DNA of 64,000 bases from Litorilinea aerophila (GTDB lineage: Bacteria > Chloroflexota > Anaerolineae > Caldilineales > Caldilineaceae), in assembly GCA_945897075.1 (NCBI GenBank), contig CAMDEX010000001.1, positions 1 through 64,000 on the forward strand, in the 5' to 3' direction. Of this stretch, positions 1 through 64,000 are shown piece after piece. Position 1 is the stretch's first letter, and every line of letters starts with the position of its first letter. Under the pieces are notes generated by a model. It searched no databases. It was not told the origin of the DNA and saw only the letters and a list, made by a program, of their open reading frames with translations. Made by a program: the position numbers and the translations under genes.

Positions 1-328
1 ACAATAATTGGAGTCCAGACCGCTCCCATACAGTACCTGCTCTTGTAAAAGGTGGTGATGCTCAATCTCTCTGCTATTCAGTTGTTAATCTGCAAAAAAG
101 CATCGACTGTTGGACCCTGCATGACTATTTTTTCAAGACTCTCTATACATTGGCGCTTCGAGTGAGACAATATGTGAGTCCAGAGAAAAAAGGGAATTCT
201 ACCACGGAGTCGCGGAGTTCGCGGAGAAAACGCGGAGGAATTTAGGAGAAAATCTCCACGTGCCTGCGCGCTCCCCGCGACTCCGCGGTGTGTTCTTTGG
301 CTTTTTTGGAATAGAGTCATTCTGTGAT
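1..328. other. Window edge without a recognisable gene
   Basis: No gene is recognised here. Forward frame 3 is open from base 3 to a TAG at about 242-244 and could be the 3' end of a gene cut by the window edge, but its translation resembles no family I know. Bases 1-180 are clearly AT-richer than the rest of the window. The ORF-track entries 78..344 and 199..1026 on the minus strand translate repeat DNA and the antisense of csoR/copZ, and are not accepted as genes. Confidence 0.5.
201..291. repeat. Inverted repeat with CGCGGAG units
   Basis: The left part reads CACGGAGTCGCGGAG and the right part ends in its approximate complement CGCGACTCCGCGGTG. The two arms enclose AT-richer sequence. This is one of the dispersed palindromic intergenic repeats of this genome. 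No coding function is visible. Confidence 0.6.
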
Positions 329-357
329 TTGACAGCAGCGGCAAAGTGGAGTAAATT
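329..357 (+). promoter_or_regulatory. Sigma-70-type promoter of the csoR-copZ-copA operon
   Basis: A perfect -35 box TTGACA (329-334) is followed after 17 bp by TAAATT (352-357), a four-of-six match to the -10 consensus. The predicted transcription start falls at about 364-369, inside the G/C-tract palindrome at 365-382. A repressor bound there would block transcription. Confidence 0.6.
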
Positions 358-364
358 AACAGGT

Positions 365-382
365 ATCCCCCCCAGGGGGGAT
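365..382. promoter_or_regulatory. Candidate CsoR operator
   Basis: The sequence ATCCCCCCCAGGGGGGAT is an 8-bp perfect inverted repeat around a CA centre. CsoR/RcnR-family repressors bind GC-tract pseudo-palindromes flanked by A/T in this position. It overlaps the predicted transcription start and lies 38 bp upstream of the csoR start codon. This suggests copper-relieved autorepression of the operon. Confidence 0.55.
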
Positions 383-420
383 GGGGTTTTGTGGAGACGG
401 AGAATCAGAAAGGAGAAGCG

Positions 421-699
421 ATGGACGATGCGACCCGCAAAGCTGTGGCACGGCGACTGGCCAGTGCGGCCGGCCACGTCAAAGGCATCGAGCGGATGGT
501 GGAGGAAGACACCTACTGTATCGACGTCATCAAACAGATTCAGGCTGTGCAGGCCGCGCTCAGTAAAGTCAGCGCGCTCATTCTGGACAACCATCTGCGC
601 ACCTGCGTCACCGCCGCCATCCAGGGCGACGACGCAGCCGAACGGGAGGCCGTCCTCCACGAGATTACCAGTGTGTTTGATCTGTCGAGTAAGAGCTGA
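421..699 (+). CDS. csoR: CsoR-type copper-sensing repressor
   Basis: This is a 92-residue all-helical DUF156/CsoR-family repressor, normal in length for the family. The copper ligands of the canonical Cys-His-Cys set are visible: Cys in DTYCIDV, and His and Cys in DNHLRTCV. The family releases operator DNA when Cu(I) binds. The ORF track starts at 391, but ATG 421 has a good Shine-Dalgarno AAGGAG six bases upstream, so 421 is chosen. It heads an operon with a copper chaperone and a copper ATPase, which fits a copper rather than a nickel or formaldehyde sensor. The C-H-C set also argues against RcnR/FrmR. Confidence 0.9.
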   Translation: MDDATRKAVARRLASAAGHVKGIERMVEEDTYCIDVIKQIQAVQAALSKVSALILDNHLRTCVTAAIQGDDAAEREAVLHEITSVFDLSSKS

Positions 700-704
700 C
701 GAAG

Positions 705-786
705 GACCGCAGACCGCAGACCGCAGACCGCAGACCGCAGACGATGTAAGCCGCTCATCCGCCGTCCGCCGTCCGCTGTCCGCCGT
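705..786. repeat. Heptamer arrays between csoR and copZ
   Basis: Five perfect tandem copies of GACCGCA (705-739) are followed, after a short spacer, by about four copies of a TCCGCCG heptamer (about 758-786). Both have a 7-bp period, and the second is roughly the complement of the first in composition. They occupy most of the gap between csoR and copZ and belong to the period-7 repeat family seen across the window. Confidence 0.85.
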
Positions 787-838
787 CTTCTCCCCGTCGT
801 CAACCCAACAATCATTTCCAATCGAAAGGACAACCGCA

Positions 839-1042
839 ATGACCACCAAGACATTTGTCGTTCCCAACATTAGCTGCAACCACTGCACCCACACTGTCCA
901 GAGCGAACTCAGCGACCTGGCCGGCGTCAAGTCCGTCGCCGCCGATGTGGAAACCCGCCAGGTCACTGTCGCCTGGGACGAACCCGCCAATTGGCAAAAG
1001 ATCGAAGCGTTGTTGAAGGAAATCAACTACGCGCCAGCGTAA
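839..1042 (+). CDS. copZ: Copper chaperone CopZ (HMA domain)
   Basis: This is a 67-residue single heavy-metal-associated domain of the beta-alpha-beta-beta-alpha-beta type. The metal-binding motif is SCNHC near residue 14. Small HMA proteins of this size carry Cu(I) in the cytoplasm and hand it to the N-terminal HMA domains of CopA. The ORF track extends the frame upstream to 260, but that extension translates the antisense of repeats and csoR. ATG 839 is preceded by GAAAGGAC, a plausible ribosome site. It sits between csoR and copA, as in many copper operons. Confidence 0.88.
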   Translation: MTTKTFVVPNISCNHCTHTVQSELSDLAGVKSVAADVETRQVTVAWDEPANWQKIEALLKEINYAPA

Positions 1043-1046
1043 AGAG

Positions 1047-1108
1047 GAAGGGATGACAAGAGGAAGGGAGGGCGGCTGTTCGTCCTCCCTTCCTCCCTTC
1101 CTCCCTTC
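1047..1108. repeat. GGAAGGGAGG inverted repeat between copZ and copA
   Basis: A GGGATGACAAGAGGAAGGG-type left arm (1050-1071) faces a right arm made of CCCTTCCT octamers. The left arm is the exact reverse complement of the right arm of a similar hairpin at 28252-28316, so this is a dispersed palindromic family with an 8-bp inner period. In the transcript it could form a hairpin between copZ and copA. Confidence 0.7.
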
Positions 1109-1147
1109 ACCCCCTCACCCTGTCAGATAGAACGAGGAGCAATCACC

Positions 1148-3667
1148 GTGTCCGCAACCACCACCACCCGCCAACTCACCGTTCCCGTTATTGGGATGAC
1201 CTGCGCCAACTGCGTGGCGTCGGTGGAGCGCAACAGCAAAAAGGCCAGCGGCGTGGCGGAAGCTGCGGTCAACTTTGCCACCGAAAAGCTGACCATCAGC
1301 TACGACCCGGCCATTCAGAAACCCAGAGAGGTGTTGGCCGATGTGATGGCCCGCGTGGAAAAGGCGGGTTATCACATCCCCACCGCCGATATTGAACTGC
1401 CCATCACCGGTATGACCTGCGCCAACTGCGTGGCGACCGTCGAGCGCACCCTCAACCGGCTGGAAGGGGTGGTGGAAGCGACAGTCAACTTTGCCAACGA
1501 AAAGGCCAGCGTGCGCTACATCCCCGGCACAATTGATCGGGGCGAGATGGCCGCGGCTGTGCGCAAGGCCGGTTACGATGTGGTGGAGGTAGCCGAGGGC
1601 GAGGAGGCCGAAGATGCCGAAGCCGCAGCCCGCGCCGCCGAAATTCACCACCAGTGGACGCGGCTGATCGTCGGTATTGTCTTCAGCGCACCGCTCTTTC
1701 TCTTTAGTATGGCCCGCGATGTGGGTTTTCTCGGCCACTGGGCGCACGACGCCTGGGTGAATTGGCTCTTCCTGGCTTTGGCCACACCCGTCCAATTCTA
1801 CGTGGGCTGGGATTATTACACCGGCGCTTACAAAAGCCTGCGCAACGGCAGCGCCAATATGGATGTGTTGGTGGCAATGGGTTCGTCCGTGGCCTATCTC
1901 TACAGCCTGGCCGTCCTCATCGCCCAAACGTTAGGCAGCAGTGCGCTGGGCACGCACGTCTACTTCGAGACCTCCGCCGTCATTATCACACTGATTGTGC
2001 TGGGCAAATTGCTGGAAGCCCAGGCCAAAGGCCAGACCAGCGCAGCCATCAAAAAGTTGATGGGTTTGCAGGCCAAGACCGCCCGTGTCGTGCGCGGCGG
2101 GGAAGAGATGGACATTCCGATTGCCGCTGTGATCGTCGGCGACCGGGTGATTGTGCGCCCCGGCGAAAAAATTCCTGTGGATGGCGTCGTCGTCTCCGGC
2201 GCGTCGTCGGTGGACGAAAGTATGCTGACCGGCGAGAGCCTGCCCGTCTCCAAAGCTGTGGGAGACAAAGTGATCGGCGCGACGCTCAACAAACAGGGGC
2301 TGCTCCACTTTGCGGCGACGGCTGTCGGACGCCAGACCGCCCTGGCCCAGATCATCAAATTGGTGGAACAGGCCCAGGGCAGCAAAGCGCCCATCCAGCG
2401 CATTGTGGATCAGGTCTCTGGCTACTTTGTGCCCGCGGTGATTGGGCTGGCAGTGCTGACTTTTGTCGTCTGGTACTTTGCCGGCGCTGGCTTTGTGCCT
2501 GCTCTGCTAAGGCTGATCGCTGTGCTGGTCATCGCCTGTCCCTGTGCAATGGGGCTGGCAACCCCCACCTCCATTATGGTGGGCGTGGGCAAAGGCGCGG
2601 AGAACGGTATCCTCTTCAAAAACAGCGCGGCCCTGGAACAGGCCCACAAGCTGGATGTAATTGTGCTGGACAAGACGGGCACGATCACGCGCGGCGAACC
2701 TTCGGTGACGGATGTGATAGTGGGACAGGCGACTGGGGACTGGAGACTGGGCGGTGACCCGCTCCCCAATCCCCAATCTCCAATCTCCAATCTCCTCTAT
2801 CTGGCCGCTTCGGCGGAGCGCGGATCGGAGCATCCGCTGGGCGAGGCGATTGTGCGCGCGGCCAAAGAGCGGGGGCTGGCCCTGGCCGAGCCGAACGACT
2901 TCCAGGCCATCGCCGGTCATGGCATCGGGGCAACGGTAGACGGACACGCGCTGCTGCTGGGCAATCTGCGTCTGATGGAGCGGGAGCAGGTGGGGTTGAA
3001 CGGTCTCGGCCCAAAAGCGGCCAAGTTGCAGGAAGAGGCCAAGACCGTTATGTGGCTGGCTGTGGATGGGCAGGCCGCCGCGCTGATCGGCGTGGCCGAC
3101 ACCGTACGCGAGGGGTCAAAAGAGGCGATTGCCGCCTTGCGTAAACTGGGCTTGCAGGTGGCAATGCTCACCGGCGACAACCAGGCCACTGCCCAAGCCA
3201 TCGCCGCGCAGGTTGGCATAGACCGGGTCTTTGCCGAAGTGTTGCCCGGTGACAAAGCCCAGCACGTAGCCGCACTGCAGAAGGAGGGCTACCGGGTGGC
3301 GATGGTGGGTGACGGCATCAACGACGCGCCCGCCCTGGCCCAGGCCGACGTGGGCATTGCCATCGGCACAGGGACAGACGTGGCGATGGAAACGGCAGAT
3401 GTGACGCTGATGCGCGGCGACCTGCGCAGCGTGCCCCAGGCCATCGCCCTCTCCAAAGCGACGATGCGCAACATCCGCCAGAATCTGGTCTGGGCCTTTG
3501 GCTACAATGTGGCGCTGCTCCCGATTGCCGCCGGCATTTTGGCCCCCTTCGCCTGGGCACCCGACTTTCTGCAACAGTTACACCCGATTTTGGCCGCGGG
3601 CGCAATGGCCTTCAGCAGCATCAGCGTCGTCAGCAACGCGCTGCGTCTGCGGCGGGTGAGGGTATAG
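1148..3667 (+). CDS. copA: Copper-exporting P1B-type ATPase CopA
   Basis: This is an 839-residue inner-membrane pump that couples ATP hydrolysis to Cu(I) export. Two N-terminal HMA domains carry the motif GMTCANC (about residues 17 and 92). After them come the transmembrane helices, the TGES actuator motif, the metal-site CPC in VIACPCAMG, the phosphorylation site DKTGTITRG, the SEHPL nucleotide-binding motif and the [12 protein letters not shown] hinge. The start is GTG with GAGGAG eight bases upstream. It is unusual in having about 20 extra residues ([18 protein letters not shown]) between the phosphorylation loop and the N domain. These are encoded by a copy of the genome's heptamer repeat inserted in frame. 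All catalytic motifs are intact. Confidence 0.95.
2731..2797. repeat. In-frame heptamer repeat inside copA
   Basis: Units GACTGGG/GACTGGA (2731-2751) are followed by CCCCAAT/CTCCAAT units (about 2764-2797). This is the same paired layout as the intergenic array just downstream of copA. The insert adds a short hydrophilic loop at a domain junction and leaves the frame open. Confidence 0.85.
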
Positions 3668-3740
3668 GGTATTGGGGACTGGGGACTGGAGACTGGGGAT
3701 TGTGATATTCCGATCCCCAATCCCCGATCCCCAATCCCTA
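3664..3740. repeat. Inverted heptamer arrays downstream of copA
   Basis: Units of the GGGGACT/GGGGATT type are followed by their complements, CCCCAAT/CCCCGAT, giving a long imperfect hairpin right after the copA stop. It may end or stabilise the copper transcript. The unit period is 7 bp. Confidence 0.8.
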
Positions 3741-3764
3741 TTTCTCTCATATTTTTTATAATAA

Positions 3765-3794
3765 TTGACACCACCGCGCAGTGTATGATATACT
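3765..3794 (+). promoter_or_regulatory. Promoter upstream of the SufR-like regulator
   Basis: A perfect -35 TTGACA (3765-3770) and a -10 TATACT (3789-3794) are separated by 18 bp. The downstream leader to ATG 3861 contains CCAGTCG/CCAGTCT heptamer units. Confidence 0.65.
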
Positions 3795-3860
3795 TCGTAC
3801 TCGATGGCGCTTCCCAGTCGCCGATCTCCAGTCTCCAGTCGCTATTTCAGGTTAGGACAG

Positions 3861-4523
3861 ATGGTTCGCAAGCGTATTCTGGATATTCTAAAGCGGCGCA
3901 AGCAGGCGACAGTAGAGGAACTGGCGCTCCAATTGGAGATGGCTCCGGTTTCTGTGCGCTATCACTTGGATATTCTGCAGGGCGACAATCTGATCGAAGT
4001 GGGCAAAATGGAACGGGAAGGCAGCGTTGGCCGCCCCAAACAGGTCTATCGGCTGACCGGCGAGGCATCTGATTACTTCCCCGACAATTTCGCCGGGTTG
4101 ACCAACGGCCTGCTGCGCCAGATGAAGGGGCTGCTGCCCACAGAACAGGTACAGTCAGCCTTTTGCTGTCTGGCCCAGGAGATGTCCCGCGAGTTGATCG
4201 GCGGATTGGTCGCCAACGAAAGCATTTCCCAGCGTATGGGCCGGGTGGTGGACTTTCTCAACGAGCGGGGCTATTTTGCCCGCTGGGAAGAAGAGGCGAG
4301 CGGCCAAAGCGCGTTGCTCCACACTTCCAACTGTCCTTATGCAGGCGTGGCTGAACATCACAGAGAACTGTGCGCCATGGATCTGGAATTGATGCACAAT
4401 CTCACCGGCAAGCAGTGCGAACGGCTCTTCTCCCTGGCCGATAAGGGCAATGCCTGCACCTATCGCTTTCTCATCGGCGAGGGCGTGCTGGAACGAGTCA
4501 GCAGCAAAATCGAATTTTCCTAA
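3861..4523 (+). CDS. SufR-like winged-helix Fe-S responsive regulator
   Basis: This is a 220-residue protein of the ArsR/DeoR-like COG2345 type. An N-terminal winged helix (about residues 1-75, with the recognition part near SVRYHLDIL) is followed by a ligand-binding half. The C-terminal half has four cysteines spaced C-X12-C-X14-C-X12-C, very like the cluster ligands of the SufR repressor of Fe-S assembly genes. The ORF track starts at 3804, but the first 19 residues translate repeat DNA, so ATG 3861 is preferred. Its neighbours include an A-type carrier and an NFU protein, consistent with control of Fe-S biogenesis. It could also control moaA next door. A strong promoter precedes it and a terminator follows. 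Confidence 0.75.
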   Translation: MVRKRILDILKRRKQATVEELALQLEMAPVSVRYHLDILQGDNLIEVGKMEREGSVGRPKQVYRLTGEASDYFPDNFAGLTNGLLRQMKGLLPTEQVQSAFCCLAQEMSRELIGGLVANESISQRMGRVVDFLNERGYFARWEEEASGQSALLHTSNCPYAGVAEHHRELCAMDLELMHNLTGKQCERLFSLADKGNACTYRFLIGEGVLERVSSKIEFS

Positions 4524-4554
4524 AAACTGAGTTTCTGGCAGAAACTCAGTTTTT
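4524..4554 (+). terminator. Rho-independent terminator
   Basis: AAACTGAGTTTCTG and its exact complement CAGAAACTCAGTTT flank a single G, so about five central bases must form the loop. The arm ends in a T run. It starts right after the stop codon of the regulator and separates it from moaA. Confidence 0.85.
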
Positions 4555-4583
4555 GGCAGCTTCCTCCGGGGGCAACGAAAACT

Positions 4584-5711
<1,128 letters not shown>

Positions 5712-5714
5712 AGA

Positions 5715-5780
5715 AAGTAATCAGTAATCAGTTATCAGCCGAACTCGATGATTACTGTTCACTGTTCACTGTTCACTGAT
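5715..5780. repeat. Inverted heptamer arrays downstream of moaA
   Basis: AATCAGT-type units are followed by TGTTCAC-type units (three perfect copies of GTTCACT). The two halves are partly complementary (TAATCAG... and ...GATTACTG). This is a period-7 hairpin in the gap between moaA and the A-type carrier gene. Confidence 0.75.
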
Positions 5781-5830
5781 GGTATAATCGTGCCACCTAT
5801 TCTTTTTCTAGTTTTCAAGGAGACAGAGCA

Positions 5831-6229
5831 ATGGAAATGGTTTTGACCGAAACCCAAACTGCGATTACGTTGACCCAGACCGCCGCCCAGAAGTTGGGCG
5901 TGATTCTGGACCAGAAGGGCGTGAAGGCGACCCATGCGCTGCGCGTCTTTGTCAAAGGCGGCGGCTGCGGCGGTATGCAGTACGGCATGACCTTTGATGA
6001 CAACATCCAGGAAAGCGATGAAGTCTACACCCAGCACGGCATGCGTGTGGTGGTGGACCCGACGAGTATGTTCTACATCAACGGGGCCAGCATTGACTAC
6101 ATTGACAATCTGATGGGCGGCGGCTTCCACATCGAGAACCCGAACGCTACCAGCTCCTGCGGTTGCGGCAGCAGCTTCCGCACGGCCAACAGCCCAGCGG
6201 GCGCGGCTGGCGGCGGTTGCGGCCACTAA
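5831..6229 (+). CDS. A-type Fe-S carrier (IscA/ErpA/HesB family)
   Basis: This 132-residue protein belongs to the family that receives Fe-S clusters from a scaffold and inserts them into apoproteins. The three conserved ligand cysteines are visible in GGGCGGMQY and in the C-terminal SCGCGSSF. The start is supported by AAGGAGA nine bases upstream. The tail carries an extra glycine-rich GGGCGH with a further cysteine beyond the normal family end. The nearby NFU and rhodanese genes and the SufR-like regulator give a coherent Fe-S assembly neighbourhood. I cannot tell ErpA from IscA by sequence alone. Confidence 0.9.
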   Translation: MEMVLTETQTAITLTQTAAQKLGVILDQKGVKATHALRVFVKGGGCGGMQYGMTFDDNIQESDEVYTQHGMRVVVDPTSMFYINGASIDYIDNLMGGGFHIENPNATSSCGCGSSFRTANSPAGAAGGGCGH

Positions 6230-6359
6230 GCCAACCCATCTGCCCTGAAAATAGCGACTGGGGATCGGCGACTGGGAATTGCGGTCCGCCATCTGCTGTC
6301 CCAATTTTCATTGCTGATTGTGCCCCGCTCGGCATAGACACCGATCAGAGAAAGCAGGA

Positions 6360-6390
6360 GGCGAGGGCTGGTGAACGCCCTCGCCTTCCT
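6360..6390 (+). terminator. Rho-independent terminator
   Basis: A GC-rich 9-bp stem GGCGAGGGC / GCCCTCGCC with an 8-base loop is followed by TTCCTTTT. It lies about 130 bp downstream of the A-type carrier gene. Confidence 0.85.
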
Positions 6391-6467
6391 TTTGCGCCAA
6401 GCAACAGCGGACGCGGACAAAATCCGTAAATTCCGTAATCCGTGTTCTTTTTAGGACAGAGTGGGGT

Positions 6468-6866
6468 ATGCCAACACGCGTCTACACCCTAAGCGAAGCC
6501 CGTAAAGCGCTGCCCCACGTCAAGCGTTTGATGGGGGAGATTCAGACGGCGCGGGCCGAGATTTTGCGTCTGCGCCCGGAAGCCTGGCCGGCCCTGCGCA
6601 AAGCCGCCGCCAATGGGGGCAATGTGGCCGCGGGTCAACTGCTGGCCCACTTTGCGCGTCTGGAAGCAGGCGTGAAGGGCATCGGTCAGTTGGGCGTGGT
6701 CGTGAAGGACGTGGACAGCGGGCTGGTGGATTTTCTGGCCCGGCGCAGGGGCAAAGAGGTCTACATCTGTTGGCGCTACGGCGAGGCAGAATTGGTCTAC
6801 TGGCACGACATTGAAGCCGGTTTTGCCGGGCGGCAGATGATTCGAGAGGCAGATTTTGAGGCGTGA
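6468..6866 (+). CDS. DUF2203 family protein
   Basis: This 132-residue cytoplasmic protein has an N-terminal helical part (EARKALPHVKRLM) and a C-terminal segment with the family hallmarks KDVDSGLVDF, CWRYGE and YWHD...GFAGR. DUF2203 proteins have no established function. It sits between two Fe-S assembly genes, but no biochemical link can be read from the sequence. The ATG follows a GGACAGAGTGGGGT leader. The preceding gap holds a copy of the ATCCGTGTTC-type dispersed repeat. Confidence 0.85.
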   Translation: MPTRVYTLSEARKALPHVKRLMGEIQTARAEILRLRPEAWPALRKAAANGGNVAAGQLLAHFARLEAGVKGIGQLGVVVKDVDSGLVDFLARRRGKEVYICWRYGEAELVYWHDIEAGFAGRQMIREADFEA

Positions 6867-6942
6867 TGCGTGAAACGTGAGGGTATGTCACGCGAACTCA
6901 CACTTCACGCATCACCTATTCTGTGAAAAAAGGACTGTTCTG

Positions 6943-7227
6943 ATGACTGCAACTGCGCCACTGACTCTGCGCATCCAGCAGGTACTGGACGGATACCGCC
7001 CTACGCTCTATCGGGATGGCGGCGATGTCCAACTGTTGAAGGTGGACGAGAAAGGCATCGCCCACGTCAAAATGCTCGGCGCGTGCATTGATTGCCCCAT
7101 CAGCCTGCTCACAATGAAGCTGGGCATCCAGCGCCTGCTCAAAGAAAATTTCGCCGAGATTACCGGTGTGTACGCCATCACCGATCTGGACATTTCGGCG
7201 CTCTACAACCGACCCGTCCCGGGATAG
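6943..7227 (+). CDS. NFU-domain Fe-S scaffold/carrier
   Basis: This 94-residue protein is essentially one NifU C-terminal (NFU) domain. Two such domains bind one [4Fe-4S] cluster through the CxxC motif, here GACIDCPIS. The N-terminal RDGGDVQLLKV segment is typical of the family. The ORF track starts at 6877 within a hairpin of TCACG-type units; ATG 6943 has AAAAGGAC upstream and begins where homology begins. It probably passes clusters to client enzymes such as formate dehydrogenase or the radical SAM proteins, which is inference from context. Confidence 0.9.
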   Translation: MTATAPLTLRIQQVLDGYRPTLYRDGGDVQLLKVDEKGIAHVKMLGACIDCPISLLTMKLGIQRLLKENFAEITGVYAITDLDISALYNRPVPG

Positions 7228-7335
7228 TAGGGAATGGGGATTGGGATATTGGGGGATTGGGATATTGGATAGTACGTAGGCGTGGTCCTAATATCCCAAT
7301 CCCTAATCCCCGTTCCCCACTCTCCACTCCCCATT
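7228..7335. repeat. Inverted GGGGATT/CCCCAAT arrays
   Basis: A run of GGGGATT, GGGATATT and related units is followed by the complementary ATATCCCAATCCC and CCCCACTCTCC units. Together they make a long imperfect hairpin that fills the gap between the NFU and rhodanese genes. Confidence 0.8.
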
Positions 7336-7351
7336 TTTTCGAGGTTTTTCC

Positions 7352-7711
7352 ATGCCCAATCCCTACGGCGCGCCGGAAATCGGCGTGCAAGAAGTCTCTG
7401 ACAAGATTGACAGCGGCGAGAAGTTCATTCTGTTGGATGTGCGCGAACGCCACGAATTGGCCCAGGCTTCCTTTGCCGAGGGCACGTTTGAGCTTGTCCC
7501 GCTCAGTGAATTGGCCCAAAAGAAGCTGGACGCGCTGACGCCACCGCTTCTGGACAAAGACGCTGAAATCGTTGCTTTCTGTCACAAAGGCGTGCGCAGC
7601 GCACAGGTGACAATGTGGCTGAAGCAGCAGGGCTGGACGAATGTGCTGAGTATGGCCGGCGGTATCGACGCCTGGGCCAAGCAGATTGATCCGGATGTGG
7701 GGATGTATTAG
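7352..7711 (+). CDS. Single-domain rhodanese
   Basis: This is a 119-residue rhodanese-homology protein. The substrate-binding LLDVRERHE and the active-site loop FCHKGVRS with its catalytic cysteine are present. Such proteins carry persulfide sulfur and may supply sulfur for Fe-S or Mo-cofactor assembly. The start ATG has CGAGG about 10 bases upstream. Its place after the A-type and NFU genes suggests a part in Fe-S biogenesis, but the exact acceptor cannot be read from the sequence. Confidence 0.9.
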   Translation: MPNPYGAPEIGVQEVSDKIDSGEKFILLDVRERHELAQASFAEGTFELVPLSELAQKKLDALTPPLLDKDAEIVAFCHKGVRSAQVTMWLKQQGWTNVLSMAGGIDAWAKQIDPDVGMY

Positions 7712-7797
7712 CGAGTTGCGAATCACTTTTGGAGACATAGCCGGAGATACACAGTTCTGCGAGATTTTGGGTTAGTAGAAGCTGATGGAGGCGATCA

Positions 7798-8022
7798 GTG
7801 ATTCAAATACCAGAGACACAAGCAGTCAAAGAGTTCTCGACTTTGCTGAACAAAGTTATCCAGGGTCAGGAAGTTGTGATCATTGGCACAGATGGCAATG
7901 TCTTCAAATTGGTGGCTCTACCTCGCGCACCCAAACCCATCTTTGGAAGCGCTCAGGGGTTTGTAACCATCGGTCCAGATTTCGACGAACCGATAGAGGG
8001 TCTCGAGGAATATTTGCCGTGA
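7798..8022 (+). CDS. Antitoxin of a PIN toxin pair
   Basis: This 74-residue protein starts at GTG with GGAGG seven bases upstream. The N-terminal part (IPETQAVKEFSTLLNKVIQGQEVVI) resembles Phd/YefM-type antitoxins that bind DNA and the partner toxin. Its stop overlaps the toxin start by four bases (GTGA), a normal coupling for such pairs. The C-terminal half, ending in EGLEEYLP, would be the toxin-binding tail. Confidence 0.75.
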   Translation: MIQIPETQAVKEFSTLLNKVIQGQEVVIIGTDGNVFKLVALPRAPKPIFGSAQGFVTIGPDFDEPIEGLEEYLP

Positions 8023-8420
8023 AGCTGCTTCTCGACACCCACGCCTTTTTGTGGTTTATCAGCGGCGATTCCCAACTCAGCGGCTATGCTCGACAACTCA
8101 TCGAGGACGCTGGCAACCAGCGATATCTCAGCATCGTCAGTGTTTGGGAAATCACCATTAAATCCAGTTTGGGGCGATTAGAAGTACCTACTCCGCCGAG
8201 TAGACTGATGAGCGAGTATATTTGGGCCAACGCGATAGAGTTGCTTACTATCACCTCCGAACATCTCGATGTGGTTCATAAACTGCCATATCATCATAAG
8301 GATCCGTTTGATCGACTGATGATTGCGCAAGCCATCCACGAAGATATGACGCTGATTTCGCGAGATGTAGCCTTAAATGCTTACAGCGTCCGCATCGAAT
8401 GGACGGACCGTAAAGAATAA
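8019..8420 (+). CDS. PIN-domain ribonuclease toxin (VapC-like)
   Basis: This 133-residue PIN domain has the acidic residues of the metal site in LLDTHAFLW, the E in VSVWEITIK, D in KDPFDRLM and D in LISRD. VapC-type toxins cleave specific RNAs when freed from the antitoxin. The ORF track frame begins upstream at 7785 in the wrong context; GTG 8019 overlaps the antitoxin stop and begins the PIN fold exactly. The DTHAFLW start is typical of the subgroup paired with Phd-like antitoxins. Confidence 0.85.
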   Translation: MKLLLDTHAFLWFISGDSQLSGYARQLIEDAGNQRYLSIVSVWEITIKSSLGRLEVPTPPSRLMSEYIWANAIELLTITSEHLDVVHKLPYHHKDPFDRLMIAQAIHEDMTLISRDVALNAYSVRIEWTDRKE

Positions 8421-8608
8421 GAGACGTATGACAACCGTCTGAAACAAGACCGACTAATTTTTATCAAAACTCTTAGAATAATTTGGGCGCTCTTGCCCGC
8501 TGTGATACACTTTTGTTGATTTTGAATCCGCGGAGATCCGCCTTTTCCGCCCAATCCGCGTTCTATTCTACTGAATAGCCCTATTCTTCTGCACAGGAGG
8601 AGACAGCC

Positions 8609-10098
<1,490 letters not shown>

Positions 10099-10099
<1 letters not shown>

Positions 10100-11580
10100 T
10101 GCGAATTATCCTAGCCAGCCCGGAAGCCAAAGTCTGGAGCGCGCGCAAGCACATCCCGTTGGGGCTGGGCTATCTGGCGGCTGTTCTGCGCGAAGCGGGC
10201 CACGACGTCATCATCTACGACGCGGCCATTGAAGATGTGTCGGTTGAATACTATCTGGACATGGCCGAGGAGCAAGGCAATCCTTACAAGCTGATCGGTA
10301 TCACCGCCACAACGCCCCTGATTGTCGATGCCTGGGAGATGGCGGAGGTGGGCAAACGACGCGGGCTGACAACTGTGCTGGGCGGGCCACACCTGACGAT
10401 TATGCCCGAAGAGTCTTTCCAGCCGCCCCACGACGCCTACGTGGACTACGCCTTCAAAGGCGAGGCCGAATACAGCTTTCTGGAACTGGTCAACACGCTG
10501 GAAGCGGGCAAAGAGCCGGGCGTGATTCCGGGCATCCATTTCAAACGGGGCAATGAACTGATAATCAGCCCGGAAAGCCCGATGATCCCGGACTTGGACG
10601 TGCTGCCCTTCCCCGCCCACGACCTCTTCAAAATTGACCGCTATACAAATCTGCAACCCCTCACCGATGGACTGGACACCCAGGCGCGCAGCTTCACAAT
10701 TTTGACCAGCCGCGGCTGCCCGTACAAATGTACCTTCTGCTCCAAACCGGTCACAGGCGACACCTGGCGCGCCCGCTCGGTGGAGAGCGTTGTCCAGGAG
10801 TGGAAGTGGCTGGTCAATGGGCTGGGTGCCACGGAAATCGGCGTCACCGACGACATCTGGAATCTCAAATTGCCGCGCGCCAAGGAGCTTTGCCGTCGTC
10901 TGGTGGAGGAGGGGCTGAGCCACGTGCCCTGGGTGACTGTACACGGCATGAAAGTCAACCACACAGACCTGGAACTCTTCCAGTTGATGAAAGCAGCGGG
11001 CTGTCTGCGCGTGGGCTTCGGCGTGGAAAATGGCGACCCGGATATGTTGCGCAATGTCATCCGCAAGGGGCAGACGCTGGATCAGGTACGCGAAGCCTTC
11101 AAAAATGCCAAAGCCGCGGGTTTGCAGACGATGGGTTTCTTCATTTTTGGGATGCCCGGCGACAACGAAGAAACGATGGAAAAGACGATCCAACTGGCGC
11201 TGGAGCTGGACCCGAAACTGGCGAACTTCCTGCTGGCCGCTCCCTTCCCCGGTACGGTGATGTACGATATGATCAAAGAAGGCGGCGAGATTTTTGCCGA
11301 CAATTGGGGCGATTACGCCATCCACGAGCAGAAGGCCCGCTTCAAAATGAACGAGAATTACGACCCGGACCTGGTGCTGAAGAAGTGGCGGGAAGCCTAC
11401 CGGCGCTTCTACCTCTATCGGCCCGAACGGGTGTGGGAGAAGATGTCAATGGTGGAAAACTGGACGAACCTGCCCAATACGTTCGCCCAGATCAGACGCT
11501 TTTTCATCGGCACTAAAGACCAGTCCGCTCTCGCCGAAGATGCCATCGGTGGATCGACGAAAAAGGCGGTATTGGCGTAA
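10099..11580 (+). CDS. B12-binding radical SAM protein (copy 2)
   Basis: This 493-residue paralogue of the preceding protein has the same order of domains. The cobalamin domain includes [12 protein letters not shown] and the cluster motif is CPYKCTFC. Segments such as DRYTNLQP and the TSRGCPY stretch are shared by both copies, which points to tandem duplication and divergence. The ATG overlaps the upstream TAA. A strong terminator follows the gene, so the pair is probably one transcription unit. The two might act in sequence on one substrate or as partners, which is inference. Confidence 0.88.
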
Positions 11581-11607
11581 GTTTTGCTGACTGCCACTGC
11601 TATCGAG

Positions 11608-11643
11608 ACGGCCCGCCTGCGCTGGTAGCGGGTGGGCCGTTTT
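11608..11643 (+). terminator. Terminator after the radical SAM pair
   Basis: ACGGCCCGCC and GGGTGGGCCGT form a GC-rich stem with one bulge, followed by TTTTGG. It lies 28 bp after the stop codon of copy 2. Confidence 0.8.
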
Positions 11644-11664
11644 GGTTTCAACCTCCTGACAGCA

Positions 11665-11895
11665 ATGAACAACACTCACGACACAAAGTTTGTGGTATGC
11701 CTGCGCAATGATGAGTATCCGGTATCGTTGGAGCGGCACAAAATCTATCAGATACTCCCAGATGAGGATGCCGCACAGGACGGCGATCTGCGCATCATTG
11801 ACGAAAGCGGCGAGGATTATCTCTACCCGCGGACGTGGTTTGCGCCGATCGCATTGCCCGATCAGATCGAGTTTTCATTCCGGCAGACGGCATAA
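11665..11895 (+). CDS. Small conserved protein of unknown function
   Basis: This 76-residue protein has the central pattern LERHKIYQILPDEDA and DESGEDYLYP, which I associate with a small family of unknown role seen in Chloroflexota and cyanobacteria. ATG 11665 is preferred to the ORF-track start at 11632, which lies in the terminator tail. The upstream CTCCTGACAG is not a good ribosome site. It is followed 22 bp later by a zinc-ribbon gene and then by toxin-antitoxin genes, so a link to such modules is possible but not shown. Confidence 0.6.
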   Translation: MNNTHDTKFVVCLRNDEYPVSLERHKIYQILPDEDAAQDGDLRIIDESGEDYLYPRTWFAPIALPDQIEFSFRQTA

Positions 11896-11917
11896 CAGAC
11901 AAAATTGTCGAGCCGAA

Positions 11918-12184
11918 ATGACTCAATGCCCAATCTGTGATGAACCGGTCGAGAACAATGACGTGGCGACGCAAGTTTTCCGGCGAGACGGTGTCGTAGT
12001 CACTGTCACCAGTATTCCCGCGGTGAGCGTCTGCCCCCATTGTGGCAATGCCGTGTTGGATTGGGATGTTGCCCAGCAGGTCGAAGATTTGGTGCAGCCG
12101 CTCTTTCGCTGGGCAGAGTCGCATACACTACCCAAGCCGGTTGTCTCTATTACTTTTCCCGAACCGTTGGCGATGGCCGCGTGA
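11918..12184 (+). CDS. YgiT/MqsA-type zinc-ribbon protein
   Basis: This 88-residue protein has two CxxC pairs, CPICDEP near the start and CPHCGNAVLD in the middle, which form the zinc site of YgiT/MqsA-like antitoxins. Those antitoxins usually have a helix-turn-helix behind the zinc domain, which is reduced here. The ORF track starts at 11690 in an unrelated frame context; ATG 11918 opens directly on the zinc site. The usual partner toxin is not obvious, although the small gene upstream occupies the place a partner might take. Confidence 0.7.
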   Translation: MTQCPICDEPVENNDVATQVFRRDGVVVTVTSIPAVSVCPHCGNAVLDWDVAQQVEDLVQPLFRWAESHTLPKPVVSITFPEPLAMAA

Positions 12185-12199
12185 GAGAAGGAGGGTTCG

Positions 12200-12532
12200 A
12201 TGACAACATTGACGATTGAAGTGCCCGATAGTCTATTGGCGAAGATGGCACGGCAGAACAGACCTATCCAAGAGGTTGTGGTTACACTTCTGGAAGATGC
12301 GTTTGAAAAAGAAGTAGAACCGGTAGCGCCGTTGGCAGTAACCCGCGAGTGGATGATTCAGAGTTTAATCAGCGCTGGGCTGATCCGCGAACCGGGCACG
12401 TGGGATAATCCCGCCGCAAAGGAGTGGCGGAATCTGTCCACGACAGAAAAACGCCGACACTTGGAGGAACGAAAGGCAATGCGGTTTTTGGGATCGCCAG
12501 GAGCCACAGCAGTTCTTGAAGGACGCCGCTAA
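12200..12532 (+). CDS. VapB-like antitoxin (duplicate 1)
   Basis: This 110-residue protein begins MTTLTIEVPDSLL, a beta-strand start typical of ribbon-helix-helix or VapB-like antitoxins. It is clearly homologous to the protein at 12632 (shared RPIQEVVVTLLE/RPIQEVVINTLE block and the ESRR/EGRR end). An AGAAGGAGG ribosome site lies just upstream. Its toxin partner survives only as a fragment (12532-12663), so it may now be an orphan or may cross-bind the neighbouring toxin. Confidence 0.75.
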   Translation: MTTLTIEVPDSLLAKMARQNRPIQEVVVTLLEDAFEKEVEPVAPLAVTREWMIQSLISAGLIREPGTWDNPAAKEWRNLSTTEKRRHLEERKAMRFLGSPGATAVLEGRR

Positions 12533-12663
12533 TGCTGATTTTCCTGGACAGCAGTGCTTTGGTTAAGTACTACTTGACCGAACGCGGCTCCATATGGGTT
12601 CGGTTGGCGATAGCTACGCAGGAGATTTCCAATGACAACACTGACAATCGAAGTGCCCGATGA
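12532..12663 (+). pseudogene. 5' remnant of a PIN toxin gene
   Basis: The ATG overlaps the TAA of the upstream antitoxin by one base, as in an intact pair. The first codons read MLIFLDSSALVKYYLTERGS, the start of a PIN domain parallel to [17 protein letters not shown] in the intact toxin at 12966. Homology stops after about 24 residues, where the sequence runs into the leader and start of the second antitoxin. The frame ends at TGA 12661-12663. A deletion or recombination between duplicated modules explains this best. Confidence 0.8.
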
Positions 12664-12964
12664 TTTGATGACAAAATTGATCCGACAACAACGGCCCATC
12701 CAGGAAGTTGTGATTAATACTTTGGAGAATGTATTTGGCGACGGAGGGGGGATAGCGCCGTCCACAGAACCATCCACTGAGGAAGTGATTCGTCATCTGT
12801 ATCAGATTGGGTTTCTATCAGACCTAGACTCTAGCGATGATCCCATTGCCGATGAGTGGGATGCACTTCCAGATTACGAAAAACAGATGCACCTCCAGGA
12901 AGTAGATGAATTGGTGTTGATGGATTCTGCACTTTCCCATTACATCATCGAAAGTCGCAGATAA
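12632..12964 (+). CDS. VapB-like antitoxin (duplicate 2)
   Basis: This 110-residue paralogue of the 12200 antitoxin has the same start, MTTLTIEVPDDLM, and the same length. CAGGAGATTTCCA gives it a ribosome site inside the broken toxin gene. The C-terminal half is acidic, as expected for a toxin-binding tail. The stop is one base before the toxin start codon, so the pair is tightly coupled. Confidence 0.78.
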   Translation: MTTLTIEVPDDLMTKLIRQQRPIQEVVINTLENVFGDGGGIAPSTEPSTEEVIRHLYQIGFLSDLDSSDDPIADEWDALPDYEKQMHLQEVDELVLMDSALSHYIIESRR

Positions 12965-12965
12965 C

Positions 12966-13442
12966 GTGGCAATCTACTTTTTCGATACAAATTCCGTTGC
13001 CAAATACTACGCGACAGAAAAGGGTAGCGTTTGGGTCCGCCGCATCGTTGAGGACGAAGCGAATACAAAGATCATCACAACGATTACCCAGCCCGAACTG
13101 GCTGCCGCGCTCTCCAGAATGCAGCGGCTGGGTCGCTTTGGAAAGACATTTTTGCATCGTTCTTTTACGCGCTTTCGCAGCGATGTTCGCAGACGACTCT
13201 TTGTCACACATCCGCTCGATGACGCAACGCTTAGATTTGCCAGTGATTTGGCCTTGAAGCATCCCTTGCGGGGATATGACGCTGTGCAAGTGGCAACGGC
13301 GTTATTGGCACAACAGGCAGCGTCCGGGTTTTCCATCATTTTTGTCACCAGCGATAAGCAGGTACTGACTGTTGTGAAAAGTGAAGGATTGATCATTGAA
13401 AATCCGGAGAATCATCCAGACGAGGCAGAGCAACCCCAATGA
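12966..13442 (+). CDS. PIN-domain toxin (VapC-like)
   Basis: This 158-residue PIN domain starts at GTG. Acidic residues of the metal site are in [29 protein letters not shown] and FVTSDKQVL. Its role would be RNA cleavage restrained by the 12632 antitoxin. The tail [14 protein letters not shown] extends beyond the PIN fold, and its last four bases (ATGA) overlap the start of the radical SAM gene, so the toxin and that gene are translationally coupled. Confidence 0.85.
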
Positions 13443-14518
13443 TAGGTCTCCTGCCCAAACTCCCCCTCTACTGGGCCTTTCGCCGTTTCGGCTGGCCCGC
13501 GGTGAAACCCTTCTCTGTCGTCGTCAGCATCAGCTATCGCTGCAACAGCAAGTGCCGCACCTGCGATGTCTGGCGCAAACCCAACGACGATATGAGTGTC
13601 GAGGAGTGGGACAAAGTTTTCCAGAAGCTGGGCCACGCGCCCTTTTATATGACCTTCACCGGCGGCGAACCCTTCCTGCGCAAAGACCTGGACGAAATGG
13701 TGATCAGCGCCTACCGCCACTGCAAGCCGGAGGTGATTACGATCCCCACCAACGGGATGCTTACCGAGCGGGCGCTGGCGATGACCGCGCGTATGTGCCG
13801 CGAGTGCCCCACCAGCAGCATCGGCATCAACCTGAGTCTGGACGGCATCGGCGACGAACACGACGACATCCGGGGCGTGGAGGGCAACTGGGCGTTGTCG
13901 CTGGAGACCTGGCGGCAACTGAAGGATCTCCAGAAGCAGCACAAAAATCTGGTGCTGACGGTGCATACGGTCATCAGCCGCTTCAACGCCCACCGCTTCC
14001 GGGCCATTCAGGAGGGGCTGAAATTTTTAGAGCCAGACAGCTACATCACCGAAGTGGCCGAGGAGCGGGTGGAATTGGACACGATGGGTTGGGGCATCAC
14101 CCCCCGCCCGGAAGACTACGACGAAATCGCCGACTTTCTCAGCCAGCAGGCCCGGCAGACCCCGGCCAAAGGCATCGCCAAATTCACCCAGGCTTTCCGT
14201 GCCCAATACTACCAGATGGCGAAACGGGTGTTGCACGAACGGGATCAGGTCATCCCCTGCTATGCGGGCTGGGCCAGCGCCCACATCGCGCCCAACGGCG
14301 ACCTCTGGAGTTGTTGCATTCGGGCCGAGGCGGTGGGCAACCTGCGCGATCACAACTACGATATCACCCCCATCTGGCGCGGCGCGGCGATGGAGGAGCT
14401 ACGGGGCAGCATCAAGCGCAAAGAGTGCGCCTGCCCGATGGCAAATGCGAACTATGCGAATATGCTGCTGCATCCGCCCACGATGGCGAAGGTGGCGCTG
14501 GATGTGGTGTGGAGTTAG
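13439..14518 (+). CDS. Radical SAM/SPASM-type protein
   Basis: This 359-residue protein has the N-terminal cluster motif CNSKCRTC (near residue 35) and the SAM-binding FTGGEP. Its C-terminal cysteine-rich region reads [20 protein letters not shown] followed by ECACPMAN, as in SPASM or twitch domains that bind auxiliary Fe-S clusters. Members act in peptide maturation, cofactor synthesis and lipid chemistry, so the substrate is open. The start ATG overlaps the end of the upstream toxin by four bases. No precursor peptide gene is visible next to it, which weakens a RiPP role. Confidence 0.82.
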
Positions 14519-14559
14519 GGGTTTTGCGTTAGGAGCTGGACGACGGGGGAACCCGCCGC

Positions 14560-14973
14560 CTAGACCAGTTGGCTTGGCAAACCGGCATTGTGCGCCGCGG
14601 CCAGTTGGCGCTGATCGGCGGTAACGAAAAGGTCCGCTCGCCATTCGAGGGCGCAGGCGATGTGGAGAGAATCCATCGCCCGCAGGGTGTTTGTTTCCAG
14701 TAGGGCAATGGCACGGGCAAGAACGGTAGGCGTCAAATCGAGGAGCATAGCATCGCCAACGTCGCTGACGACTTGGGACTTAATCAATTCGTAGTCTTTC
14801 AGGTCAAGATGACCGTCGCGGCGGTGTCGGTTGAGTGCAGAGAAAATCTCCGGCGCACAGATAACGGATAGACCGACCGCCTGCGCATTCTGACAAATCT
14901 CGTCTACTGCCTGACTTCCTTCCTCCTCAATGTAGCGTTTGGCAAAGGCGGAGGAATCGAATACAACTCTCAT
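14560..14973 (-). CDS. PIN-domain toxin (VapC-like)
   Basis: This 137-residue PIN domain has the acidic set in VFDSSAFAKRY, CAPEIFSAL, LRAMDSLHIA and FVTADQRQL. It overlaps its antitoxin gene (14970-15203) by four bases. It lies on the opposite strand to the radical SAM genes on either side, so this pair interrupts the series. RNA cleavage is the expected activity from the family. Confidence 0.87.
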   Translation of the reverse strand: MRVVFDSSAFAKRYIEEEGSQAVDEICQNAQAVGLSVICAPEIFSALNRHRRDGHLDLKDYELIKSQVVSDVGDAMLLDLTPTVLARAIALLETNTLRAMDSLHIACALEWRADLFVTADQRQLAAAHNAGLPSQLV

Positions 14974-15203
14974 TCCTTCTCCTCCCGCTCGGCAAGTATC
15001 GCAGCGGCAAGGGACGCTCTGTTTCGTTGTAACCGGATTCCGGGCCGTTTCCAGGCCGGTTGACTTTGCGAAGGTGTTTGATAGGGGATCATTTCAGCTA
15101 TAGGCCGTCCGTGACGGATGATCACGAAGCTCTGGCCTTGTTCTACTTGGGTGAGCAGACCCGATGCCTGGTTGCGAAATTCGGTGAATGTAACAGTTTT
15201 CAT
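14970..15203 (-). CDS. Phd/YefM-type antitoxin
   Basis: This 77-residue protein has a classic Phd/YefM N-terminus (TFTEFRNQASGLLTQVEQGQ...VIIRHGRPIAEMI) and a C-terminal charged helix (AAAILAEREEKE). It should neutralise the PIN toxin and repress its own promoter. AAGGAG lies just upstream of the ATG on the minus strand, and a strong sigma-70 promoter is present at 15242-15270. Confidence 0.88.
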   Translation of the reverse strand: MKTVTFTEFRNQASGLLTQVEQGQSFVIIRHGRPIAEMIPYQTPSQSQPAWKRPGIRLQRNRASLAAAILAEREEKE

Positions 15204-15219
15204 CTGAATACTCCTTGTG

Positions 15220-15270
15220 TGTACAGAACTCTGCCCATTTGATTGTACAGTGCAAGGCTATACGTGTCAA
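15220..15270 (-). promoter_or_regulatory. Promoter and TGTACA sites of the toxin-antitoxin operon
   Basis: Read on the minus strand, TTGACA (15265-15270) is followed after 17 bp by TACAAT (15242-15247). Two self-complementary TGTACA sites (15220-15225 and 15244-15249) lie 24 bp apart, one over the -10 box. They are good candidates for autorepression by the antitoxin. Confidence 0.7.
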
Positions 15271-15298
15271 GAGGCGTTTGAAAGATTGGAAGGATCGT

Positions 15299-16756
15299 AT
15301 GAATTTTACCTGGCCGTGGAGCAAAAAACGAAGCAGCGATATTGTGTGGATCGATCTGGGCGACCTGGGCGATCTGGTACACCCTAACGGCCCCCACGAG
15401 CAGTGGCAGGATCACGGCCTAGGGCTGCTGCGCACGATTCTGGACAACAACGGCATCCAGACCGATGTCGTCTCGACCCGGTCTGTGACCAGTTGGGAGC
15501 AGTTGGCGAAGCAGCTCACCGGCTACCGGATGGCGCTGATGAATGTGCGCAGCTACACCTTCCCCGCCGGGCTGAAGGCAGCGCAAATCTTCAAACAGGT
15601 CAACCCGGATGGGATTGTGATGGCGGGCGGGATGCACGCGACCGTCGCGCCGGACGAGATGATGGAAGTGCCAGAGTTCGACAAAATCTGCCAGGGCGCG
15701 GGCGAGGGTACAATCGTCGATCTGGTGCGCAACCCGGACAGCTATCCCCGTCTCTTTCGGGGACAGGGGGCCAAGTCTATGGCCGATTGGCCTGCCATCA
15801 ACCGGGAACTCTGGCCCAAACCCGGCAGTTGGCTGGGGCCGGCCCTCAACCTGAAGCCGCGCAGAACCCTGGCCGCCTGGAAAACAAGCCGCCGCTTCAA
15901 CTGGCCGATGGAGCCGGAATGTGGCTGGGGGCCGCCGCCCGTGGCGACAGTCATCACCAGCCGGGTCTGCCCCTGGCAATGCGTCTTCTGCAACGAAGCG
16001 TCCTACATTCCCAATATGGGACGGCGGCCCGTTGATATGGTGATTGACGATCTCAACGCGCTGGATGAGAAATACGGCGTCGGTTCGGTCGTCATCCACG
16101 ACTCAATGTTCTTCCAGAACCCCAGTTGGCTGAAGGAGTGGATCGAAAAGTACCCCAAGCGGGCCAACAAAGTCTGGCCCTACTGGGCCGCGGGCCGCGC
16201 CGACACTGTGCGCCAATGGCCGGAGCTTTTCGAGGCGCTGATCCGGGAGACGAAATGGAATCTAATTTCGATTGGCTTTGAGTCGGGCAGCGACCGCATC
16301 CTGCGTCTGCTCAACAAAGAGTGCAGCGAAGAGGACAACTATTTTGCCATTGACCTGCTCAACCGCATCGGCGACGAGATGGCCGCGGAGGGCAAACAGC
16401 CGCCCAAATTCTGGTCGAATATAATGTTGGGCATTCCGGGCGAGCTGCCCGAAGATGCTTTCAAGACGATGCGCATGCTCAAACGGATGAAGCGGGTCTT
16501 CCCCTCCATCTCCTACTACGCGCCCTACCCCGGCTCCGCGCTGGGCAATCAGCTCATCGCCGAGGGCAAGAGCCGCATGAGCAAAGAGAATTACCACCGC
16601 TTCCCCGACGACGAGAAAGTGGTGGGCGTGGACTACAGCTTCTACCGGGAACTGCTGGCCGGGAAGTATGACGCCGAAGTCAACAGCGGTCTGAGTGACA
16701 GCGAGCGGCGGCGGGGCTATCAGGGGTTGTATGCCGAGGCGCTGGTGAAGGCGTAA
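15299..16756 (+). CDS. B12-binding radical SAM protein (third, divergent)
   Basis: This 485-residue protein has an N-terminal cobalamin-binding-like domain (MAGGMHATVAPDEM) and a radical SAM barrel with CPWQCVFC (near residue 230). It is more distant from the tandem pair at 8.6-11.6 kb. It carries a tryptophan- and proline-rich linker before the barrel and a C-terminal segment with YYAPYPGSALG. ATG 15299 has GGAAGG six bases upstream; the ORF-track start at 15215 lies inside the divergent promoter. The substrate is unknown. Its nearness to the other radical SAM genes suggests a shared pathway. Confidence 0.83.
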   Translation: MNFTWPWSKKRSSDIVWIDLGDLGDLVHPNGPHEQWQDHGLGLLRTILDNNGIQTDVVSTRSVTSWEQLAKQLTGYRMALMNVRSYTFPAGLKAAQIFKQVNPDGIVMAGGMHATVAPDEMMEVPEFDKICQGAGEGTIVDLVRNPDSYPRLFRGQGAKSMADWPAINRELWPKPGSWLGPALNLKPRRTLAAWKTSRRFNWPMEPECGWGPPPVATVITSRVCPWQCVFCNEASYIPNMGRRPVDMVIDDLNALDEKYGVGSVVIHDSMFFQNPSWLKEWIEKYPKRANKVWPYWAAGRADTVRQWPELFEALIRETKWNLISIGFESGSDRILRLLNKECSEEDNYFAIDLLNRIGDEMAAEGKQPPKFWSNIMLGIPGELPEDAFKTMRMLKRMKRVFPSISYYAPYPGSALGNQLIAEGKSRMSKENYHRFPDDEKVVGVDYSFYRELLAGKYDAEVNSGLSDSERRRGYQGLYAEALVKA

Positions 16757-16824
16757 ATTTTTTCTGCCGCCTGTTTCAAATTATTTTTGGTATGTTCACA
16801 TTCAGTTGGGGCCGTAGGCATAAT

Positions 16825-16850
16825 CCCTGGCACTTCAGCAAGTGCCGGGG
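16825..16850. terminator. Hairpin downstream of the third radical SAM gene
   Basis: CCCTGGCACTT and AAGTGCCGGGG form an 11-bp stem with one wobble pair and a CAGC loop. There is no long T run, so it may act as a terminator or as an mRNA end. The rest of the 200-bp gap to the formate dehydrogenase operon shows nothing clear. Confidence 0.6.
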
Positions 16851-16957
16851 ACTTTGAATTCCACTTGGATCGACCCTCTGGACAGGCGCGCTCTTCTTTG
16901 TTACACTGTGTACAGCCCCACAGCAGAACGCTGTAAACGCCACCCACGGAGCGCCCA

Positions 16958-18652
16958 ATGTTCGTAGCCGCCCACATCCTAGCCGAGCCAGCCGATTTGG
17001 CCCTGATCGATCCCTATCGCAACGAACCTGCGCCTTTGCTGGCGGTATTGCACGCCTTTCACGACCGCGACGGCTACATCTCCCAACAGGCCATCCAAGC
17101 CATCGGCAAAGAACTGCGCATCCCCCTGGCCGACCTTTTCGGAACAGTGACATTTTATCACCACTTCGCCCGTGAAGCACCGGGACAAATCAGCCCGCGC
17201 GTATGCGCAGGGCCGGTCTGCTGCCAGCGGGGGGCGCAACAAATTTTGGACAGTCTCCCCGACGCAACAGCGATGGCCTGCGCCGGGCGTTGCGACGATC
17301 CGGTGCCTGTCCTCATCGGCCACGAAACGTATGTGGCAAAGGGGCCGCGCCAACTGGAACGGCGCGTCTCGTCGCCCCTCCCCGCGCCCAACCCCGGCGG
17401 CATTGAAGAATGCGTCTTCCGCCACATCCGCCAGCCGGATCGGGCCACGCTGGCGGGCTACCGTAGCACGGGCGGCTATGCTGGATTGACGCAAGCCGTC
17501 GCCGAAATGACGCCGACGGAAGTGGTTGAACTGGTACGCGAGAGCAGACTGGCCGGACGTGGCGGCGCTGGTTTTCCCACCGGCGTCAAGTGGAAGGCCG
17601 TGGCTGACGCGCCCAACGGCCCCAAAACCGTCGTCTGCAATGCGGACGAAGGCGAGCCGGGCTGCTTCAAAGACCGGGCGCTGCTCGATCACGACCCCTT
17701 CGCCGTGCTGGAAGGGATGACGCTGGCCGCCTACGCCACCGGCGCAACGCGGGGCTTTCTCTATCTGCGCTACGAATACCCGGAGACCTACGACCGTCTG
17801 GCCGCAGCCATTGCCACGGCAGAGGCGGCGGGTTTTTTGGGTGACAACATTTTGGGTAGAGACTTCAGCTTTCGGATTTATCTGCGCCGGGGCGCGGGCG
17901 CGTACATCTGCGGCGAGGAGGGCAGCCTGCTCAACAGTCTGGAAGGCAAACACCCCTTCCCGCGCAACCGCCCGCCCTATCCCGTCACCCACGGCTACGA
18001 CGACCTGCCCACCGCGGTCAACAATGTGGAGACCCTCGCCTCTGCGGCCCAAATTATGCGCAAAGGCGCCGACTGGTATCGCAGCCTCGGCCTGGGCGAG
18101 CACGCGGGCACAAAGCTGATCAGCCTCTCTGGGGATGTGCAGCGGCCCGGCAATTACGAGGTTCCCTTTGGCCTGCCCCTGCCCACACTGCTCTATGACT
18201 GGGCAGGCGGTCCATTGCCGGGGCGCACAATCCAGGCGGTGACGATGGCGGGCATCTCCGGTGGATTTTTAGCGGGCGATGCGCTGGAAACATTGACACT
18301 GGACGAGGCCAGCGCGCGCAGCCACGGCTCGATGCTGGGCGCGGCCGGGATGATGGCCTTTGATGACAGCCGGGATCTGCTGGAGATCGCGCGCGTGGGC
18401 ATGGAGTTCTTCGCGCACGAATCCTGCGGCAAATGCTTTCCCTGTCGCATCGGCACGCAGCGGCTGTCCGAGCGGCTGGCGGGCACGGCGGGGCCGCACG
18501 ACTTCGCCCTGTGGAGCGGCGAAGTCCACGAAATCGGCGCGGTAATGAAATCCATCAGCGCCTGCGGGCTGGGCATGGCCGCGCCCCTGCTGGCGGAGAG
18601 TCTGGTGAAGCATTTCCCGGAGCGGGTGGAGCGGCATGTGGCGGGGAGTTGA
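16958..18652 (+). CDS. fdhB: Formate dehydrogenase NADH-binding subunit (NuoE-NuoF fusion)
   Basis: This 564-residue diaphorase subunit passes electrons between NAD(H) and the Fe-S chain. Residues 1-150 are NuoE/thioredoxin-like, with four cysteines for a [2Fe-2S] cluster (CAGPVCC and CAGRC). Residues 160-560 are NuoF-like, with the FMN/NADH loops GRGGAGFPTG and GEEGSLLNSLEGK and the [4Fe-4S] ligands SCGKCFPC and SACGLG. The same NuoE-NuoF fusion is known in soluble NAD-dependent formate dehydrogenases. The next genes are a NuoG-like subunit and the molybdenum/selenium catalytic subunit, which fixes its role. A hydrogenase partner is excluded by the neighbours. Confidence 0.9.
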   Translation: MFVAAHILAEPADLALIDPYRNEPAPLLAVLHAFHDRDGYISQQAIQAIGKELRIPLADLFGTVTFYHHFAREAPGQISPRVCAGPVCCQRGAQQILDSLPDATAMACAGRCDDPVPVLIGHETYVAKGPRQLERRVSSPLPAPNPGGIEECVFRHIRQPDRATLAGYRSTGGYAGLTQAVAEMTPTEVVELVRESRLAGRGGAGFPTGVKWKAVADAPNGPKTVVCNADEGEPGCFKDRALLDHDPFAVLEGMTLAAYATGATRGFLYLRYEYPETYDRLAAAIATAEAAGFLGDNILGRDFSFRIYLRRGAGAYICGEEGSLLNSLEGKHPFPRNRPPYPVTHGYDDLPTAVNNVETLASAAQIMRKGADWYRSLGLGEHAGTKLISLSGDVQRPGNYEVPFGLPLPTLLYDWAGGPLPGRTIQAVTMAGISGGFLAGDALETLTLDEASARSHGSMLGAAGMMAFDDSRDLLEIARVGMEFFAHESCGKCFPCRIGTQRLSERLAGTAGPHDFALWSGEVHEIGAVMKSISACGLGMAAPLLAESLVKHFPERVERHVAGS

Positions 18653-18654
18653 TA

Positions 18655-18681
18655 TTGGGTATTGGATATTTCGTAGTGACG
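18655..18681. repeat. TATTGGG heptamer repeat
   Basis: TATTGGGTATTGGATATTTCGTAG is a half-site of the TATTGGG period-7 family. It lacks an obvious complementary arm here, unlike the copies at 19799 and 23576. Confidence 0.7.
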
Positions 18682-18700
18682 ACGTGCCCAAACAGGGCCA

Positions 18701-18824
18701 GCGCCGGTTGAGTAGGCTGGGGCTTTTTCCAGTCGTATCGAAACCAAGCGGATAGGATGAGCAGCCTTCACACCCGTTCGCTTGATTTCGCTACGCCTCG
18801 AAGACTCGGCTACTCAATCAGCGC
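18701..18824. repeat. MITE-like element, copy A
   Basis: The element has terminal inverted repeats GCGCCGGTTGAGTAGGC and GGCTACTCAATCAGCGC (two mismatches). Its inner part holds CCCGTTCGCTTGATTTCG, shared with copies at 25563-25730 and 31163-31285. There is no coding content, and the size of about 125 bp fits a non-autonomous mobile element or a large REP/BIME unit. It lies inside the formate dehydrogenase gene set. Confidence 0.75.
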
Positions 18825-18905
18825 TCACTGATCCGGCCGATCTGCGTAGTCACATTTGACATTGGGCATTTCTTGGAAATTGAACTGAACGTTCAGGAGT
18901 ATCGA

Positions 18906-19133
18906 ATGGATGCAGCAATCTATGAACTGATCGGGGCCGCAGAATTTGTGATCGACGCGGAAGGCCAGAAAAAGGCAGTACTGCTCGATTTTTCCGTTTG
19001 GGAAGATCTGCTGAATTTGCTGGAAGACATCGAAGACAGTGCAGAAACTGAGTCCATACGGGTCAGCGGTGAAGTACCACTTCCCTGGGGAAAGGTGAAA
19101 ACTGAACTGCGAGCCGGAGGCATTGGGATATGA
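18906..19133 (+). CDS. Orphan antitoxin-like protein inside the formate dehydrogenase operon
   Basis: This 75-residue protein resembles the C-terminal part of Phd/YefM-type antitoxins (AEFVIDAEGQKKAVLLDFSVWEDLL, then an acidic LEDIEDSAE helix). No toxin gene adjoins it. ATG 18906 has AGGAG six bases upstream, better than the ORF-track start at 18873. Its last four bases (ATGA) overlap the next formate dehydrogenase gene, so it is translationally coupled to that gene. It may be a domesticated regulator or a small accessory protein; its function is not known. Confidence 0.65.
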   Translation: MDAAIYELIGAAEFVIDAEGQKKAVLLDFSVWEDLLNLLEDIEDSAETESIRVSGEVPLPWGKVKTELRAGGIGI

Positions 19134-19798
19134 CAGAGCGATCTTCCACGACGATAACGCTTGACGGCGAACGCCACGCCTTCCACGACGGCGAGACAAT
19201 CTACGAAGTGGCGGCGCGGGTGGGCAAGACGATCCCTTCCCTCTGCTACGATCCCCGGCTGGGTGCGTTTGGCGGCTGTCGTCTCTGCGTCGTGCGGGTG
19301 AAGGGTTTGCGCGGGCCGGTGGCTTCCTGCACAACGAAGGCGGTCAACGAGATGGTTGTGGAGACTCGCGATGAAGAGATCGAAGCCTTGCGCAAGACGC
19401 TGTTGGAAATGGTGGCGTCGGAGAACCCGCGGATTGACGTGGACCCGTTGCGCGGCTATGCTTCCCAGGAACTGACGACGCTGGTGGATCGCTACGGCGC
19501 GCGCACGGGCCGCTTTGCGGGCAGCCACTCCGGTCACAGCAAAACCGACGATGCCAACCCCTTCATCCTACGCGATTACGATTTGTGTATCTCCTGCTAT
19601 CGCTGTGTGCGCGTCTGCGCCGAGCAGGAAGGCGACTACGCCATCAGCGTAATGAACCGGGGCTTTCACACGCAGATCACCACTGAATTCAACAACCCGC
19701 TCAAGCAATCCGCCTGCACCTTCTGCGGCCAGTGTGTGCAGACCTGTCCCACCGGCGCGCTGGGGGATCGGAAGGCGATGCGGTACGCAGATATTTGA
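19130..19798 (+). CDS. Formate dehydrogenase Fe-S subunit (NuoG N-terminal-like)
   Basis: This 222-residue electron-transfer subunit has an N-terminal [2Fe-2S] ferredoxin fold with Cys39, Cys50, Cys53 and Cys67. A C-terminal pair of [4Fe-4S] motifs follows: CISCYRCVRVC and CTFCGQCVQTCPTGAL. In many NAD-dependent formate dehydrogenases this module is fused to the N-terminus of the catalytic subunit; here it is a separate gene just upstream of it. It links the NuoF-like subunit to the molybdenum site. A large perfect hairpin separates it from the catalytic gene. Confidence 0.88.
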   Translation: MTERSSTTITLDGERHAFHDGETIYEVAARVGKTIPSLCYDPRLGAFGGCRLCVVRVKGLRGPVASCTTKAVNEMVVETRDEEIEALRKTLLEMVASENPRIDVDPLRGYASQELTTLVDRYGARTGRFAGSHSGHSKTDDANPFILRDYDLCISCYRCVRVCAEQEGDYAISVMNRGFHTQITTEFNNPLKQSACTFCGQCVQTCPTGALGDRKAMRYADI

Positions 19799-19864
19799 TA
19801 TTGGGTATTGGATATTTCGTTGGGATGCCACGGGGTATCCCAACGAAATATCCAATACCCAATA
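19799..19864. repeat. 28-bp perfect inverted repeat between formate dehydrogenase genes
   Basis: The arms 19799-19826 and 19837-19864 are perfect complements around a 10-base loop and contain TATTGGG/CCCAATA heptamer units. The hairpin begins right after the stop codon of the Fe-S subunit and ends 17 bp before the GGAGG of the catalytic subunit. It could adjust subunit ratio by mRNA processing or partial termination; a CCTTTTG tail follows. Confidence 0.9.
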
Positions 19865-19888
19865 CCTTTTGTTTGACCGGAGGTTTCT

Positions 19889-21949
19889 ATGCAATCGAAC
19901 CATTTGACCCAACGGGGAATCACCAAAACCCGCACCATCTGCGGCTACTGCGGCGTGGGCTGTTCGGTGGATCTGCTGGTGCGCGACAAGCGCATCATCG
20001 GCGTCCAACCGGCGATGGATGGCCCCGCCAACGCGGGCGCGCTCTGCGTGAAGGGGCAGTTCGCCTACGATTACGTCCACCACCCGGAGCGGCTGACCCA
20101 TCCGCTGCTGCGCGGCGCGGACGGAAAATTGCACCCGGCCACCTGGGACGAGGCGCTGGACAGGGCCGCGGCGGGCTTTCTGCGCGTGGAGGAAAAACAC
20201 GGACGCCACGCGGTCTACGGCGTGGCATCGGGGCGGGCACCCAACGAAGCCACCTACCTGATGCAGAAATTCATCCGCGTCGGCTACGGCACCCACTACA
20301 TTGACAACTGTAGCCGTGCCTGACACGCCCCCACCGTCGCCGGTCTGGCGGCAGCAATCGGGCGTGGCGCTATGTCCAATCCCCTCTCCGATATGGAAAA
20401 GCCGGATGTGATCTTCTGCATCGGCACAAATATGACCGAAACCCACCCCGTGGCGGCCACGCGGCTGAAGAAGGCCATTACGCGCGGGGCCAAACTGATC
20501 GTTGCGGACCCGCGCCGCATCCGTCTGGCCGAGATGGCCGACCTCTACCTGCCCCTGCGCGTCGGCTCGGATGTGGCCCTGCTCCTGGGGATGGCCCACG
20601 TCATCGCCCGCGAGGGGCTGTACGATCTGGACTTTATGGCGGCGCGCACAGAAGGCTTCGAGGAATTTCTCGATCACGTAGGCCAGTTTACGCCGCAGTG
20701 GGCGGCGGGCATCACCGGCGTCCCAGCCGGCGACATTGAAAAGGCGGGGATACTGTACGGTTCGGCCAAACCGGGGGCCATCTACTACACGCTGGGTATC
20801 ACCGAACACATCTGCGGCGTGGAGAATGTGCAGAGCCTGTGCAACCTGGCCCTGATGACCGGCAACCTGGGCAAAGTCGGCGGCGGCATCAACCCGATGC
20901 GCGGCCAGAACAACATTCAGGGCGCGGGGGACGCCGGGGCGATCCCCAACAACTATGCGGGCTTCCAGTCGGTGAGCAACCCGGCGATCCAGGCCAAATT
21001 TGAGAAAGCCTACGGACGACCCCTGGACACCGAAAAAGGCATCACAAAAGTCACCGCGCTGGATCGCTGCGGCGAGAGTATCTTCGGGATGCTGATTGAC
21101 GGCGAGAATACCGTCGTCTCCGACCCGGACCAGAACCACTGCATCCACGCCCTGAAGAGTCTGGAGCATCTGGTGGTGATTGACATCTTCCTGACCGAGA
21201 CGGCAGAACTGGCCGATGTGGTGCTGCCCGCCGCGGCCTGGGCCGAGGTGGACGGCCACTTTACCAACACCGAGCGGCGCATCCAGCGGGTGCGCAAGGC
21301 CGTACCGCCGCCCGGTGTGGCCCAACCCGACTGGTGGATCATCTCCGCCATCGCCAAACGGATGGGGCTGGCGGGCTTCGACTACGACTCGCCGGCGCAG
21401 GTCTTCAACGAACTGTGCGAACTGTCGCCCATCTATGCGGGTATAGACTGGGATCTGGCGGAGAGCGGCCAATACCAGTGGCCCATCCCCTACAAAGGCC
21501 ATCCCGGCACGCCCCGGCTGCACGAAACCGAATTTACCAACGGCCGGGGCAAGTTCAGCTTCACCAACTACCGCGACCCCGCGGAGGTCATCGACGACGC
21601 CTACCCGGTTTGGCTGACGACAGGACGGCGGCTGGAAAGCTATCACACCCGCACCCAGACCGGCCGCTCCGCCGGGATTGACTATCTGCTTTCCGAGGAG
21701 ACGCTGGAAATTCACCCAGACGACGTGAATGCCTGGGGGCTGGTGGACGGGGGCTGGGCCGAGATGTCCAGTCGGCGCGGTAGCGTGAAGGTGCGCGTCG
21801 AGGCCACCCGCCGCTCGCCCCGGGGCACTGTCTTCACCACTTTTGCCTTCAGCGACGTGCCCATCAACATTCTCACCGGCTCCGGCTACGACCCCATCAC
21901 CGAGACCGCAGAGTTGAAAGTCTGCCCGGTGCGGGTGGTGGCGGCGTGA
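19889..21949 (+). CDS. fdhF: Selenocysteine-containing formate dehydrogenase catalytic subunit
   Basis: This 686-residue molybdopterin oxidoreductase oxidises formate to CO2. The ORF track splits it at TGA 20321-20323, but the frame continues without a shift into CSRA-U-HAPTVAGL, which matches the Sec-His active site of formate dehydrogenase H. Sec is residue 145. The N-terminal [4Fe-4S] ligands are Cys18, Cys21, Cys25 and Cys53. Later blocks include TEGFEEFLDHV, MTGNLGKVGGG, RGQNNIQGAGD and the C-terminal CPVRVV, all family-like. A SECIS hairpin follows the TGA. GGAGG lies six bases before the ATG. Maturation needs FdhD (34.2 kb) and the MoaA pathway. Confidence 0.95.
20321..20366 (+). promoter_or_regulatory. 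Bacterial SECIS element of the formate dehydrogenase gene
   Basis: The UGA (20321-20323) is followed by CACGCCC (20324-20330), which pairs with GGGCGTG (20360-20366). Inside, CGCC (20338-20341) and GGCG (20347-20350) enclose the apical loop GGUCU. The E. coli fdhF SECIS has the same GGUCU in its loop, which SelB recognises. Confidence 0.9.
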
Positions 21950-21997
21950 TCTGTCGGTACCTGGCAGGGATGTGTGCTTATCGTAATGGGTAACGAA

Positions 21998-22049
21998 TGA
22001 ATGAAGCGGAGGCGTGATAACTACTGTTATCATTCCTCCGCTTCATTCA
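21998..22049. terminator. Bidirectional terminator between convergent genes
   Basis: TGAATGAAGCGGAGG and CCTCCGCTTCATTCA are perfect 15-bp arms; a second inner stem TGATAAC/GTTATCA with loop TACT stacks on them. It separates the formate dehydrogenase gene from the RelE-type gene and overlaps the last codons of the latter. Confidence 0.8.
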
Positions 22050-22398
22050 CTAATTCTTTCAGAAGTTGTTGTAGTTCTGCCACCGATACATCGCTTCGGT
22101 CGGACTTGAAGTAGAGAAGCAGAATGTATAGCACAGGCTCTGGTTCATCTTCCACCAGATAGAGCAACCGGTATCCGCTGCTTTTGCCTTTGGCTATATC
22201 ACTATTCGAGATGCGAAGTTTACGCACCCCAAACCCACCTGGGATCACATCGCCCAAGCGGGGTTCCTCAAGCAAAATACTGATCGCGTTCTTGACGTCA
22301 TTATTAACGTTACGAAATCGCTTGAGTTTGCGGACACTCGCTTTGAAAGAGGTTGCCAGGACAACCCTATAGCTCGTCAAGTTCCGCTTCCCAGTCAA
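22030..22398 (-). CDS. RelE/HigB-type toxin
   Basis: This protein of up to 122 residues has the RelE-superfamily layout: ATSFKASVRKLKRF at the start, GVRKLRI and YRLLYLVEDE...YILLLYFKSDR later. Such toxins cut mRNA at the ribosome. The ATG at 22398 overlaps the antitoxin gene by 32 bp; a GTG at about 22365 just after the antitoxin stop is an alternative that would start nearer the fold. The C-terminal tail (AELQQLLKELVNEAEE) is longer than in minimal RelE proteins. Confidence 0.75.
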   Translation of the reverse strand: MTGKRNLTSYRVVLATSFKASVRKLKRFRNVNNDVKNAISILLEEPRLGDVIPGGFGVRKLRISNSDIAKGKSSGYRLLYLVEDEPEPVLYILLLYFKSDRSDVSVAELQQLLKELVNEAEE

Positions 22399-22654
22399 GC
22401 GAAGCTGGCTCTTGCTTTGCCCGCTCAGCCAAGGCTAGAAGATCGAGACTGCCGAAAAGGACAATATCTTCTTCTTCAGCGCGGTTCAGGAGATTGTCGA
22501 GAAACATCTCTTGGCGTATTGCGCTTGTACTTTTCTCCTGCGCGGACGGAGAAAAATCGATGTAATCCCCATAAACCTTTAGCACGCCTGATTGCTGTGG
22601 CCTATCAGGGGACTCTATAGTACTATCTATTGTAATTGTGCTATCGGCTTCCAT
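22367..22654 (-). CDS. Antitoxin of the RelE-type pair
   Basis: This 95-residue protein has an acidic C-terminal half (LDWEAELDEL). No family is firmly recognised, and the assignment rests on position next to the RelE-like gene. The ORF track starts at 22786, but that extension runs into the divergent promoter; ATG 22654, opening MEADSTITIDST, is preferred. The block LFGSLDLLALAERAKQEP may be the toxin-binding helix. Confidence 0.6.
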   Translation of the reverse strand: MEADSTITIDSTIESPDRPQQSGVLKVYGDYIDFSPSAQEKSTSAIRQEMFLDNLLNRAEEEDIVLFGSLDLLALAERAKQEPASLDWEAELDEL

Positions 22655-22763
22655 AACAATATCACTCCGTATGAGACATTCTCGCAAAGGGGCGACGATG
22701 TAAATTTTATTGTAGCACACACGTAAAATCATCGCGAATATCATAAACAGGTAGTCAATCAGA

Positions 22764-23150
22764 ATGAACACCCCTCCCCCTTCCATCTACGATCAGATTC
22801 TGGCCGTTGTACGGCTGATTCCGCCGGGCCGGGTCGCCAGCTATGGGCAGATCGCGTGGATTGTCAACGCGTCTTCGCCCCGGATGGTGGGCTATGCGCT
22901 GGCTGGCCTGCCCAACAATGCGGACGTACCCTGGCAGCGGGTGATCAACAGCCAGGGCGGCATCAGCCCGCGCGGCGATCCCCTCTCCAGCGGCCTTCAG
23001 CGGGAGCTGCTGGCGGCCGAGGGCATCGGATTTGGCCCCGATGGCCGCGTCGATTTTGCCCGCTTCGGCTGGGAGGGAGCCGACCCGGCGTGGCTGGCAG
23101 AGCAGGGCTTCACCGCCCTACCCTGGCCGGGGCGACGCTACCGGCGCTGA
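22764..23150 (+). CDS. Alkyltransferase-like protein (ATL)
   Basis: This 128-residue homologue of the O6-alkylguanine-DNA alkyltransferase DNA-binding domain has the PCHRV active site replaced by PWQRV, so the alkyl-accepting cysteine is missing. ATL proteins with tryptophan at this site bind and flip alkylated guanines and flag them for nucleotide-excision repair. The RIPPGRVASYGQIA and SSPRMVGYAL segments of the winged helix are intact. It stands alone, 27 bp before an NTF2-like gene, with which it may share a transcript. Confidence 0.9.
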   Translation: MNTPPPSIYDQILAVVRLIPPGRVASYGQIAWIVNASSPRMVGYALAGLPNNADVPWQRVINSQGGISPRGDPLSSGLQRELLAAEGIGFGPDGRVDFARFGWEGADPAWLAEQGFTALPWPGRRYRR

Positions 23151-23177
23151 CCTTTTCCACCTCTACAGGAGAATTGT

Positions 23178-23576
23178 ATGAACAAGCAGAGTGACCGATT
23201 GGCCGTCTGGCATCGAGTCGTCTTCGAGCGGGACGACGCGGGGCTGGAAGCACTCCTGGCCGCGGATGTCCGTTTTCGCTCGCCCTTTTTCTGGAAGGCG
23301 AAGGAGGGGTCAGCCATCGCCAGCGCGATTCTGCGCGCGGCGACAGCCGTTTTCAGCGACTTCACCTATCAACGCGAGTGGCTGGACGGCAACGATTGGG
23401 CGTTGGAGTTCAGCGCCAAAGTGGGTGATCTGTCGGTGAAGGGGATCGATCTGATCCGTTGGAACGACGCTGGGCAGATTGTGGAGTTTGAGGTGCTGGT
23501 ACGCCCGGCCAACGGTTTGCAGGCGCTGGGGATGGCGATGGCGGCCAGACTGGCGGAGATGGGGGTAGTACTATAG
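23178..23576 (+). CDS. SnoaL/NTF2-like protein
   Basis: This 132-residue protein has the cone-shaped NTF2/SnoaL pattern: an N-terminal helix (HRVVFERDDAGLEALLAADVRFRSPFF) and a curved sheet with KGIDLIRWNDAGQIVEFEVLVRP. Members include isomerases, hydrolases and simple binding proteins, so no reaction is assigned. ACAGGAGAATTGT gives the ribosome site. It is convergent with the selenoprotein gene, from which a repeat hairpin separates it. Confidence 0.75.
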   Translation: MNKQSDRLAVWHRVVFERDDAGLEALLAADVRFRSPFFWKAKEGSAIASAILRAATAVFSDFTYQREWLDGNDWALEFSAKVGDLSVKGIDLIRWNDAGQIVEFEVLVRPANGLQALGMAMAARLAEMGVVL

Positions 23577-23645
23577 GTATTGGGTATTGGGTATTTCGTA
23601 GTCGATCCATCTCTACCAAATTTCCAATACCCAATACCTTCTTTT
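23576..23645. terminator. TATTGGG inverted repeat between convergent genes
   Basis: GGTATTGGGTATTGGG and its complement CCAATACCCAATACC form a long imperfect hairpin with a T-rich tail (TTCTTTTTT). It serves the end of the NTF2-like gene and lies against the end of the selenoprotein gene. The unit period is 7 bp. Confidence 0.75.
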
Positions 23646-23912
23646 TTAGTTCCTCGGCATCGGCTCGATGCCCAGACCCTCGCTGAAACGGCGCACCAGT
23701 TCGCCTTCCTCGGCATGTCGCCCCTCAGACTTCTTGCTATAGATCACTTTGTCGGCGACCAACACTTCAAAGCGCCCCCCACTGGAAGGGATGAGTTTGA
23801 CGTTTTCAATGACCGGTGTGAAATTCTCCAATAATTCGGCCGTCGCACGGACGGCGCGGGATGTGTAGTTTCATTGTACGCAGTATTCAATGCTCACAGC
23901 GTATTTCTGCAT
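23646..23912 (-). CDS. SelW/Rdx-family selenoprotein (CxxU)
   Basis: This 88-residue thioredoxin-like selenoprotein has its active site as CVQU, with Sec at codon 14 (TGA, minus strand 23873-23871). The ORF track shows only the last 61 codons from a TTG. Reading upstream gives MQKYAVSIEYC-V-Q-U-NYTSRAVRATAELL, the Rdx/SelW N-terminus, in the same frame as IPSSGGRFEVLVADKVIYSKK and EGRHAEEGEL, its C-terminal hallmarks. AGAGGAGA lies seven to eight bases before ATG 23912. A hairpin suitable as a SECIS follows the TGA. Rdx proteins are thought to act in thiol redox control. The alternative, a stop in a pseudogene, is less likely because CxxU falls exactly where the family has CxxC/U. Confidence 0.88.
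23839..23873 (-). promoter_or_regulatory. Candidate SECIS of the SelW-like gene
   Basis: On the minus strand the UGA (23873-23871) is followed after 15 nt by GCCGUC (23855-23850), loop CGUGC, and GACGGC (23844-23839). The 6-bp perfect stem, the 5-nt loop with a G in its first two bases and the 21-nt distance fit the loose bacterial SECIS consensus. Confidence 0.7.
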
Positions 23913-24167
23913 GACCTGTCTCCTCTGCAATGGGTTGCCTGCTCTCCTCCAAAAAGAGGCACAAGGCAGTATAAAAAACGTAGTGCCCAGTGATTATACC
24001 TTACCCCGAAGATTCCACGCAACTACTGGCAACTGATAACGACGAAAAAAAGAATGCAGATTTCGCAGATTCAATCCGTGTGAATCCGTGAAAATCCGTG
24101 GCAATCCCTGTTCTTATTTTCACATGAGGTGGTTTGATTTGAGTCCCGTTCTACTCGGTGATATAGT
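23913..24167. other. Intergenic region with ATCCGTG repeats
   Basis: Apart from the ribosome site of the selenoprotein, this gap holds AATCCGTGTGAATCCGTGAAAAT-type direct repeats (about 24076-24105) of the family seen at 8525 and 29115. No ORF or RNA gene is recognised. It is the divergent promoter space for the selenoprotein and the lipoprotein gene. Confidence 0.5.
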
Positions 24168-25538
24168 ATGGCTATGCAAAATCAGACGAAAGATAGCCTT
24201 TTTGTTCAGGGCGAAGCAGATCAGGCAGGTATTAACGAAAACAGAACTGGGGCGAGCCAAGACGACAAGAACCAGACAAATGAAGTGGGCCGTTCGTCAA
24301 AGTGGAGCCGTCGCCGCTTCTTAGGCGGCGTGGCAGCCGGCGTGGGTCTGCTGGCGGTGGGCTGCGGATCGGACGATCCTACCCCAACACCAACCAAGAC
24401 ACCACTCCCCGCCACCGCCCAGACTGCGTCCCCGGTAGGAACGCCTGCCGATGGCATATACAACCAGCACCTGCCGTTTGTGCGTTCCCAGGCCCTATCG
24501 CCCGTCGCACAGCCGACGCTGACGCCAACGCCGCCGAAGGTTGCCGAGGCTACGCCCGTGCCACCCACAGAGACACCGGTTGCTACGCCCTTTCCGCCGG
24601 GGCCGCCAAGCAAATTGGGGATATTTGTCTCGCGCAACGATCCCCAACTCTTTGAATTGTTGGCGACGGGTGGGGTGGCGGTGGTCAAGACGCTGGAATT
24701 GGATGTCAATTTTGCCAAGCAGATCAAAGAGACGTCGCCGCGCACGAAACTGATCGGGCGCATCGATCTGCCCCAGTTGCATCTGGATTCGATTGACCCT
24801 TTGACCGCGGCCAGGAGTTTCGTAGACGCCCTGCTGGTCTTTGCGGACGACGGACGTCGGCGCGAAACCTATGACGGCTGGGAAGCCTACAACGAGCCTG
24901 TGGCGGGCAACGGCGACGAGATGGCGAAGTTGGCCGATTTCGAGGCGGAACGCATCCGTCTGCTGGCCGAGCGGGGCATCCGCAGCGTCATCGGCAACTT
25001 TGGCACGGGCCAACCGCCGCTGGAGATGTGGGAACGTTTTCTGCCCGCACTACAGGCGACCAAAGAGTACGACGGCTGGCTGGGCTTGCATGAATATTCG
25101 GCACCGACGATCTATCATTTGAGTACACGGGATGGCGCGGGGCGCTATCCGGGGGTGACAGCGGGCGACACGGGCTGGCTGACCCTGCGCTACCGTCAGG
25201 TCTACAACCAGATTTTACGGCCGGCGGGGCTGGAGATTCCTCTGGTGATGACCGAAATGGGGGTGGATGGGCTGGTGGCAGAACGGCCCGGCCCGCTCGA
25301 TGCCCGCGGCTGGATTGATTTTCAGCAGTACTGGGCCGACAACGGCTACGGTCTGTGGGGGCCGGGGGCGTATGTGGAGCAGCTGGTCTGGTACGACCAA
25401 GCCATGCAGCAGGATGCCTACGTTCTCGGCGGCACGATCTATGCGTTGGCAGCCAGCCCTGGCTGGCAGAGCTACGAGATCGGCGGTGTGGTGACGCAGG
25501 TGTTGAAGCAGTATTTGAGTGTTCACGCGGGAGCGTGA
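24168..25538 (+). CDS. Tat-exported lipoprotein with a glycoside-hydrolase-like barrel
   Basis: This 456-residue extracytoplasmic protein has a twin-arginine signal (SRRRFLGG, near residue 48) leading to a lipobox LAVGC, so it should be exported folded and lipid-anchored. A Pro/Thr-rich linker (about residues 70-145) follows. The C-terminal 300 residues resemble a TIM-barrel glycosidase of the GH5/GH39/GH-A kind: DGWEAYNEP with the proton-donor-like NE, and [10 protein letters not shown] with a nucleophile-like E. The substrate is unknown. The 48 residues before the Tat motif are unusually long and hydrophilic; an internal start (ATG 24174) removes only two. Confidence 0.7.
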
Positions 25539-25562
25539 GCGCACAACAACGATTGAGGACTA

Positions 25563-25730
25563 GCGCCGGTTGAGTAGGCGGGTGTTGTTTCCCGCCGTAT
25601 CGAAACCTTTAGATTGATCCTATCGAAATCCAGCGGGTCAGCGCTTTTATGCGCCCCACCCGTTCGCTTGATTTCGATACGCCTCGCAGACGCAGAATCC
25701 TTCGGATTCTGACGGCTACTCAATCAGCGC
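25563..25730. repeat. MITE-like element, copy B
   Basis: This is the longest copy (168 bp). Terminal inverted repeats GCGCCGGTTGAGTAGGC and GGCTACTCAATCAGCGC match copy A. The inside holds CCCGTTCGCTTGATTTCGAT and a small hairpin AGAATCCTTCGGATTCT. TTTCACG/CTTCACG heptamers follow at about 25777-25797. Confidence 0.8.
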
Positions 25731-25835
25731 TCACTGGACTCGACTCATTTAATTGCGTGAGATCGCCGAATACTTTCACGCTTCACGCTTCACGTTTCAA
25801 AGAATCAAATTTCCTCCTTTCCAGGAGTTTTGTCC

Positions 25836-26216
25836 GTGTCACTTTCCATTATTCACATCGGCCTTGCCCAGAGCGCCACACTTTTTATGATCGCGCTGGG
25901 TGTGTGGGCGATTGTCTTTCGTCTGCGTTCCCGCCCGCTGGACGGTAGCTGGTATGGCGGGCTGGCTGTGGGCGAGATTTTGATGGTTGTCCAGTTTGCC
26001 ATCGGCTGGATTCTCTACGGCCAGGGGTTGGGCGACAATCTGCCCAGGGCCTTTGTCCACATTCTCTACGGTGCGGTGGCTGTGATTACCCTTCCTGCTG
26101 CTTACGCCTATCTGAGTAAAATGGAAGATGAGAATGTGAAGTCAATTCTTTTTGCGATTGTCTGCTTCTTTTTGATGGAGGTCGTGATTCGCGCCCGTGT
26201 CGTGGCGATAGTGTAG
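25836..26216 (+). CDS. Small four-helix membrane protein, unknown
   Basis: This 126-residue protein has four hydrophobic segments (starting near [48 protein letters not shown] and [16 protein letters not shown]). GTG 25836 has AGGAG eight bases upstream; the TTG at 25830 used by the ORF track would be too close. No enzyme motif is visible. It stands alone in front of the HNH gene. Confidence 0.7.
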
Positions 26217-26260
26217 GCGTCCCAGCCGCTGGAGAGGCGTGGGACGCAAAAGGTGTCCCA

Positions 26261-26794
26261 ATGGCTAAGTCAGTGCTTGTGCTCAACGCTACATTTGAAC
26301 CGCTCAGTCTGGTCTCTGTGCGTCGCGCCGTCGTTCTGCTGCTGCACGAAAAGGCGGAACTGGTGGAGGCCACCGAACGGATGTTGTCCAGCGCCAGCCG
26401 CGCCTTTCCGGAGCCGCTGGTGATTCGGCTCACCCGTTATGTGCGTCTGCCCCACCGCACAGTCCCGCCCACCCGCTCGGGTGTGATGCTGCGCGACGCC
26501 TACACCTGCCAGTATTGCGGTGATACACCGGGCCGCTACGAGTTGACGGTGGATCACGTGGTGCCGCGCAGCCGAGGCGGCGGTCACGGCTGGGAAAATC
26601 TCACCACAGCCTGCAAGCGTTGCAACCACAAGAAGGGCAGCCAACTCTTGGAGGAGGCCCAAATGACGCTGCTGCGCAAGCCCTTCGAGCCGAGTTATAT
26701 CGCTCTGGTGTTGTTGAGCAACCCCATCGCGGCCAACTATTGGGAAACAATGATGAACGGGGCACTGCACGCCAATGACTATGCCGGCCTATGA
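26261..26794 (+). CDS. HNH endonuclease family protein
   Basis: This 177-residue protein has an N-terminal domain ([18 protein letters not shown]) typical of a widespread HNH subfamily, then the HNH nuclease core: [23 protein letters not shown], and [10 protein letters not shown]. The two CxxC pairs bind structural zinc, and the DH pair is catalytic. The cellular role of this subfamily is not settled; no intron or restriction context is present. The last 20 bp overlap the next gene. Confidence 0.88.
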
Positions 26795-27416
26795 CGCACA
26801 CCAGGAGCTTCTCGCTTCGGTGGTACGCCGCATCGGGGATCTGAACGAACAATCACTGCTACAACTCTCCCAGCACATCAGCTATCTGAAGTGGCAGGAA
26901 GAGCTGTGGCACAGCCTGTTGGACGAGGCAGAGGCCGACGACGAGGGCCTCCGTCTCGTTTGGAAATATGACCTGCTGGATCACTTCGCCGCGGCGCGCA
27001 AAGAGGCCACCCGTCAGCCCGACCTGATGGAAATCAAAGTGGGCGTGGCCTCTGCGGGGATGATCCAGCAGTTGGCGCTCTGGCAGCATCCGCCCGTCGT
27101 CGGCAGCGCGGTGGTGGAATACGAAATCCACGTGCCGGTGGCGATTGACCGGCTGCGTATGCACTTCGCCGTGGGCATCCGCGACGGCGCGCTGATGGAG
27201 GGTGACAACCTGTGCGCCTTCCGCGTCTACGTCAACGGGATGCGTCTGTGGAGTACCACCAAACAGATCTGCGTCTGGGAGCGCCACCATCTCGACCTGC
27301 CCAACCTGGCCGGACAGACGGCGATTGTCCAACTGATGACCGACAGTCTGGGCGACAACCGCTGGAATTGGGCGGTCTGGGCCGAGCCGCAGTTGTTGGG
27401 ATACGCGGCGGAATGA
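26775..27416 (+). CDS. Conserved hypothetical, probable binding domain
   Basis: This 213-residue protein has an N-terminal charged helical part (about residues 1-85, with [15 protein letters not shown]) and a beta-rich C-terminal part with [13 protein letters not shown] and [13 protein letters not shown]. The latter resembles NPCBM-type carbohydrate-binding sandwiches. No signal peptide is seen. ATG 26775 or ATG 26781 may start it; both lie in the HNH gene, so translation is coupled. No function is assigned. Confidence 0.6.
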
Positions 27417-27538
27417 GAAGGGAGGAAGGGAGGATAAGAAGAGTACCGCCACATTCCACCTGCCACCTGCAACCTGCCACCCGCAACTTTCCACCTGCAA
27501 CTTTCCACCTGCCACCTGCCACTCACCCTCTTTTGCCT
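27417..27538. repeat. CACCTGC heptamer array
   Basis: A GAAGGGAG octamer pair (27417-27433) is followed by about ten degenerate heptamers of the CACCTGC/AACTTTC kind (about 27457-27526). The unit is the complement of the GCAGGTG array that lies inside the YfhO-like gene at 45.65 kb. It fills the gap before the YhhN gene. Confidence 0.8.
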
Positions 27539-27551
27539 TTTGCCTTCTCTT

Positions 27552-28250
27552 ATGCCCGCACTTGACCTGATCGCTCTTCTTCTCATATTTCTCTGGGCCG
27601 CCTTTCTCTGCGGCGGCTGGCTGTGGGGCAAAGACGCGCAGCGCTACCGGCGTATGCCCGTGTGGACGCGCATGGCCTCGTCGGCTCTGCTAGTGCTGCT
27701 GGGCTGGTACGGTTTTCTGCTCGCGCCCGCTGGTGAGCAAATGGCCTACGCCCGGCTGATCGTAATCGGCATGACCTGCGGCTTTGTAGGCGATCTCTTC
27801 ATGGCCGGTCTGCTGCCCGCACCCTCCCGCGTGCTGGGGGGAATCGCCGCCTTTGGCGTGGGTCACGTGGCCTACATCGCCGCGATTGCAGGCTATCGCC
27901 CCGTCCTCTGGTGGGTGGTGGCGGTTAGCCTGCTGGCCGCGACGGGGTTGTTTTACGCGGTCTTCCTGCGCAACAAAAAGCGCAGCCCGTTGCTCTGGGC
28001 TGCGCTGGTTTACTCTCTACTGCTGGCTTCCACAGTCGGGCTGGGCGTCAGTCTGGCTCTGCAACTGCCCCTCTTTGGCGTGCTGGCGGTGGGCGGTCTG
28101 CTCTTCTTCGCCAGTGATCTCATCCTGGGACTGGAACTCTTCAACCGTACCCGCTTCCCCTACCTGGGCGATTGGGTCTGGCTCACCTACGGGCCGGGCC
28201 AGGCGCTGATTGTGCTGTCCATCTGGTCGGCGTTGCAGACGATTGGATAA
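27552..28250 (+). CDS. YhhN/TMEM86-family membrane protein
   Basis: This 232-residue integral membrane protein has about eight hydrophobic helices. The family's conserved acidic residues appear in CGFVGDLFMAG and FFASDLILG, and the C-terminal YGPGQALIV is also typical. Characterised members are lysoplasmalogenases that cleave vinyl-ether lysolipids. Whether this organism has plasmalogens cannot be read here. ATG 27540 (ORF track) or 27552 may be used; both are in frame. Confidence 0.78.
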   Translation: MPALDLIALLLIFLWAAFLCGGWLWGKDAQRYRRMPVWTRMASSALLVLLGWYGFLLAPAGEQMAYARLIVIGMTCGFVGDLFMAGLLPAPSRVLGGIAAFGVGHVAYIAAIAGYRPVLWWVVAVSLLAATGLFYAVFLRNKKRSPLLWAALVYSLLLASTVGLGVSLALQLPLFGVLAVGGLLFFASDLILGLELFNRTRFPYLGDWVWLTYGPGQALIVLSIWSALQTIG

Positions 28251-28251
28251 G

Positions 28252-28316
28252 GGGGATGAGGAGAAGGGAGGAAGGGAGGCGTGTCCTCTTGTCCTCCCTT
28301 CCTCTTGTCATCCCTT
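28252..28316. repeat. GGAAGGGAGG inverted repeat between convergent genes
   Basis: The left arm GGGATGAGGAGAAGGGAGG and the right arm CCTCCCTTCCTCTTGTCATCCC are near complements. The right arm is identical, in reverse complement, to the left arm of the hairpin between copZ and copA. It lies between the YhhN and MOSC genes and can serve as a bidirectional terminator. Confidence 0.75.
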
Positions 28317-28883
28317 CATCTTCACCACCGCGTCCCCTTGCCGAATCACCCCTGGCTGCACGACTTTGGCGCACAGCCCGCGCAGACGCATGGCTCGGCC
28401 TACCGGCGTCATCACGAATTTTTGGGCGTCGTTGCCAAAGCGGGCAGCAAATTTGGCGCAGCCCGTGTGGGGTTGGTCGGTCACTGCGATGACCGCGGAA
28501 CCAATCGCCAGCCGGGTTCCGACGGGTAGATTTTCCTCGCTCAGGTCAAAGTCCAGATACAACTGATCCCCGGCCAACTGCCAGCGCTCTCTGTCCTGGG
28601 CCACCAGAGCGATGAAACGGGTGTTGATCACATTCAGTTGCATATCCGGGTGGGCTTTGCCGTCCGCGCTGCGCGTGCTGGGGCGCTCGCTCCAATTGTC
28701 CCCCACCAGCCCGACAGTCATGTCGAGTTCGCCCTCTGTCAACACATCGCGCACCCCGCTCTGCGGACGGCGCACGATCAGATCCAACACGCCACCGTCT
28801 GCGGGGGAGAGGCGCACAGCTTCCAATCCGGCTTCTATCTCAGCAGTTGACAAATAGGTAGCTTCAGCGATCATTTTCTTCAC
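28308..28883 (-). CDS. MOSC-domain protein
   Basis: This protein of 188-191 residues is mostly a single MOSC domain, the sulfur-carrier fold found at the end of Mo-cofactor sulfurases. The conserved cysteine is in HTGCAKFAARFG. Such stand-alone proteins may bind the molybdenum cofactor or transfer sulfur to small molecules. ATG 28874 is an alternative start. The window also holds MoaA, FdhD and a Mo enzyme, but this gene is not in an operon with them. Confidence 0.82.
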   Translation of the reverse strand: MKKMIAEATYLSTAEIEAGLEAVRLSPADGGVLDLIVRRPQSGVRDVLTEGELDMTVGLVGDNWSERPSTRSADGKAHPDMQLNVINTRFIALVAQDRERWQLAGDQLYLDFDLSEENLPVGTRLAIGSAVIAVTDQPHTGCAKFAARFGNDAQKFVMTPVGRAMRLRGLCAKVVQPGVIRQGDAVVKMKG

Positions 28884-28898
28884 TCCTCATGGGGGTTG

Positions 28899-28980
28899 AA
28901 CCACAAAGTCACGAAGACACAAAGAAAGAAGAGGAAAGCCAAAAATCTGCTGTTCTTCGTGTCTTCGTGATTTTGTGGTT
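28899..28980. repeat. 22-bp inverted repeat upstream of the acyl-CoA synthetase gene
   Basis: AACCACAAAGTCACGAAGAC and GTCTTCGTGATTTTGTGGTT (arms 28899-28920 and 28959-28980) pair with one mismatch. The rest of the gap to 29165 holds an ATCCGTGTAAATCCGTGTCC repeat (about 29117-29136) and no recognisable gene. Confidence 0.8.
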
Positions 28981-29165
28981 TGTTGGCCGGGTTTGATTAC
29001 ACTGACATAGCATTCTACGCGCTACCTGCCCCCGGTGTCAAAATGGATTCGAGCCGCCCCGTGTGATACAATCCAAGCAGCCGTTTTCCACTCTCCTGTC
29101 CGTCTAAATCCTTCCCATCCGTGTAAATCCGTGTCCTTATTTCTGTGGAGGCCAGGAAGTTTTCA

Positions 29166-31136
<1,971 letters not shown>

Positions 31137-31162
31137 ACGGTTGATTGGGCGGGGATCAGTGA

Positions 31163-31285
31163 GCGCTGATTGAGCGGTGTCCTGAGCCTGTCGAAGGGTA
31201 ACCGTCAGAATCCTTCGGATTCTGCGTCTGCGAGGCGTATCGAAATCGAGCGAACGGGTCTACCTGTTTGGTTTCGAGCGGCGAC
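31163..31285. repeat. MITE-like element, copy C (inverted)
   Basis: On the minus strand this copy has CCCGTTCGCTCGATTTCGAT, AGAATCCGAAGGATTCT and the end CTCAATCAGCGCTCACTG. It replaces the inner end with GACAGGCTCAGGACA, a segment also found in coding sequence at 39888-39911. One terminal repeat is degenerate. Confidence 0.7.
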
Positions 31286-31292
31286 AAAACAT

Positions 31293-31568
31293 CTATGCGC
31301 CACTATCGCCTGCCAGCCGTTCAGCCAGCCACAGATTGACGAGCGTCTCTGGCAGCAGACCACGCCGCCGTGCGCGATCTTCCAACTGGGAGTAGATTGT
31401 CGGTTCTACGACAATCCGGTGGCGGGGCAGGGCGCGTACAGTAATCTCCACCGCGTGGGTTTTTTCCCAATAGTCGTCCAAACTGTGGGTGTCCCAGAAC
31501 TCACCGATCGCTTCCGGGCTGGTTGCCTGTGAGATATCTGTTTTGTCCAAAAATTTAGGATTGTTCAT
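31293..31568 (-). CDS. CopG-type (BrnA-like) antitoxin, orphan
   Basis: This 91-residue protein shows the CopG_antitoxin pattern: FWDTHSLDDYW near residue 24, VEITVRALPRHRIVVE in the middle and the helix pair DRARRRGLLPETLVNLWLAERL at the end. Such proteins bind DNA and neutralise BrnT-like or other toxins. No toxin gene adjoins it; a MITE-like element lies directly downstream and the Fic gene is divergent upstream. A deletion linked to the element is possible. Confidence 0.78.
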   Translation of the reverse strand: MNNPKFLDKTDISQATSPEAIGEFWDTHSLDDYWEKTHAVEITVRALPRHRIVVEPTIYSQLEDRARRRGLLPETLVNLWLAERLAGDSGA

Positions 31569-31709
31569 ATCTTCTTCGTTCTCGTCTGTCCATATCTCTG
31601 GCGCTGATGTAATCTACAACATCCCAGAGTTTGTGTCAACAACTAATTTGATGTCGTTATCGCTCAAAATAGGCTATACTGTGAGTTATAAAGGAGGATT
31701 TTATCGCTC

Positions 31710-32819
31710 ATGCGTTGGAACTGGCAGAAGCCAGATTGGCCGAATTTTTCGTATGACAGAACGCAATTGGACGTCATGGAGGCGCGCTTCCTCTACGATT
31801 CCGGCGTTTTGTTCGGCGCGTTCAAGCATCTGACGGACAGCGAAACGAGCCAACTGACAGTCGAGCTGATCAGCAACGAGGCGCTGAAAACCTCGGCAAT
31901 TGAAGGCGAATACCTGAACCGGGAGAGTGTGCAATCTTCCATCCGTCATCAGTTGGGGTTGGAAGCAGATAGCCCCCCAGTCTCGCCGGCAGAAAAGGGT
32001 ATTGCCGAGTTGATGGTCAACCTCTACCGGACATTTGGCGAACCGTTGACCCACGCACAGCTATTTTTGTGGCATCGTATGTTGTTGCAAGGGCGTTGGC
32101 ATCTGCAGGATTGGGGGCGCTATCGCACCCACGTCGAACTAATGCAGGTTGTCTCTGTCTCCATGAATGAGATCAAAGTCCACTTCGAGGCTCCCCCATC
32201 AGAGCAGATGGCTGAGGAAATGGAGCGTTTTCTGTTGTGGTTCAATCAGACTTCGACAGACGGTGGAAATCGCCTGCCTGCACTGATCCGGGCCGGCATC
32301 ACCCATCTCTATTTTGTCTCGATTCATCCATTTGAAGATGGCAATGGGCGGATTGGGCGGGCACTTGCCGAAAAATCGTTGGCGCAATCTGTGGGCCAGC
32401 CAACGCTGATTGCACTCTCCTATCAAATCGAGAAACACAAGAAAGCCTACTACAACGCGCTGGCGCAGGCCAATCGTTCCAATGAGATCACGGCCTGGCT
32501 GCTCTACTTCGGCCAAACTATTCTGGACGCGCAAGCCTATACAAAGCTGCGGATTGAGTTTCTGATTGAGAAGACCAAACTTTTTGACAAACTGCGCGAT
32601 CATCTCAACGCCCGACAAACAAAGGCGCTGCTACGGATGTTTGGCGAGGGACCGGAAGGCTTTGCTGGCGGACTCAGCGCAAGTAACTACAGTGGGATTA
32701 CGAAGGCATCCAAAGCAACGGCCACCCGCGACCTGCAGGATTTGGTTGAGAAGGGCGCACTGGTTAAGATAGGTGATCGCAAGAGCACAAGATATTATTT
32801 AGCAGTCAGGCTGAGTTAG
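31710..32819 (+). CDS. Fic-domain protein (AMP transferase type)
   Basis: This 369-residue protein has an N-terminal DUF4172-like domain with the self-inhibitory helix motif TSAIEGE (class II, glutamate before glycine), a central Fic core with the catalytic HPFEDGNGRIGR, and a C-terminal winged helix (about residues 300-369, SKATATRDLQDLVEKGAL). Fic enzymes usually transfer AMP to protein hydroxyls; the helix glutamate keeps them idle. AAGGAGG lies 12 bases before the ATG, a long spacing. It could be regulatory or defensive; no antitoxin FicA neighbour is present. Confidence 0.88.
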   Translation: MRWNWQKPDWPNFSYDRTQLDVMEARFLYDSGVLFGAFKHLTDSETSQLTVELISNEALKTSAIEGEYLNRESVQSSIRHQLGLEADSPPVSPAEKGIAELMVNLYRTFGEPLTHAQLFLWHRMLLQGRWHLQDWGRYRTHVELMQVVSVSMNEIKVHFEAPPSEQMAEEMERFLLWFNQTSTDGGNRLPALIRAGITHLYFVSIHPFEDGNGRIGRALAEKSLAQSVGQPTLIALSYQIEKHKKAYYNALAQANRSNEITAWLLYFGQTILDAQAYTKLRIEFLIEKTKLFDKLRDHLNARQTKALLRMFGEGPEGFAGGLSASNYSGITKASKATATRDLQDLVEKGALVKIGDRKSTRYYLAVRLS

Positions 32820-32850
32820 CAAAACCATCAACCACAAAAAAGAGACCCGC

Positions 32851-33417
32851 GTGAACCTGTTCGACGCCATCCACACCCGCCGCACGATCAAAGAATTCAC
32901 CGCCCAGCCCGTCCCCGACGACCTGTTGATGCAGGCATTGGAGGCGGGACGCTGGGCGCAGAACCACCGCATGACCGAACCCTGGCGCTTTCTTATTCTA
33001 GGCCCCCAAAGCAGGCAGGCCATCGCCGCTATCAATGGGGATGCGCTGTTGGAGAAGACACGCGCCGACGCTGAGACGCAGGCCAAGATGCGCGCCGACG
33101 CCGAGGCCAAAATTCTCTCTAAACCGCGCATCGTGGCTGTCACCTGTTGTCTGTGCGGCGACAAAGAGGTGGAGCAGGAAGATTACGCCGCGGTCGCCTG
33201 CGCGGTACAGAATATCCAACTGGCGGCCTGGGGGTTGGGGCTGGGGATGCAGTGGAGCAGCAGCGGCTTCATCACCCGACCAGCAACCTACCAACTGCTC
33301 GGCGTAGACCCGGCGCGGGAGATGATCGTCGGTCTGCTCTACTTCGGCTACCCGGCCGTTGTGCCCGCTCCCAAACCGCGCAAGCCCCTGGCCGAGGTTT
33401 CGAGGACGCTGCCGTAG
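32851..33417 (+). CDS. Nitroreductase-family flavoprotein
   Basis: This 188-residue protein has the nitroreductase pattern: FDAIHTRRTIKEF for FMN phosphate binding, EAGRWAQNHRMTEPWRFLIL, and QNIQLAAWGLGLGMQW and GYPA near the end. Members reduce nitro groups, quinones or flavins with NAD(P)H as FMN dimers. The start is GTG; the next 90 bp form the promoter of the phd-vapC operon. The substrate is open. Confidence 0.85.
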   Translation: MNLFDAIHTRRTIKEFTAQPVPDDLLMQALEAGRWAQNHRMTEPWRFLILGPQSRQAIAAINGDALLEKTRADAETQAKMRADAEAKILSKPRIVAVTCCLCGDKEVEQEDYAAVACAVQNIQLAAWGLGLGMQWSSSGFITRPATYQLLGVDPAREMIVGLLYFGYPAVVPAPKPRKPLAEVSRTLP

Positions 33418-33422
33418 CTCTC

Positions 33423-33451
33423 TTGACTTCCCCGCATAGCCGCAGTACAAT
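33423..33451 (+). promoter_or_regulatory. Promoter of the phd-vapC-fdhD operon
   Basis: TTGACT (33423-33428) and TACAAT (33446-33451) are spaced by exactly 17 bp. The -10 box lies within the left arm of the operator palindrome. Confidence 0.8.
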
Positions 33452-33489
33452 GTGGTCACGTCGCTGGATTTTGATGTAACCACATTGTA
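33446..33489. promoter_or_regulatory. Operator palindrome of the phd-vapC-fdhD operon
   Basis: TACAATGTGGT (33446-33456) and ACCACATTGTA (33479-33489) are perfect 11-bp inverted repeats 22 bp apart. The left arm covers the -10 box. This is the layout expected for autorepression by the antitoxin encoded next. Confidence 0.75.
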
Positions 33490-33504
33490 TTGAAGGAGAG
33501 AACG

Positions 33505-33762
33505 ATGGAAGAGATCGGTGTGCGCCAACTGAAGACCCACGCATCGGAGATTGTGCGCCGGGTGCGCGAGGAGCAGGCCCGGTATACAGTGACTTACCGG
33601 GGCAAGCCGGTGGGCGTGCTGATGCCCGTTCAGAACGTTGGTGAACCGGCTTTGGAGAAAGAGGATAGCTGGCAGCGCCTGGCAAAGTTGCGGGATAAAA
33701 TGGCGCGGTTGCCCCGCCCTACTATTTCTTTGACCGATGCTCTGGCGGAGATGCGAAGGTAG
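33505..33762 (+). CDS. Phd/YefM-type antitoxin
   Basis: This 85-residue protein has a Phd-like N-terminus (EEIGVRQLKTHASEIVRRV and YRGKPVGVLMPV) and a C-terminal toxin-binding tail (ISLTDALAEMRR). AAGGAG lies upstream of ATG 33505; the ORF-track start at 33490 is less well supported. It probably represses its own operon through the adjacent palindrome, and would thereby also control fdhD. Confidence 0.88.
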   Translation: MEEIGVRQLKTHASEIVRRVREEQARYTVTYRGKPVGVLMPVQNVGEPALEKEDSWQRLAKLRDKMARLPRPTISLTDALAEMRR

Positions 33763-33768
33763 AGGACT

Positions 33769-34227
33769 ATGCCAACACTCTATACAGTCGATGCCAGTGT
33801 CTTTGTCAATGCCTACAATATCCACGAAGCCGGACACGCGGAGAGTTTGCGCTTTGTCGCTTGGCTACAAAGCAGTGGGGAACCGATGCTTGCGCCTTCC
33901 CTACTTTTGCCGGAGGTCGCTGCCTCCATCAGCCGCGTCTATCGGGACGAAGCAATGGCTCTCGAATTTGCGGATAGTCTGCGCGCGTTGACCCATCTCA
34001 CCCTCATTCCGGTCAACGATACTGTCGCCTGGCAAGCCGCAGAAATCGCCGCCCAGTATCGGTTGCGCGGCAGCGATGCGGTCTATGTGGCGGTGGCTCG
34101 GCGCTACGGAGCTACACTTGTCACCCTGGACCGGGAACAACGGGAACGGGCCGCGGCAGTCGTCGAAACTCTTTCGCCAGCCGAAGCTGTGGCCGCACTT
34201 TCACGCCCAATAGACGAGGAAGGCTGA
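33769..34227 (+). CDS. PIN-domain toxin (VapC-like)
   Basis: This 152-residue PIN domain has the acidic residues in TVDASVFVNAY, LLPEVAASI, RGSDAVYVAVA and LVTLDREQ. It starts six bases after the antitoxin stop and ends one base before the fdhD start, so all three genes are one tight unit. Activity as an RNase is expected from the family. Confidence 0.87.
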   Translation: MPTLYTVDASVFVNAYNIHEAGHAESLRFVAWLQSSGEPMLAPSLLLPEVAASISRVYRDEAMALEFADSLRALTHLTLIPVNDTVAWQAAEIAAQYRLRGSDAVYVAVARRYGATLVTLDREQRERAAAVVETLSPAEAVAALSRPIDEEG

Positions 34228-34228
34228 G

Positions 34229-35077
34229 ATGGCCGTGCGTGTCGGCAGCAAAGTGCGCGCCCCGGTGACGATTGTGGAGCAGGGCCGCGCCCGCAAACGG
34301 CTGGACTATCTGGCCGCGGAAGAGCCACTGGAGATTCGTTTGCAAGCGGGTGGACAAACCAAGACCGTCGCCGTGACTATGCGCACACCCGGAGCCGACT
34401 TTGAATTGGCCGCCGGTTTTTTGTACAGCGAAGGAGTGATCAGCGAGCGGGGGCTGATCCGCCACATCGCCTATTGCATAGACCCGGAAGTGGACGCCGA
34501 ACAGCGCTATAACATCGTCAATGTGGGGCTGCACCTGCCGGTTCTCCCCGCATTGGCGACGCTGGAACGCCACTTCTATACCACCAGTGCCTGCGGCGTC
34601 TGTGGCAAAGCCAGTTTGGAAGCGATTGAGATGCGCGGCTGTTCTGTCCTGCCTGCGGGTCCGTTCGTTGTGCCGGATGTGCTGACCGGCTTGCCAGAAA
34701 AGCTGCGCGCGGGACAGGGACTCTTCGACGCCACCGGCGGTCTGCACGCGTCCGGTCTCTTCAGCGCAGCGGGCGAACTGCTCTGTCTGCGCGAGGATGT
34801 GGGGCGTCACAACGCGCTGGACAAAGTGGTGGGGTGGGCGCTGCTCAACCACAAACTGCCGCTCTCCGACTGCCTGTTGCTGGTGAGCGGGCGGGCATCT
34901 TACGAAATTCTGCAAAAATCAACAGTGGCGGGTCTGCCGATTGTCTGCGCTCTCTCCGCGCCCAGCCATCTGGCCGTGGATGTGGCGCGGGAGTTCGGCC
35001 TGACACTGGTGGGTTTTCTGCGCGGGGAACGCTTTACGATCTATGCGGGGGAGGAGAGAATCTTAATCGGTGGTTGA
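34229..35077 (+). CDS. fdhD: FdhD, sulfurtransferase for formate dehydrogenase maturation
   Basis: This 282-residue protein of the FdhD family moves sulfur from a cysteine desulfurase to the bis-MGD cofactor of formate dehydrogenase, which needs a sulfido ligand on Mo. The essential CxxC is seen in SACGVCGKAS (near residue 130). Other family blocks are TPGADFELAAGFLYSEG, LREDVGRHNALDKV and VSGRASYEI. Its client is most likely the Sec-containing enzyme at 19.9-21.9 kb. It is unusual in being the third gene of a toxin-antitoxin operon rather than next to its client. Confidence 0.95.
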   Translation: MAVRVGSKVRAPVTIVEQGRARKRLDYLAAEEPLEIRLQAGGQTKTVAVTMRTPGADFELAAGFLYSEGVISERGLIRHIAYCIDPEVDAEQRYNIVNVGLHLPVLPALATLERHFYTTSACGVCGKASLEAIEMRGCSVLPAGPFVVPDVLTGLPEKLRAGQGLFDATGGLHASGLFSAAGELLCLREDVGRHNALDKVVGWALLNHKLPLSDCLLLVSGRASYEILQKSTVAGLPIVCALSAPSHLAVDVAREFGLTLVGFLRGERFTIYAGEERILIGG

Positions 35078-35141
35078 GGGATTAGGTAGACAGAAAGCGC
35101 CGGGGACTCTTCCTTGCTTGTGACGAGGAAGGAGGAGTCTG

Positions 35142-35177
35142 CCGCGGAGCGTCCCGGTTCTACGGGACACTCCGCGG
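35142..35177. terminator. GC-rich hairpin between convergent genes
   Basis: CCGCGGAGCGTCCCG and CGGGACACTCCGCGG form a 15-bp stem with one mismatch and a GTTCTA loop. It sits between fdhD and the convergent secreted-protein gene. There is no T run, so it may act only as an mRNA end structure. Confidence 0.7.
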
Positions 35178-35231
35178 TATGATCTTCGGCTTTCAAGTCA
35201 GCCAGCCTCTGGCCGATTCCCGGAATCATGC

Positions 35232-36230
35232 CTAGCGCTGGATTTCGGGCAGATACAGTCGCTGCACGTCGCTTGCGGTCGAGCAGAGCAGTGCGTCCAC
35301 CTCGTCGCTGGGCAGCAGCCCCAGTTTGTCTGCCCTGTATACCAGACGCAGCGGGCCTGGCGCAAGGATAGAGGCCGCATCGCCATTGAGGCCGACCAGC
35401 GATGGCGACCCTTTGCCCAGGGAAAAGAGCATCTGATCGTCACTGCCGAATACGCCGTCGCCATTCTCATAGAGACAGAGCGCAGCAATGGCGTCGCCGC
35501 TGACCAACCCCAGACTCGCCGCCGACGCATAGACGGAGGGCACGAACTGGAAACCCGTCACCAGCACATCTGCGGGTGTGGCTTCCACCAAAGCCAGCGT
35601 CGGCGAACCCGCGGCCAGTGCGAAGTAGATCGGTGCGTCGGGGATGCCATCGCATTCGATATCCACAAACTGGCAGGGGTCGCGATCCCCCGCGTCCACC
35701 CCGTCCAGCGTTGCGCCTTCGCCCAGCCCCAACCCGTAGCCGCTGTTGCCCGCGCAGGCGTTGCCATCCCCGTCCAAATCCTGGCTGTTTGTCTCGTCCA
35801 AAGGCGAGCGGAAGAAATCTCCGTCCGGCTCTGCGGGGCTGCACCCGGACTCCGCCCGCACAGCCGTATTCAACAGCCCGCGCGAGGCCGCGCTGACCGA
35901 AAATTGCATCTGGGCAAAGCCGTCGGCCTGGAAGTCCCAGCCATAGGAGAGCGCAGTCAGATCGTCCTGCGCGCCCGTCTCCGGGTCGTCACAGACCAGC
36001 CCCAGGCTCTGGCAGGCGATGAGGGGCAGCCCGCCCGCGCCCAGAATGTCCGCCGGGTGGATGCCCGTGAGCGCCAGCGCTGAACCCGCGGCAATCGAAA
36101 AACTCTGCCCCTGGACAATCGCTGGTGGCGCGGCGGGGGCCATCAACCCCCGCTGCGCCACCCAGAAGAGGCTGACCAGCAGCAGAAGCGGAAGACCAAT
36201 CGTTGCGTATATCTTTCGTTGCGTTGTCAT
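35232..36230 (-). CDS. Secreted or anchored protein of unknown function
   Basis: This 332-residue protein has an N-terminal signal or anchor (IGLPLLLLVSLFWVA). The mature part has two similar segments: one near residues 45-125 (SIAAGSALALTGIHPADIL) and one near 205-325 (ALAAGSPTLALVEATPADVL), so it looks like an internal duplication. A central DLDGDGNACAG stretch could bind calcium. The segments resemble no enzyme. It lies 16 bp downstream of the Trp-rich protein gene and is probably co-transcribed with it. Confidence 0.6.
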   Translation of the reverse strand: MTTQRKIYATIGLPLLLLVSLFWVAQRGLMAPAAPPAIVQGQSFSIAAGSALALTGIHPADILGAGGLPLIACQSLGLVCDDPETGAQDDLTALSYGWDFQADGFAQMQFSVSAASRGLLNTAVRAESGCSPAEPDGDFFRSPLDETNSQDLDGDGNACAGNSGYGLGLGEGATLDGVDAGDRDPCQFVDIECDGIPDAPIYFALAAGSPTLALVEATPADVLVTGFQFVPSVYASAASLGLVSGDAIAALCLYENGDGVFGSDDQMLFSLGKGSPSLVGLNGDAASILAPGPLRLVYRADKLGLLPSDEVDALLCSTASDVQRLYLPEIQR

Positions 36231-36246
36231 TATGCCATCTCCCTGC

Positions 36247-37584
36247 CTATGGGATAGGCGGCCATTTGTTCATAAAGACCCGTTGGGGCGCAACGGACTC
36301 CACGTCCAGACTCTCGCCTTCGCCCACGCCGATGTCTGTGCAGTCGCCGCCATTCCACCACCAATACCAGTAGCCCCAACCGCACCACCAGGGGAAGTAG
36401 TAGGCCATGGCCGCGCTGACAGTGGCGCTGGTTTCGCCTGCGGCAATCCAGCGTTTGCTCTGCCACTGGTGGAAGTTGGTACTCAGGTCAACGTCCAGGT
36501 TCTGGGGCGTAACCATCGCCAGATCGTACCAGTGGCCGGGAAACCAGGGATAGCGCACCAAACTGGCCTGGGCCGGCACGGCGGTGATCGGATTGGGGTC
36601 GGTCATGCCTTTGTTGCTGAGCAGCACGTAGTCAATGTCAGCGGTGGCGGTGTCCAGCTTGCGGCAGTTGCCCACCATCGCCACCAGGGCAGCGGGCGTT
36701 TCGGCGCTGGGGTTCTCGCTTACGTGAGAATTGGGACCCATCTGACGCCCGGCATTGAGCGCGGCCAGCGTCGCCTGCCGCTCTTGCATATTCTCCATGC
36801 GTTGCGCATCTTGGGCGAGGGCTTGGTAGAGCAACTCTCGGCAGTCTATGTTGCCGGTGGGGTCAATTGTGACCAGCCGCTCGTAGGGGTAGCCCAGTTT
36901 CCAGGGGAGTTGCCACCACCACCACCACCACCAGGGCTGGTAATGGATATCTTTCTTCAGCACTTCCGAGCTGCGTTCGTATTCAGCGGTTACGTCCAGC
37001 GGCGCATAGCGTTTTTGTACCGTTCCGTTGGCGTTGGGGACGCTCTGCACGCCGATGCCGATGACCACGAAACCCTCAACTGTCACGCCGTAGCCGTAGG
37101 TTCCCGCAAACGTGGCCCCCGGCTTACCGGTGAGCAGAAAGGCGATGTCGTCGCAATTGATGCGCACGGCGTAGTCTGGGCCGAGCTTCAGTTCGTTCCA
37201 TTTACCCGGCGCTACCGCTGCTTGATCTTCCAGCGGCGCAATCACAGCTTTCTTGTAAAAGGTGATGTTGAAGTCGTGGGGGTTGTGAATCAGCACTTGG
37301 GTCTCCTGATTCACAATCGGCGCGGCCAGACCGTACCAGAAAGTGCCCGGCGGCAGGGCCTCGGTGCAGACAAATTTGGCCGCATAAGAGAGAATCAGCT
37401 TCTCATTGGTGATCTGGGCCAGGGGCAGTTCGCTGTCGATCAGGCCAGGGAGAGCCAGCGGAGCAGCTTCGGCAGCCGGTGCGCTTGCCCAGCGGGGCAA
37501 CCCCCCCAGCCGGAAGGCCAGAACCAATGCCAATACCAATACAATCGTTGCGCTACTTATAACAAAAACAGTACGTCTATTCAT
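36247..37584 (-). CDS. Secreted Trp-rich protein with a W7 run
   Basis: This 445-residue protein has an N-terminal signal/anchor (RTVFVISSATIVLVLALVLAF). Residues around 220 read QPWWWWWWWQLPW, coded by seven TGG in a row, and the C-terminal region has YYFPWWCGWGYWYWWWNGG. Such clusters are rare in exported proteins and could form an aromatic binding surface or insert in a membrane. The middle part (FWYGLAAPIVNQETQVLIHNPH) looks like a beta-rich domain. No family is recognised. ATG 37584 has AGGAG seven bases upstream, which is better than the ORF-track start at 37608. Confidence 0.65.
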   Translation of the reverse strand: MNRRTVFVISSATIVLVLALVLAFRLGGLPRWASAPAAEAAPLALPGLIDSELPLAQITNEKLILSYAAKFVCTEALPPGTFWYGLAAPIVNQETQVLIHNPHDFNITFYKKAVIAPLEDQAAVAPGKWNELKLGPDYAVRINCDDIAFLLTGKPGATFAGTYGYGVTVEGFVVIGIGVQSVPNANGTVQKRYAPLDVTAEYERSSEVLKKDIHYQPWWWWWWWQLPWKLGYPYERLVTIDPTGNIDCRELLYQALAQDAQRMENMQERQATLAALNAGRQMGPNSHVSENPSAETPAALVAMVGNCRKLDTATADIDYVLLSNKGMTDPNPITAVPAQASLVRYPWFPGHWYDLAMVTPQNLDVDLSTNFHQWQSKRWIAAGETSATVSAAMAYYFPWWCGWGYWYWWWNGGDCTDIGVGEGESLDVESVAPQRVFMNKWPPIP

Positions 37585-37952
37585 ATCTCTACTCCTGGAT
37601 TCAGACAAACACGCAAAAGTGGGTCAGTTCCGACAAGCAGAAAGATGCGACATTGGGAAATGCGCAAGGGGTGCGCAGGGGGCAGGGCGTCAACGAACGC
37701 GCTGGATGAGGAGAAAGAGAGAGCGAAAGGTTGTCCGCAAAAGTGAGTTTCTGAAAACAGAAGTCTCAGCCTTCTTGCCCTCTGATCTTACGCCCAACCC
37801 CGCCAGATGTCAACAGGCAAAAACGTAAGTTTATGAGATTGTTCCGAAAAAATAGAACACGGATCACGGAATTTGCGGATTTGCTTTATCCCCAAACTTC
37901 AATCCCCTATCTCTTTTGCCATCCTCCCCAGCCTTTCGTATACTGTACTTCT
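37585..37952. other. Divergent intergenic region
   Basis: This 368-bp gap between divergent genes holds one copy of the AGAACACGGATCACGGAATT-type dispersed repeat (about 37853-37882). A possible -10 TATACT (37939-37944) lies close to the aminotransferase start but has no good -35. No ORF or RNA gene is recognised. The ORF-track start at 37833 for the aminotransferase translates the repeat. Confidence 0.5.
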
Positions 37953-39154
<1,202 letters not shown>

Positions 39155-39158
<4 letters not shown>

Positions 39159-39865
39159 CCGACGTATCCATCATCCTCCCCACCTACAACGAGCGCGACA
39201 ATATCTGTGATCTGATCGACGCCATCGAAGCGGCGCTGACGCCCAGCGGTCTGCGTTGGGAGGTGCTGGTGGTGGACGATTCCAGCCCGGACGGCACCGC
39301 CGCAGCCGTGCGCCAACGCTACGAACTGGACGGCCCGGTCCAACTCCATGTGCGCACAGCGGACAAAGGGCTGGCGAAGGCCATCCGCTACGGGCTGGAA
39401 CAGGCCGCCGGGCGCACACTGGTGGTGATGGACACCGACTTCAACCACGACCCGGCGCTGATCCCCCAGATGGTGGATTTGCTGCGCTATTATGAACTGG
39501 TCATCGGCAGCCGCTTTGTCATGCGCGGCGGGATGGAAGATACAGCCCGTTACCGGATGAGTCTGCTCTATAACGTCTTTATCCGCCTGCTCTTTCACAC
39601 CCAAATCCAGGACAATCTGAGCGGTTTCTTTGCCGTGCGTAGGGAGACACTTTTCCAGCTCCAGCCCAAATTCGACCGCATCTTCTACGGCTACGGGGAC
39701 TATTTCATCCGCCTGTTGCTGCTGGCCTGGCGCAACGACTGGAAGATTCTGGAAGTGCCGGTCTTTTACATTCTGCGCCGCCACGGGGAGAGCAAAACCG
39801 GCTTCTGGGATGTCTTCCGGGATTACACGCTGGCTGTGGTCAAGCTGCGGCTGTGGGGGGTCTAG
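39155..39865 (+). CDS. GT2 polyprenol-phosphate glycosyltransferase (DPM1-like)
   Basis: This 236-residue family-2 glycosyltransferase resembles dolichol-phosphate mannose synthase. The nucleotide-binding start is SIILPTYNERDNI, the metal motif is the VMDTDFNHDP segment, and VVDDSSPDG is also typical. It lacks C-terminal membrane helices, as in DPM1. It would make a polyprenyl-phosphate sugar on the cytoplasmic face. The GT-C type membrane proteins downstream are the natural users of such donors. The ORF track joins it to an upstream frame from 38786; ATG 39155 is the real start. It overlaps the next gene by 13 bp if that gene starts at GTG 39853. Confidence 0.88.
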
Positions 39866-42153
39866 CCGTGTGGAAAGAGCCAAAGCGGTGTCCTGAGCCT
39901 GTCGAAGGGATCGGCGCGCTGCTTATTATCTGCGGCTTCCTGCTCTTGGGTGTGATCTACAGCTTTGCCACCCCGGTCTTTGAAGCCAGCGATGAACTGA
40001 ACCACTACCCATTTGTCGCCTATCTGGCCCAGGGCAACGGTCTGCCTGTCCAGCAACCGGGCCAGGAAACCCATTTTGGTCAGGAAGGCAGCCAGCCGCC
40101 ACTCTACTACGCGCTGGCCGCGGCCCTCACCTTTTGGATTGACAGCAGCGATCTGCCCACACAACTGCGCTTGAACCCCCACGCCAAGCGCGGCGTGCCC
40201 CTGGCCCAGGACAACAAAAATATGATTGTGCGCACAGCGCCGCCACCCTTTCCCTGGCGGGGCAGCGTTCTGGCTGTGCTGCTCATCCGCTGGTTTTCCC
40301 TCCTTTTGGGGGTGGGGACGATTCTGTCCACCTATTTTCTGGCGCGGCGGCTCGTTCCAGAACAGCCGGCGCTGGCCCTGGGCGCAATGGCGCTCAATGC
40401 CTTTCTGCCGATGTTTCTCTTTATCAGCGCCTCGGTGAACAACGACAATCTGGTCGTGCTGCTCTCCAGCCTCTCGCTGCTGCTGATGGTGCGTCTGGCC
40501 CAGGAGGGGAGCCAGCGCTGGGAATTGCTGCTGCTGGGCGCGCTGATTGGTCTGGCTTGTCTGAGCAAACTGAGCGGGTTGGCCCTGCTGCCGCTGGCCG
40601 GGCTGGCCCTGGCCCTGCCGCGCAACAAAAAGAGGCACGCAGATTTCGCAGAAGAGACAGATTTGCGCAGATTTTTCAGCCGTTGGGCTGTGGAATTTGG
40701 TCTGGTGCTTCTGCCTGCGCTGCTGGTGGCGGGCTGGTGGTTTGTGCGCAACTGGCAACTCTACGGCGACCCGACCGGTCTGAACGCAATGCTGGCTGTG
40801 GCCGGTGGCCGACCAGCCGAGTTTGTGCTGACCGATCTGCTGGGCGAATTTCAGGGTTTCCGCATCAATTTTTGGGGTCTCTTCGGCGCAGTCAATCTGC
40901 TGATGCGCCCGCCGTGGGTCTACCAACTCTTGGACGTTTTTACCCTCGTCGCCGTGGCCGGGTTGGGGTTGTGGGTCTGGCGGCTGTGGCGCAGCCATAG
41001 GCTGGCGACCGGGCTTCTCTTACTCATCCCCGCCGCCTGGATCGGGCTGGAATTTGTGGCGCTGATCCGCTGGACTTCGCTCACCGCTGCCTCTCAGGGC
41101 CGTCTGCTCTTTCCCACCATTTCGGCCATCTTTACGCTGCTGATGCTGGGCTGGAGCAGTTGGCTGCCTCCTCGCTGGCGCAAGTTCGGTATCGCCCTGC
41201 CCGCGGCTTTCCTCTTTCTCCTGGCCCTCTCCGCGCCGCTGACAGCCATCCGGCCCGCCTATCCCCTCCCGGCGCAGCAGATCGTCGAGTCTGTGCCATC
41301 CACGGCCCAGCCCTTTGCCGTGGATTACGGCGGCGCAGCCCGTCTGCTCGCCTTCGAGGTGGACAAAAATCTGCTACACCCTGGCGATACGTTGCAGGTG
41401 ACGCTCTATTGGCAGGCGCTGGCCCCCATGGAAAAGGATTACAGCGTCTTTGTTCAGGTTTTTGGCTGGCAAGAGGATTTGGGGCAGTCCGACAGCTATC
41501 CGGGGGGCGGCAGCGTTCCGACCAGTTACTGGAAACCCGGCCAGATCGTGCGGGATGTCCATCACATCTTCATCTCCGGCGCAACACCCGGTCTGCGCCC
41601 CGCCTGGATTGCCGCCGGTCTTTATGACTTTGACACACAGGAGCGCCCCGCGGCCAGCGACGCCCAGGGGCAAGCGGTGGTCTTTCCGATCTTGACGAAA
41701 TTGCAATCGTCGTGGACGGTGCCCGACTGGCAACCCGGCAACCCGCGCCAGGCAAACTTCGCCAATCAGGTGCGGCTGTTGGGCTTTGACGCCGACAACC
41801 TCGCCCCTCGCGCCGGGGAGGGTTGGGACTTTACTCTCTATTGGGAGACGATAGGCGAGATGGATCGGGAGTATACAGTCTTTGTGCATCTGCTCGACGA
41901 GAGTGGCACGCTGGTCGGCCAGGCCGATGGGATGCCGCTGGTGGGCTTTTACCCCACCTCCCGTTGGCAGCCGGGGGAACTGCTCAACGACAGCCATCTG
42001 CTGCCGATCGGCGAGAGCCTGCCCGCCGGGTCGTACCGGGTGCTGGTCGGTCTCTACGACGCAGCCAGCGGCCAGCGGCTCTCTGTCTTGAACGGCGCGG
42101 GTCAGGTCGGCGATAACTTTTTCCTGCTGGCAACATTGGACATCCAGCCGTAA
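39853..42153 (+). CDS. GT-C type membrane glycosyltransferase with two C-terminal beta domains
   Basis: This 761-766-residue protein has a PMT/ArnT-like membrane core of about ten helices (residues about 20-480) with an extracytoplasmic loop FEASDELNHYPF carrying acidic residues, as expected for the catalytic loop. Two similar beta-sandwich modules follow (about 500-610 and 640-760: DTLQVTLYWQALAP...YSVFVQVF and WDFTLYWETIGE...YTVFVHLL). It would transfer sugar from a polyprenyl donor outside the membrane. GTG 39853 or GTG 39868 may start it. Two repeat intrusions are in frame: RCPEPVEG near the N-terminus, and KKRHADFAEETDLRRF in a cytoplasmic loop. Confidence 0.75.
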   Translation: MGGLAVWKEPKRCPEPVEGIGALLIICGFLLLGVIYSFATPVFEASDELNHYPFVAYLAQGNGLPVQQPGQETHFGQEGSQPPLYYALAAALTFWIDSSDLPTQLRLNPHAKRGVPLAQDNKNMIVRTAPPPFPWRGSVLAVLLIRWFSLLLGVGTILSTYFLARRLVPEQPALALGAMALNAFLPMFLFISASVNNDNLVVLLSSLSLLLMVRLAQEGSQRWELLLLGALIGLACLSKLSGLALLPLAGLALALPRNKKRHADFAEETDLRRFFSRWAVEFGLVLLPALLVAGWWFVRNWQLYGDPTGLNAMLAVAGGRPAEFVLTDLLGEFQGFRINFWGLFGAVNLLMRPPWVYQLLDVFTLVAVAGLGLWVWRLWRSHRLATGLLLLIPAAWIGLEFVALIRWTSLTAASQGRLLFPTISAIFTLLMLGWSSWLPPRWRKFGIALPAAFLFLLALSAPLTAIRPAYPLPAQQIVESVPSTAQPFAVDYGGAARLLAFEVDKNLLHPGDTLQVTLYWQALAPMEKDYSVFVQVFGWQEDLGQSDSYPGGGSVPTSYWKPGQIVRDVHHIFISGATPGLRPAWIAAGLYDFDTQERPAASDAQGQAVVFPILTKLQSSWTVPDWQPGNPRQANFANQVRLLGFDADNLAPRAGEGWDFTLYWETIGEMDREYTVFVHLLDESGTLVGQADGMPLVGFYPTSRWQPGELLNDSHLLPIGESLPAGSYRVLVGLYDAASGQRLSVLNGAGQVGDNFFLLATLDIQP

Positions 42154-42164
42154 TCTTTCACTTC

Positions 42165-42282
42165 GTAGGGGCGCTGCTTGCTGCGCCCGGCCACGATACA
42201 ACGATTGGTAGGGGCGCTGCTTGCTGCGCCCGGCCACACACAAGACGGGCGCAGCAAGCAAGCGCCCCTACGGCAAACCGGG
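42165..42282. repeat. GTAGGGGCG palindromic repeat
   Basis: Two direct copies of GTAGGGGCGCTGCTTGCTGC are followed by the complementary GCAGCAAGCAAGCGCCCCTAC. This gives a strong hairpin between two membrane-protein genes. Related GTAGGGGCG palindromes are widespread in bacterial genomes. Confidence 0.8.
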
Positions 42283-42297
42283 AAGACGAATTTCGGA

Positions 42298-44235
42298 ATG
42301 AGCGGATTCAAGCGGTCTACGCTGCGTTCAGCGGATTGGCTTTTCGTGGCCCTCCTCTGCCTCGGCGCGGGATTCCTGGTCATCACAGCCCTGCTCCAGC
42401 ACCGCGCTTTTGGCACGGGCTACGATCTGGGCATCTACGATCAGACCATCTGGAATCTCTCACGCGGGCGCGTCTGGATGACCACACTGGTCTACGAAAC
42501 CAACGGCTTCTACGATCACTTCGAGCCGATTCTGCTGCTCTTTCTGCCGCTCTATTGGCTCTGGTCCGACGTGCGCGTGCTGCTGATTGCGCAGTCCATC
42601 GCATTGGCGCTGGGCGCGTTGCCTATCTATCTCTACGCCCGACACACTTTCAAAAGCTGGCCCGCTGGGATTCTTCTGGCGCTGGTCATCGCGGCCGTCT
42701 ATCTGGTCTATCCAGCCCTGCACAACGGCAACCTGAATGACTTTCACGAAGTTTCGCTGTTGCCGCCCCTCTTGGGTTTTGCGCTCTACGGCTTGCTGAG
42801 CGGTCGCCGGCGGTTGATGTGGATATTTCTGGCCCTCTGTCTGCTGGTCAAAGAGGATTTCAGTATTACTTTTCTGACCTTCGGGCTGTACATTCTCGTC
42901 TTTGTGCCAGCCGGTTTCCGCCGCCGCGACGGGCTGATCACAGCCGCGACCGCGCTGGTCTGGATGCTGCTGGTCCTATACGTCTTCTATCCTGCGCTCA
43001 CCCGCGGCATGCCCTATCCTTTTGTGGCCCGCCGCTATGCCTGGCTGGGCGATTCGCCAGAGAGCGCGCTGCGGGTTCTGATGACCCAGCCATGGATTGT
43101 GCTGCCCTATCTGATGCAACCGCCCAAACTGCTCTTTCTCTCCCGTCTTTTCCGCCCGCTCCTCTTTCTGCCTCTGCTGGGAGCGCCGGTGATTCTCATC
43201 GCCTTTCCGGTGCTGGTCTATCTGATGTTGAGCAGCTACGAACCCCAGTGGTCAATTCAATCCTATTACAATCCGCCGCTGCTGCCCGTCCTCTTTTTTG
43301 GTCTGGTCGTTGCCCTGGCGCGGATGCGTGGCTGGCTGCTTCGCTTGGGTGCGCGTGCGCGCTGGGTGGAAATCGGTCTGGCTGCGCTTCTACTGCTGGC
43401 GGTGGGTATTGGGTATTATACGGATGGCCCCGGCCCTGGCAGCCGCAACTTTACCGCCGAACGTTTCAGCGTCGGTGCGCAAGCGGAAGCAGGCTATCGC
43501 ATCTTGGCGCAGGTGCCGCGGGAGGCATCGCTCAGCACAATTTGGCCCTTCGTGCCCCATCTCTCCCAACGCCAACGCATCTACACTGTGCTGGCGCGGC
43601 CAGCACTCCCGCCCGATCTGATCCTCCTGCAGGAGAACCCCGGTGCAGAGGGCGCGCCCATCTATCCCTGGGCCGCACCCGATGGCACGCCGACGATCTA
43701 CCACGAATATCTTCCCATCGCCGCGGAGGAGTCTTTCCGGCTGTTGGCCTACAGTCGGGCCATCACGCTGACGCCGACGGTTGAGGGATCATCTCCATCG
43801 CAACCCCTTAGTCTCTCCGGTTACGCTTGGCTGGACAGGAAAAATAGCGCGCAACCGCCAACTGTGCAGCCCGGCGCTAGCGCTCGTCTGCTGCTGGCCT
43901 GGCGGCGCACCGCCCCGCTGGATCGGCGCTTCGTCTTCTTCGTACACCTCTTGCCGGACGGCACGCCCGCCGCGGCCAACGGTCTGTCCCAGATTGTGGC
44001 CCAGAGCGGACACGAACCCGGTGACGGGCGTTACCCGACCACAGAGTGGGAGCTATGGACCGCACCGCCGGTTGTCCTGGACGAGCAACGACTGGAGATT
44101 CCGCCGCAGACGCCGCCGGGGGAGTACTTCGTCTGGGTGGGCGCGTATGACAAAGAGAGCGGGGCGCGCATTGAATTGGGCGGCCCAGGCGCGACGTTGA
44201 AACTGATCGGTGCGCTGGTTGTGAATGGCGATTAA
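42298..44235 (+). CDS. DUF2079 family membrane protein
   Basis: This 645-residue protein has a polytopic core with the DUF2079 signatures GYDLGIYDQTIWNLS, YDHFEPILLLFLPLYWL, YPALHNGNLNDFHE and LVKEDFS. The family is related to GT-C glycosyltransferases and is found in glycan loci. After the membrane part (about residues 1-380) comes a soluble domain and a C-terminal beta-sandwich (about 520-640, YFVWVGAYDKESG) like those of the neighbouring proteins. ATG 42298 is preferred; the track start at 42178 lies in the palindrome. Its substrate is not known. Confidence 0.8.
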   Translation: MSGFKRSTLRSADWLFVALLCLGAGFLVITALLQHRAFGTGYDLGIYDQTIWNLSRGRVWMTTLVYETNGFYDHFEPILLLFLPLYWLWSDVRVLLIAQSIALALGALPIYLYARHTFKSWPAGILLALVIAAVYLVYPALHNGNLNDFHEVSLLPPLLGFALYGLLSGRRRLMWIFLALCLLVKEDFSITFLTFGLYILVFVPAGFRRRDGLITAATALVWMLLVLYVFYPALTRGMPYPFVARRYAWLGDSPESALRVLMTQPWIVLPYLMQPPKLLFLSRLFRPLLFLPLLGAPVILIAFPVLVYLMLSSYEPQWSIQSYYNPPLLPVLFFGLVVALARMRGWLLRLGARARWVEIGLAALLLLAVGIGYYTDGPGPGSRNFTAERFSVGAQAEAGYRILAQVPREASLSTIWPFVPHLSQRQRIYTVLARPALPPDLILLQENPGAEGAPIYPWAAPDGTPTIYHEYLPIAAEESFRLLAYSRAITLTPTVEGSSPSQPLSLSGYAWLDRKNSAQPPTVQPGASARLLLAWRRTAPLDRRFVFFVHLLPDGTPAAANGLSQIVAQSGHEPGDGRYPTTEWELWTAPPVVLDEQRLEIPPQTPPGEYFVWVGAYDKESGARIELGGPGATLKLIGALVVNGD

Positions 44236-44283
44236 CAATTTTGTTGCGATTACTTGCCATTTATGGCAAGATACTGCTATGAA

Positions 44284-44357
44284 AAACAGAACACGGATTA
44301 CAGAATTTACGGATTTGCTCTTTTGTCCCCCGTGGCGTTCGCCGGTGCATAGGGAAC
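44284..44357. repeat. AGAACACGGATTACAG dispersed repeat
   Basis: CAGAACACGGATTACAGAAT continues TTACGGATTTG and, after a spacer, ends in GCATAGGGAAC. The copy at 59601-59674 shares both the beginning and the GTATAGGGAAC end, so the unit is about 74 bp. Shorter copies lie at 37853, 6419 and 61787. Confidence 0.75.
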
Positions 44358-44361
44358 AGCC

Positions 44362-45003
44362 ATGAAATTCCAAGAACTTCTGACAATTGCCGGTGATGAA
44401 CCGCTGATCGAATCGTCGCTTCTCTTGGCCGGGGATGCGCAGCCGGGCGATGTGCAGCGCCAACTCTCCCGCTGGCGCGCTGCAAAACTGCTGCACCAAC
44501 TGCGCCGCGGGCTATACGTGCTGGCCGAACCCTATCGCAAGACGACGCCGCACCTCTTCGCCACCGCCAATCTGCTGCAACGCCCCTCGTATGTAAGCTG
44601 CCAGAGCGCGCTGGCCTGGTATGGGCTGATCCCCGAATATGTGCCGTGGGTGGTCAGCGTCACCAACGCACGCGCGGGCGAGCGGCGGACGGAGTTGGGA
44701 AATTTCATCTACCGTCATCTGAAGGGCGATCTGTTCTGGGGGTATCACTCTGTGGAAGTGGCGACGGGGCAAACGGCTTTCATCGCAAAACCGGAAAAAG
44801 CGCTTCTCGATCTGATCTATTTGCAGCCGGGCGGGGATGACGAAAAATACCTGGCAGAGTTGCGTCTGCAAAACTGGGAAGGGTTGGATTTGGCGATTTT
44901 GGCAGAAATGGCAGAAAAGAGCGGGTCGGCCAAATTGCAACGTGCGGCGCGGCGAATCACAAATTTGGCAAACAACGCAGCGGATTTCTACGAAGCCCTA
45001 TGA
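44362..45003 (+). CDS. AbiEi-like antitoxin/regulator, orphan
   Basis: This 213-residue protein has an N-terminal winged helix (VQRQLSRWRAAKLLHQLRRGLYVL) and a C-terminal AbiEi-type domain with SCQSALAWYGLIPE and AKPEKALLDLIYLQ. AbiEi proteins repress and counter the nucleotidyltransferase toxin AbiEii. No AbiEii gene follows; the next gene is a YfhO-like protein whose ATG overlaps this stop (ATGA). It may have become a regulator of the glycan genes, which is inference. Confidence 0.78.
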   Translation: MKFQELLTIAGDEPLIESSLLLAGDAQPGDVQRQLSRWRAAKLLHQLRRGLYVLAEPYRKTTPHLFATANLLQRPSYVSCQSALAWYGLIPEYVPWVVSVTNARAGERRTELGNFIYRHLKGDLFWGYHSVEVATGQTAFIAKPEKALLDLIYLQPGGDDEKYLAELRLQNWEGLDLAILAEMAEKSGSAKLQRAARRITNLANNAADFYEAL

Positions 45004-47297
45004 AAGCCAATCCACGATCCTTTTGGCCCTTTGCCGTCTATCTCCTCCTATCCGCCCTCTTTTACGCGCCCATCCTTCTCGGCCTGCGCACCTTCCCCGA
45101 CGGCGACTTTACCCACCACTTCCTGCCTTTCAGCCTCTTCCAGCAGAGCGAATGGCTGGCCGGACGCTGGCTGCCGGTCTGGAATCCCTATACCTACGGC
45201 GGTCATCCCTTTCTGGCCGACGTGCAGACTGCGCTCTTTTATCCCGTCGGCGATCTGCTCCTTCTGCTCACGCTGCCCTTCACCAGCCCCGCCGCCCGTC
45301 TCTACTTTCTGCAGGTGGAGGCGGTGCTGCACATCGCGCTGGCCGGTTTTTTCACCCATCTGCTCGTCCAGCGTTTGACTGGCAGCCGCCAGGCCGCTTT
45401 TACCGCCGGCGCGTTCTTCGCCCTCTCCGGCTACCTGACCGGTTATCCACCCCTGCAAATGGCTATTTTGCGCACGGCCATTTGGCTGCCGCTGATCTTC
45501 TGGCTGCTGCTGCGCGCTGTAGATGAACCGTCCCGCTGGCGCTGGTGGATTGGCGCATCTGCGGCCTGGGCCACGGCCTTCCTGGCCGGACACCCGCAGA
45601 CATTTCTGCATCTGAGCTACGCGGTCGGCGGGTGGATGGGGCTGCTGCTAGTGGCAGGTGGCAGGTGGCAGGTGGCAGGTGGCAGGTGGCAGGTGGCAGG
45701 TGGCAGATGGCAGGTGGCAGGTGGCGACGAAATGGTGACATCCCAATCAACCGTTCAACCAATCAACCGCTTGTTCGGCTTTCTGGTTGTTGGAATCCTC
45801 ACTGCCGCCTTCTCCGCCGTCCAACTCCTGCCCAGCCTGGAATTCGCCCGCCTGAGCGTGCGCGCCAGCGTGGACTACGCCTACGTCAGCGGCGGCTTCC
45901 CCATCCAGGACACCTGGCAACTGCTCTTTCCCGCCATCCTCACCCAATTCTCGCCCCTGTACATCGGCATCCCCGGCCTTTTCCTGGCGCTGCTCGGCCT
46001 TTCCCAATTGCGTTCCATTCACAATTCGCAATTCACCATTCACCATTCACTATTCTTCCCCCTCCTCGCCCTCCTCGCCCTCCTCCTCTCCTTCGGCGCA
46101 CACAGCTTTCTCTACCCCCTCTTCTACCGCTACGCGCCGGGCTGGAATTTTTTCCGAGGACAAGAGCGGGCGGCCTATCTGGTCAGCTTTGGGCTGAGCG
46201 TGCTGGCGGGCTACGGGATGGCCGCCTTGCCGGGTTTGCCCTGGCGTGCGCGACGTCTGGCAGGCGGCGCGTTGGTGGGCTGTCTGGCCGCTGGCGGGCT
46301 GATCTTCGGCCTCATCTGGCAGGCGGCGGGCCGGGGCGCGCTGCCGGATGAGAGGTATTGGTTGGTGGTGAGTTTTTCCCTGCTGGTGGGTGTAGCAGTG
46401 GCCTGGCTGCTCTGGGAAAAAGAGTGGCAGCCTCGACGCGGCTGGGCGTTGACCGCGCTGGGGGTGGCAGTCCTGTTCTGGGCCAACGGGGGGACGAATG
46501 TGGACGATTTTGGTCCGGCGCGCAAGACGCTGCTTGCGCCGGAAGTGGCCGCGACGCAGGCCGCGTTGGGCGACGGGCGCGTCTACAACGAATACCGGGT
46601 CTACGAGGATTACGGCATGTCTATCGGCGCGCAGGATGTGTGGGGCAGCAGTCCGTTGCGGCTGGCGCGCTACGCCGCACTCTTCGACAACTTCCCGCTG
46701 GACCGGATGTGGCGGCTGTTGGGGGTGGAGACGGTTCTCACCTGGCGACAGGGGCTTCCGGTCTCGTCTACGCTCCTGGCCGAATTTCCCCAAGCGACGG
46801 ACACGACATTCCTGCACCGGCTGGTCGAAGCCAATCCCCGCGCCTGGCTGGTACAGGATGTCCAGTTCGTTGACGACGCCACCGCCCTGCCCCTCCTGGC
46901 CGACCACAACTTCGATCTCTCACACACGGCCCTCCTCCCGCCCGACGCCGCTTCCTCCCTTCCTCCCTTCCTCCCTTCCTCCCTTCCTCCCTTTATTCAG
47001 TTTGATCGCCCCGCGCCCAGCCGTCTGCGCGTCACCCTTTCCGACAACCCCGGCGGTCTGCTCGTCATCAGTGAAAACTGGCTGCCGGGTTGGCGGGTGG
47101 ATTCCCCAATCCCCAATCCCCAATCCCCGTTCCCCGTTCTGCGCGCCAACCTCACCCTCCTCGCCCTCCCCATCCCGCCGGGCGATCTGGCCTTCGATCT
47201 GGTCTACTGGCCCGCTTCTCTGAACTGGGGTCTTGCCATCACTGGCGGCGCGCTGCTGGTTGTGGTCGTTGGGTTTTTCTATCGTAGGGCGGACTGA
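45000..47297 (+). CDS. YfhO-like membrane protein carrying four repeat insertions
   Basis: This 765-residue protein has a polytopic core typical of YfhO/GT-C proteins (residues about 1-500: FPDGDFTHHFLPFSLFQQ, WNPYTYGGHPFLADVQTALFYP) and a C-terminal extracytoplasmic part with SENWLPGWRV. In YfhO relatives this class supports glycosylation of teichoic acids or lipids. Four separate tandem arrays interrupt the protein in frame: (VAGGRWQ)n near residue 220, IHNSQFTIHHSLF near 340, [14 protein letters not shown] near 655 and SPIPNPQSPFPV near 702. All lie in loops or at helix ends. The last residues YRRAD come from a palindromic repeat. One-unit changes in an array would break the frame. Confidence 0.8.
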   Translation: MKANPRSFWPFAVYLLLSALFYAPILLGLRTFPDGDFTHHFLPFSLFQQSEWLAGRWLPVWNPYTYGGHPFLADVQTALFYPVGDLLLLLTLPFTSPAARLYFLQVEAVLHIALAGFFTHLLVQRLTGSRQAAFTAGAFFALSGYLTGYPPLQMAILRTAIWLPLIFWLLLRAVDEPSRWRWWIGASAAWATAFLAGHPQTFLHLSYAVGGWMGLLLVAGGRWQVAGGRWQVAGGRWQVAGGDEMVTSQSTVQPINRLFGFLVVGILTAAFSAVQLLPSLEFARLSVRASVDYAYVSGGFPIQDTWQLLFPAILTQFSPLYIGIPGLFLALLGLSQLRSIHNSQFTIHHSLFFPLLALLALLLSFGAHSFLYPLFYRYAPGWNFFRGQERAAYLVSFGLSVLAGYGMAALPGLPWRARRLAGGALVGCLAAGGLIFGLIWQAAGRGALPDERYWLVVSFSLLVGVAVAWLLWEKEWQPRRGWALTALGVAVLFWANGGTNVDDFGPARKTLLAPEVAATQAALGDGRVYNEYRVYEDYGMSIGAQDVWGSSPLRLARYAALFDNFPLDRMWRLLGVETVLTWRQGLPVSSTLLAEFPQATDTTFLHRLVEANPRAWLVQDVQFVDDATALPLLADHNFDLSHTALLPPDAASSLPPFLPSSLPPFIQFDRPAPSRLRVTLSDNPGGLLVISENWLPGWRVDSPIPNPQSPFPVLRANLTLLALPIPPGDLAFDLVYWPASLNWGLAITGGALLVVVVGFFYRRAD
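45651..45727. repeat. (GTGGCAG)10 array inside the YfhO-like gene
   Basis: Eight perfect GTGGCAG units, one ATGGCAG, one more perfect unit and a degenerate GTGGCGA give ten units in 70 bp. The translation repeats every seven residues (GRWQVAG). Near-identical units are the best substrate for slippage in this window. Confidence 0.95.
46015..46056. repeat. CNATTCA heptamer array inside the YfhO-like gene
   Basis: Six degenerate heptamers (CCATTCA, CAATTCG, CAATTCA, CCATTCA, CCATTCA, CTATTCT) lie in frame. The same unit family occurs in the gene at 57.7 kb (58715-58770). Confidence 0.9.
46951..46994. repeat. CTTCCTCC octamer array inside the YfhO-like gene
   Basis: About five CTTCCTCC units in frame code for [14 protein letters not shown]. 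The unit matches the arms of the intergenic palindromes at 1.05 and 28.25 kb. The period here is 8 bp. Confidence 0.9.
47103..47135. repeat. CCCCAAT array inside the YfhO-like gene
   Basis: Three CCCCAAT units and two CCCCGTT units in frame code for SPIPNPQSPFPV. The same peptide PNPQSP appears in CopA and at the aminotransferase C-terminus because the DNA unit is the same. Confidence 0.9.
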
Positions 47298-47335
47298 CAG
47301 TCCGCGTTACGCGGGGCGGACTGTCAGTCCGCCCT
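47282..47335. repeat. GTAGGGCGGACTG palindrome
   Basis: GTAGGGCGGACTGACAGTCC and GGACTGTCAGTCCGCCCTAC are long complementary arms. The left arm contains the last codons and stop of the YfhO-like gene. It probably folds in the mRNA and may end the transcript. Confidence 0.85.
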
Positions 47336-47376
47336 ACAAATTTCGTAAAGGTGGGGATGTGTGGTATACGAAAAGG

Positions 47377-47862
47377 ATGAACGCGTTGAGAAATCAATCT
47401 GAAATGACTCACCACCCATTGAACAAAAGCCGCTGGCTTCTGCTGTTGCTACTCGTAGCCGCGGCGGCTGTGTCCACCGCGCTAACCACCAACCTGGGCG
47501 CGTATGCCCACGACGCCGCGGCCGAACACATTCCACGCGGCTTGCTCTTCTCCGCTGCGATTGCCGACGGTAATTTTTTCCCCGCCTGGACACAGTTTCT
47601 GCATGTGGGGCTGGGCAGCCCGCTCTTTACTTTTCAGCCGCCCCTGCCCTATTATGGCATGGACCTCTTGGCGCGCCTGGGGTTGGCCCACCCGTTGGGC
47701 TGGCGGGTGCTGCTCGGCGGGGGATTGCTGGTGGCCTTTCTGGGCGCGTTCGCGCTGGTGCATTTGGCAACGGGCAGACGTTGGGCAGGCTTAGCCACCG
47801 CAGCCTCGCCCGACATCTCAAACCGGCTCCGTATCGGCGTCTATGATGGCAGCGACCAATAA
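47377..47862 (+). pseudogene. 5' fragment of a PTPS-related membrane protein gene
   Basis: The first 140 residues or so are nearly identical to the start of the intact protein at 52724 (shared block LNKSRWLLLLLLVAA, AEHIPRGLLFSAAIADGNF, FTFQPPLPYYG). After GRRWAGLATAA the match ends abruptly near 47800, and the frame continues for about 17 unrelated codons to a stop. The full-length copies have about 780 residues. The nucleotide sequence before the break is also almost the same as 52.73-53.13 kb, so the copy is recent. Recombination or insertion of the following segment cut it. Confidence 0.85.
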
Positions 47863-47865
47863 TTC

Positions 47866-50196
47866 GTGCCAGTCATCGCTGATGATACAGTGCGCAACTA
47901 CACACCTATCAGGCTGAGGTCACGATTCGTGATACAGGAACTTGCAGTGAAGACACAACGCGTGTGGCGTCGGATGGAAGGTTGGCGCGGCTTTCGGCTG
48001 ACGGTGCCGTGGCTTGTCTTCGCCCTGTTGCTCCTGTGGGGCTGGCGTGTAGGGAACCCGGCGCACAACCTGCCTGCCTACGGTGATGTACTGGAAGTTG
48101 TCTGGATCACTGACTGGTATGATGGGGTTGTGCGTGGCACACATTCTGCTTCTTCCTACCCATTGATCTTCTACCCGGCGGGCTGGCGCGTTGCTACCTA
48201 TGCAGGCGGCCCAACGCTCTTGTTGGCATTGCTGCCATTAAATTGGCTGGGTGGCCCTGCGTTTGCCTATAATGTAGCGACAATATTAACGCTGGCGCTT
48301 TCATTTGCCGGGATGCAAACCGTGGTGCGTAGGGAGGTTGATGTACTGCCGGCGACCGTTGCCGCGCTGCTCTATACTTTTTGGGGCTTTCATTGGTTCC
48401 GCATCGCCGGTCATATGAATGTATTGATTGCGACCAGTCTGCTGCCGTGGTTGCTGTGGAGCCTGGAACGGTCGGTCGCGCCGACGCGACACTCCGTGGC
48501 CTGGTCGGCGCTGGCCGGTCTAGTGTGGATGCTCATGATTCTCAGTTCATGGTATTTTCTGTTTATGGGTGCCATGCTGTTGGGCGGATGGTGGCTGGCG
48601 CGACAAGCATCCCTTCTTAAAGCAGATAGAGACAAATTCTTTTCCACCGTGTCCATTCGCAGACTGTTAATCCCGACTGTAGTCGCCTTGCTGCCCTGTA
48701 TCCCGTTTCTTCTCTTCTTTGTGTATGAGAGCAACGCCGCGCAGGCGGCCTATTACGACATTACACATGTTGCATTGTGGGATGCCAGCCTGAATAGTTT
48801 TCCAATACCCAACGTTGCCCATCCGTGGTTAGCAGGCCTATCCAGCGTCATCTACCAGGGGCCAACGAACGAACCAGGCCAGGCCAACTTTGGATTTTTG
48901 GCTTTCCTGATGGCGGTGTTGGCGATCCGGCCGGCGTTGCGCGACCGACGCTGGTGGCCGGCATTGATGCTCACCGGCATCGGACTAGCCCTGAGCCTAG
49001 GGCTGACCCTGAAATGGAACGGCCAGGTTATCCAGTGGGAAGCGTTACGCGGCCTGGATACAATCCTGTGGCGGCTTGGGTATCTGCTCAAACCCGATTT
49101 TTTCACTGCGCCGCATCCAATATCGCCATTCGACACGGCAGTTCCGTTGCCGGGGCTATTGCTCAGTAGCCTCGTGCCGTTCTGGGAGCGAGCGCGGGTC
49201 TTTGCACGTTATGCGTTGCTGGCCAGCGTTGGCCTCTATTCACTTACAGCATTGAGTCTGGCACAGGTACGCTATGGTTGGGTGCGGGGGCTATTGGCCC
49301 TGCTGCTAGTCATCGAGTTGCTTCCACCGCCTACGGATAGCGTACCGTTTCCACCTGTCGAACACCCCGCCTTTGCCTGGTTGCGTCAACACGGCACTCC
49401 TGAGCAGGGTATCGTGGATTTAGATGCGTGGCAGCCAGACCGGCTCTACTTGCCCAACCGCGGGCAGACGCTGCTGGCGACGGAGTACCATCAGCAGCCG
49501 ACTGTGGCAGGGGCTGGCAGTATTCTGCCCGCGCACGTAGCATTTCTGGATCAATGGTTAGCGACACATCCGCATCCTTTCACCGACTCATCATTCGCTC
49601 CGTTGTGGCGCTATATCGGTGTACGCTATATCATTTTTCATGTTTCAGGTAGTTATGCACAAGTACTGTTGCGTGAGGCCGCACAGAATCCCGATTTGCA
49701 GAATCGCGGCTGCTTCGATCCGCCGCCAGGACGTAATCCATGGTCATATCCGATCTGCATCCTGGAGGTGACAACCTGGCCAACTCCCAGCTTCAACGTC
49801 CTGACATCGGAGGGGTGGTCGGGTACGGAGGAATGGGGCCGTTGGATAGAAGGAACGTCTGGCAGTGGTGTCTGGATGGCGGCGCGACGCGTGTCGTATC
49901 GCCTCAAAATCGAAGCTTTCCCGGTTTGCGATGCCAATCGCCCCCAACGAATAGTGGTGGAGGTCAATGGGGCAACAGTGGCGACTCACACATGGGATGA
50001 CTGTGAGTCGTGGTTGGCGGAGATCGCTCTGTCTGCGCAACAAATCACCATTGGCTGGAATGAATTGACGCTCCGTTCAGCCTATGCTGCGCGACCGGTG
50101 GATATCACCGATGGAAGCAATAGTGATACCCGCTGGCTATCGGTAGGTTTAACCAGACTGGAAATTACGCCAATTCTTCACCCTCCTTCGAATTGA
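47866..50196 (+). CDS. Polytopic membrane glycosyltransferase-like protein
   Basis: This protein of up to 776 residues has about ten membrane helices in the first 470 residues and a soluble C-terminal part (about 480-776) with cysteines in NRGCFDPP and PVCDANRP. The loop VVWITDWYDGVVRGTH is the likely active-site loop of a GT-C fold. It has no close paralogue in the window. Its codon use is visibly less GC-rich than its neighbours (many GTT, ATA and CTA codons), a sign of a different origin. GTG 47866, GTG 47947 or ATG 47974 may be the start; no site is decisive. It lies just behind the break in the truncated gene. Confidence 0.65.
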   Translation: MPVIADDTVRNYTPIRLRSRFVIQELAVKTQRVWRRMEGWRGFRLTVPWLVFALLLLWGWRVGNPAHNLPAYGDVLEVVWITDWYDGVVRGTHSASSYPLIFYPAGWRVATYAGGPTLLLALLPLNWLGGPAFAYNVATILTLALSFAGMQTVVRREVDVLPATVAALLYTFWGFHWFRIAGHMNVLIATSLLPWLLWSLERSVAPTRHSVAWSALAGLVWMLMILSSWYFLFMGAMLLGGWWLARQASLLKADRDKFFSTVSIRRLLIPTVVALLPCIPFLLFFVYESNAAQAAYYDITHVALWDASLNSFPIPNVAHPWLAGLSSVIYQGPTNEPGQANFGFLAFLMAVLAIRPALRDRRWWPALMLTGIGLALSLGLTLKWNGQVIQWEALRGLDTILWRLGYLLKPDFFTAPHPISPFDTAVPLPGLLLSSLVPFWERARVFARYALLASVGLYSLTALSLAQVRYGWVRGLLALLLVIELLPPPTDSVPFPPVEHPAFAWLRQHGTPEQGIVDLDAWQPDRLYLPNRGQTLLATEYHQQPTVAGAGSILPAHVAFLDQWLATHPHPFTDSSFAPLWRYIGVRYIIFHVSGSYAQVLLREAAQNPDLQNRGCFDPPPGRNPWSYPICILEVTTWPTPSFNVLTSEGWSGTEEWGRWIEGTSGSGVWMAARRVSYRLKIEAFPVCDANRPQRIVVEVNGATVATHTWDDCESWLAEIALSAQQITIGWNELTLRSAYAARPVDITDGSNSDTRWLSVGLTRLEITPILHPPSN

Positions 50197-50283
50197 TACC
50201 CTCCACCACTTTCAATGAAAAAGAAAAAGCGATAATCCGAAGATTTCAGCACGAACCCGTGTAAACTCAATGTTTGACAGTGC

Positions 50284-52710
50284 ATGAAATTCAGTGATGG
50301 CAACCAACTCTCTTATACAATTGTCGACAAGGATACTAAATTGTCAGGTCAACTACCGCCGTCTGCGGCCAAGTACAGATGGCTGACGGGGGCGAACAGC
50401 CGTTGGTTTCTGCTATTCGTCTTGGTGTCGGCGGCCGCCGTCTCCACGGCTATCACCATCAATCTGGGCGCATATGCCCACGATGCTGCATCCGCACACG
50501 TGCCCCGTGGCTTCATCTTCTCCGCTGCCATCTCTGATGGATTCTTGCAACCCCGCTGGGTGCAATTCCTCCATATAGGCTTGGGTAGTCCGCTCTTTAC
50601 TTTTCAGCCCTCACGTCCTTATTACGGGATGGACATCCTGGCCCGTCTGGGCCTGGCCCATCCGTTGGGTTGGAGGGTGTTGATCGGCGGCGGTCTGCTG
50701 GCCGCCTTTCTGGGCACATTCTACCTGGTTCGCCTGGCAACAGATCGATCCTGGCCTGCTCTGGCTGCTGCCGCCGCCTATCTTTACGCTCCTTATATGC
50801 TACACAATGCTCTGGTGCGGGGGTCCAACGAAGTCTTTGGCATGTTTCTCTACCCCTGGGTGCTGTGGGGACTGCTGTGGTTAGCCCAATCACCGAGTGG
50901 AAGACGCTTTGTGGTCGCTACGCTGATTTGGGCTGCCAGTATCGGAATGCACGTGCTGGCTCCGCTGATGCTGGCACCGATAGCATTGTTGACGGCGTTC
51001 ATCGCTGGTTGGCGCTGGCGCACACCCGCGCCGTTGTTGGTATTGCTTGTGGGTGGCCTGTTGATGAGTCCCGTCTGGCTGCCCATCCTGGAGGAACAGA
51101 GTTACGTTCAGATCGAGCGTGACTTCGACAGCCCGGCAGCGATTCCTTTAGATAACCCGATTCCCCTAGACCGCCTGTTGGCCCCACCAACAGTCTACGA
51201 TATCCAGCGCGACAATAACAGCATGGGCGACCGTATCGGACTTCTGCACACTCTTTTGTTGCTCCTCGGTCTGCCAGGTACTCTCGTGGCCTTCCGGCAA
51301 CGTCGCCGGGCTTTGGGTGTGACGATTGGACTGGCGACAGTGTTTGGATTGGTGTTCCTGTGGCTTCTCACAGCTTCTTCGGATCTGATCTGGCAACTGT
51401 TTGATCCACTATTGCATAGAGTACAATATCGGATGCGCTTGATGGGGATACAGGCCCTTGTGGTATCCATTGGGATCGGCGGATTGGCTGCTCTAGTCGC
51501 AACGCGCTGGCAGAAACTGCTTGGTCTGGTTCTGACTCTGCTGTTCCTACTGCTTGGGATCCCTGCGCTCTATGTGAATCTGCAACACCGTATTGGCAGT
51601 TTTGACGGGGTAATCACGTTTGACTACGTGCGGGCCATCGAATGGCAGACATCGGGTGCCGGCTTGACATCGTACGGGGAATTTCTCCCCTTCTGGCGGA
51701 GACAGATCTTTAACGACGCGATCCTGGCCGAGTTGGGCCAGGACTTCGACCCGGAGGCGCGCCCCCTGGCTCACCCCCCGGCAGGGGTACGCGTACTGGA
51801 CGCCCACGTCACATCCAGTTCCTGGGCGCTGGATTTGGAGAGCGCGCAACCTGCAACCGTCACGCTCTACCTGCTCTACTATCCCCGCTGGCAGGCGCTT
51901 CTGGACGGCGCGCCGGTTGCAATTCATCCAGAGGCAGAGACGGGGTATGTGCAACTGGAGCTGCCCGCAGGCCGCCACAATCTGATTCTCCACTACGGGC
52001 ACAGTACATTGCAGAGGATAGGCACCGGGATCAGCCTATTGATTGCTCTGAGCCTGCTCGTTCTGGCGATCCGGGGGAAAAGGCCAGGCGAGAGTGTTGC
52101 CGCTGTTGAATCTGCTGCGAAAGGGGTGTGGGAAGCCGCGCCGCCACTCTGGTTGCTGGTGGGACTGGCCCTTTTTTTGGGGAGCAAATGGGCGGTGATC
52201 GACCCGTATACAACGATTTTTCGCTGCCAATCCACCGTGGAACGGGTCTGCGGCGTAGATGCAACGGTGGATGTGGCCTTTGTCGGCGCTCCCAGCTTGC
52301 GGGGGTATACACTCGGCGACAATCGGTTCCGCCCTGGCGGGACGGCGCAGGTCGTTCTCTTTTGGGAAGGAGAGAGCGATAGCCTCCCGATGCTCAAGAA
52401 TTTTGTCCACATCCGCAACAGCCAGCCGGACCAACTGATCAACCCCCGCACCGGCAGCGACATCTGGGCGCAAGAGGATCACTTGACGCCCGGCGGTCTG
52501 TTTTTGCGCGATTTCTCGCCTGGGCGACTCTATCAGGACGAATTCCGCGTGGCGCTGCCTGCGGATATGCCACCGGGGGAATACTTTCTGGAAGTCGGTT
52601 GGTTCAACCCAGAGACCGGGGAACAGACTGAGCCGGTTGACGAGTCACTGATGCCGCCGCTGCGCGAGTTGTGGCGTTCGGTCCTGCTGCCCTCCATTAC
52701 AGTAGAATAG
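50284..52710 (+). CDS. PTPS-related membrane protein (paralogue 1)
   Basis: This 808-residue protein belongs to the 6-pyruvoyl-tetrahydropterin-synthase-related membrane family, which despite its name is GT-C-like. It begins with a helix then SAAAVSTAITINLGAYAHDA, shared with the truncated copy and the 52724 protein. The membrane core covers about residues 40-440, then a middle soluble part (EFLPFWRR), then a beta-sandwich C-terminal domain (FVHIRNSQPDQ...MPPGEYFLEVGWFNPETG). It is homologous to the next gene over its whole length, but the nucleotide sequence has diverged much more than the truncated copy has. It probably takes part in surface glycan synthesis. Confidence 0.75.
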   Translation: MKFSDGNQLSYTIVDKDTKLSGQLPPSAAKYRWLTGANSRWFLLFVLVSAAAVSTAITINLGAYAHDAASAHVPRGFIFSAAISDGFLQPRWVQFLHIGLGSPLFTFQPSRPYYGMDILARLGLAHPLGWRVLIGGGLLAAFLGTFYLVRLATDRSWPALAAAAAYLYAPYMLHNALVRGSNEVFGMFLYPWVLWGLLWLAQSPSGRRFVVATLIWAASIGMHVLAPLMLAPIALLTAFIAGWRWRTPAPLLVLLVGGLLMSPVWLPILEEQSYVQIERDFDSPAAIPLDNPIPLDRLLAPPTVYDIQRDNNSMGDRIGLLHTLLLLLGLPGTLVAFRQRRRALGVTIGLATVFGLVFLWLLTASSDLIWQLFDPLLHRVQYRMRLMGIQALVVSIGIGGLAALVATRWQKLLGLVLTLLFLLLGIPALYVNLQHRIGSFDGVITFDYVRAIEWQTSGAGLTSYGEFLPFWRRQIFNDAILAELGQDFDPEARPLAHPPAGVRVLDAHVTSSSWALDLESAQPATVTLYLLYYPRWQALLDGAPVAIHPEAETGYVQLELPAGRHNLILHYGHSTLQRIGTGISLLIALSLLVLAIRGKRPGESVAAVESAAKGVWEAAPPLWLLVGLALFLGSKWAVIDPYTTIFRCQSTVERVCGVDATVDVAFVGAPSLRGYTLGDNRFRPGGTAQVVLFWEGESDSLPMLKNFVHIRNSQPDQLINPRTGSDIWAQEDHLTPGGLFLRDFSPGRLYQDEFRVALPADMPPGEYFLEVGWFNPETGEQTEPVDESLMPPLRELWRSVLLPSITVE

Positions 52711-52723
52711 AAATGGAATCGAA

Positions 52724-55060
52724 ATGTCCTCCCATCTATTGAACAAAAGCCGCTGGCTTCTGCTCTTGCTACTCGTAGCCGCGGTAGCTGTGTCCACCGC
52801 GCTGACCACCAATCTGGGCGCGTATGCCCACGACGCTGCGGCCGAACACATCCCGCGCGGCCTCCTCTTCTCCGCCGCGATTGCCGACGGCAATTTCTAT
52901 CCCGCCTGGACACAATTTCTGCATGTGGGGCTGGGCAGCCCGCTCTTTACCTTTCAGCCGCCCCTGCCCTACTACGGCCTGGATTTCTTGGCGCGCCTGG
53001 GGTTGGCCCACCCGTTGGGCTGGCGGGCGCTGATTGGCGGGGGGTTGCTGGTGGCCTTTCTGGGAGCGTTCGCGCTGGCCCACTTGGCAACGGGCAGACG
53101 CTGGGCCGCCCTGGCCGCGGCCACGGCCTATCTCTATGCGCCCTACGTGCTGCGCAATGCGCTGGAACGCGGCTCCAACGAAGCCTTTGGGATGTTTCTC
53201 TATCCCTGGGTGTTGTGGGGTCTGCTGCGTCTGGCCCAATCCCCCTCGGCGGGCCGCTTCGTTGTGGCCGCGCTGATCTGGGCAGCCAGTATCGGTATGC
53301 ACGTGTTGGCCCCGTTGATGCTGGCCCCGGTGGCCCTGCTGGTAGCCGTCATCACCGGCTGGCGTTGGCGCACCCCCGCGCCGCTGCTGGCGCTGCTCGT
53401 CGGCGGCCTGCTGATGAGCTTTCTCTGGCTGCCACTGCTGGAGGAGCAGAGTTATGTGCATATTGAACAGAATTTCAGCGATGCCACAGCGATCCCGCTG
53501 AACAACCCAATTCCCCTGGAAAACCTGCTGGCCTTGCCCGCAGTCTATGACACCCAGCGCGAGAACAACGGCGTGGGCGACCGCATCGGTCTGCTCCACA
53601 CGCTGCTCCTGCTGCTGGCGGTGCCCGCCGCGCTCTACGCCCTCCGCCAGCGACGTTATGGCCTGGCGTTGACGCTGGGGCTGGCGACAGCGGTTGGGCT
53701 GACTCTTTTTTGGCTTTTTATGGAGTCGTCCAATCCGGTTTGGCAATTGTTCGACCCGCTCCTGCACCGGGTGCAATACCGCACGCGTCTGATGGGTGTG
53801 CAGGCGCTGGCCGCGTCGGTGGCCGTGGGCGGGATGGTGGCGTTGGCGTCCGTGCGCCGGGAAAAAGTGATCGCCTTGATCCTCAGCGCGCTGCTTCTCC
53901 TCATTGCCCTTCCCTCGCTACACGTAGACCTGCAACACCGCTTTGGCAGCTTTGCGGACAGCATCACCCGCGCGGATGTGCGCGCTATCGAATGGCAGGG
54001 ATCGGGCACGGCCCTGACCGCCTTCGGGGAATTCCTGCCCCGCTGGCGCGAGAAACCTTTCGACGACGCTCTGCTGGCCGAGTTGGGCCACGATTTCGAT
54101 CCCCAAGCACGCCCCCTGGCCCAGCCACCCGCGCATGTACGCGTCCTCTCCGCCCAGGTCACGTCCAGCGACTGGGCCTTGCATCTGGAGAGCAGCCAGG
54201 CAGAAACAATCACCCTATACCTGTTATACTATCCCCATTGGCGCGCATTTCTGGATGAGACACCGCTGGCGATCCGTCCGCAAGCGGAGACGGGCTACGT
54301 TCAGTTCGATCTGCCCGCGGGCAACCACCGCCTGGTGTTACGCTACAGCCGCGGCCCGCTACAGTGGGCCGGTTTGGCCGTCAGCGGGGTGATCGCTCTG
54401 CTTCTGCTGCTCGTGGGAATCGGTGGGATGTGGCGAGGGCGCTTTTATCAGAGTGGGGCGCGCAGCCTGCCCATCGCACAGGAAGCCGCGCCATCTGTCT
54501 GGCTTTTGCTGGGGTTGGCGCTCTTTCTGGGGCTGAAGTGGACGGTCATTGACCCGTCTACAACCCTTTTCCGCTGCCAGTCTACAGCCGAGCGGGTCTG
54601 CGGCGCGGGTGCGACGGTAGATGTGGCCTTTGCCGGCGCTCCCAGTCTGGTTGGTTATACAATTGGCAACAACCAGGCCCGGCCCGGCGAAAGCGTGTAC
54701 GTCGCTCTCTTTTGGGAAGGGCAGGCCGACAGCCTCCCGCTGCTCAAGAGTTTCGTTCACATCCGCAACAGCCAACCGGAGCAGACGGTCAATCCCCGCA
54801 CGGGCAGCGACATCTGGGCGCAGGAGGATCACGTGACGCCGGGCGGTCTGCCTCTGCGGGAGTTCTCGCCCGGACGGCTTTACCGGGACGAGTTTCGCAT
54901 CGTGCTGCCGGCAGATATGCCACCGGGGGAATACTTCCTGGAAGTGGGCTGGTTCAACCCCGAAACCGGCGAGCAACTCGACCCGTTGGATGAAACGATG
55001 CAGCCACCCTTGCGTGAATTGTGGCGCTCGGTGCTGCTGCCCTCAATCACTGTGGAGTAG
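52724..55060 (+). CDS. PTPS-related membrane protein (paralogue 2)
   Basis: This 778-residue intact member of the same family starts 13 bp after paralogue 1. The order of parts is the same: N-terminal helix, AHDAAAEHIPRGLLFS, core with ERGSNEAFGMFLYPWVLWGLL, middle soluble part, and the C-terminal beta domain with SFVHIRNSQPEQ and PPGEYFLEVGWFNPETG. It is more GC-rich than paralogue 1 and fits the surrounding genome, so it looks like the resident copy. Its first 400 bp match the truncated gene at 47.4 kb. Confidence 0.78.
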   Translation: MSSHLLNKSRWLLLLLLVAAVAVSTALTTNLGAYAHDAAAEHIPRGLLFSAAIADGNFYPAWTQFLHVGLGSPLFTFQPPLPYYGLDFLARLGLAHPLGWRALIGGGLLVAFLGAFALAHLATGRRWAALAAATAYLYAPYVLRNALERGSNEAFGMFLYPWVLWGLLRLAQSPSAGRFVVAALIWAASIGMHVLAPLMLAPVALLVAVITGWRWRTPAPLLALLVGGLLMSFLWLPLLEEQSYVHIEQNFSDATAIPLNNPIPLENLLALPAVYDTQRENNGVGDRIGLLHTLLLLLAVPAALYALRQRRYGLALTLGLATAVGLTLFWLFMESSNPVWQLFDPLLHRVQYRTRLMGVQALAASVAVGGMVALASVRREKVIALILSALLLLIALPSLHVDLQHRFGSFADSITRADVRAIEWQGSGTALTAFGEFLPRWREKPFDDALLAELGHDFDPQARPLAQPPAHVRVLSAQVTSSDWALHLESSQAETITLYLLYYPHWRAFLDETPLAIRPQAETGYVQFDLPAGNHRLVLRYSRGPLQWAGLAVSGVIALLLLLVGIGGMWRGRFYQSGARSLPIAQEAAPSVWLLLGLALFLGLKWTVIDPSTTLFRCQSTAERVCGAGATVDVAFAGAPSLVGYTIGNNQARPGESVYVALFWEGQADSLPLLKSFVHIRNSQPEQTVNPRTGSDIWAQEDHVTPGGLPLREFSPGRLYRDEFRIVLPADMPPGEYFLEVGWFNPETGEQLDPLDETMQPPLRELWRSVLLPSITVE

Positions 55061-55072
55061 AATTTTAGCCCT

Positions 55073-57586
55073 ATGGCCTATCCCGCATCAACTTCCCCGC
55101 AAAATCAGCCGCTCGATCTACTCCGTCAGGAGCGGCGGTTGGCCGTCGCCATCTTCTTTCTGGCGCTGGCCGTCTATACGCTGACATACGTGGGCGCGTT
55201 CAAGAGCAACGACGAGCGCGCGCTTTTCAGCGGGATGGACAGCTTTGTCAAACGGGGCAGCTTTACCGTCAACCAGATTTTTTGGGATTACACAAACGTG
55301 GCGATGATCACCGATCGCGGCGAGATGGTGCCCAACTACGAGCCGGGCCAGATGGTGCTGGCGATTCCCTTCTATCTGTGGGGGCGGGCGTTGGGCGGGG
55401 CTGTGCAGGGGACGCTCTTTTTCAATCTTGTCGTCACGGCGGCGTCGGCGGCGCTGGTCTATCTCTGCTTTCTGGAGTTGGGCTACCGGCGGCGGGTTGC
55501 CCTGTTGGGCTGTTGTGTCTACGCCTTTGCGACACTGGCCTGGCCCTACAGCCGCACCTTCTTTCGTGAGCCATTGACCGTCCTCACCTATCTGCTGGCC
55601 GTCTACGGGCTGCTGCGCTACCGGCCACCCGGCCCGCGACGGATGGGCTGGCTGGCGCTGACCGGCACGGCGTTGGGGCTGGCGCTGGTCACGAAGCAGA
55701 TCAGTGTGGCGCTGATCCCCTCGCTGCTGCTTCTGCTCTTTGCTTACGAACGCCAGCGCCCGGCCGATCCGGGTTCCAGCTTGGCCCGCCAACGGCTAAA
55801 CGCGGCCCTGGCCCTTCTGCTGCCCCTGGCCCTGATTCTGCTTCTGGAACGGGTCTATCACCAGGCCACACTGGGGGGTGTCGAGCTTTTCTCGCGCAAT
55901 ATCATCGAGTACACCACCAACCCCCAGCTCTCCCAATCCATCCCCGCGCGGATGCTGCGCGGGCTGCTTGGCCTCTCCATCAGCCCCTACAAAGGACTCT
56001 TCTGGTATGCGCCCGCGCTGCTGCTGGGATTGATCGGCGCGCTGCCTTTCACGCGTCGCTTCCCCTGGGAGGGGCTGGCCTTTTTGCTGCTGGTGGCCGG
56101 CCACTTCCTGGGCTACAGCCGCTACAACTACTGGTCGGGCGGCGTGGCCTGGGGGTCGCGCTATATGCTGCCCGTCATCCCTTTCCTCATCCTGCTGGCC
56201 GCGCCAGTTTTCGCCTGGCTGCTCGCCGATCCGCCTTCTCACGCTTCACGTTTCACGTTTCACGCTTCACGCTTCACGTTTCACGCTCCACGTTTCACGT
56301 CTCACGTTTCACGTTTCACGTTTCACGTTTCACGTTTCGCTATTTGGCTGCTCATCGCCCTCAGCCTCTTCATCCAAATTCTGGGCGTCAGCCTGGATTT
56401 GCGGACCTACGAGTTGTCTTTTCTGCTCGACAACGCCGCAATTTGGGGCGGCATTGGCGAGGCCATCGACGCGCTCTATCTGCAACCGGCCTATTCGCCG
56501 GTGTTGGGCCATTGGCGTCTGCTGCTCTCGGGAACGCTGCCGCTCGATTTCGCCTGGGTGCAGCTACGCGAGATGGGCGGCTGGGCGCTGCTCCCGCTGG
56601 GGCTGCTGATTTCGTTGCTCTTTCTGGCCGTCAATCTGGCCGCGTGCGTGTGGCTCTGGCGGCAACCGCAACGGACGGCTCTGTTCGGGCTGGGGTTGTC
56701 GGCGCTTTTTGTCGTAACCGGCTCTGTGCTCCTGGGCCTCTACCGCCAGGGCGACGCCCGCTTCGATCCCTACGGGGTGGATCGCTTTCTGCGGCCAATG
56801 ATTGAGCGATTGGAGACGGTTGATTGTGGCTGGCGTGGCTGCGACGAAGTGGTGATCGTGCCTGACCCGACGCTGACCGATTATTTCCTCAATTATATGA
56901 GCGCACCGCTGGTCTGGTATGCCGTTGAGAGTGAGCCGGTGGAAAGCGAACTGCTCGAACAACTCAGCCGCCGCTATGCCCGTATCTGGCTGGTGCGGGA
57001 TCGCAACGCGGCGACCGACGACGCAGAAAACCGTCGAGGGGTGGAGCGCTATCTGACCGAACACGCGTATAAAGCGGACGAGGAACGCATGGACGAGTGG
57101 GCCAGATTGCTGCGTTTTTCCGCGGCGGGCACAGCGCAGACGCAGATGGAAACGGCGCACGTTCTGGGCGATATGCAATTGGCGCAGATTTCGATTGGAA
57201 TCGAGCAACCGGCGCACACATCCTCTGTTGACGCGGCGGTGAGCGTTCAGCCGGGCGACACCCTGCAAATCGGTCTGCGCTGGCAGGCAAAGCAGACGCA
57301 GGCAGGCAACTACACCGTCTTTATCCAACTGTTGAACGCCAGCGGCCAGGTTGTCGCGCAGCGGGATCGCTGGCCGGGGGACGGTTTTTTCCCCACCGCC
57401 GCGTTGCAGGCGGGCCAAATCATCACCGACAACCTGGCCCTGCCGCTGCCGTCCGATCTGTCGCCCGGCAGCTACCGGTTAATCGGCGGTCTCTATCGCG
57501 GCGATGTGGAAGGCTATCCCCGGCTGGTCGGCCCTAACGGCGATTTTGTCCTCTTGGCTGAGATTGAAGTGGCATCAGAGCAATAA
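55073..57586 (+). CDS. GT-C type membrane glycosyltransferase with heptamer insertion
   Basis: This 837-residue protein has a GT39/GT83-like membrane core (YVGAFKSNDERALFSGMDSFVKRG gives the acidic catalytic loop; residues about 20-560) and a C-terminal beta-sandwich (about 715-835, DTLQIGLRWQAKQ...YTVFIQLLNASG). Between two helices, near residues 388-424, SHASRFTFHASRF and further copies are coded by a 14-unit TTTCACG array. The insert is rich in Arg, Phe and His and is absent from the fold. It starts 12 bp after the preceding stop and is probably part of the same operon. Confidence 0.78.
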   Translation: MAYPASTSPQNQPLDLLRQERRLAVAIFFLALAVYTLTYVGAFKSNDERALFSGMDSFVKRGSFTVNQIFWDYTNVAMITDRGEMVPNYEPGQMVLAIPFYLWGRALGGAVQGTLFFNLVVTAASAALVYLCFLELGYRRRVALLGCCVYAFATLAWPYSRTFFREPLTVLTYLLAVYGLLRYRPPGPRRMGWLALTGTALGLALVTKQISVALIPSLLLLLFAYERQRPADPGSSLARQRLNAALALLLPLALILLLERVYHQATLGGVELFSRNIIEYTTNPQLSQSIPARMLRGLLGLSISPYKGLFWYAPALLLGLIGALPFTRRFPWEGLAFLLLVAGHFLGYSRYNYWSGGVAWGSRYMLPVIPFLILLAAPVFAWLLADPPSHASRFTFHASRFTFHAPRFTSHVSRFTFHVSRFAIWLLIALSLFIQILGVSLDLRTYELSFLLDNAAIWGGIGEAIDALYLQPAYSPVLGHWRLLLSGTLPLDFAWVQLREMGGWALLPLGLLISLLFLAVNLAACVWLWRQPQRTALFGLGLSALFVVTGSVLLGLYRQGDARFDPYGVDRFLRPMIERLETVDCGWRGCDEVVIVPDPTLTDYFLNYMSAPLVWYAVESEPVESELLEQLSRRYARIWLVRDRNAATDDAENRRGVERYLTEHAYKADEERMDEWARLLRFSAAGTAQTQMETAHVLGDMQLAQISIGIEQPAHTSSVDAAVSVQPGDTLQIGLRWQAKQTQAGNYTVFIQLLNASGQVVAQRDRWPGDGFFPTAALQAGQIITDNLALPLPSDLSPGSYRLIGGLYRGDVEGYPRLVGPNGDFVLLAEIEVASEQ
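56237..56334. repeat. (TTTCACG)14 array inside the glycosyltransferase gene
   Basis: Fourteen consecutive heptamers (TTTCACG with variants CTTCACG, TCTCACG, CTCCACG) cover 98 bp. The peptide repeats every seven residues (SRFTFHA). The same unit occurs outside genes at 57.64-57.69 kb and 25.78 kb. Confidence 0.95.
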
Positions 57587-57602
57587 AAGTGCGTTTGTTC
57601 GG

Positions 57603-57742
57603 CCAGAAACCTGAAACGTAAAACGTGAGACTACCGGCACGCATTTCACGTCTCACGTCTCACGTCTCACGCCTCACGTTTCACGCCTCACGAATTCGAT
57701 AATCGGCTATGCGCCAATACGCAATACGCAATACGCAATACG
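57603..57742. repeat. TCTCACG and CAATACG arrays around the start of the next gene
   Basis: An inverted pair of ACGTGAG and TCTCACG-type heptamers (57612-57693) is followed by four CAATACG units (57715-57742). The second array begins six bases after the A of ATG 57709 and codes for QYAIRNTQYAI. Confidence 0.85.
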
Positions 57743-59583
57743 CAATCGTCTTTCTCGCCTTTGCCCTCCGCCTCTTCCGGCTGGCCTTCCAGGAACTGCG
57801 CGGGGACGAGGCTTTCGGTTATTTCTTCAGCCTGCGTACCTACGACGATATCATCGCTACTACCCTTTCTCTGCGCGAACCGCATCCGGTGGGCAGCTAC
57901 TTTTTGCAACATCTCTGGCTGGGCTGGGCGGGCCACTCGGAATTTGCCCTGCGTTTTGTCAGCGTCTGGTGCGGCGTACTGGCCGTAGCCCTGCTCTACC
58001 GGCTGGCGCGCCGTCTGCAACTCTCCCCGGCCACCGCGTCCACCGGCGCATTCCTGCTCGCTGTCAGCCCCTACGCCATCTGGCACAGCCAGGATGCGCG
58101 CATGTACTCGATCCTCCTGGCCCTGACACTGGCGAGTACGTGGCTGATGGTGGAGGCGTTGCAGCGAGGGCGCTGGCAGGTCTGGTTACTTTATGTCGGG
58201 GTAAGCTGGCTGGCCCTGCACACCCATTACTTCGCCATTTTCGTGTTGGCGGCTCAGAATTGTTTTGTGCTGGGCCGGGCACTGCTGATGCCCCGCGTCC
58301 GTTTTGGCGCGGTTCAGTGGGTGCAGTGGCAATTTGTCCTGGGATTTTTTTACCTGCCCTGGCTCTTTACTGCGGGCGAGACCCTGACCGGCTACGGCGG
58401 CAACGGGGATTCGCCCAGCTTCTGGTGGATGGCGCAGCGCTCCCTGGCCGTCTTTGCCGCAGGGGAGAGTATCCCGGCGGGATGGCGCACGCCGGTCGCT
58501 CTCGGCGCGGGGCTTCTGCTCCTTCTCGGCATCACTCATCTCTGGCGGACAGGTGGCAGTAGACGGCGCACCCTCTTTCTGCTCCTCCTGCTGTGGGCTG
58601 TGCCTGTGTTGGCGACGTGGGCCAGCAGCCAGAGCCGCCCCCTCTTCAACGAGCGCTATCTCATCGCGGCCGCGCCCCCTTTCTACCTGCTCCTGGCCGT
58701 CGCCCTCACTTCTGCAATTCGCAATTCACAATTCACTATTCACTATTTACGATTCACCATTCGCTATTTCTTTCCCCTTCTCTTGGGATCGCTCCTTCTT
58801 CTCTCTCTCTCCAACCACTTCACCAACCCCGCCTATTCCAAAACCCGCGGCTGGCGGGAACTGGCTGTCTCCTTTGCGCGATTTTCCGCCGGTCTGCCGC
58901 CGGAACAGGTGCGTCTGGCGCAAAATCTGCCCGAACCGACGCTCTGGTATTACTACAGCGGCCCGCTGGAGCATATCGTCTTGCCGCCCCAGGCCCACGA
59001 TGCAGAGGGGGCAAACGCGGCCGTGACACAACTGGTGGCGGAGGGTGTGACGCGGGTCATTCATCCCGTCCAAGCTGCCGCCACCTGGGATGATGCGGGC
59101 ATTGCCCAGGCTGCCCTGGCAAAGGAGTACGCGTTGGCCGCCCGTCTGTCTGTGGGCGTCTGGCCCGTGGAAATCTACAGCCGTGTGGGTGGGTACACGC
59201 CTCTTTCTGTTGCCTTTGCCAACGGCGTGCAACTGAACGGCGCGGCCCTGCAACCGGAGCGTCTCATCCCCGGCGCACTGCTGGTGGTCCATCTGCTCTG
59301 GGACGGAGAACGCGCCCAATTGAGCGGCAGCGAGAAAGTCTTTTTGCATCTATTGGATGGCAGCGGGCAGATCGTCGGTCAGACCGATGTGCCGTTCGTG
59401 GCGGAGAGGGGAGCGGGTGAAGCCGCGGCGTATGGTATACTGCTTCCAGACACTTTGCCCGCCGGCCCCTATCGTGCGATCGCCGGGTTGTATGATCCGG
59501 CGCTACCCGGTGCGCCGCGTATCGCGACGACGGCAGGCGCTGATTTTGTGGGGTTGGGTGTGCTGGAGGGACGGATGGAATGA
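57709..59583 (+). CDS. GT-C type membrane glycosyltransferase with repeats at N-terminus and core
   Basis: This 624-residue PMT-like protein has FQELRGDEAFGYFF as its first extracytoplasmic loop with the Asp-Glu pair of the family, and WHSQDARMYSI, typical of GT39/GT83 relatives. The membrane core covers about residues 10-370, followed by a soluble part and a beta-sandwich C-terminal domain (about 500-620). The start codon lies next to four CAATACG units and has no ribosome site that I can see, so expression may depend on that array. A second array (58715-58770) codes for AIRNSQFTIHYLRF in a loop between helices. Confidence 0.75.
   Translation: MRQYAIRNTQYAIVFLAFALRLFRLAFQELRGDEAFGYFFSLRTYDDIIATTLSLREPHPVGSYFLQHLWLGWAGHSEFALRFVSVWCGVLAVALLYRLARRLQLSPATASTGAFLLAVSPYAIWHSQDARMYSILLALTLASTWLMVEALQRGRWQVWLLYVGVSWLALHTHYFAIFVLAAQNCFVLGRALLMPRVRFGAVQWVQWQFVLGFFYLPWLFTAGETLTGYGGNGDSPSFWWMAQRSLAVFAAGESIPAGWRTPVALGAGLLLLLGITHLWRTGGSRRRTLFLLLLLWAVPVLATWASSQSRPLFNERYLIAAAPPFYLLLAVALTSAIRNSQFTIHYLRFTIRYFFPLLLGSLLLLSLSNHFTNPAYSKTRGWRELAVSFARFSAGLPPEQVRLAQNLPEPTLWYYYSGPLEHIVLPPQAHDAEGANAAVTQLVAEGVTRVIHPVQAAATWDDAGIAQAALAKEYALAARLSVGVWPVEIYSRVGGYTPLSVAFANGVQLNGAALQPERLIPGALLVVHLLWDGERAQLSGSEKVFLHLLDGSGQIVGQTDVPFVAERGAGEAAAYGILLPDTLPAGPYRAIAGLYDPALPGAPRIATTAGADFVGLGVLEGRME
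58715..58770. repeat. CNATTCA heptamer array inside the glycosyltransferase gene
   Basis: Eight degenerate heptamers (CAATTCG, CAATTCA, CAATTCA, CTATTCA, CTATTTA, CGATTCA, CCATTCG, CTATTTC) fill 56 bp in frame. The unit is the same as in the YfhO-like gene at 46.0 kb. Confidence 0.9.
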
Positions 59584-59600
59584 AATGCGGCTGCCCTGAA

Positions 59601-59674
59601 AAATAGAACACGGATAACAGAATTTACGGATTTGGTTTTCGTCCTGCAAGGCGCTCGACGGTGTATAGGGAACT
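59601..59674. repeat. AGAACACGGATAACAG dispersed repeat
   Basis: AGAACACGGATAACAGAATT continues TACGGATTTGG and ends in GTGTATAGGGAAC. It matches the copy at 44284-44357 at both ends. It lies directly before the XisI gene, where XisH would be expected. Confidence 0.75.
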
Positions 59675-59710
59675 GATGATCTTTGAGCCATCCAGAGAGG
59701 AGATCGTCGC

Positions 59711-60046
59711 ATGGATCAATTAGCGAACTATCGTACTCTTGTCAAGCAGATTTTACTGCGCAATGCCGAATATGCGCCGAGTCTGGGTGAGATTGACAGT
59801 ATTCCTGTATTTGATGAACGGAGCGACCAATACTTTTTGGTTGATTTCGGCTGGAATCGTACAGGGCGTGTGCATTCCGTGATTCTTCATTTGCAAATTA
59901 AGAACGGCAAGGTGTGGATCGAGCGAGACGGCAGCGAGGAAGGGATCGCCTACGATCTGTTGGAAGCAGGAATTCCCAAAGAGGACATTGTGCTTGCTTT
60001 CTACCGGCCAGAACGACGCGCGATTACCGAATTTGCGATTGCCTAA
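59711..60046 (+). CDS. XisI-family protein, orphan
   Basis: This 111-residue protein matches the XisI pattern: MDQLANYRTLVKQIL at the start, FDERSDQYFLVDFGW, VHSVILHLQIKNGKVWIERDG, and GIPKEDIVLAFYRPERR near the end. XisI and XisH were first described as controlling excision of the Anabaena fdxN element and occur as pairs in cyanobacteria and Chloroflexota. No XisH gene is present; the space before it holds a dispersed repeat. AGAGAGGAGATCGTCGC gives the ribosome site. Confidence 0.85.
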   Translation: MDQLANYRTLVKQILLRNAEYAPSLGEIDSIPVFDERSDQYFLVDFGWNRTGRVHSVILHLQIKNGKVWIERDGSEEGIAYDLLEAGIPKEDIVLAFYRPERRAITEFAIA

Positions 60047-60126
60047 GGTAATCCTCTATGCGTCAATTGAGGATTTGCTGCATACATTTTTCAACCCTTG
60101 ACTGCCGGGTTTTGGATTGTTTGGGT

Positions 60127-60585
60127 TCAGCCCACCGCTTTCTTCACGAGCGCGCTGACTTTCGCCTCTACCGTCGCAGTCAGCTCCTTCAGCGCAAAGG
60201 CGGTCGGCCACAGGGCGTCTTCGTCGAGGTTCGCCGCGTCGCTGAAGCCGAGTGTCGCGTAGCGCGTGTTGAACTTCTGCGCGCTTTGGAAGAAGCAGAC
60301 AACCTTGCCGTCTTGGGCATACGCCGGCATCCCGTACCAGGTTTTTGGTGAGAGGGCTGGCGCGCTGGTTTTGATGAGCGCATGCAGCCGGTTGGCCATG
60401 GCGCGCTCTGATTCCGGCATCGCGGCAATCGCGGCGAGTACGGCGCTTTCCCCTTCCGCCTTGTCCTTGTCCGCGCGCGCTTCTGCCTTCATCTCTTTGG
60501 CGCGCTCCTTCATCGCGGCTTTTTCCTCGTCCGTGAATCCCTTGACCGTCTTGCTGCTCGCGGTGGTACTCTTACTTTGGTTCAT
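60127..60585 (-). CDS. DUF1801-family protein
   Basis: This 152-residue protein has a lysine- and alanine-rich N-terminal helix (about residues 15-50, [21 protein letters not shown]) and a DUF1801 core with [24 protein letters not shown]. Related proteins (YdhG/Fra-like) have been linked to iron handling in Bacillus, but the function here is open. The start ATG lies within the end of the broken DinB reading frame. Confidence 0.8.
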
Positions 60586-60751
60586 GAGAATCTCCCTCTA
60601 TTTGGTTGAATCGGTATGCCGTAAGACACCCTACAGGTTGCAGCAAGAGCTGCTTATTCGTCAACGGTACGACGCAGTCGCGCAACTTCTCTTGATGGCT
60701 ACGCCAGTTTTCATAGATCACATCCAGCGTCGATCCAGCTTGCGGTTGCAT
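60572..60751 (-). pseudogene. 5' fragment of a DinB-family gene
   Basis: From ATG 60751 the frame reads LDVIYENWRSHQEKLRDCVVPLT and LLLQP, the first helix and start of the second in DinB/YfiT-type metal-dependent four-helix proteins, normally about 150-170 residues. After about 37 residues the homology stops and the frame ends over the DUF1801 start. GGAG lies upstream of the ATG. The metal-binding histidines of the family are not present. A deletion joined it to the DUF1801 gene. Confidence 0.6.
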
Positions 60752-60823
60752 TTGTTCCTCCTTTGGCGGCTGATAGGTGATAAGCGATTCCATCAGAATT
60801 GTGAACAAAGGGGTGTTAGAGTT

Positions 60824-61663
60824 TTACGGCGTCAACCCCTCCGGCAGCCCGGCGGGGAATTCCGCTGCAATCGCCTCTTGAATCTTCTCGACGCGGTTCT
60901 CCGGGTTGGGGTGGCTGCTCAGAAATTCCGGTTGGCGGCTGCCACCGCTGGCCTTTGCCAATGCCTCCATCACCCCAATCAGCGCCCGCGGATCGTAGCC
61001 CGCCGCCGCGATAAAGCGCACGCCCAGCTTGTCCGACTCCAACTCATCATCCCGGCCAAATTTCATATTCACCATCTGCCCCACCAGTGCGGCCATCTGT
61101 CCAACCCCTACGCTGTTGGGGTTATCGGGATCGTAGGCAGCCATCACCGCCGCGCCGGACAGCCCTTCAGTCAGTTTGGCCTTTGCCATGTGCTCGGCGG
61201 AGTGGCGCGCCACCACATGGCCGATCTCGTGGCCCAGCACACCGGCCAATTCCCCTTCGGTCTGCAAGAGATTGAGCAGCCCTACGGTTACAAAGACCTG
61301 GCCGCCGGGCAGAGCAAAGGCGTTCACCGTCTGCGCGTCGGCCAGCAGATGAAAGTCAAACTGATAGCCCGTCTCCTGCAAGTTGGAACCCTGCACGATC
61401 CGAACGCCAATCCTCTCCACCATCTCCCGCAACTGCCGATCCGGAGATTCACCCCCATATTGCTGGGCCATCTGGGGCGCGGCCTGCAAACCGAGCGCGA
61501 TCTCCTGGGCCACAGTCACGTCTATATACTGCACTTCATCGGTCACTTCGTTGTATTGGCGGCTGCCAAAATAGGTGATCAACGAAATCACCGCAATAAT
61601 AACGGCGATCAAAATACGGCTGGAGCCACCGCGTCTTGCACTGGATTGTCTACGAACTGTCAT
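60824..61663 (-). CDS. M48-family metalloprotease, membrane-anchored
   Basis: This 279-residue protein has an N-terminal anchor (RILIAVIIAVISLITYFG) and an extracytoplasmic M48 domain. The zinc site is HEIGH in VLGHEIGHVVARH, with the third ligand in DELESDKLGV. HPNPENRVEKI near the end is typical of M48B/C proteins of the BepA/LoiP type, which degrade misfolded envelope proteins. ATG 61663 has GGGAGGG upstream; the track start at 61738 lacks it. It is divergent from an HtrA-type protease, which suggests an envelope quality-control pair. Confidence 0.88.
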   Translation of the reverse strand: MTVRRQSSARRGGSSRILIAVIIAVISLITYFGSRQYNEVTDEVQYIDVTVAQEIALGLQAAPQMAQQYGGESPDRQLREMVERIGVRIVQGSNLQETGYQFDFHLLADAQTVNAFALPGGQVFVTVGLLNLLQTEGELAGVLGHEIGHVVARHSAEHMAKAKLTEGLSGAAVMAAYDPDNPNSVGVGQMAALVGQMVNMKFGRDDELESDKLGVRFIAAAGYDPRALIGVMEALAKASGGSRQPEFLSSHPNPENRVEKIQEAIAAEFPAGLPEGLTP

Positions 61664-61962
61664 ATACCCTCCCTGCAATTGTTTTGGTGTCGTGCAAGCG
61701 CAGCAAGCCGCGTTCTTGCTTTGTAATGGCTGTAGCATACACCAAAGGCACTATCCGTCACAGTACAGGAGGTTGGAAATCGTCAATCCGTAAATTCTGT
61801 CATCCGTGTTCTTCCTTTTGCAGCTTTGCGGCCAACCGGGATAAAGAAATCATAAACTGCTCTTATTGTCTGCTTAAAGCCAGCGCGGGCGATTGGATGT
61901 AAGGTAAACGCAGCGGGATGCTCACAATTTTGCTACAGCCATTTTGAAGGAGAACAATTTCC
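61664..61962. other. Divergent intergenic region between two proteases
   Basis: The gap holds an inverted copy of the dispersed repeat (AATCCGTAAATTCTGTCATC, about 61784-61815), the ribosome sites of both genes and no recognisable ORF. No convincing -35/-10 pair stands out. Confidence 0.5.
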
Positions 61963-63348
61963 ATGCGAGAAAACAGAGCCACATTGCGCACTACATTTCT
62001 TGTGATTGCCGTTCTGATACTGGCTGCCCTGCTGGTGATAAGCAACAGCCACCTGCTCCCCCCCCGCCCTGTGGAAGCTGCCCCTTCGACAGGAGAGCGG
62101 GGATCGTTCCAACCCGTCACCCTGCGCCAGAACAGCGTGACGCCCGACCAGGAATTGCTCGCCGCTCTGTATGACAGTGCGGTTGCATCGGTGGTCAACA
62201 TTCAGGTCACCACCCAGTCCGCGGCTGATTCCGGCTTTGGTGCGCCCACCACACCCCAGGGCGGCGAAGGCACCGGCTGGGTCTGGGACAGCGAAGGGCA
62301 TATCGTCACCAACAATCACGTCGTGGAAGACGCCCAGTCCATTCTGGTCAACTTTGCCAACGGCATGTGGGCCGAGGCCGAGCTGGTGGCACGTGACTCC
62401 CAGGCCGACCTGGCCGTGATCAAAGTCACACCGCCCAGCGGAATGAGCCTGACCCCGCTGACAGTGGCGGAGACGACCCTGCGCGTGGGCCATTATGTCA
62501 TCGCGTTGGGCAGCCCCTTTGGGCTGGACGGCACAATGACGCTGGGGATCGTCAGCGCGCTGGGGCGCAGCTTCCTGGTGGGCGAAACCGCGGGCACCCG
62601 CTATTCCCTGCCCGAAGTAATCCAGACTGATGCCGCTATCAATCCCGGCAATTCGGGTGGGCCGTTGCTCAATTTGCAGGGCGAAGTCGTCGGTGTCAAC
62701 TTCGCCATCCGCTCAGAAGCCCGCTCCAATGCCGGCGTGGGTTTTGCCATCCCCGTCTCTGTCGTGCGCAAAGTCGTCCCCGCACTGATTGCGGACGGCG
62801 TCTATAGTTACTCCTTCTTGGGCATCTCCGGCACGACGATCGACGCCGAGGTGGCTGCCGATGAGAATCTGACCCCGAATGAACTGGGCATCTTTGTCTC
62901 CCAAGCGGTGACCGGTGGTCCATCAGCCCGCGCCGGTGTGCGCGCCAGGGATATCATCGTGGGCATTGATGGGATGGGTGTGCGCAGTTTTGAGGATATG
63001 ATCGGCTATCTCATCACCGAAACCGAGCCGGGGCAAGTTGTACAGTTGGATGTCATACGCAATGGTGGGCAAATGCGCTTTGACGTAACGCTTTCCACCC
63101 GTCCTGGCGAAAGCGCTGCTGCGACCCCCAACCGGCAGCGTTTCACTGTAGGGGAAGCGATTGAGATCGCCAAAGTTGCGGCAACCGCGGCCAATCTGAT
63201 GGATGTGGTGGACGGGGCAACGGCCAAAAGCGCTATGCGCGGCGGTGCGCCGATCTGGGTCGTCACTCTGGAAGGTGGCGGCAAGACGGTCACGGCGATT
63301 ATCAATGCCCTGACCGGCGAAGTGCTGGATTTGACGAGTGGCGAGTAG
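61963..63348 (+). CDS. HtrA/DegP-type serine protease with PDZ and PepSY-like end
   Basis: This 461-residue trypsin-fold protease is anchored by an N-terminal helix (LVIAVLILAALLVIS). The catalytic triad is His in IVTNNHVV, Asp in SQADLAVI and Ser in NPGNSGGP. One PDZ domain follows (about residues 275-385, FLGISG ... GVRARDIIVGIDG). The last 70 residues (GEAIEIAKVAATAANL ... VVTLEGGGKTVTAIINALTGEVLDL) look like a PepSY-type domain, which is not part of standard HtrA. GAAGGAG lies 12 bases before the ATG. It should act in envelope protein quality control. Confidence 0.9.
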   Translation: MRENRATLRTTFLVIAVLILAALLVISNSHLLPPRPVEAAPSTGERGSFQPVTLRQNSVTPDQELLAALYDSAVASVVNIQVTTQSAADSGFGAPTTPQGGEGTGWVWDSEGHIVTNNHVVEDAQSILVNFANGMWAEAELVARDSQADLAVIKVTPPSGMSLTPLTVAETTLRVGHYVIALGSPFGLDGTMTLGIVSALGRSFLVGETAGTRYSLPEVIQTDAAINPGNSGGPLLNLQGEVVGVNFAIRSEARSNAGVGFAIPVSVVRKVVPALIADGVYSYSFLGISGTTIDAEVAADENLTPNELGIFVSQAVTGGPSARAGVRARDIIVGIDGMGVRSFEDMIGYLITETEPGQVVQLDVIRNGGQMRFDVTLSTRPGESAAATPNRQRFTVGEAIEIAKVAATAANLMDVVDGATAKSAMRGGAPIWVVTLEGGGKTVTAIINALTGEVLDLTSGE

Positions 63349-63383
63349 GCGCAGTCCTGGAAAATTGCTAGTTCCTGACGTAG

Positions 63384-63417
63384 TGCGTAGTGCGTCTACC
63401 AGTTGACGCACTACGCA
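63384..63417. terminator. Hairpin after the HtrA gene
   Basis: TGCGTAGTGCGTC and GACGCACTACGCA are perfect 13-bp arms around an 8-base loop. TAGTGCG heptamer units are visible in the left arm. A second inverted repeat, GATGATGGGAT/ATCCCATCATC (63498-63508 and 63530-63540), lies before the ABC gene. Confidence 0.75.
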
Positions 63418-63585
63418 ATGCCTCGCATTACACCAACCCTCCACACCCCCTCCATAATTTCTCCAGATTCAACTACCATACTGAATAGAGAAAAACAGAT
63501 GATGGGATACTGACGCGTGGCGACACAGAATCCCATCATCTCAGCATCTCAGCACCCAACCCGATCCGTTGCCAGAGGCAGACGC

Positions 63586-64000
63586 ATGACCCCGACCCAA
63601 TCCAATCCCCTCATCGAAATCGTCGCCCTGACCAAAGTCTACAAAATGGGGACGATGGAAGTCCACGCCCTGCGCGGGGTCTCGCTCTCCATCCAGCCCG
63701 GCGAATACGTGGCGATTGTAGGGGCCAGCGGTTCGGGCAAGAGTACGCTGATGAATGTGATTGGCCTGCTCGACCAGCCCACCAGCGGTATCTACCGGGT
63801 GCGCGGCACAGAATCCCAAAAGTTGGGCAAGAAGGCGTTGTCCGATCTGCGCAACCGGGAGATCGGCTTTGTCTTCCAACGCTTCAATCTGCTGGCCCGC
63901 GCCCCTGCCCTGCGCCAGGTGGAGCTGCCCCTCTTCTACGCCGGGATCGGCTCGCGCAAATCAAAACAGATGGCAACCGAGGCGCTGACCCGCGTCGGCC
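63586..64000 (+). CDS. ABC transporter ATP-binding protein (MacB/LolD type), partial
   Basis: This gene is not in the ORF track because it runs off the window. The 138 visible codons start MTPTQSNPLIEIV and include YKMGTMEVHALRGVSLSI, the Walker A GASGSGKST and the Q-loop FVFQRFNLL. The pattern fits the MacB/LolD group of ATPases that drive lipoprotein or peptide export. An in-frame GTG at 63517 is an alternative start. The permease is expected beyond the window. Confidence 0.88.
   Translation, partial: MTPTQSNPLIEIVALTKVYKMGTMEVHALRGVSLSIQPGEYVAIVGASGSGKSTLMNVIGLLDQPTSGIYRVRGTESQKLGKKALSDLRNREIGFVFQRFNLLARAPALRQVELPLFYAGIGSRKSKQMATEALTRVG

Follow-up and report, generated by a model that had tools for sequence, protein, structure and literature searches.

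When capsule or O-antigen genes are swapped, the composition of the block differs inside, and the genes outside are conserved. The capsule locus of Klebsiella, for example, is called highly exchangeable (PMC13043062). Single events of natural transformation leave discontinuous patches of donor sequence (PMC13344027). Homology-facilitated illegitimate integration is likewise described in bacteria (PMC3240628).

Here, a locus from an uncultured Chloroflexota lineage is set beside these systems. Two of its genes, X and B, probably came from a lineage near that of a relative in the same genus (G002, below). Together (~47.8-52.3 kb, with a further patch at 52.40-52.56 kb), they would have replaced the body of one of two tandem copies of a third gene, C, by homologous recombination.

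The window and its genes

The window, which is the whole stretch of 64,000 nucleotides that was analysed, comes from a draft Chloroflexota MAG (G000; 397 contigs, 8.77% contamination). Two relatives from the same genus were compared with it. One is Caldilineaceae bacterium CHL15 (G002; JAHDWH010000031); the other is a groundwater Chloroflexi MAG (G003). The gene order in G000 is YfhO-A-X-B-C-PMT837-PMT624, with the following features.

45000-47297, forward strand: YfhO-family membrane protein (Pfam YfhO, 4e-8), the left anchor of the site.
47389-47786, forward strand: A, a truncated 5' copy of C of ~128 codons, apparently recipient-derived (90% identical to 52709-53106).
47787-47830, no strand: left junction zone seen in alignments, with CAGCCTCGCCC common to the G002 stub.
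47866-50196, forward strand: X, 776 amino acids, a predicted GT-C-fold membrane glycosyltransferase (AlphaFold model, fold matches), probably donor-derived.
50284-52261, forward strand: body of B, a C-family paralogue, probably donor-derived (dS to B' of G002 0.20; tree).
52262-52710, forward strand: 3' end of B, a recombination mosaic (informative sites, dS, maximum chi-square).
52709-52723, no strand: right junction, found by eye, where the stop of B is fused to C's own upstream sequence (TAGAAATGGAATCGAAATG); AGAA serves there as a short microhomology.
52724-55060, forward strand: C, an intact membrane protein of 778 amino acids, weakly AftD/PTPS-related-like, resident (83% identical to C of G003).
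55073-57586, forward strand: PMT837, a PMT-family glycosyltransferase (Pfam PMT, 1.5e-9), by synteny the right neighbour in G000, G002 and G003.
57709-59583, forward strand: PMT624, a PMT-family gene, by synteny the right anchor of the site.

The GTG start codon of X is uncertain. B as an entire gene (50284-52710, 808 amino acids) is a full C-family paralogue, and its protein is 70% identical to that of C.

Several kinds of repeat were also observed. Heptanucleotide repeats lie in frame inside coding sequence, GTGGCAG in YfhO (45651-45727) and TTTCACG in PMT837 (56240-56341). They encode seven-residue repeats, and many similar stretches occur across the genome. A dispersed repeat of ~140 bp is found at 18693-18845, 25558-25740 and 31148-31277; it recurs dozens of times in G002 and G003. 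A palindromic intergenic stretch (47284-47337, GGGCGGACTG...CAGTCCGCCC) lies 5' of A and also 5' of C in G003. In appearance, this stretch is a palindromic element of the dispersed kind.

Arrangements in related genomes

The segment at 47.8-52.7 kb, whose presence or absence in relatives had been proposed as a check, is missing in G003. There, YfhO, C and PMT837 are joined directly, without X or B; the contig ends inside YfhO and inside PMT837, with both junctions of C intact. More widely, among 11 loci of the family, from seven genera, PMT624 comes immediately after YfhO in 10; in the eleventh, the contig starts too near the site for the order to be read.

In G002, the order is YfhO-C'-decayed 5' stub-X'-B'-PMT837'. 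This stub is broken at the same codon as A, and it is ~70% identical to A and to C. It also carries (locus L037, reverse-complement ~5640-5760) an insertion of ~110 bp with the palindrome CTCCCCCACTGTGGGGGAG, and its reading frame is lost.

Of 46 genomes from the order, 3 have the X family; the version at 89% is found only in G000 and G002. The B genes of these two form a clade with support of 98/100 in the tree. The distant genome Prado095 (L056) has X followed by two C-family genes, which means that the gene neighbourhood itself is old; both of its C-family copies fall outside the B/C split, with moderate support. In several other Chloroflexota (L057, L058, L061, L062), including two Thermoflexus MAGs, members of the X family occur as head-to-tail tandem pairs.

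The two seams

A first-pass annotation of this DNA held that the 5' end of C recurs almost unchanged upstream, that the recurring copy breaks off, and that another paralogue and a further gene lie between the two. The recurrence is indeed found at 47389-47786, but "almost unchanged" is somewhat too strong. Nucleotide identity to 52709-53106 is 90% (E 1.3e-151), and an ungapped comparison of A with C from the start codon gives 346 identical positions in 384, with a longest exact run of 42 bp. C-family sequence does end near codon 130 of A; the open frame then adds ~18 codons of unrelated sequence before it stops at 47862. The genes between are X and B, and B matches the same query at 72%.

Along its full length, A is nearer to C than to any other copy, and A and C are closer to one another than either is to the C gene of G003. 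The 100 bp 5' of A align with the sequence upstream of that G003 gene. A, together with its upstream sequence, is to judge from these alignments the recipient's own. At ~47787-47830, the sequence switches to that preceding X' in G002, where the G002 stub ends, and from ~47830 onward it is donor-like. The left boundary thus coincides with the end of the C-family 5' homology. A left crossover inside the stub near 47593, where the BLAST alignment with G002 starts, was considered and rejected; compared column by column, A is C-like to ~47786.

The right seam is more intricate. Here, with the C gene of G003 representing the recipient's C family, B is B'-like at 506 of the 552 informative sites up to 52262. 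Beyond that point, the ratio of B'-like to G003-C-like sites is 5:30 (52262-52400), then 32:9 (52400-52560), then 10:18 (52560-52710). The tail of B is, in other words, a recipient-like patch, a donor-like patch and a second recipient-like patch, with dS to B' of 1.35, 0.18 and 1.56, respectively. The maximum chi-square method places a breakpoint near 52262, and the observed value was not attained in any of 5000 shuffles.

The right boundary falls inside the 3' end of B, which is homologous to that of C. Fusion of the B stop to the sequence upstream of C, via AGAA, is at the sequence level consistent with a former tandem C1-C2 junction. The tail of B' in G002 also resembles that genome's own C', which makes later gene conversion an alternative source of the mosaic. 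If B and C have exchanged sequence in this way, the 3' mosaic could be younger than the original crossover.

Composition and divergence

Lower GC and a different choice of codons had been ascribed to the genes between the two copies. The GC content of X (0.563) and of B (0.583) is lower, as claimed. GC3 is 0.606 in X and 0.660 in B, against 0.768 in YfhO, 0.770 in C, 0.761 in PMT837 and mostly 0.71-0.80 among neighbours. X differs clearly in codon choice, B only weakly. The codon-usage distance to other genes of the window is raised for X (0.194) and within range for B (0.132); it is 0.06-0.16 in 14 of 15 reference genes, the exception being the gene at 44362 (0.231). The shift in composition starts at ~47.8 kb and fades by ~52.3 kb. 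In G002, too, the GC3 of X' and B' (0.67 and 0.63) is slightly below that of their neighbours (0.69-0.73), so composition alone does not name the donor.

X and B are 88.9% and 90.1% identical in nucleotides between G000 and G002, against ~74% for the flanks; the X proteins share 89% of their amino acids. Synonymous divergence, on which selection on the protein has less effect, gives the same picture. For X, dS to G002 is 0.24 [0.20-0.29], and for the body of B it is 0.20 [0.16-0.25]. In the flanking genes, it is 0.89 (YfhO), 1.00 (C) and 0.70 (PMT837), and other orthologues in the window give 0.52-0.96; long ORFs with dN above dS were left out of this set as non-coding frames. The values for X and B lie below even the dS between G000 and G003 (0.33-0.58). 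This means that X-B came to be shared by the lineages of G000 and G002 after G000 and G003 had split.

Between A and C, dS is 0.30 [0.18-0.44]. This is similar to the divergence of X and B from G002, which puts the 5' duplication and the block's arrival at about the same age. The stub of G002 is decayed and old, and A is young and still in frame. This favours a G002-like donor and G000 as the recipient. G002 itself may not be the donor, as a third source could have supplied X-B to both lineages.

How the block may have entered

The first-pass annotation saw here a cassette that entered, or was duplicated, through the shared 5' end. Entry through a shared gene end is largely right, with X-B present in G002 at 89-90% and the left junction at the end of the 5' homology. 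That account overlooked the mosaic right boundary in the 3' end of B, as well as the stub of G002 with the same breakpoint.

The proposed exchange, which accounts for the data most economically, would begin with a tandem duplication of C in the recipient. Incoming donor DNA, carrying a 5' stub, X and B, would then pair with the first copy of C, at the shared 5' end and where the 3' ends of B and C are homologous. Through a double crossover, the body of this first copy would give way to X-B; A would be left as a 5' stub, and the second copy, C, would stay intact. The tandem C1-C2 state was not seen among the genomes compared; the similarity of A to C and the B-C junction point to it. The genome encodes ComEC, which makes natural transformation a possible route.

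In the main rival account, no prior tandem C would be needed, the DNA having entered by a single crossover (Campbell-type), or by homology-facilitated illegitimate integration, at the shared 5' end, with microhomology serving at the other. A duplicated 5' end beside the insert is the expected product of such an integration, and the B-C junction is a precise fusion with AGAA-type microhomology alone. We nevertheless regard this route as unlikely. It requires a donor whose 5' end differs by ~10% from that of the recipient, and the one stub known, in G002, is far more distant than this from A and C (~70% identity). By itself, it also leaves the recipient-like tail of B unexplained.

Very little probability attaches to an ancient vertical arrangement, in which an ancestor had stub-X-B together with C, G003 lost X-B, and nothing was recently transferred. 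X with two C-family genes in distant Prado095 speaks for such an ancestry. Yet dS to G002 is about one quarter to one third as large in X-B as in the flanking genes, the duplication that gave A and C is younger than the split from G003, and most of the order lacks X.

The 5' repeat might instead have led the assembler to join two genomes, by misassembly or as a strain chimera. The structure in G000 is known from an assembly, and the MAG is a draft with contamination as given above. The copies, however, differ by 10%, with no exact run above 42 bp, and an assembler that works with full reads or long k-mers should keep them apart. The independent assembly of G002 has the same stub-to-X junction, the reading frames are intact, and a mosaic right end suits recombination better than a false join. 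Such an artefact is, accordingly, highly improbable.

A mobile element that brought X-B, be it a transposon, an integrative element or a phage, would suit the patchy distribution of X and the shifted composition, but it deserves hardly any credence, as the boundaries of the segment coincide with homologous gene ends, no inverted repeats were found at 44-57 kb, no transposase or integrase is evident in the segment (X and B being its sole genes), X was not found in plasmids, and viral contigs gave only weak partial matches to its last ~120 residues.

It is conceivable, though doubtful, that the YfhO-PMT624 interval is a recurrent site of exchange in this family, at which C-family paralogues provide built-in homology arms and no dedicated recombinase is used. 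The two layers (C-PMT837, then X-B) and the two placements of stub-X-B, in G000 and in G002, suit this idea.

Predicted functions

The AlphaFold model of X has a pLDDT of 85. Every one of its 22 best fold matches is a GT-C enzyme or a complex that includes such an enzyme, although the TM-scores are low (0.36-0.40, query-normalised, at 10-15% sequence identity). Foldseek gives AftD at E 3.8e-8 and ArnT at E 1.2e-5, with AglB also among the top matches. By its model, X has the GT-C membrane fold, and transferase activity is predicted. A candidate catalytic residue, D74, is invariant in 12 members of the family. No solved structure matches X by sequence.

In B and C, matches to AftD and PTPS_related stay below the thresholds. 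C scores 25.3 bits with Pfam GT-C_AftD, where the cut-off is 26, and X scores 10.6 bits with PTPS_related, where it is 26.4. The label "PTPS-related", attached to C at first sight, keeps a weak basis, the best Pfam E among C-family members being 0.0029, with none above the curated cut-off. PTPS_related (PF10131) appears at E <= 1 in 4 of 6 C-family members, and it is not listed for C itself. A search of NCBIfam assigned none of X, B, C and YfhO to a family. A structural model of C was set aside as evidence of fold, its pLDDT of 49 being too poor, and no fold is claimed for B or C.

The neighbourhood includes YfhO, DUF2079, DUF2142, PMT, a GT2 enzyme and an aminotransferase of the LegC/PseC type, which points to a glycan that is lipid-linked or on the cell surface. 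The products of X, B, C and the PMT genes would be GT-C-type enzymes that act on such a glycan. With such a role, the exchange would add steps to the glycan, or alter it.

Comparison with known systems

What the locus offers is a dated glycosyltransferase exchange, resolved at its boundaries, between species in a lineage of uncultured Chloroflexota. One can see the order that lacks the block, its probable context in the donor and the recombination seams. It illustrates that foreign genes can use duplicated ones as landing sites, and it suggests that glycan variation in the Caldilineaceae be sought in the YfhO-PMT624 interval. Should the interval prove to be a recurrent site, glycosyltransferase modules would be captured there and swapped between species, much in the manner of cassettes.

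The exchange of X-B is an event of a known kind. As in capsule and O-antigen exchange, a block of putative glycan genes has been swapped between related lineages. Unlike in that exchange, the homology lies in the paralogous ends of the exchanged genes themselves, rather than in conserved flanking genes, a truncated paralogue is left behind, and the organism is uncultured. As in the mosaics made by natural transformation (PMC13344027), donor and recipient patches alternate at the edge of the segment; unlike those, the patches in B may reflect later gene conversion. Finally, X as modelled resembles AftD, ArnT and AglB/PglB in having a multi-pass membrane domain and a C-terminal part rich in beta structure. 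It differs from them in that the matches have low TM-scores and slight sequence identity, and no family could be assigned.
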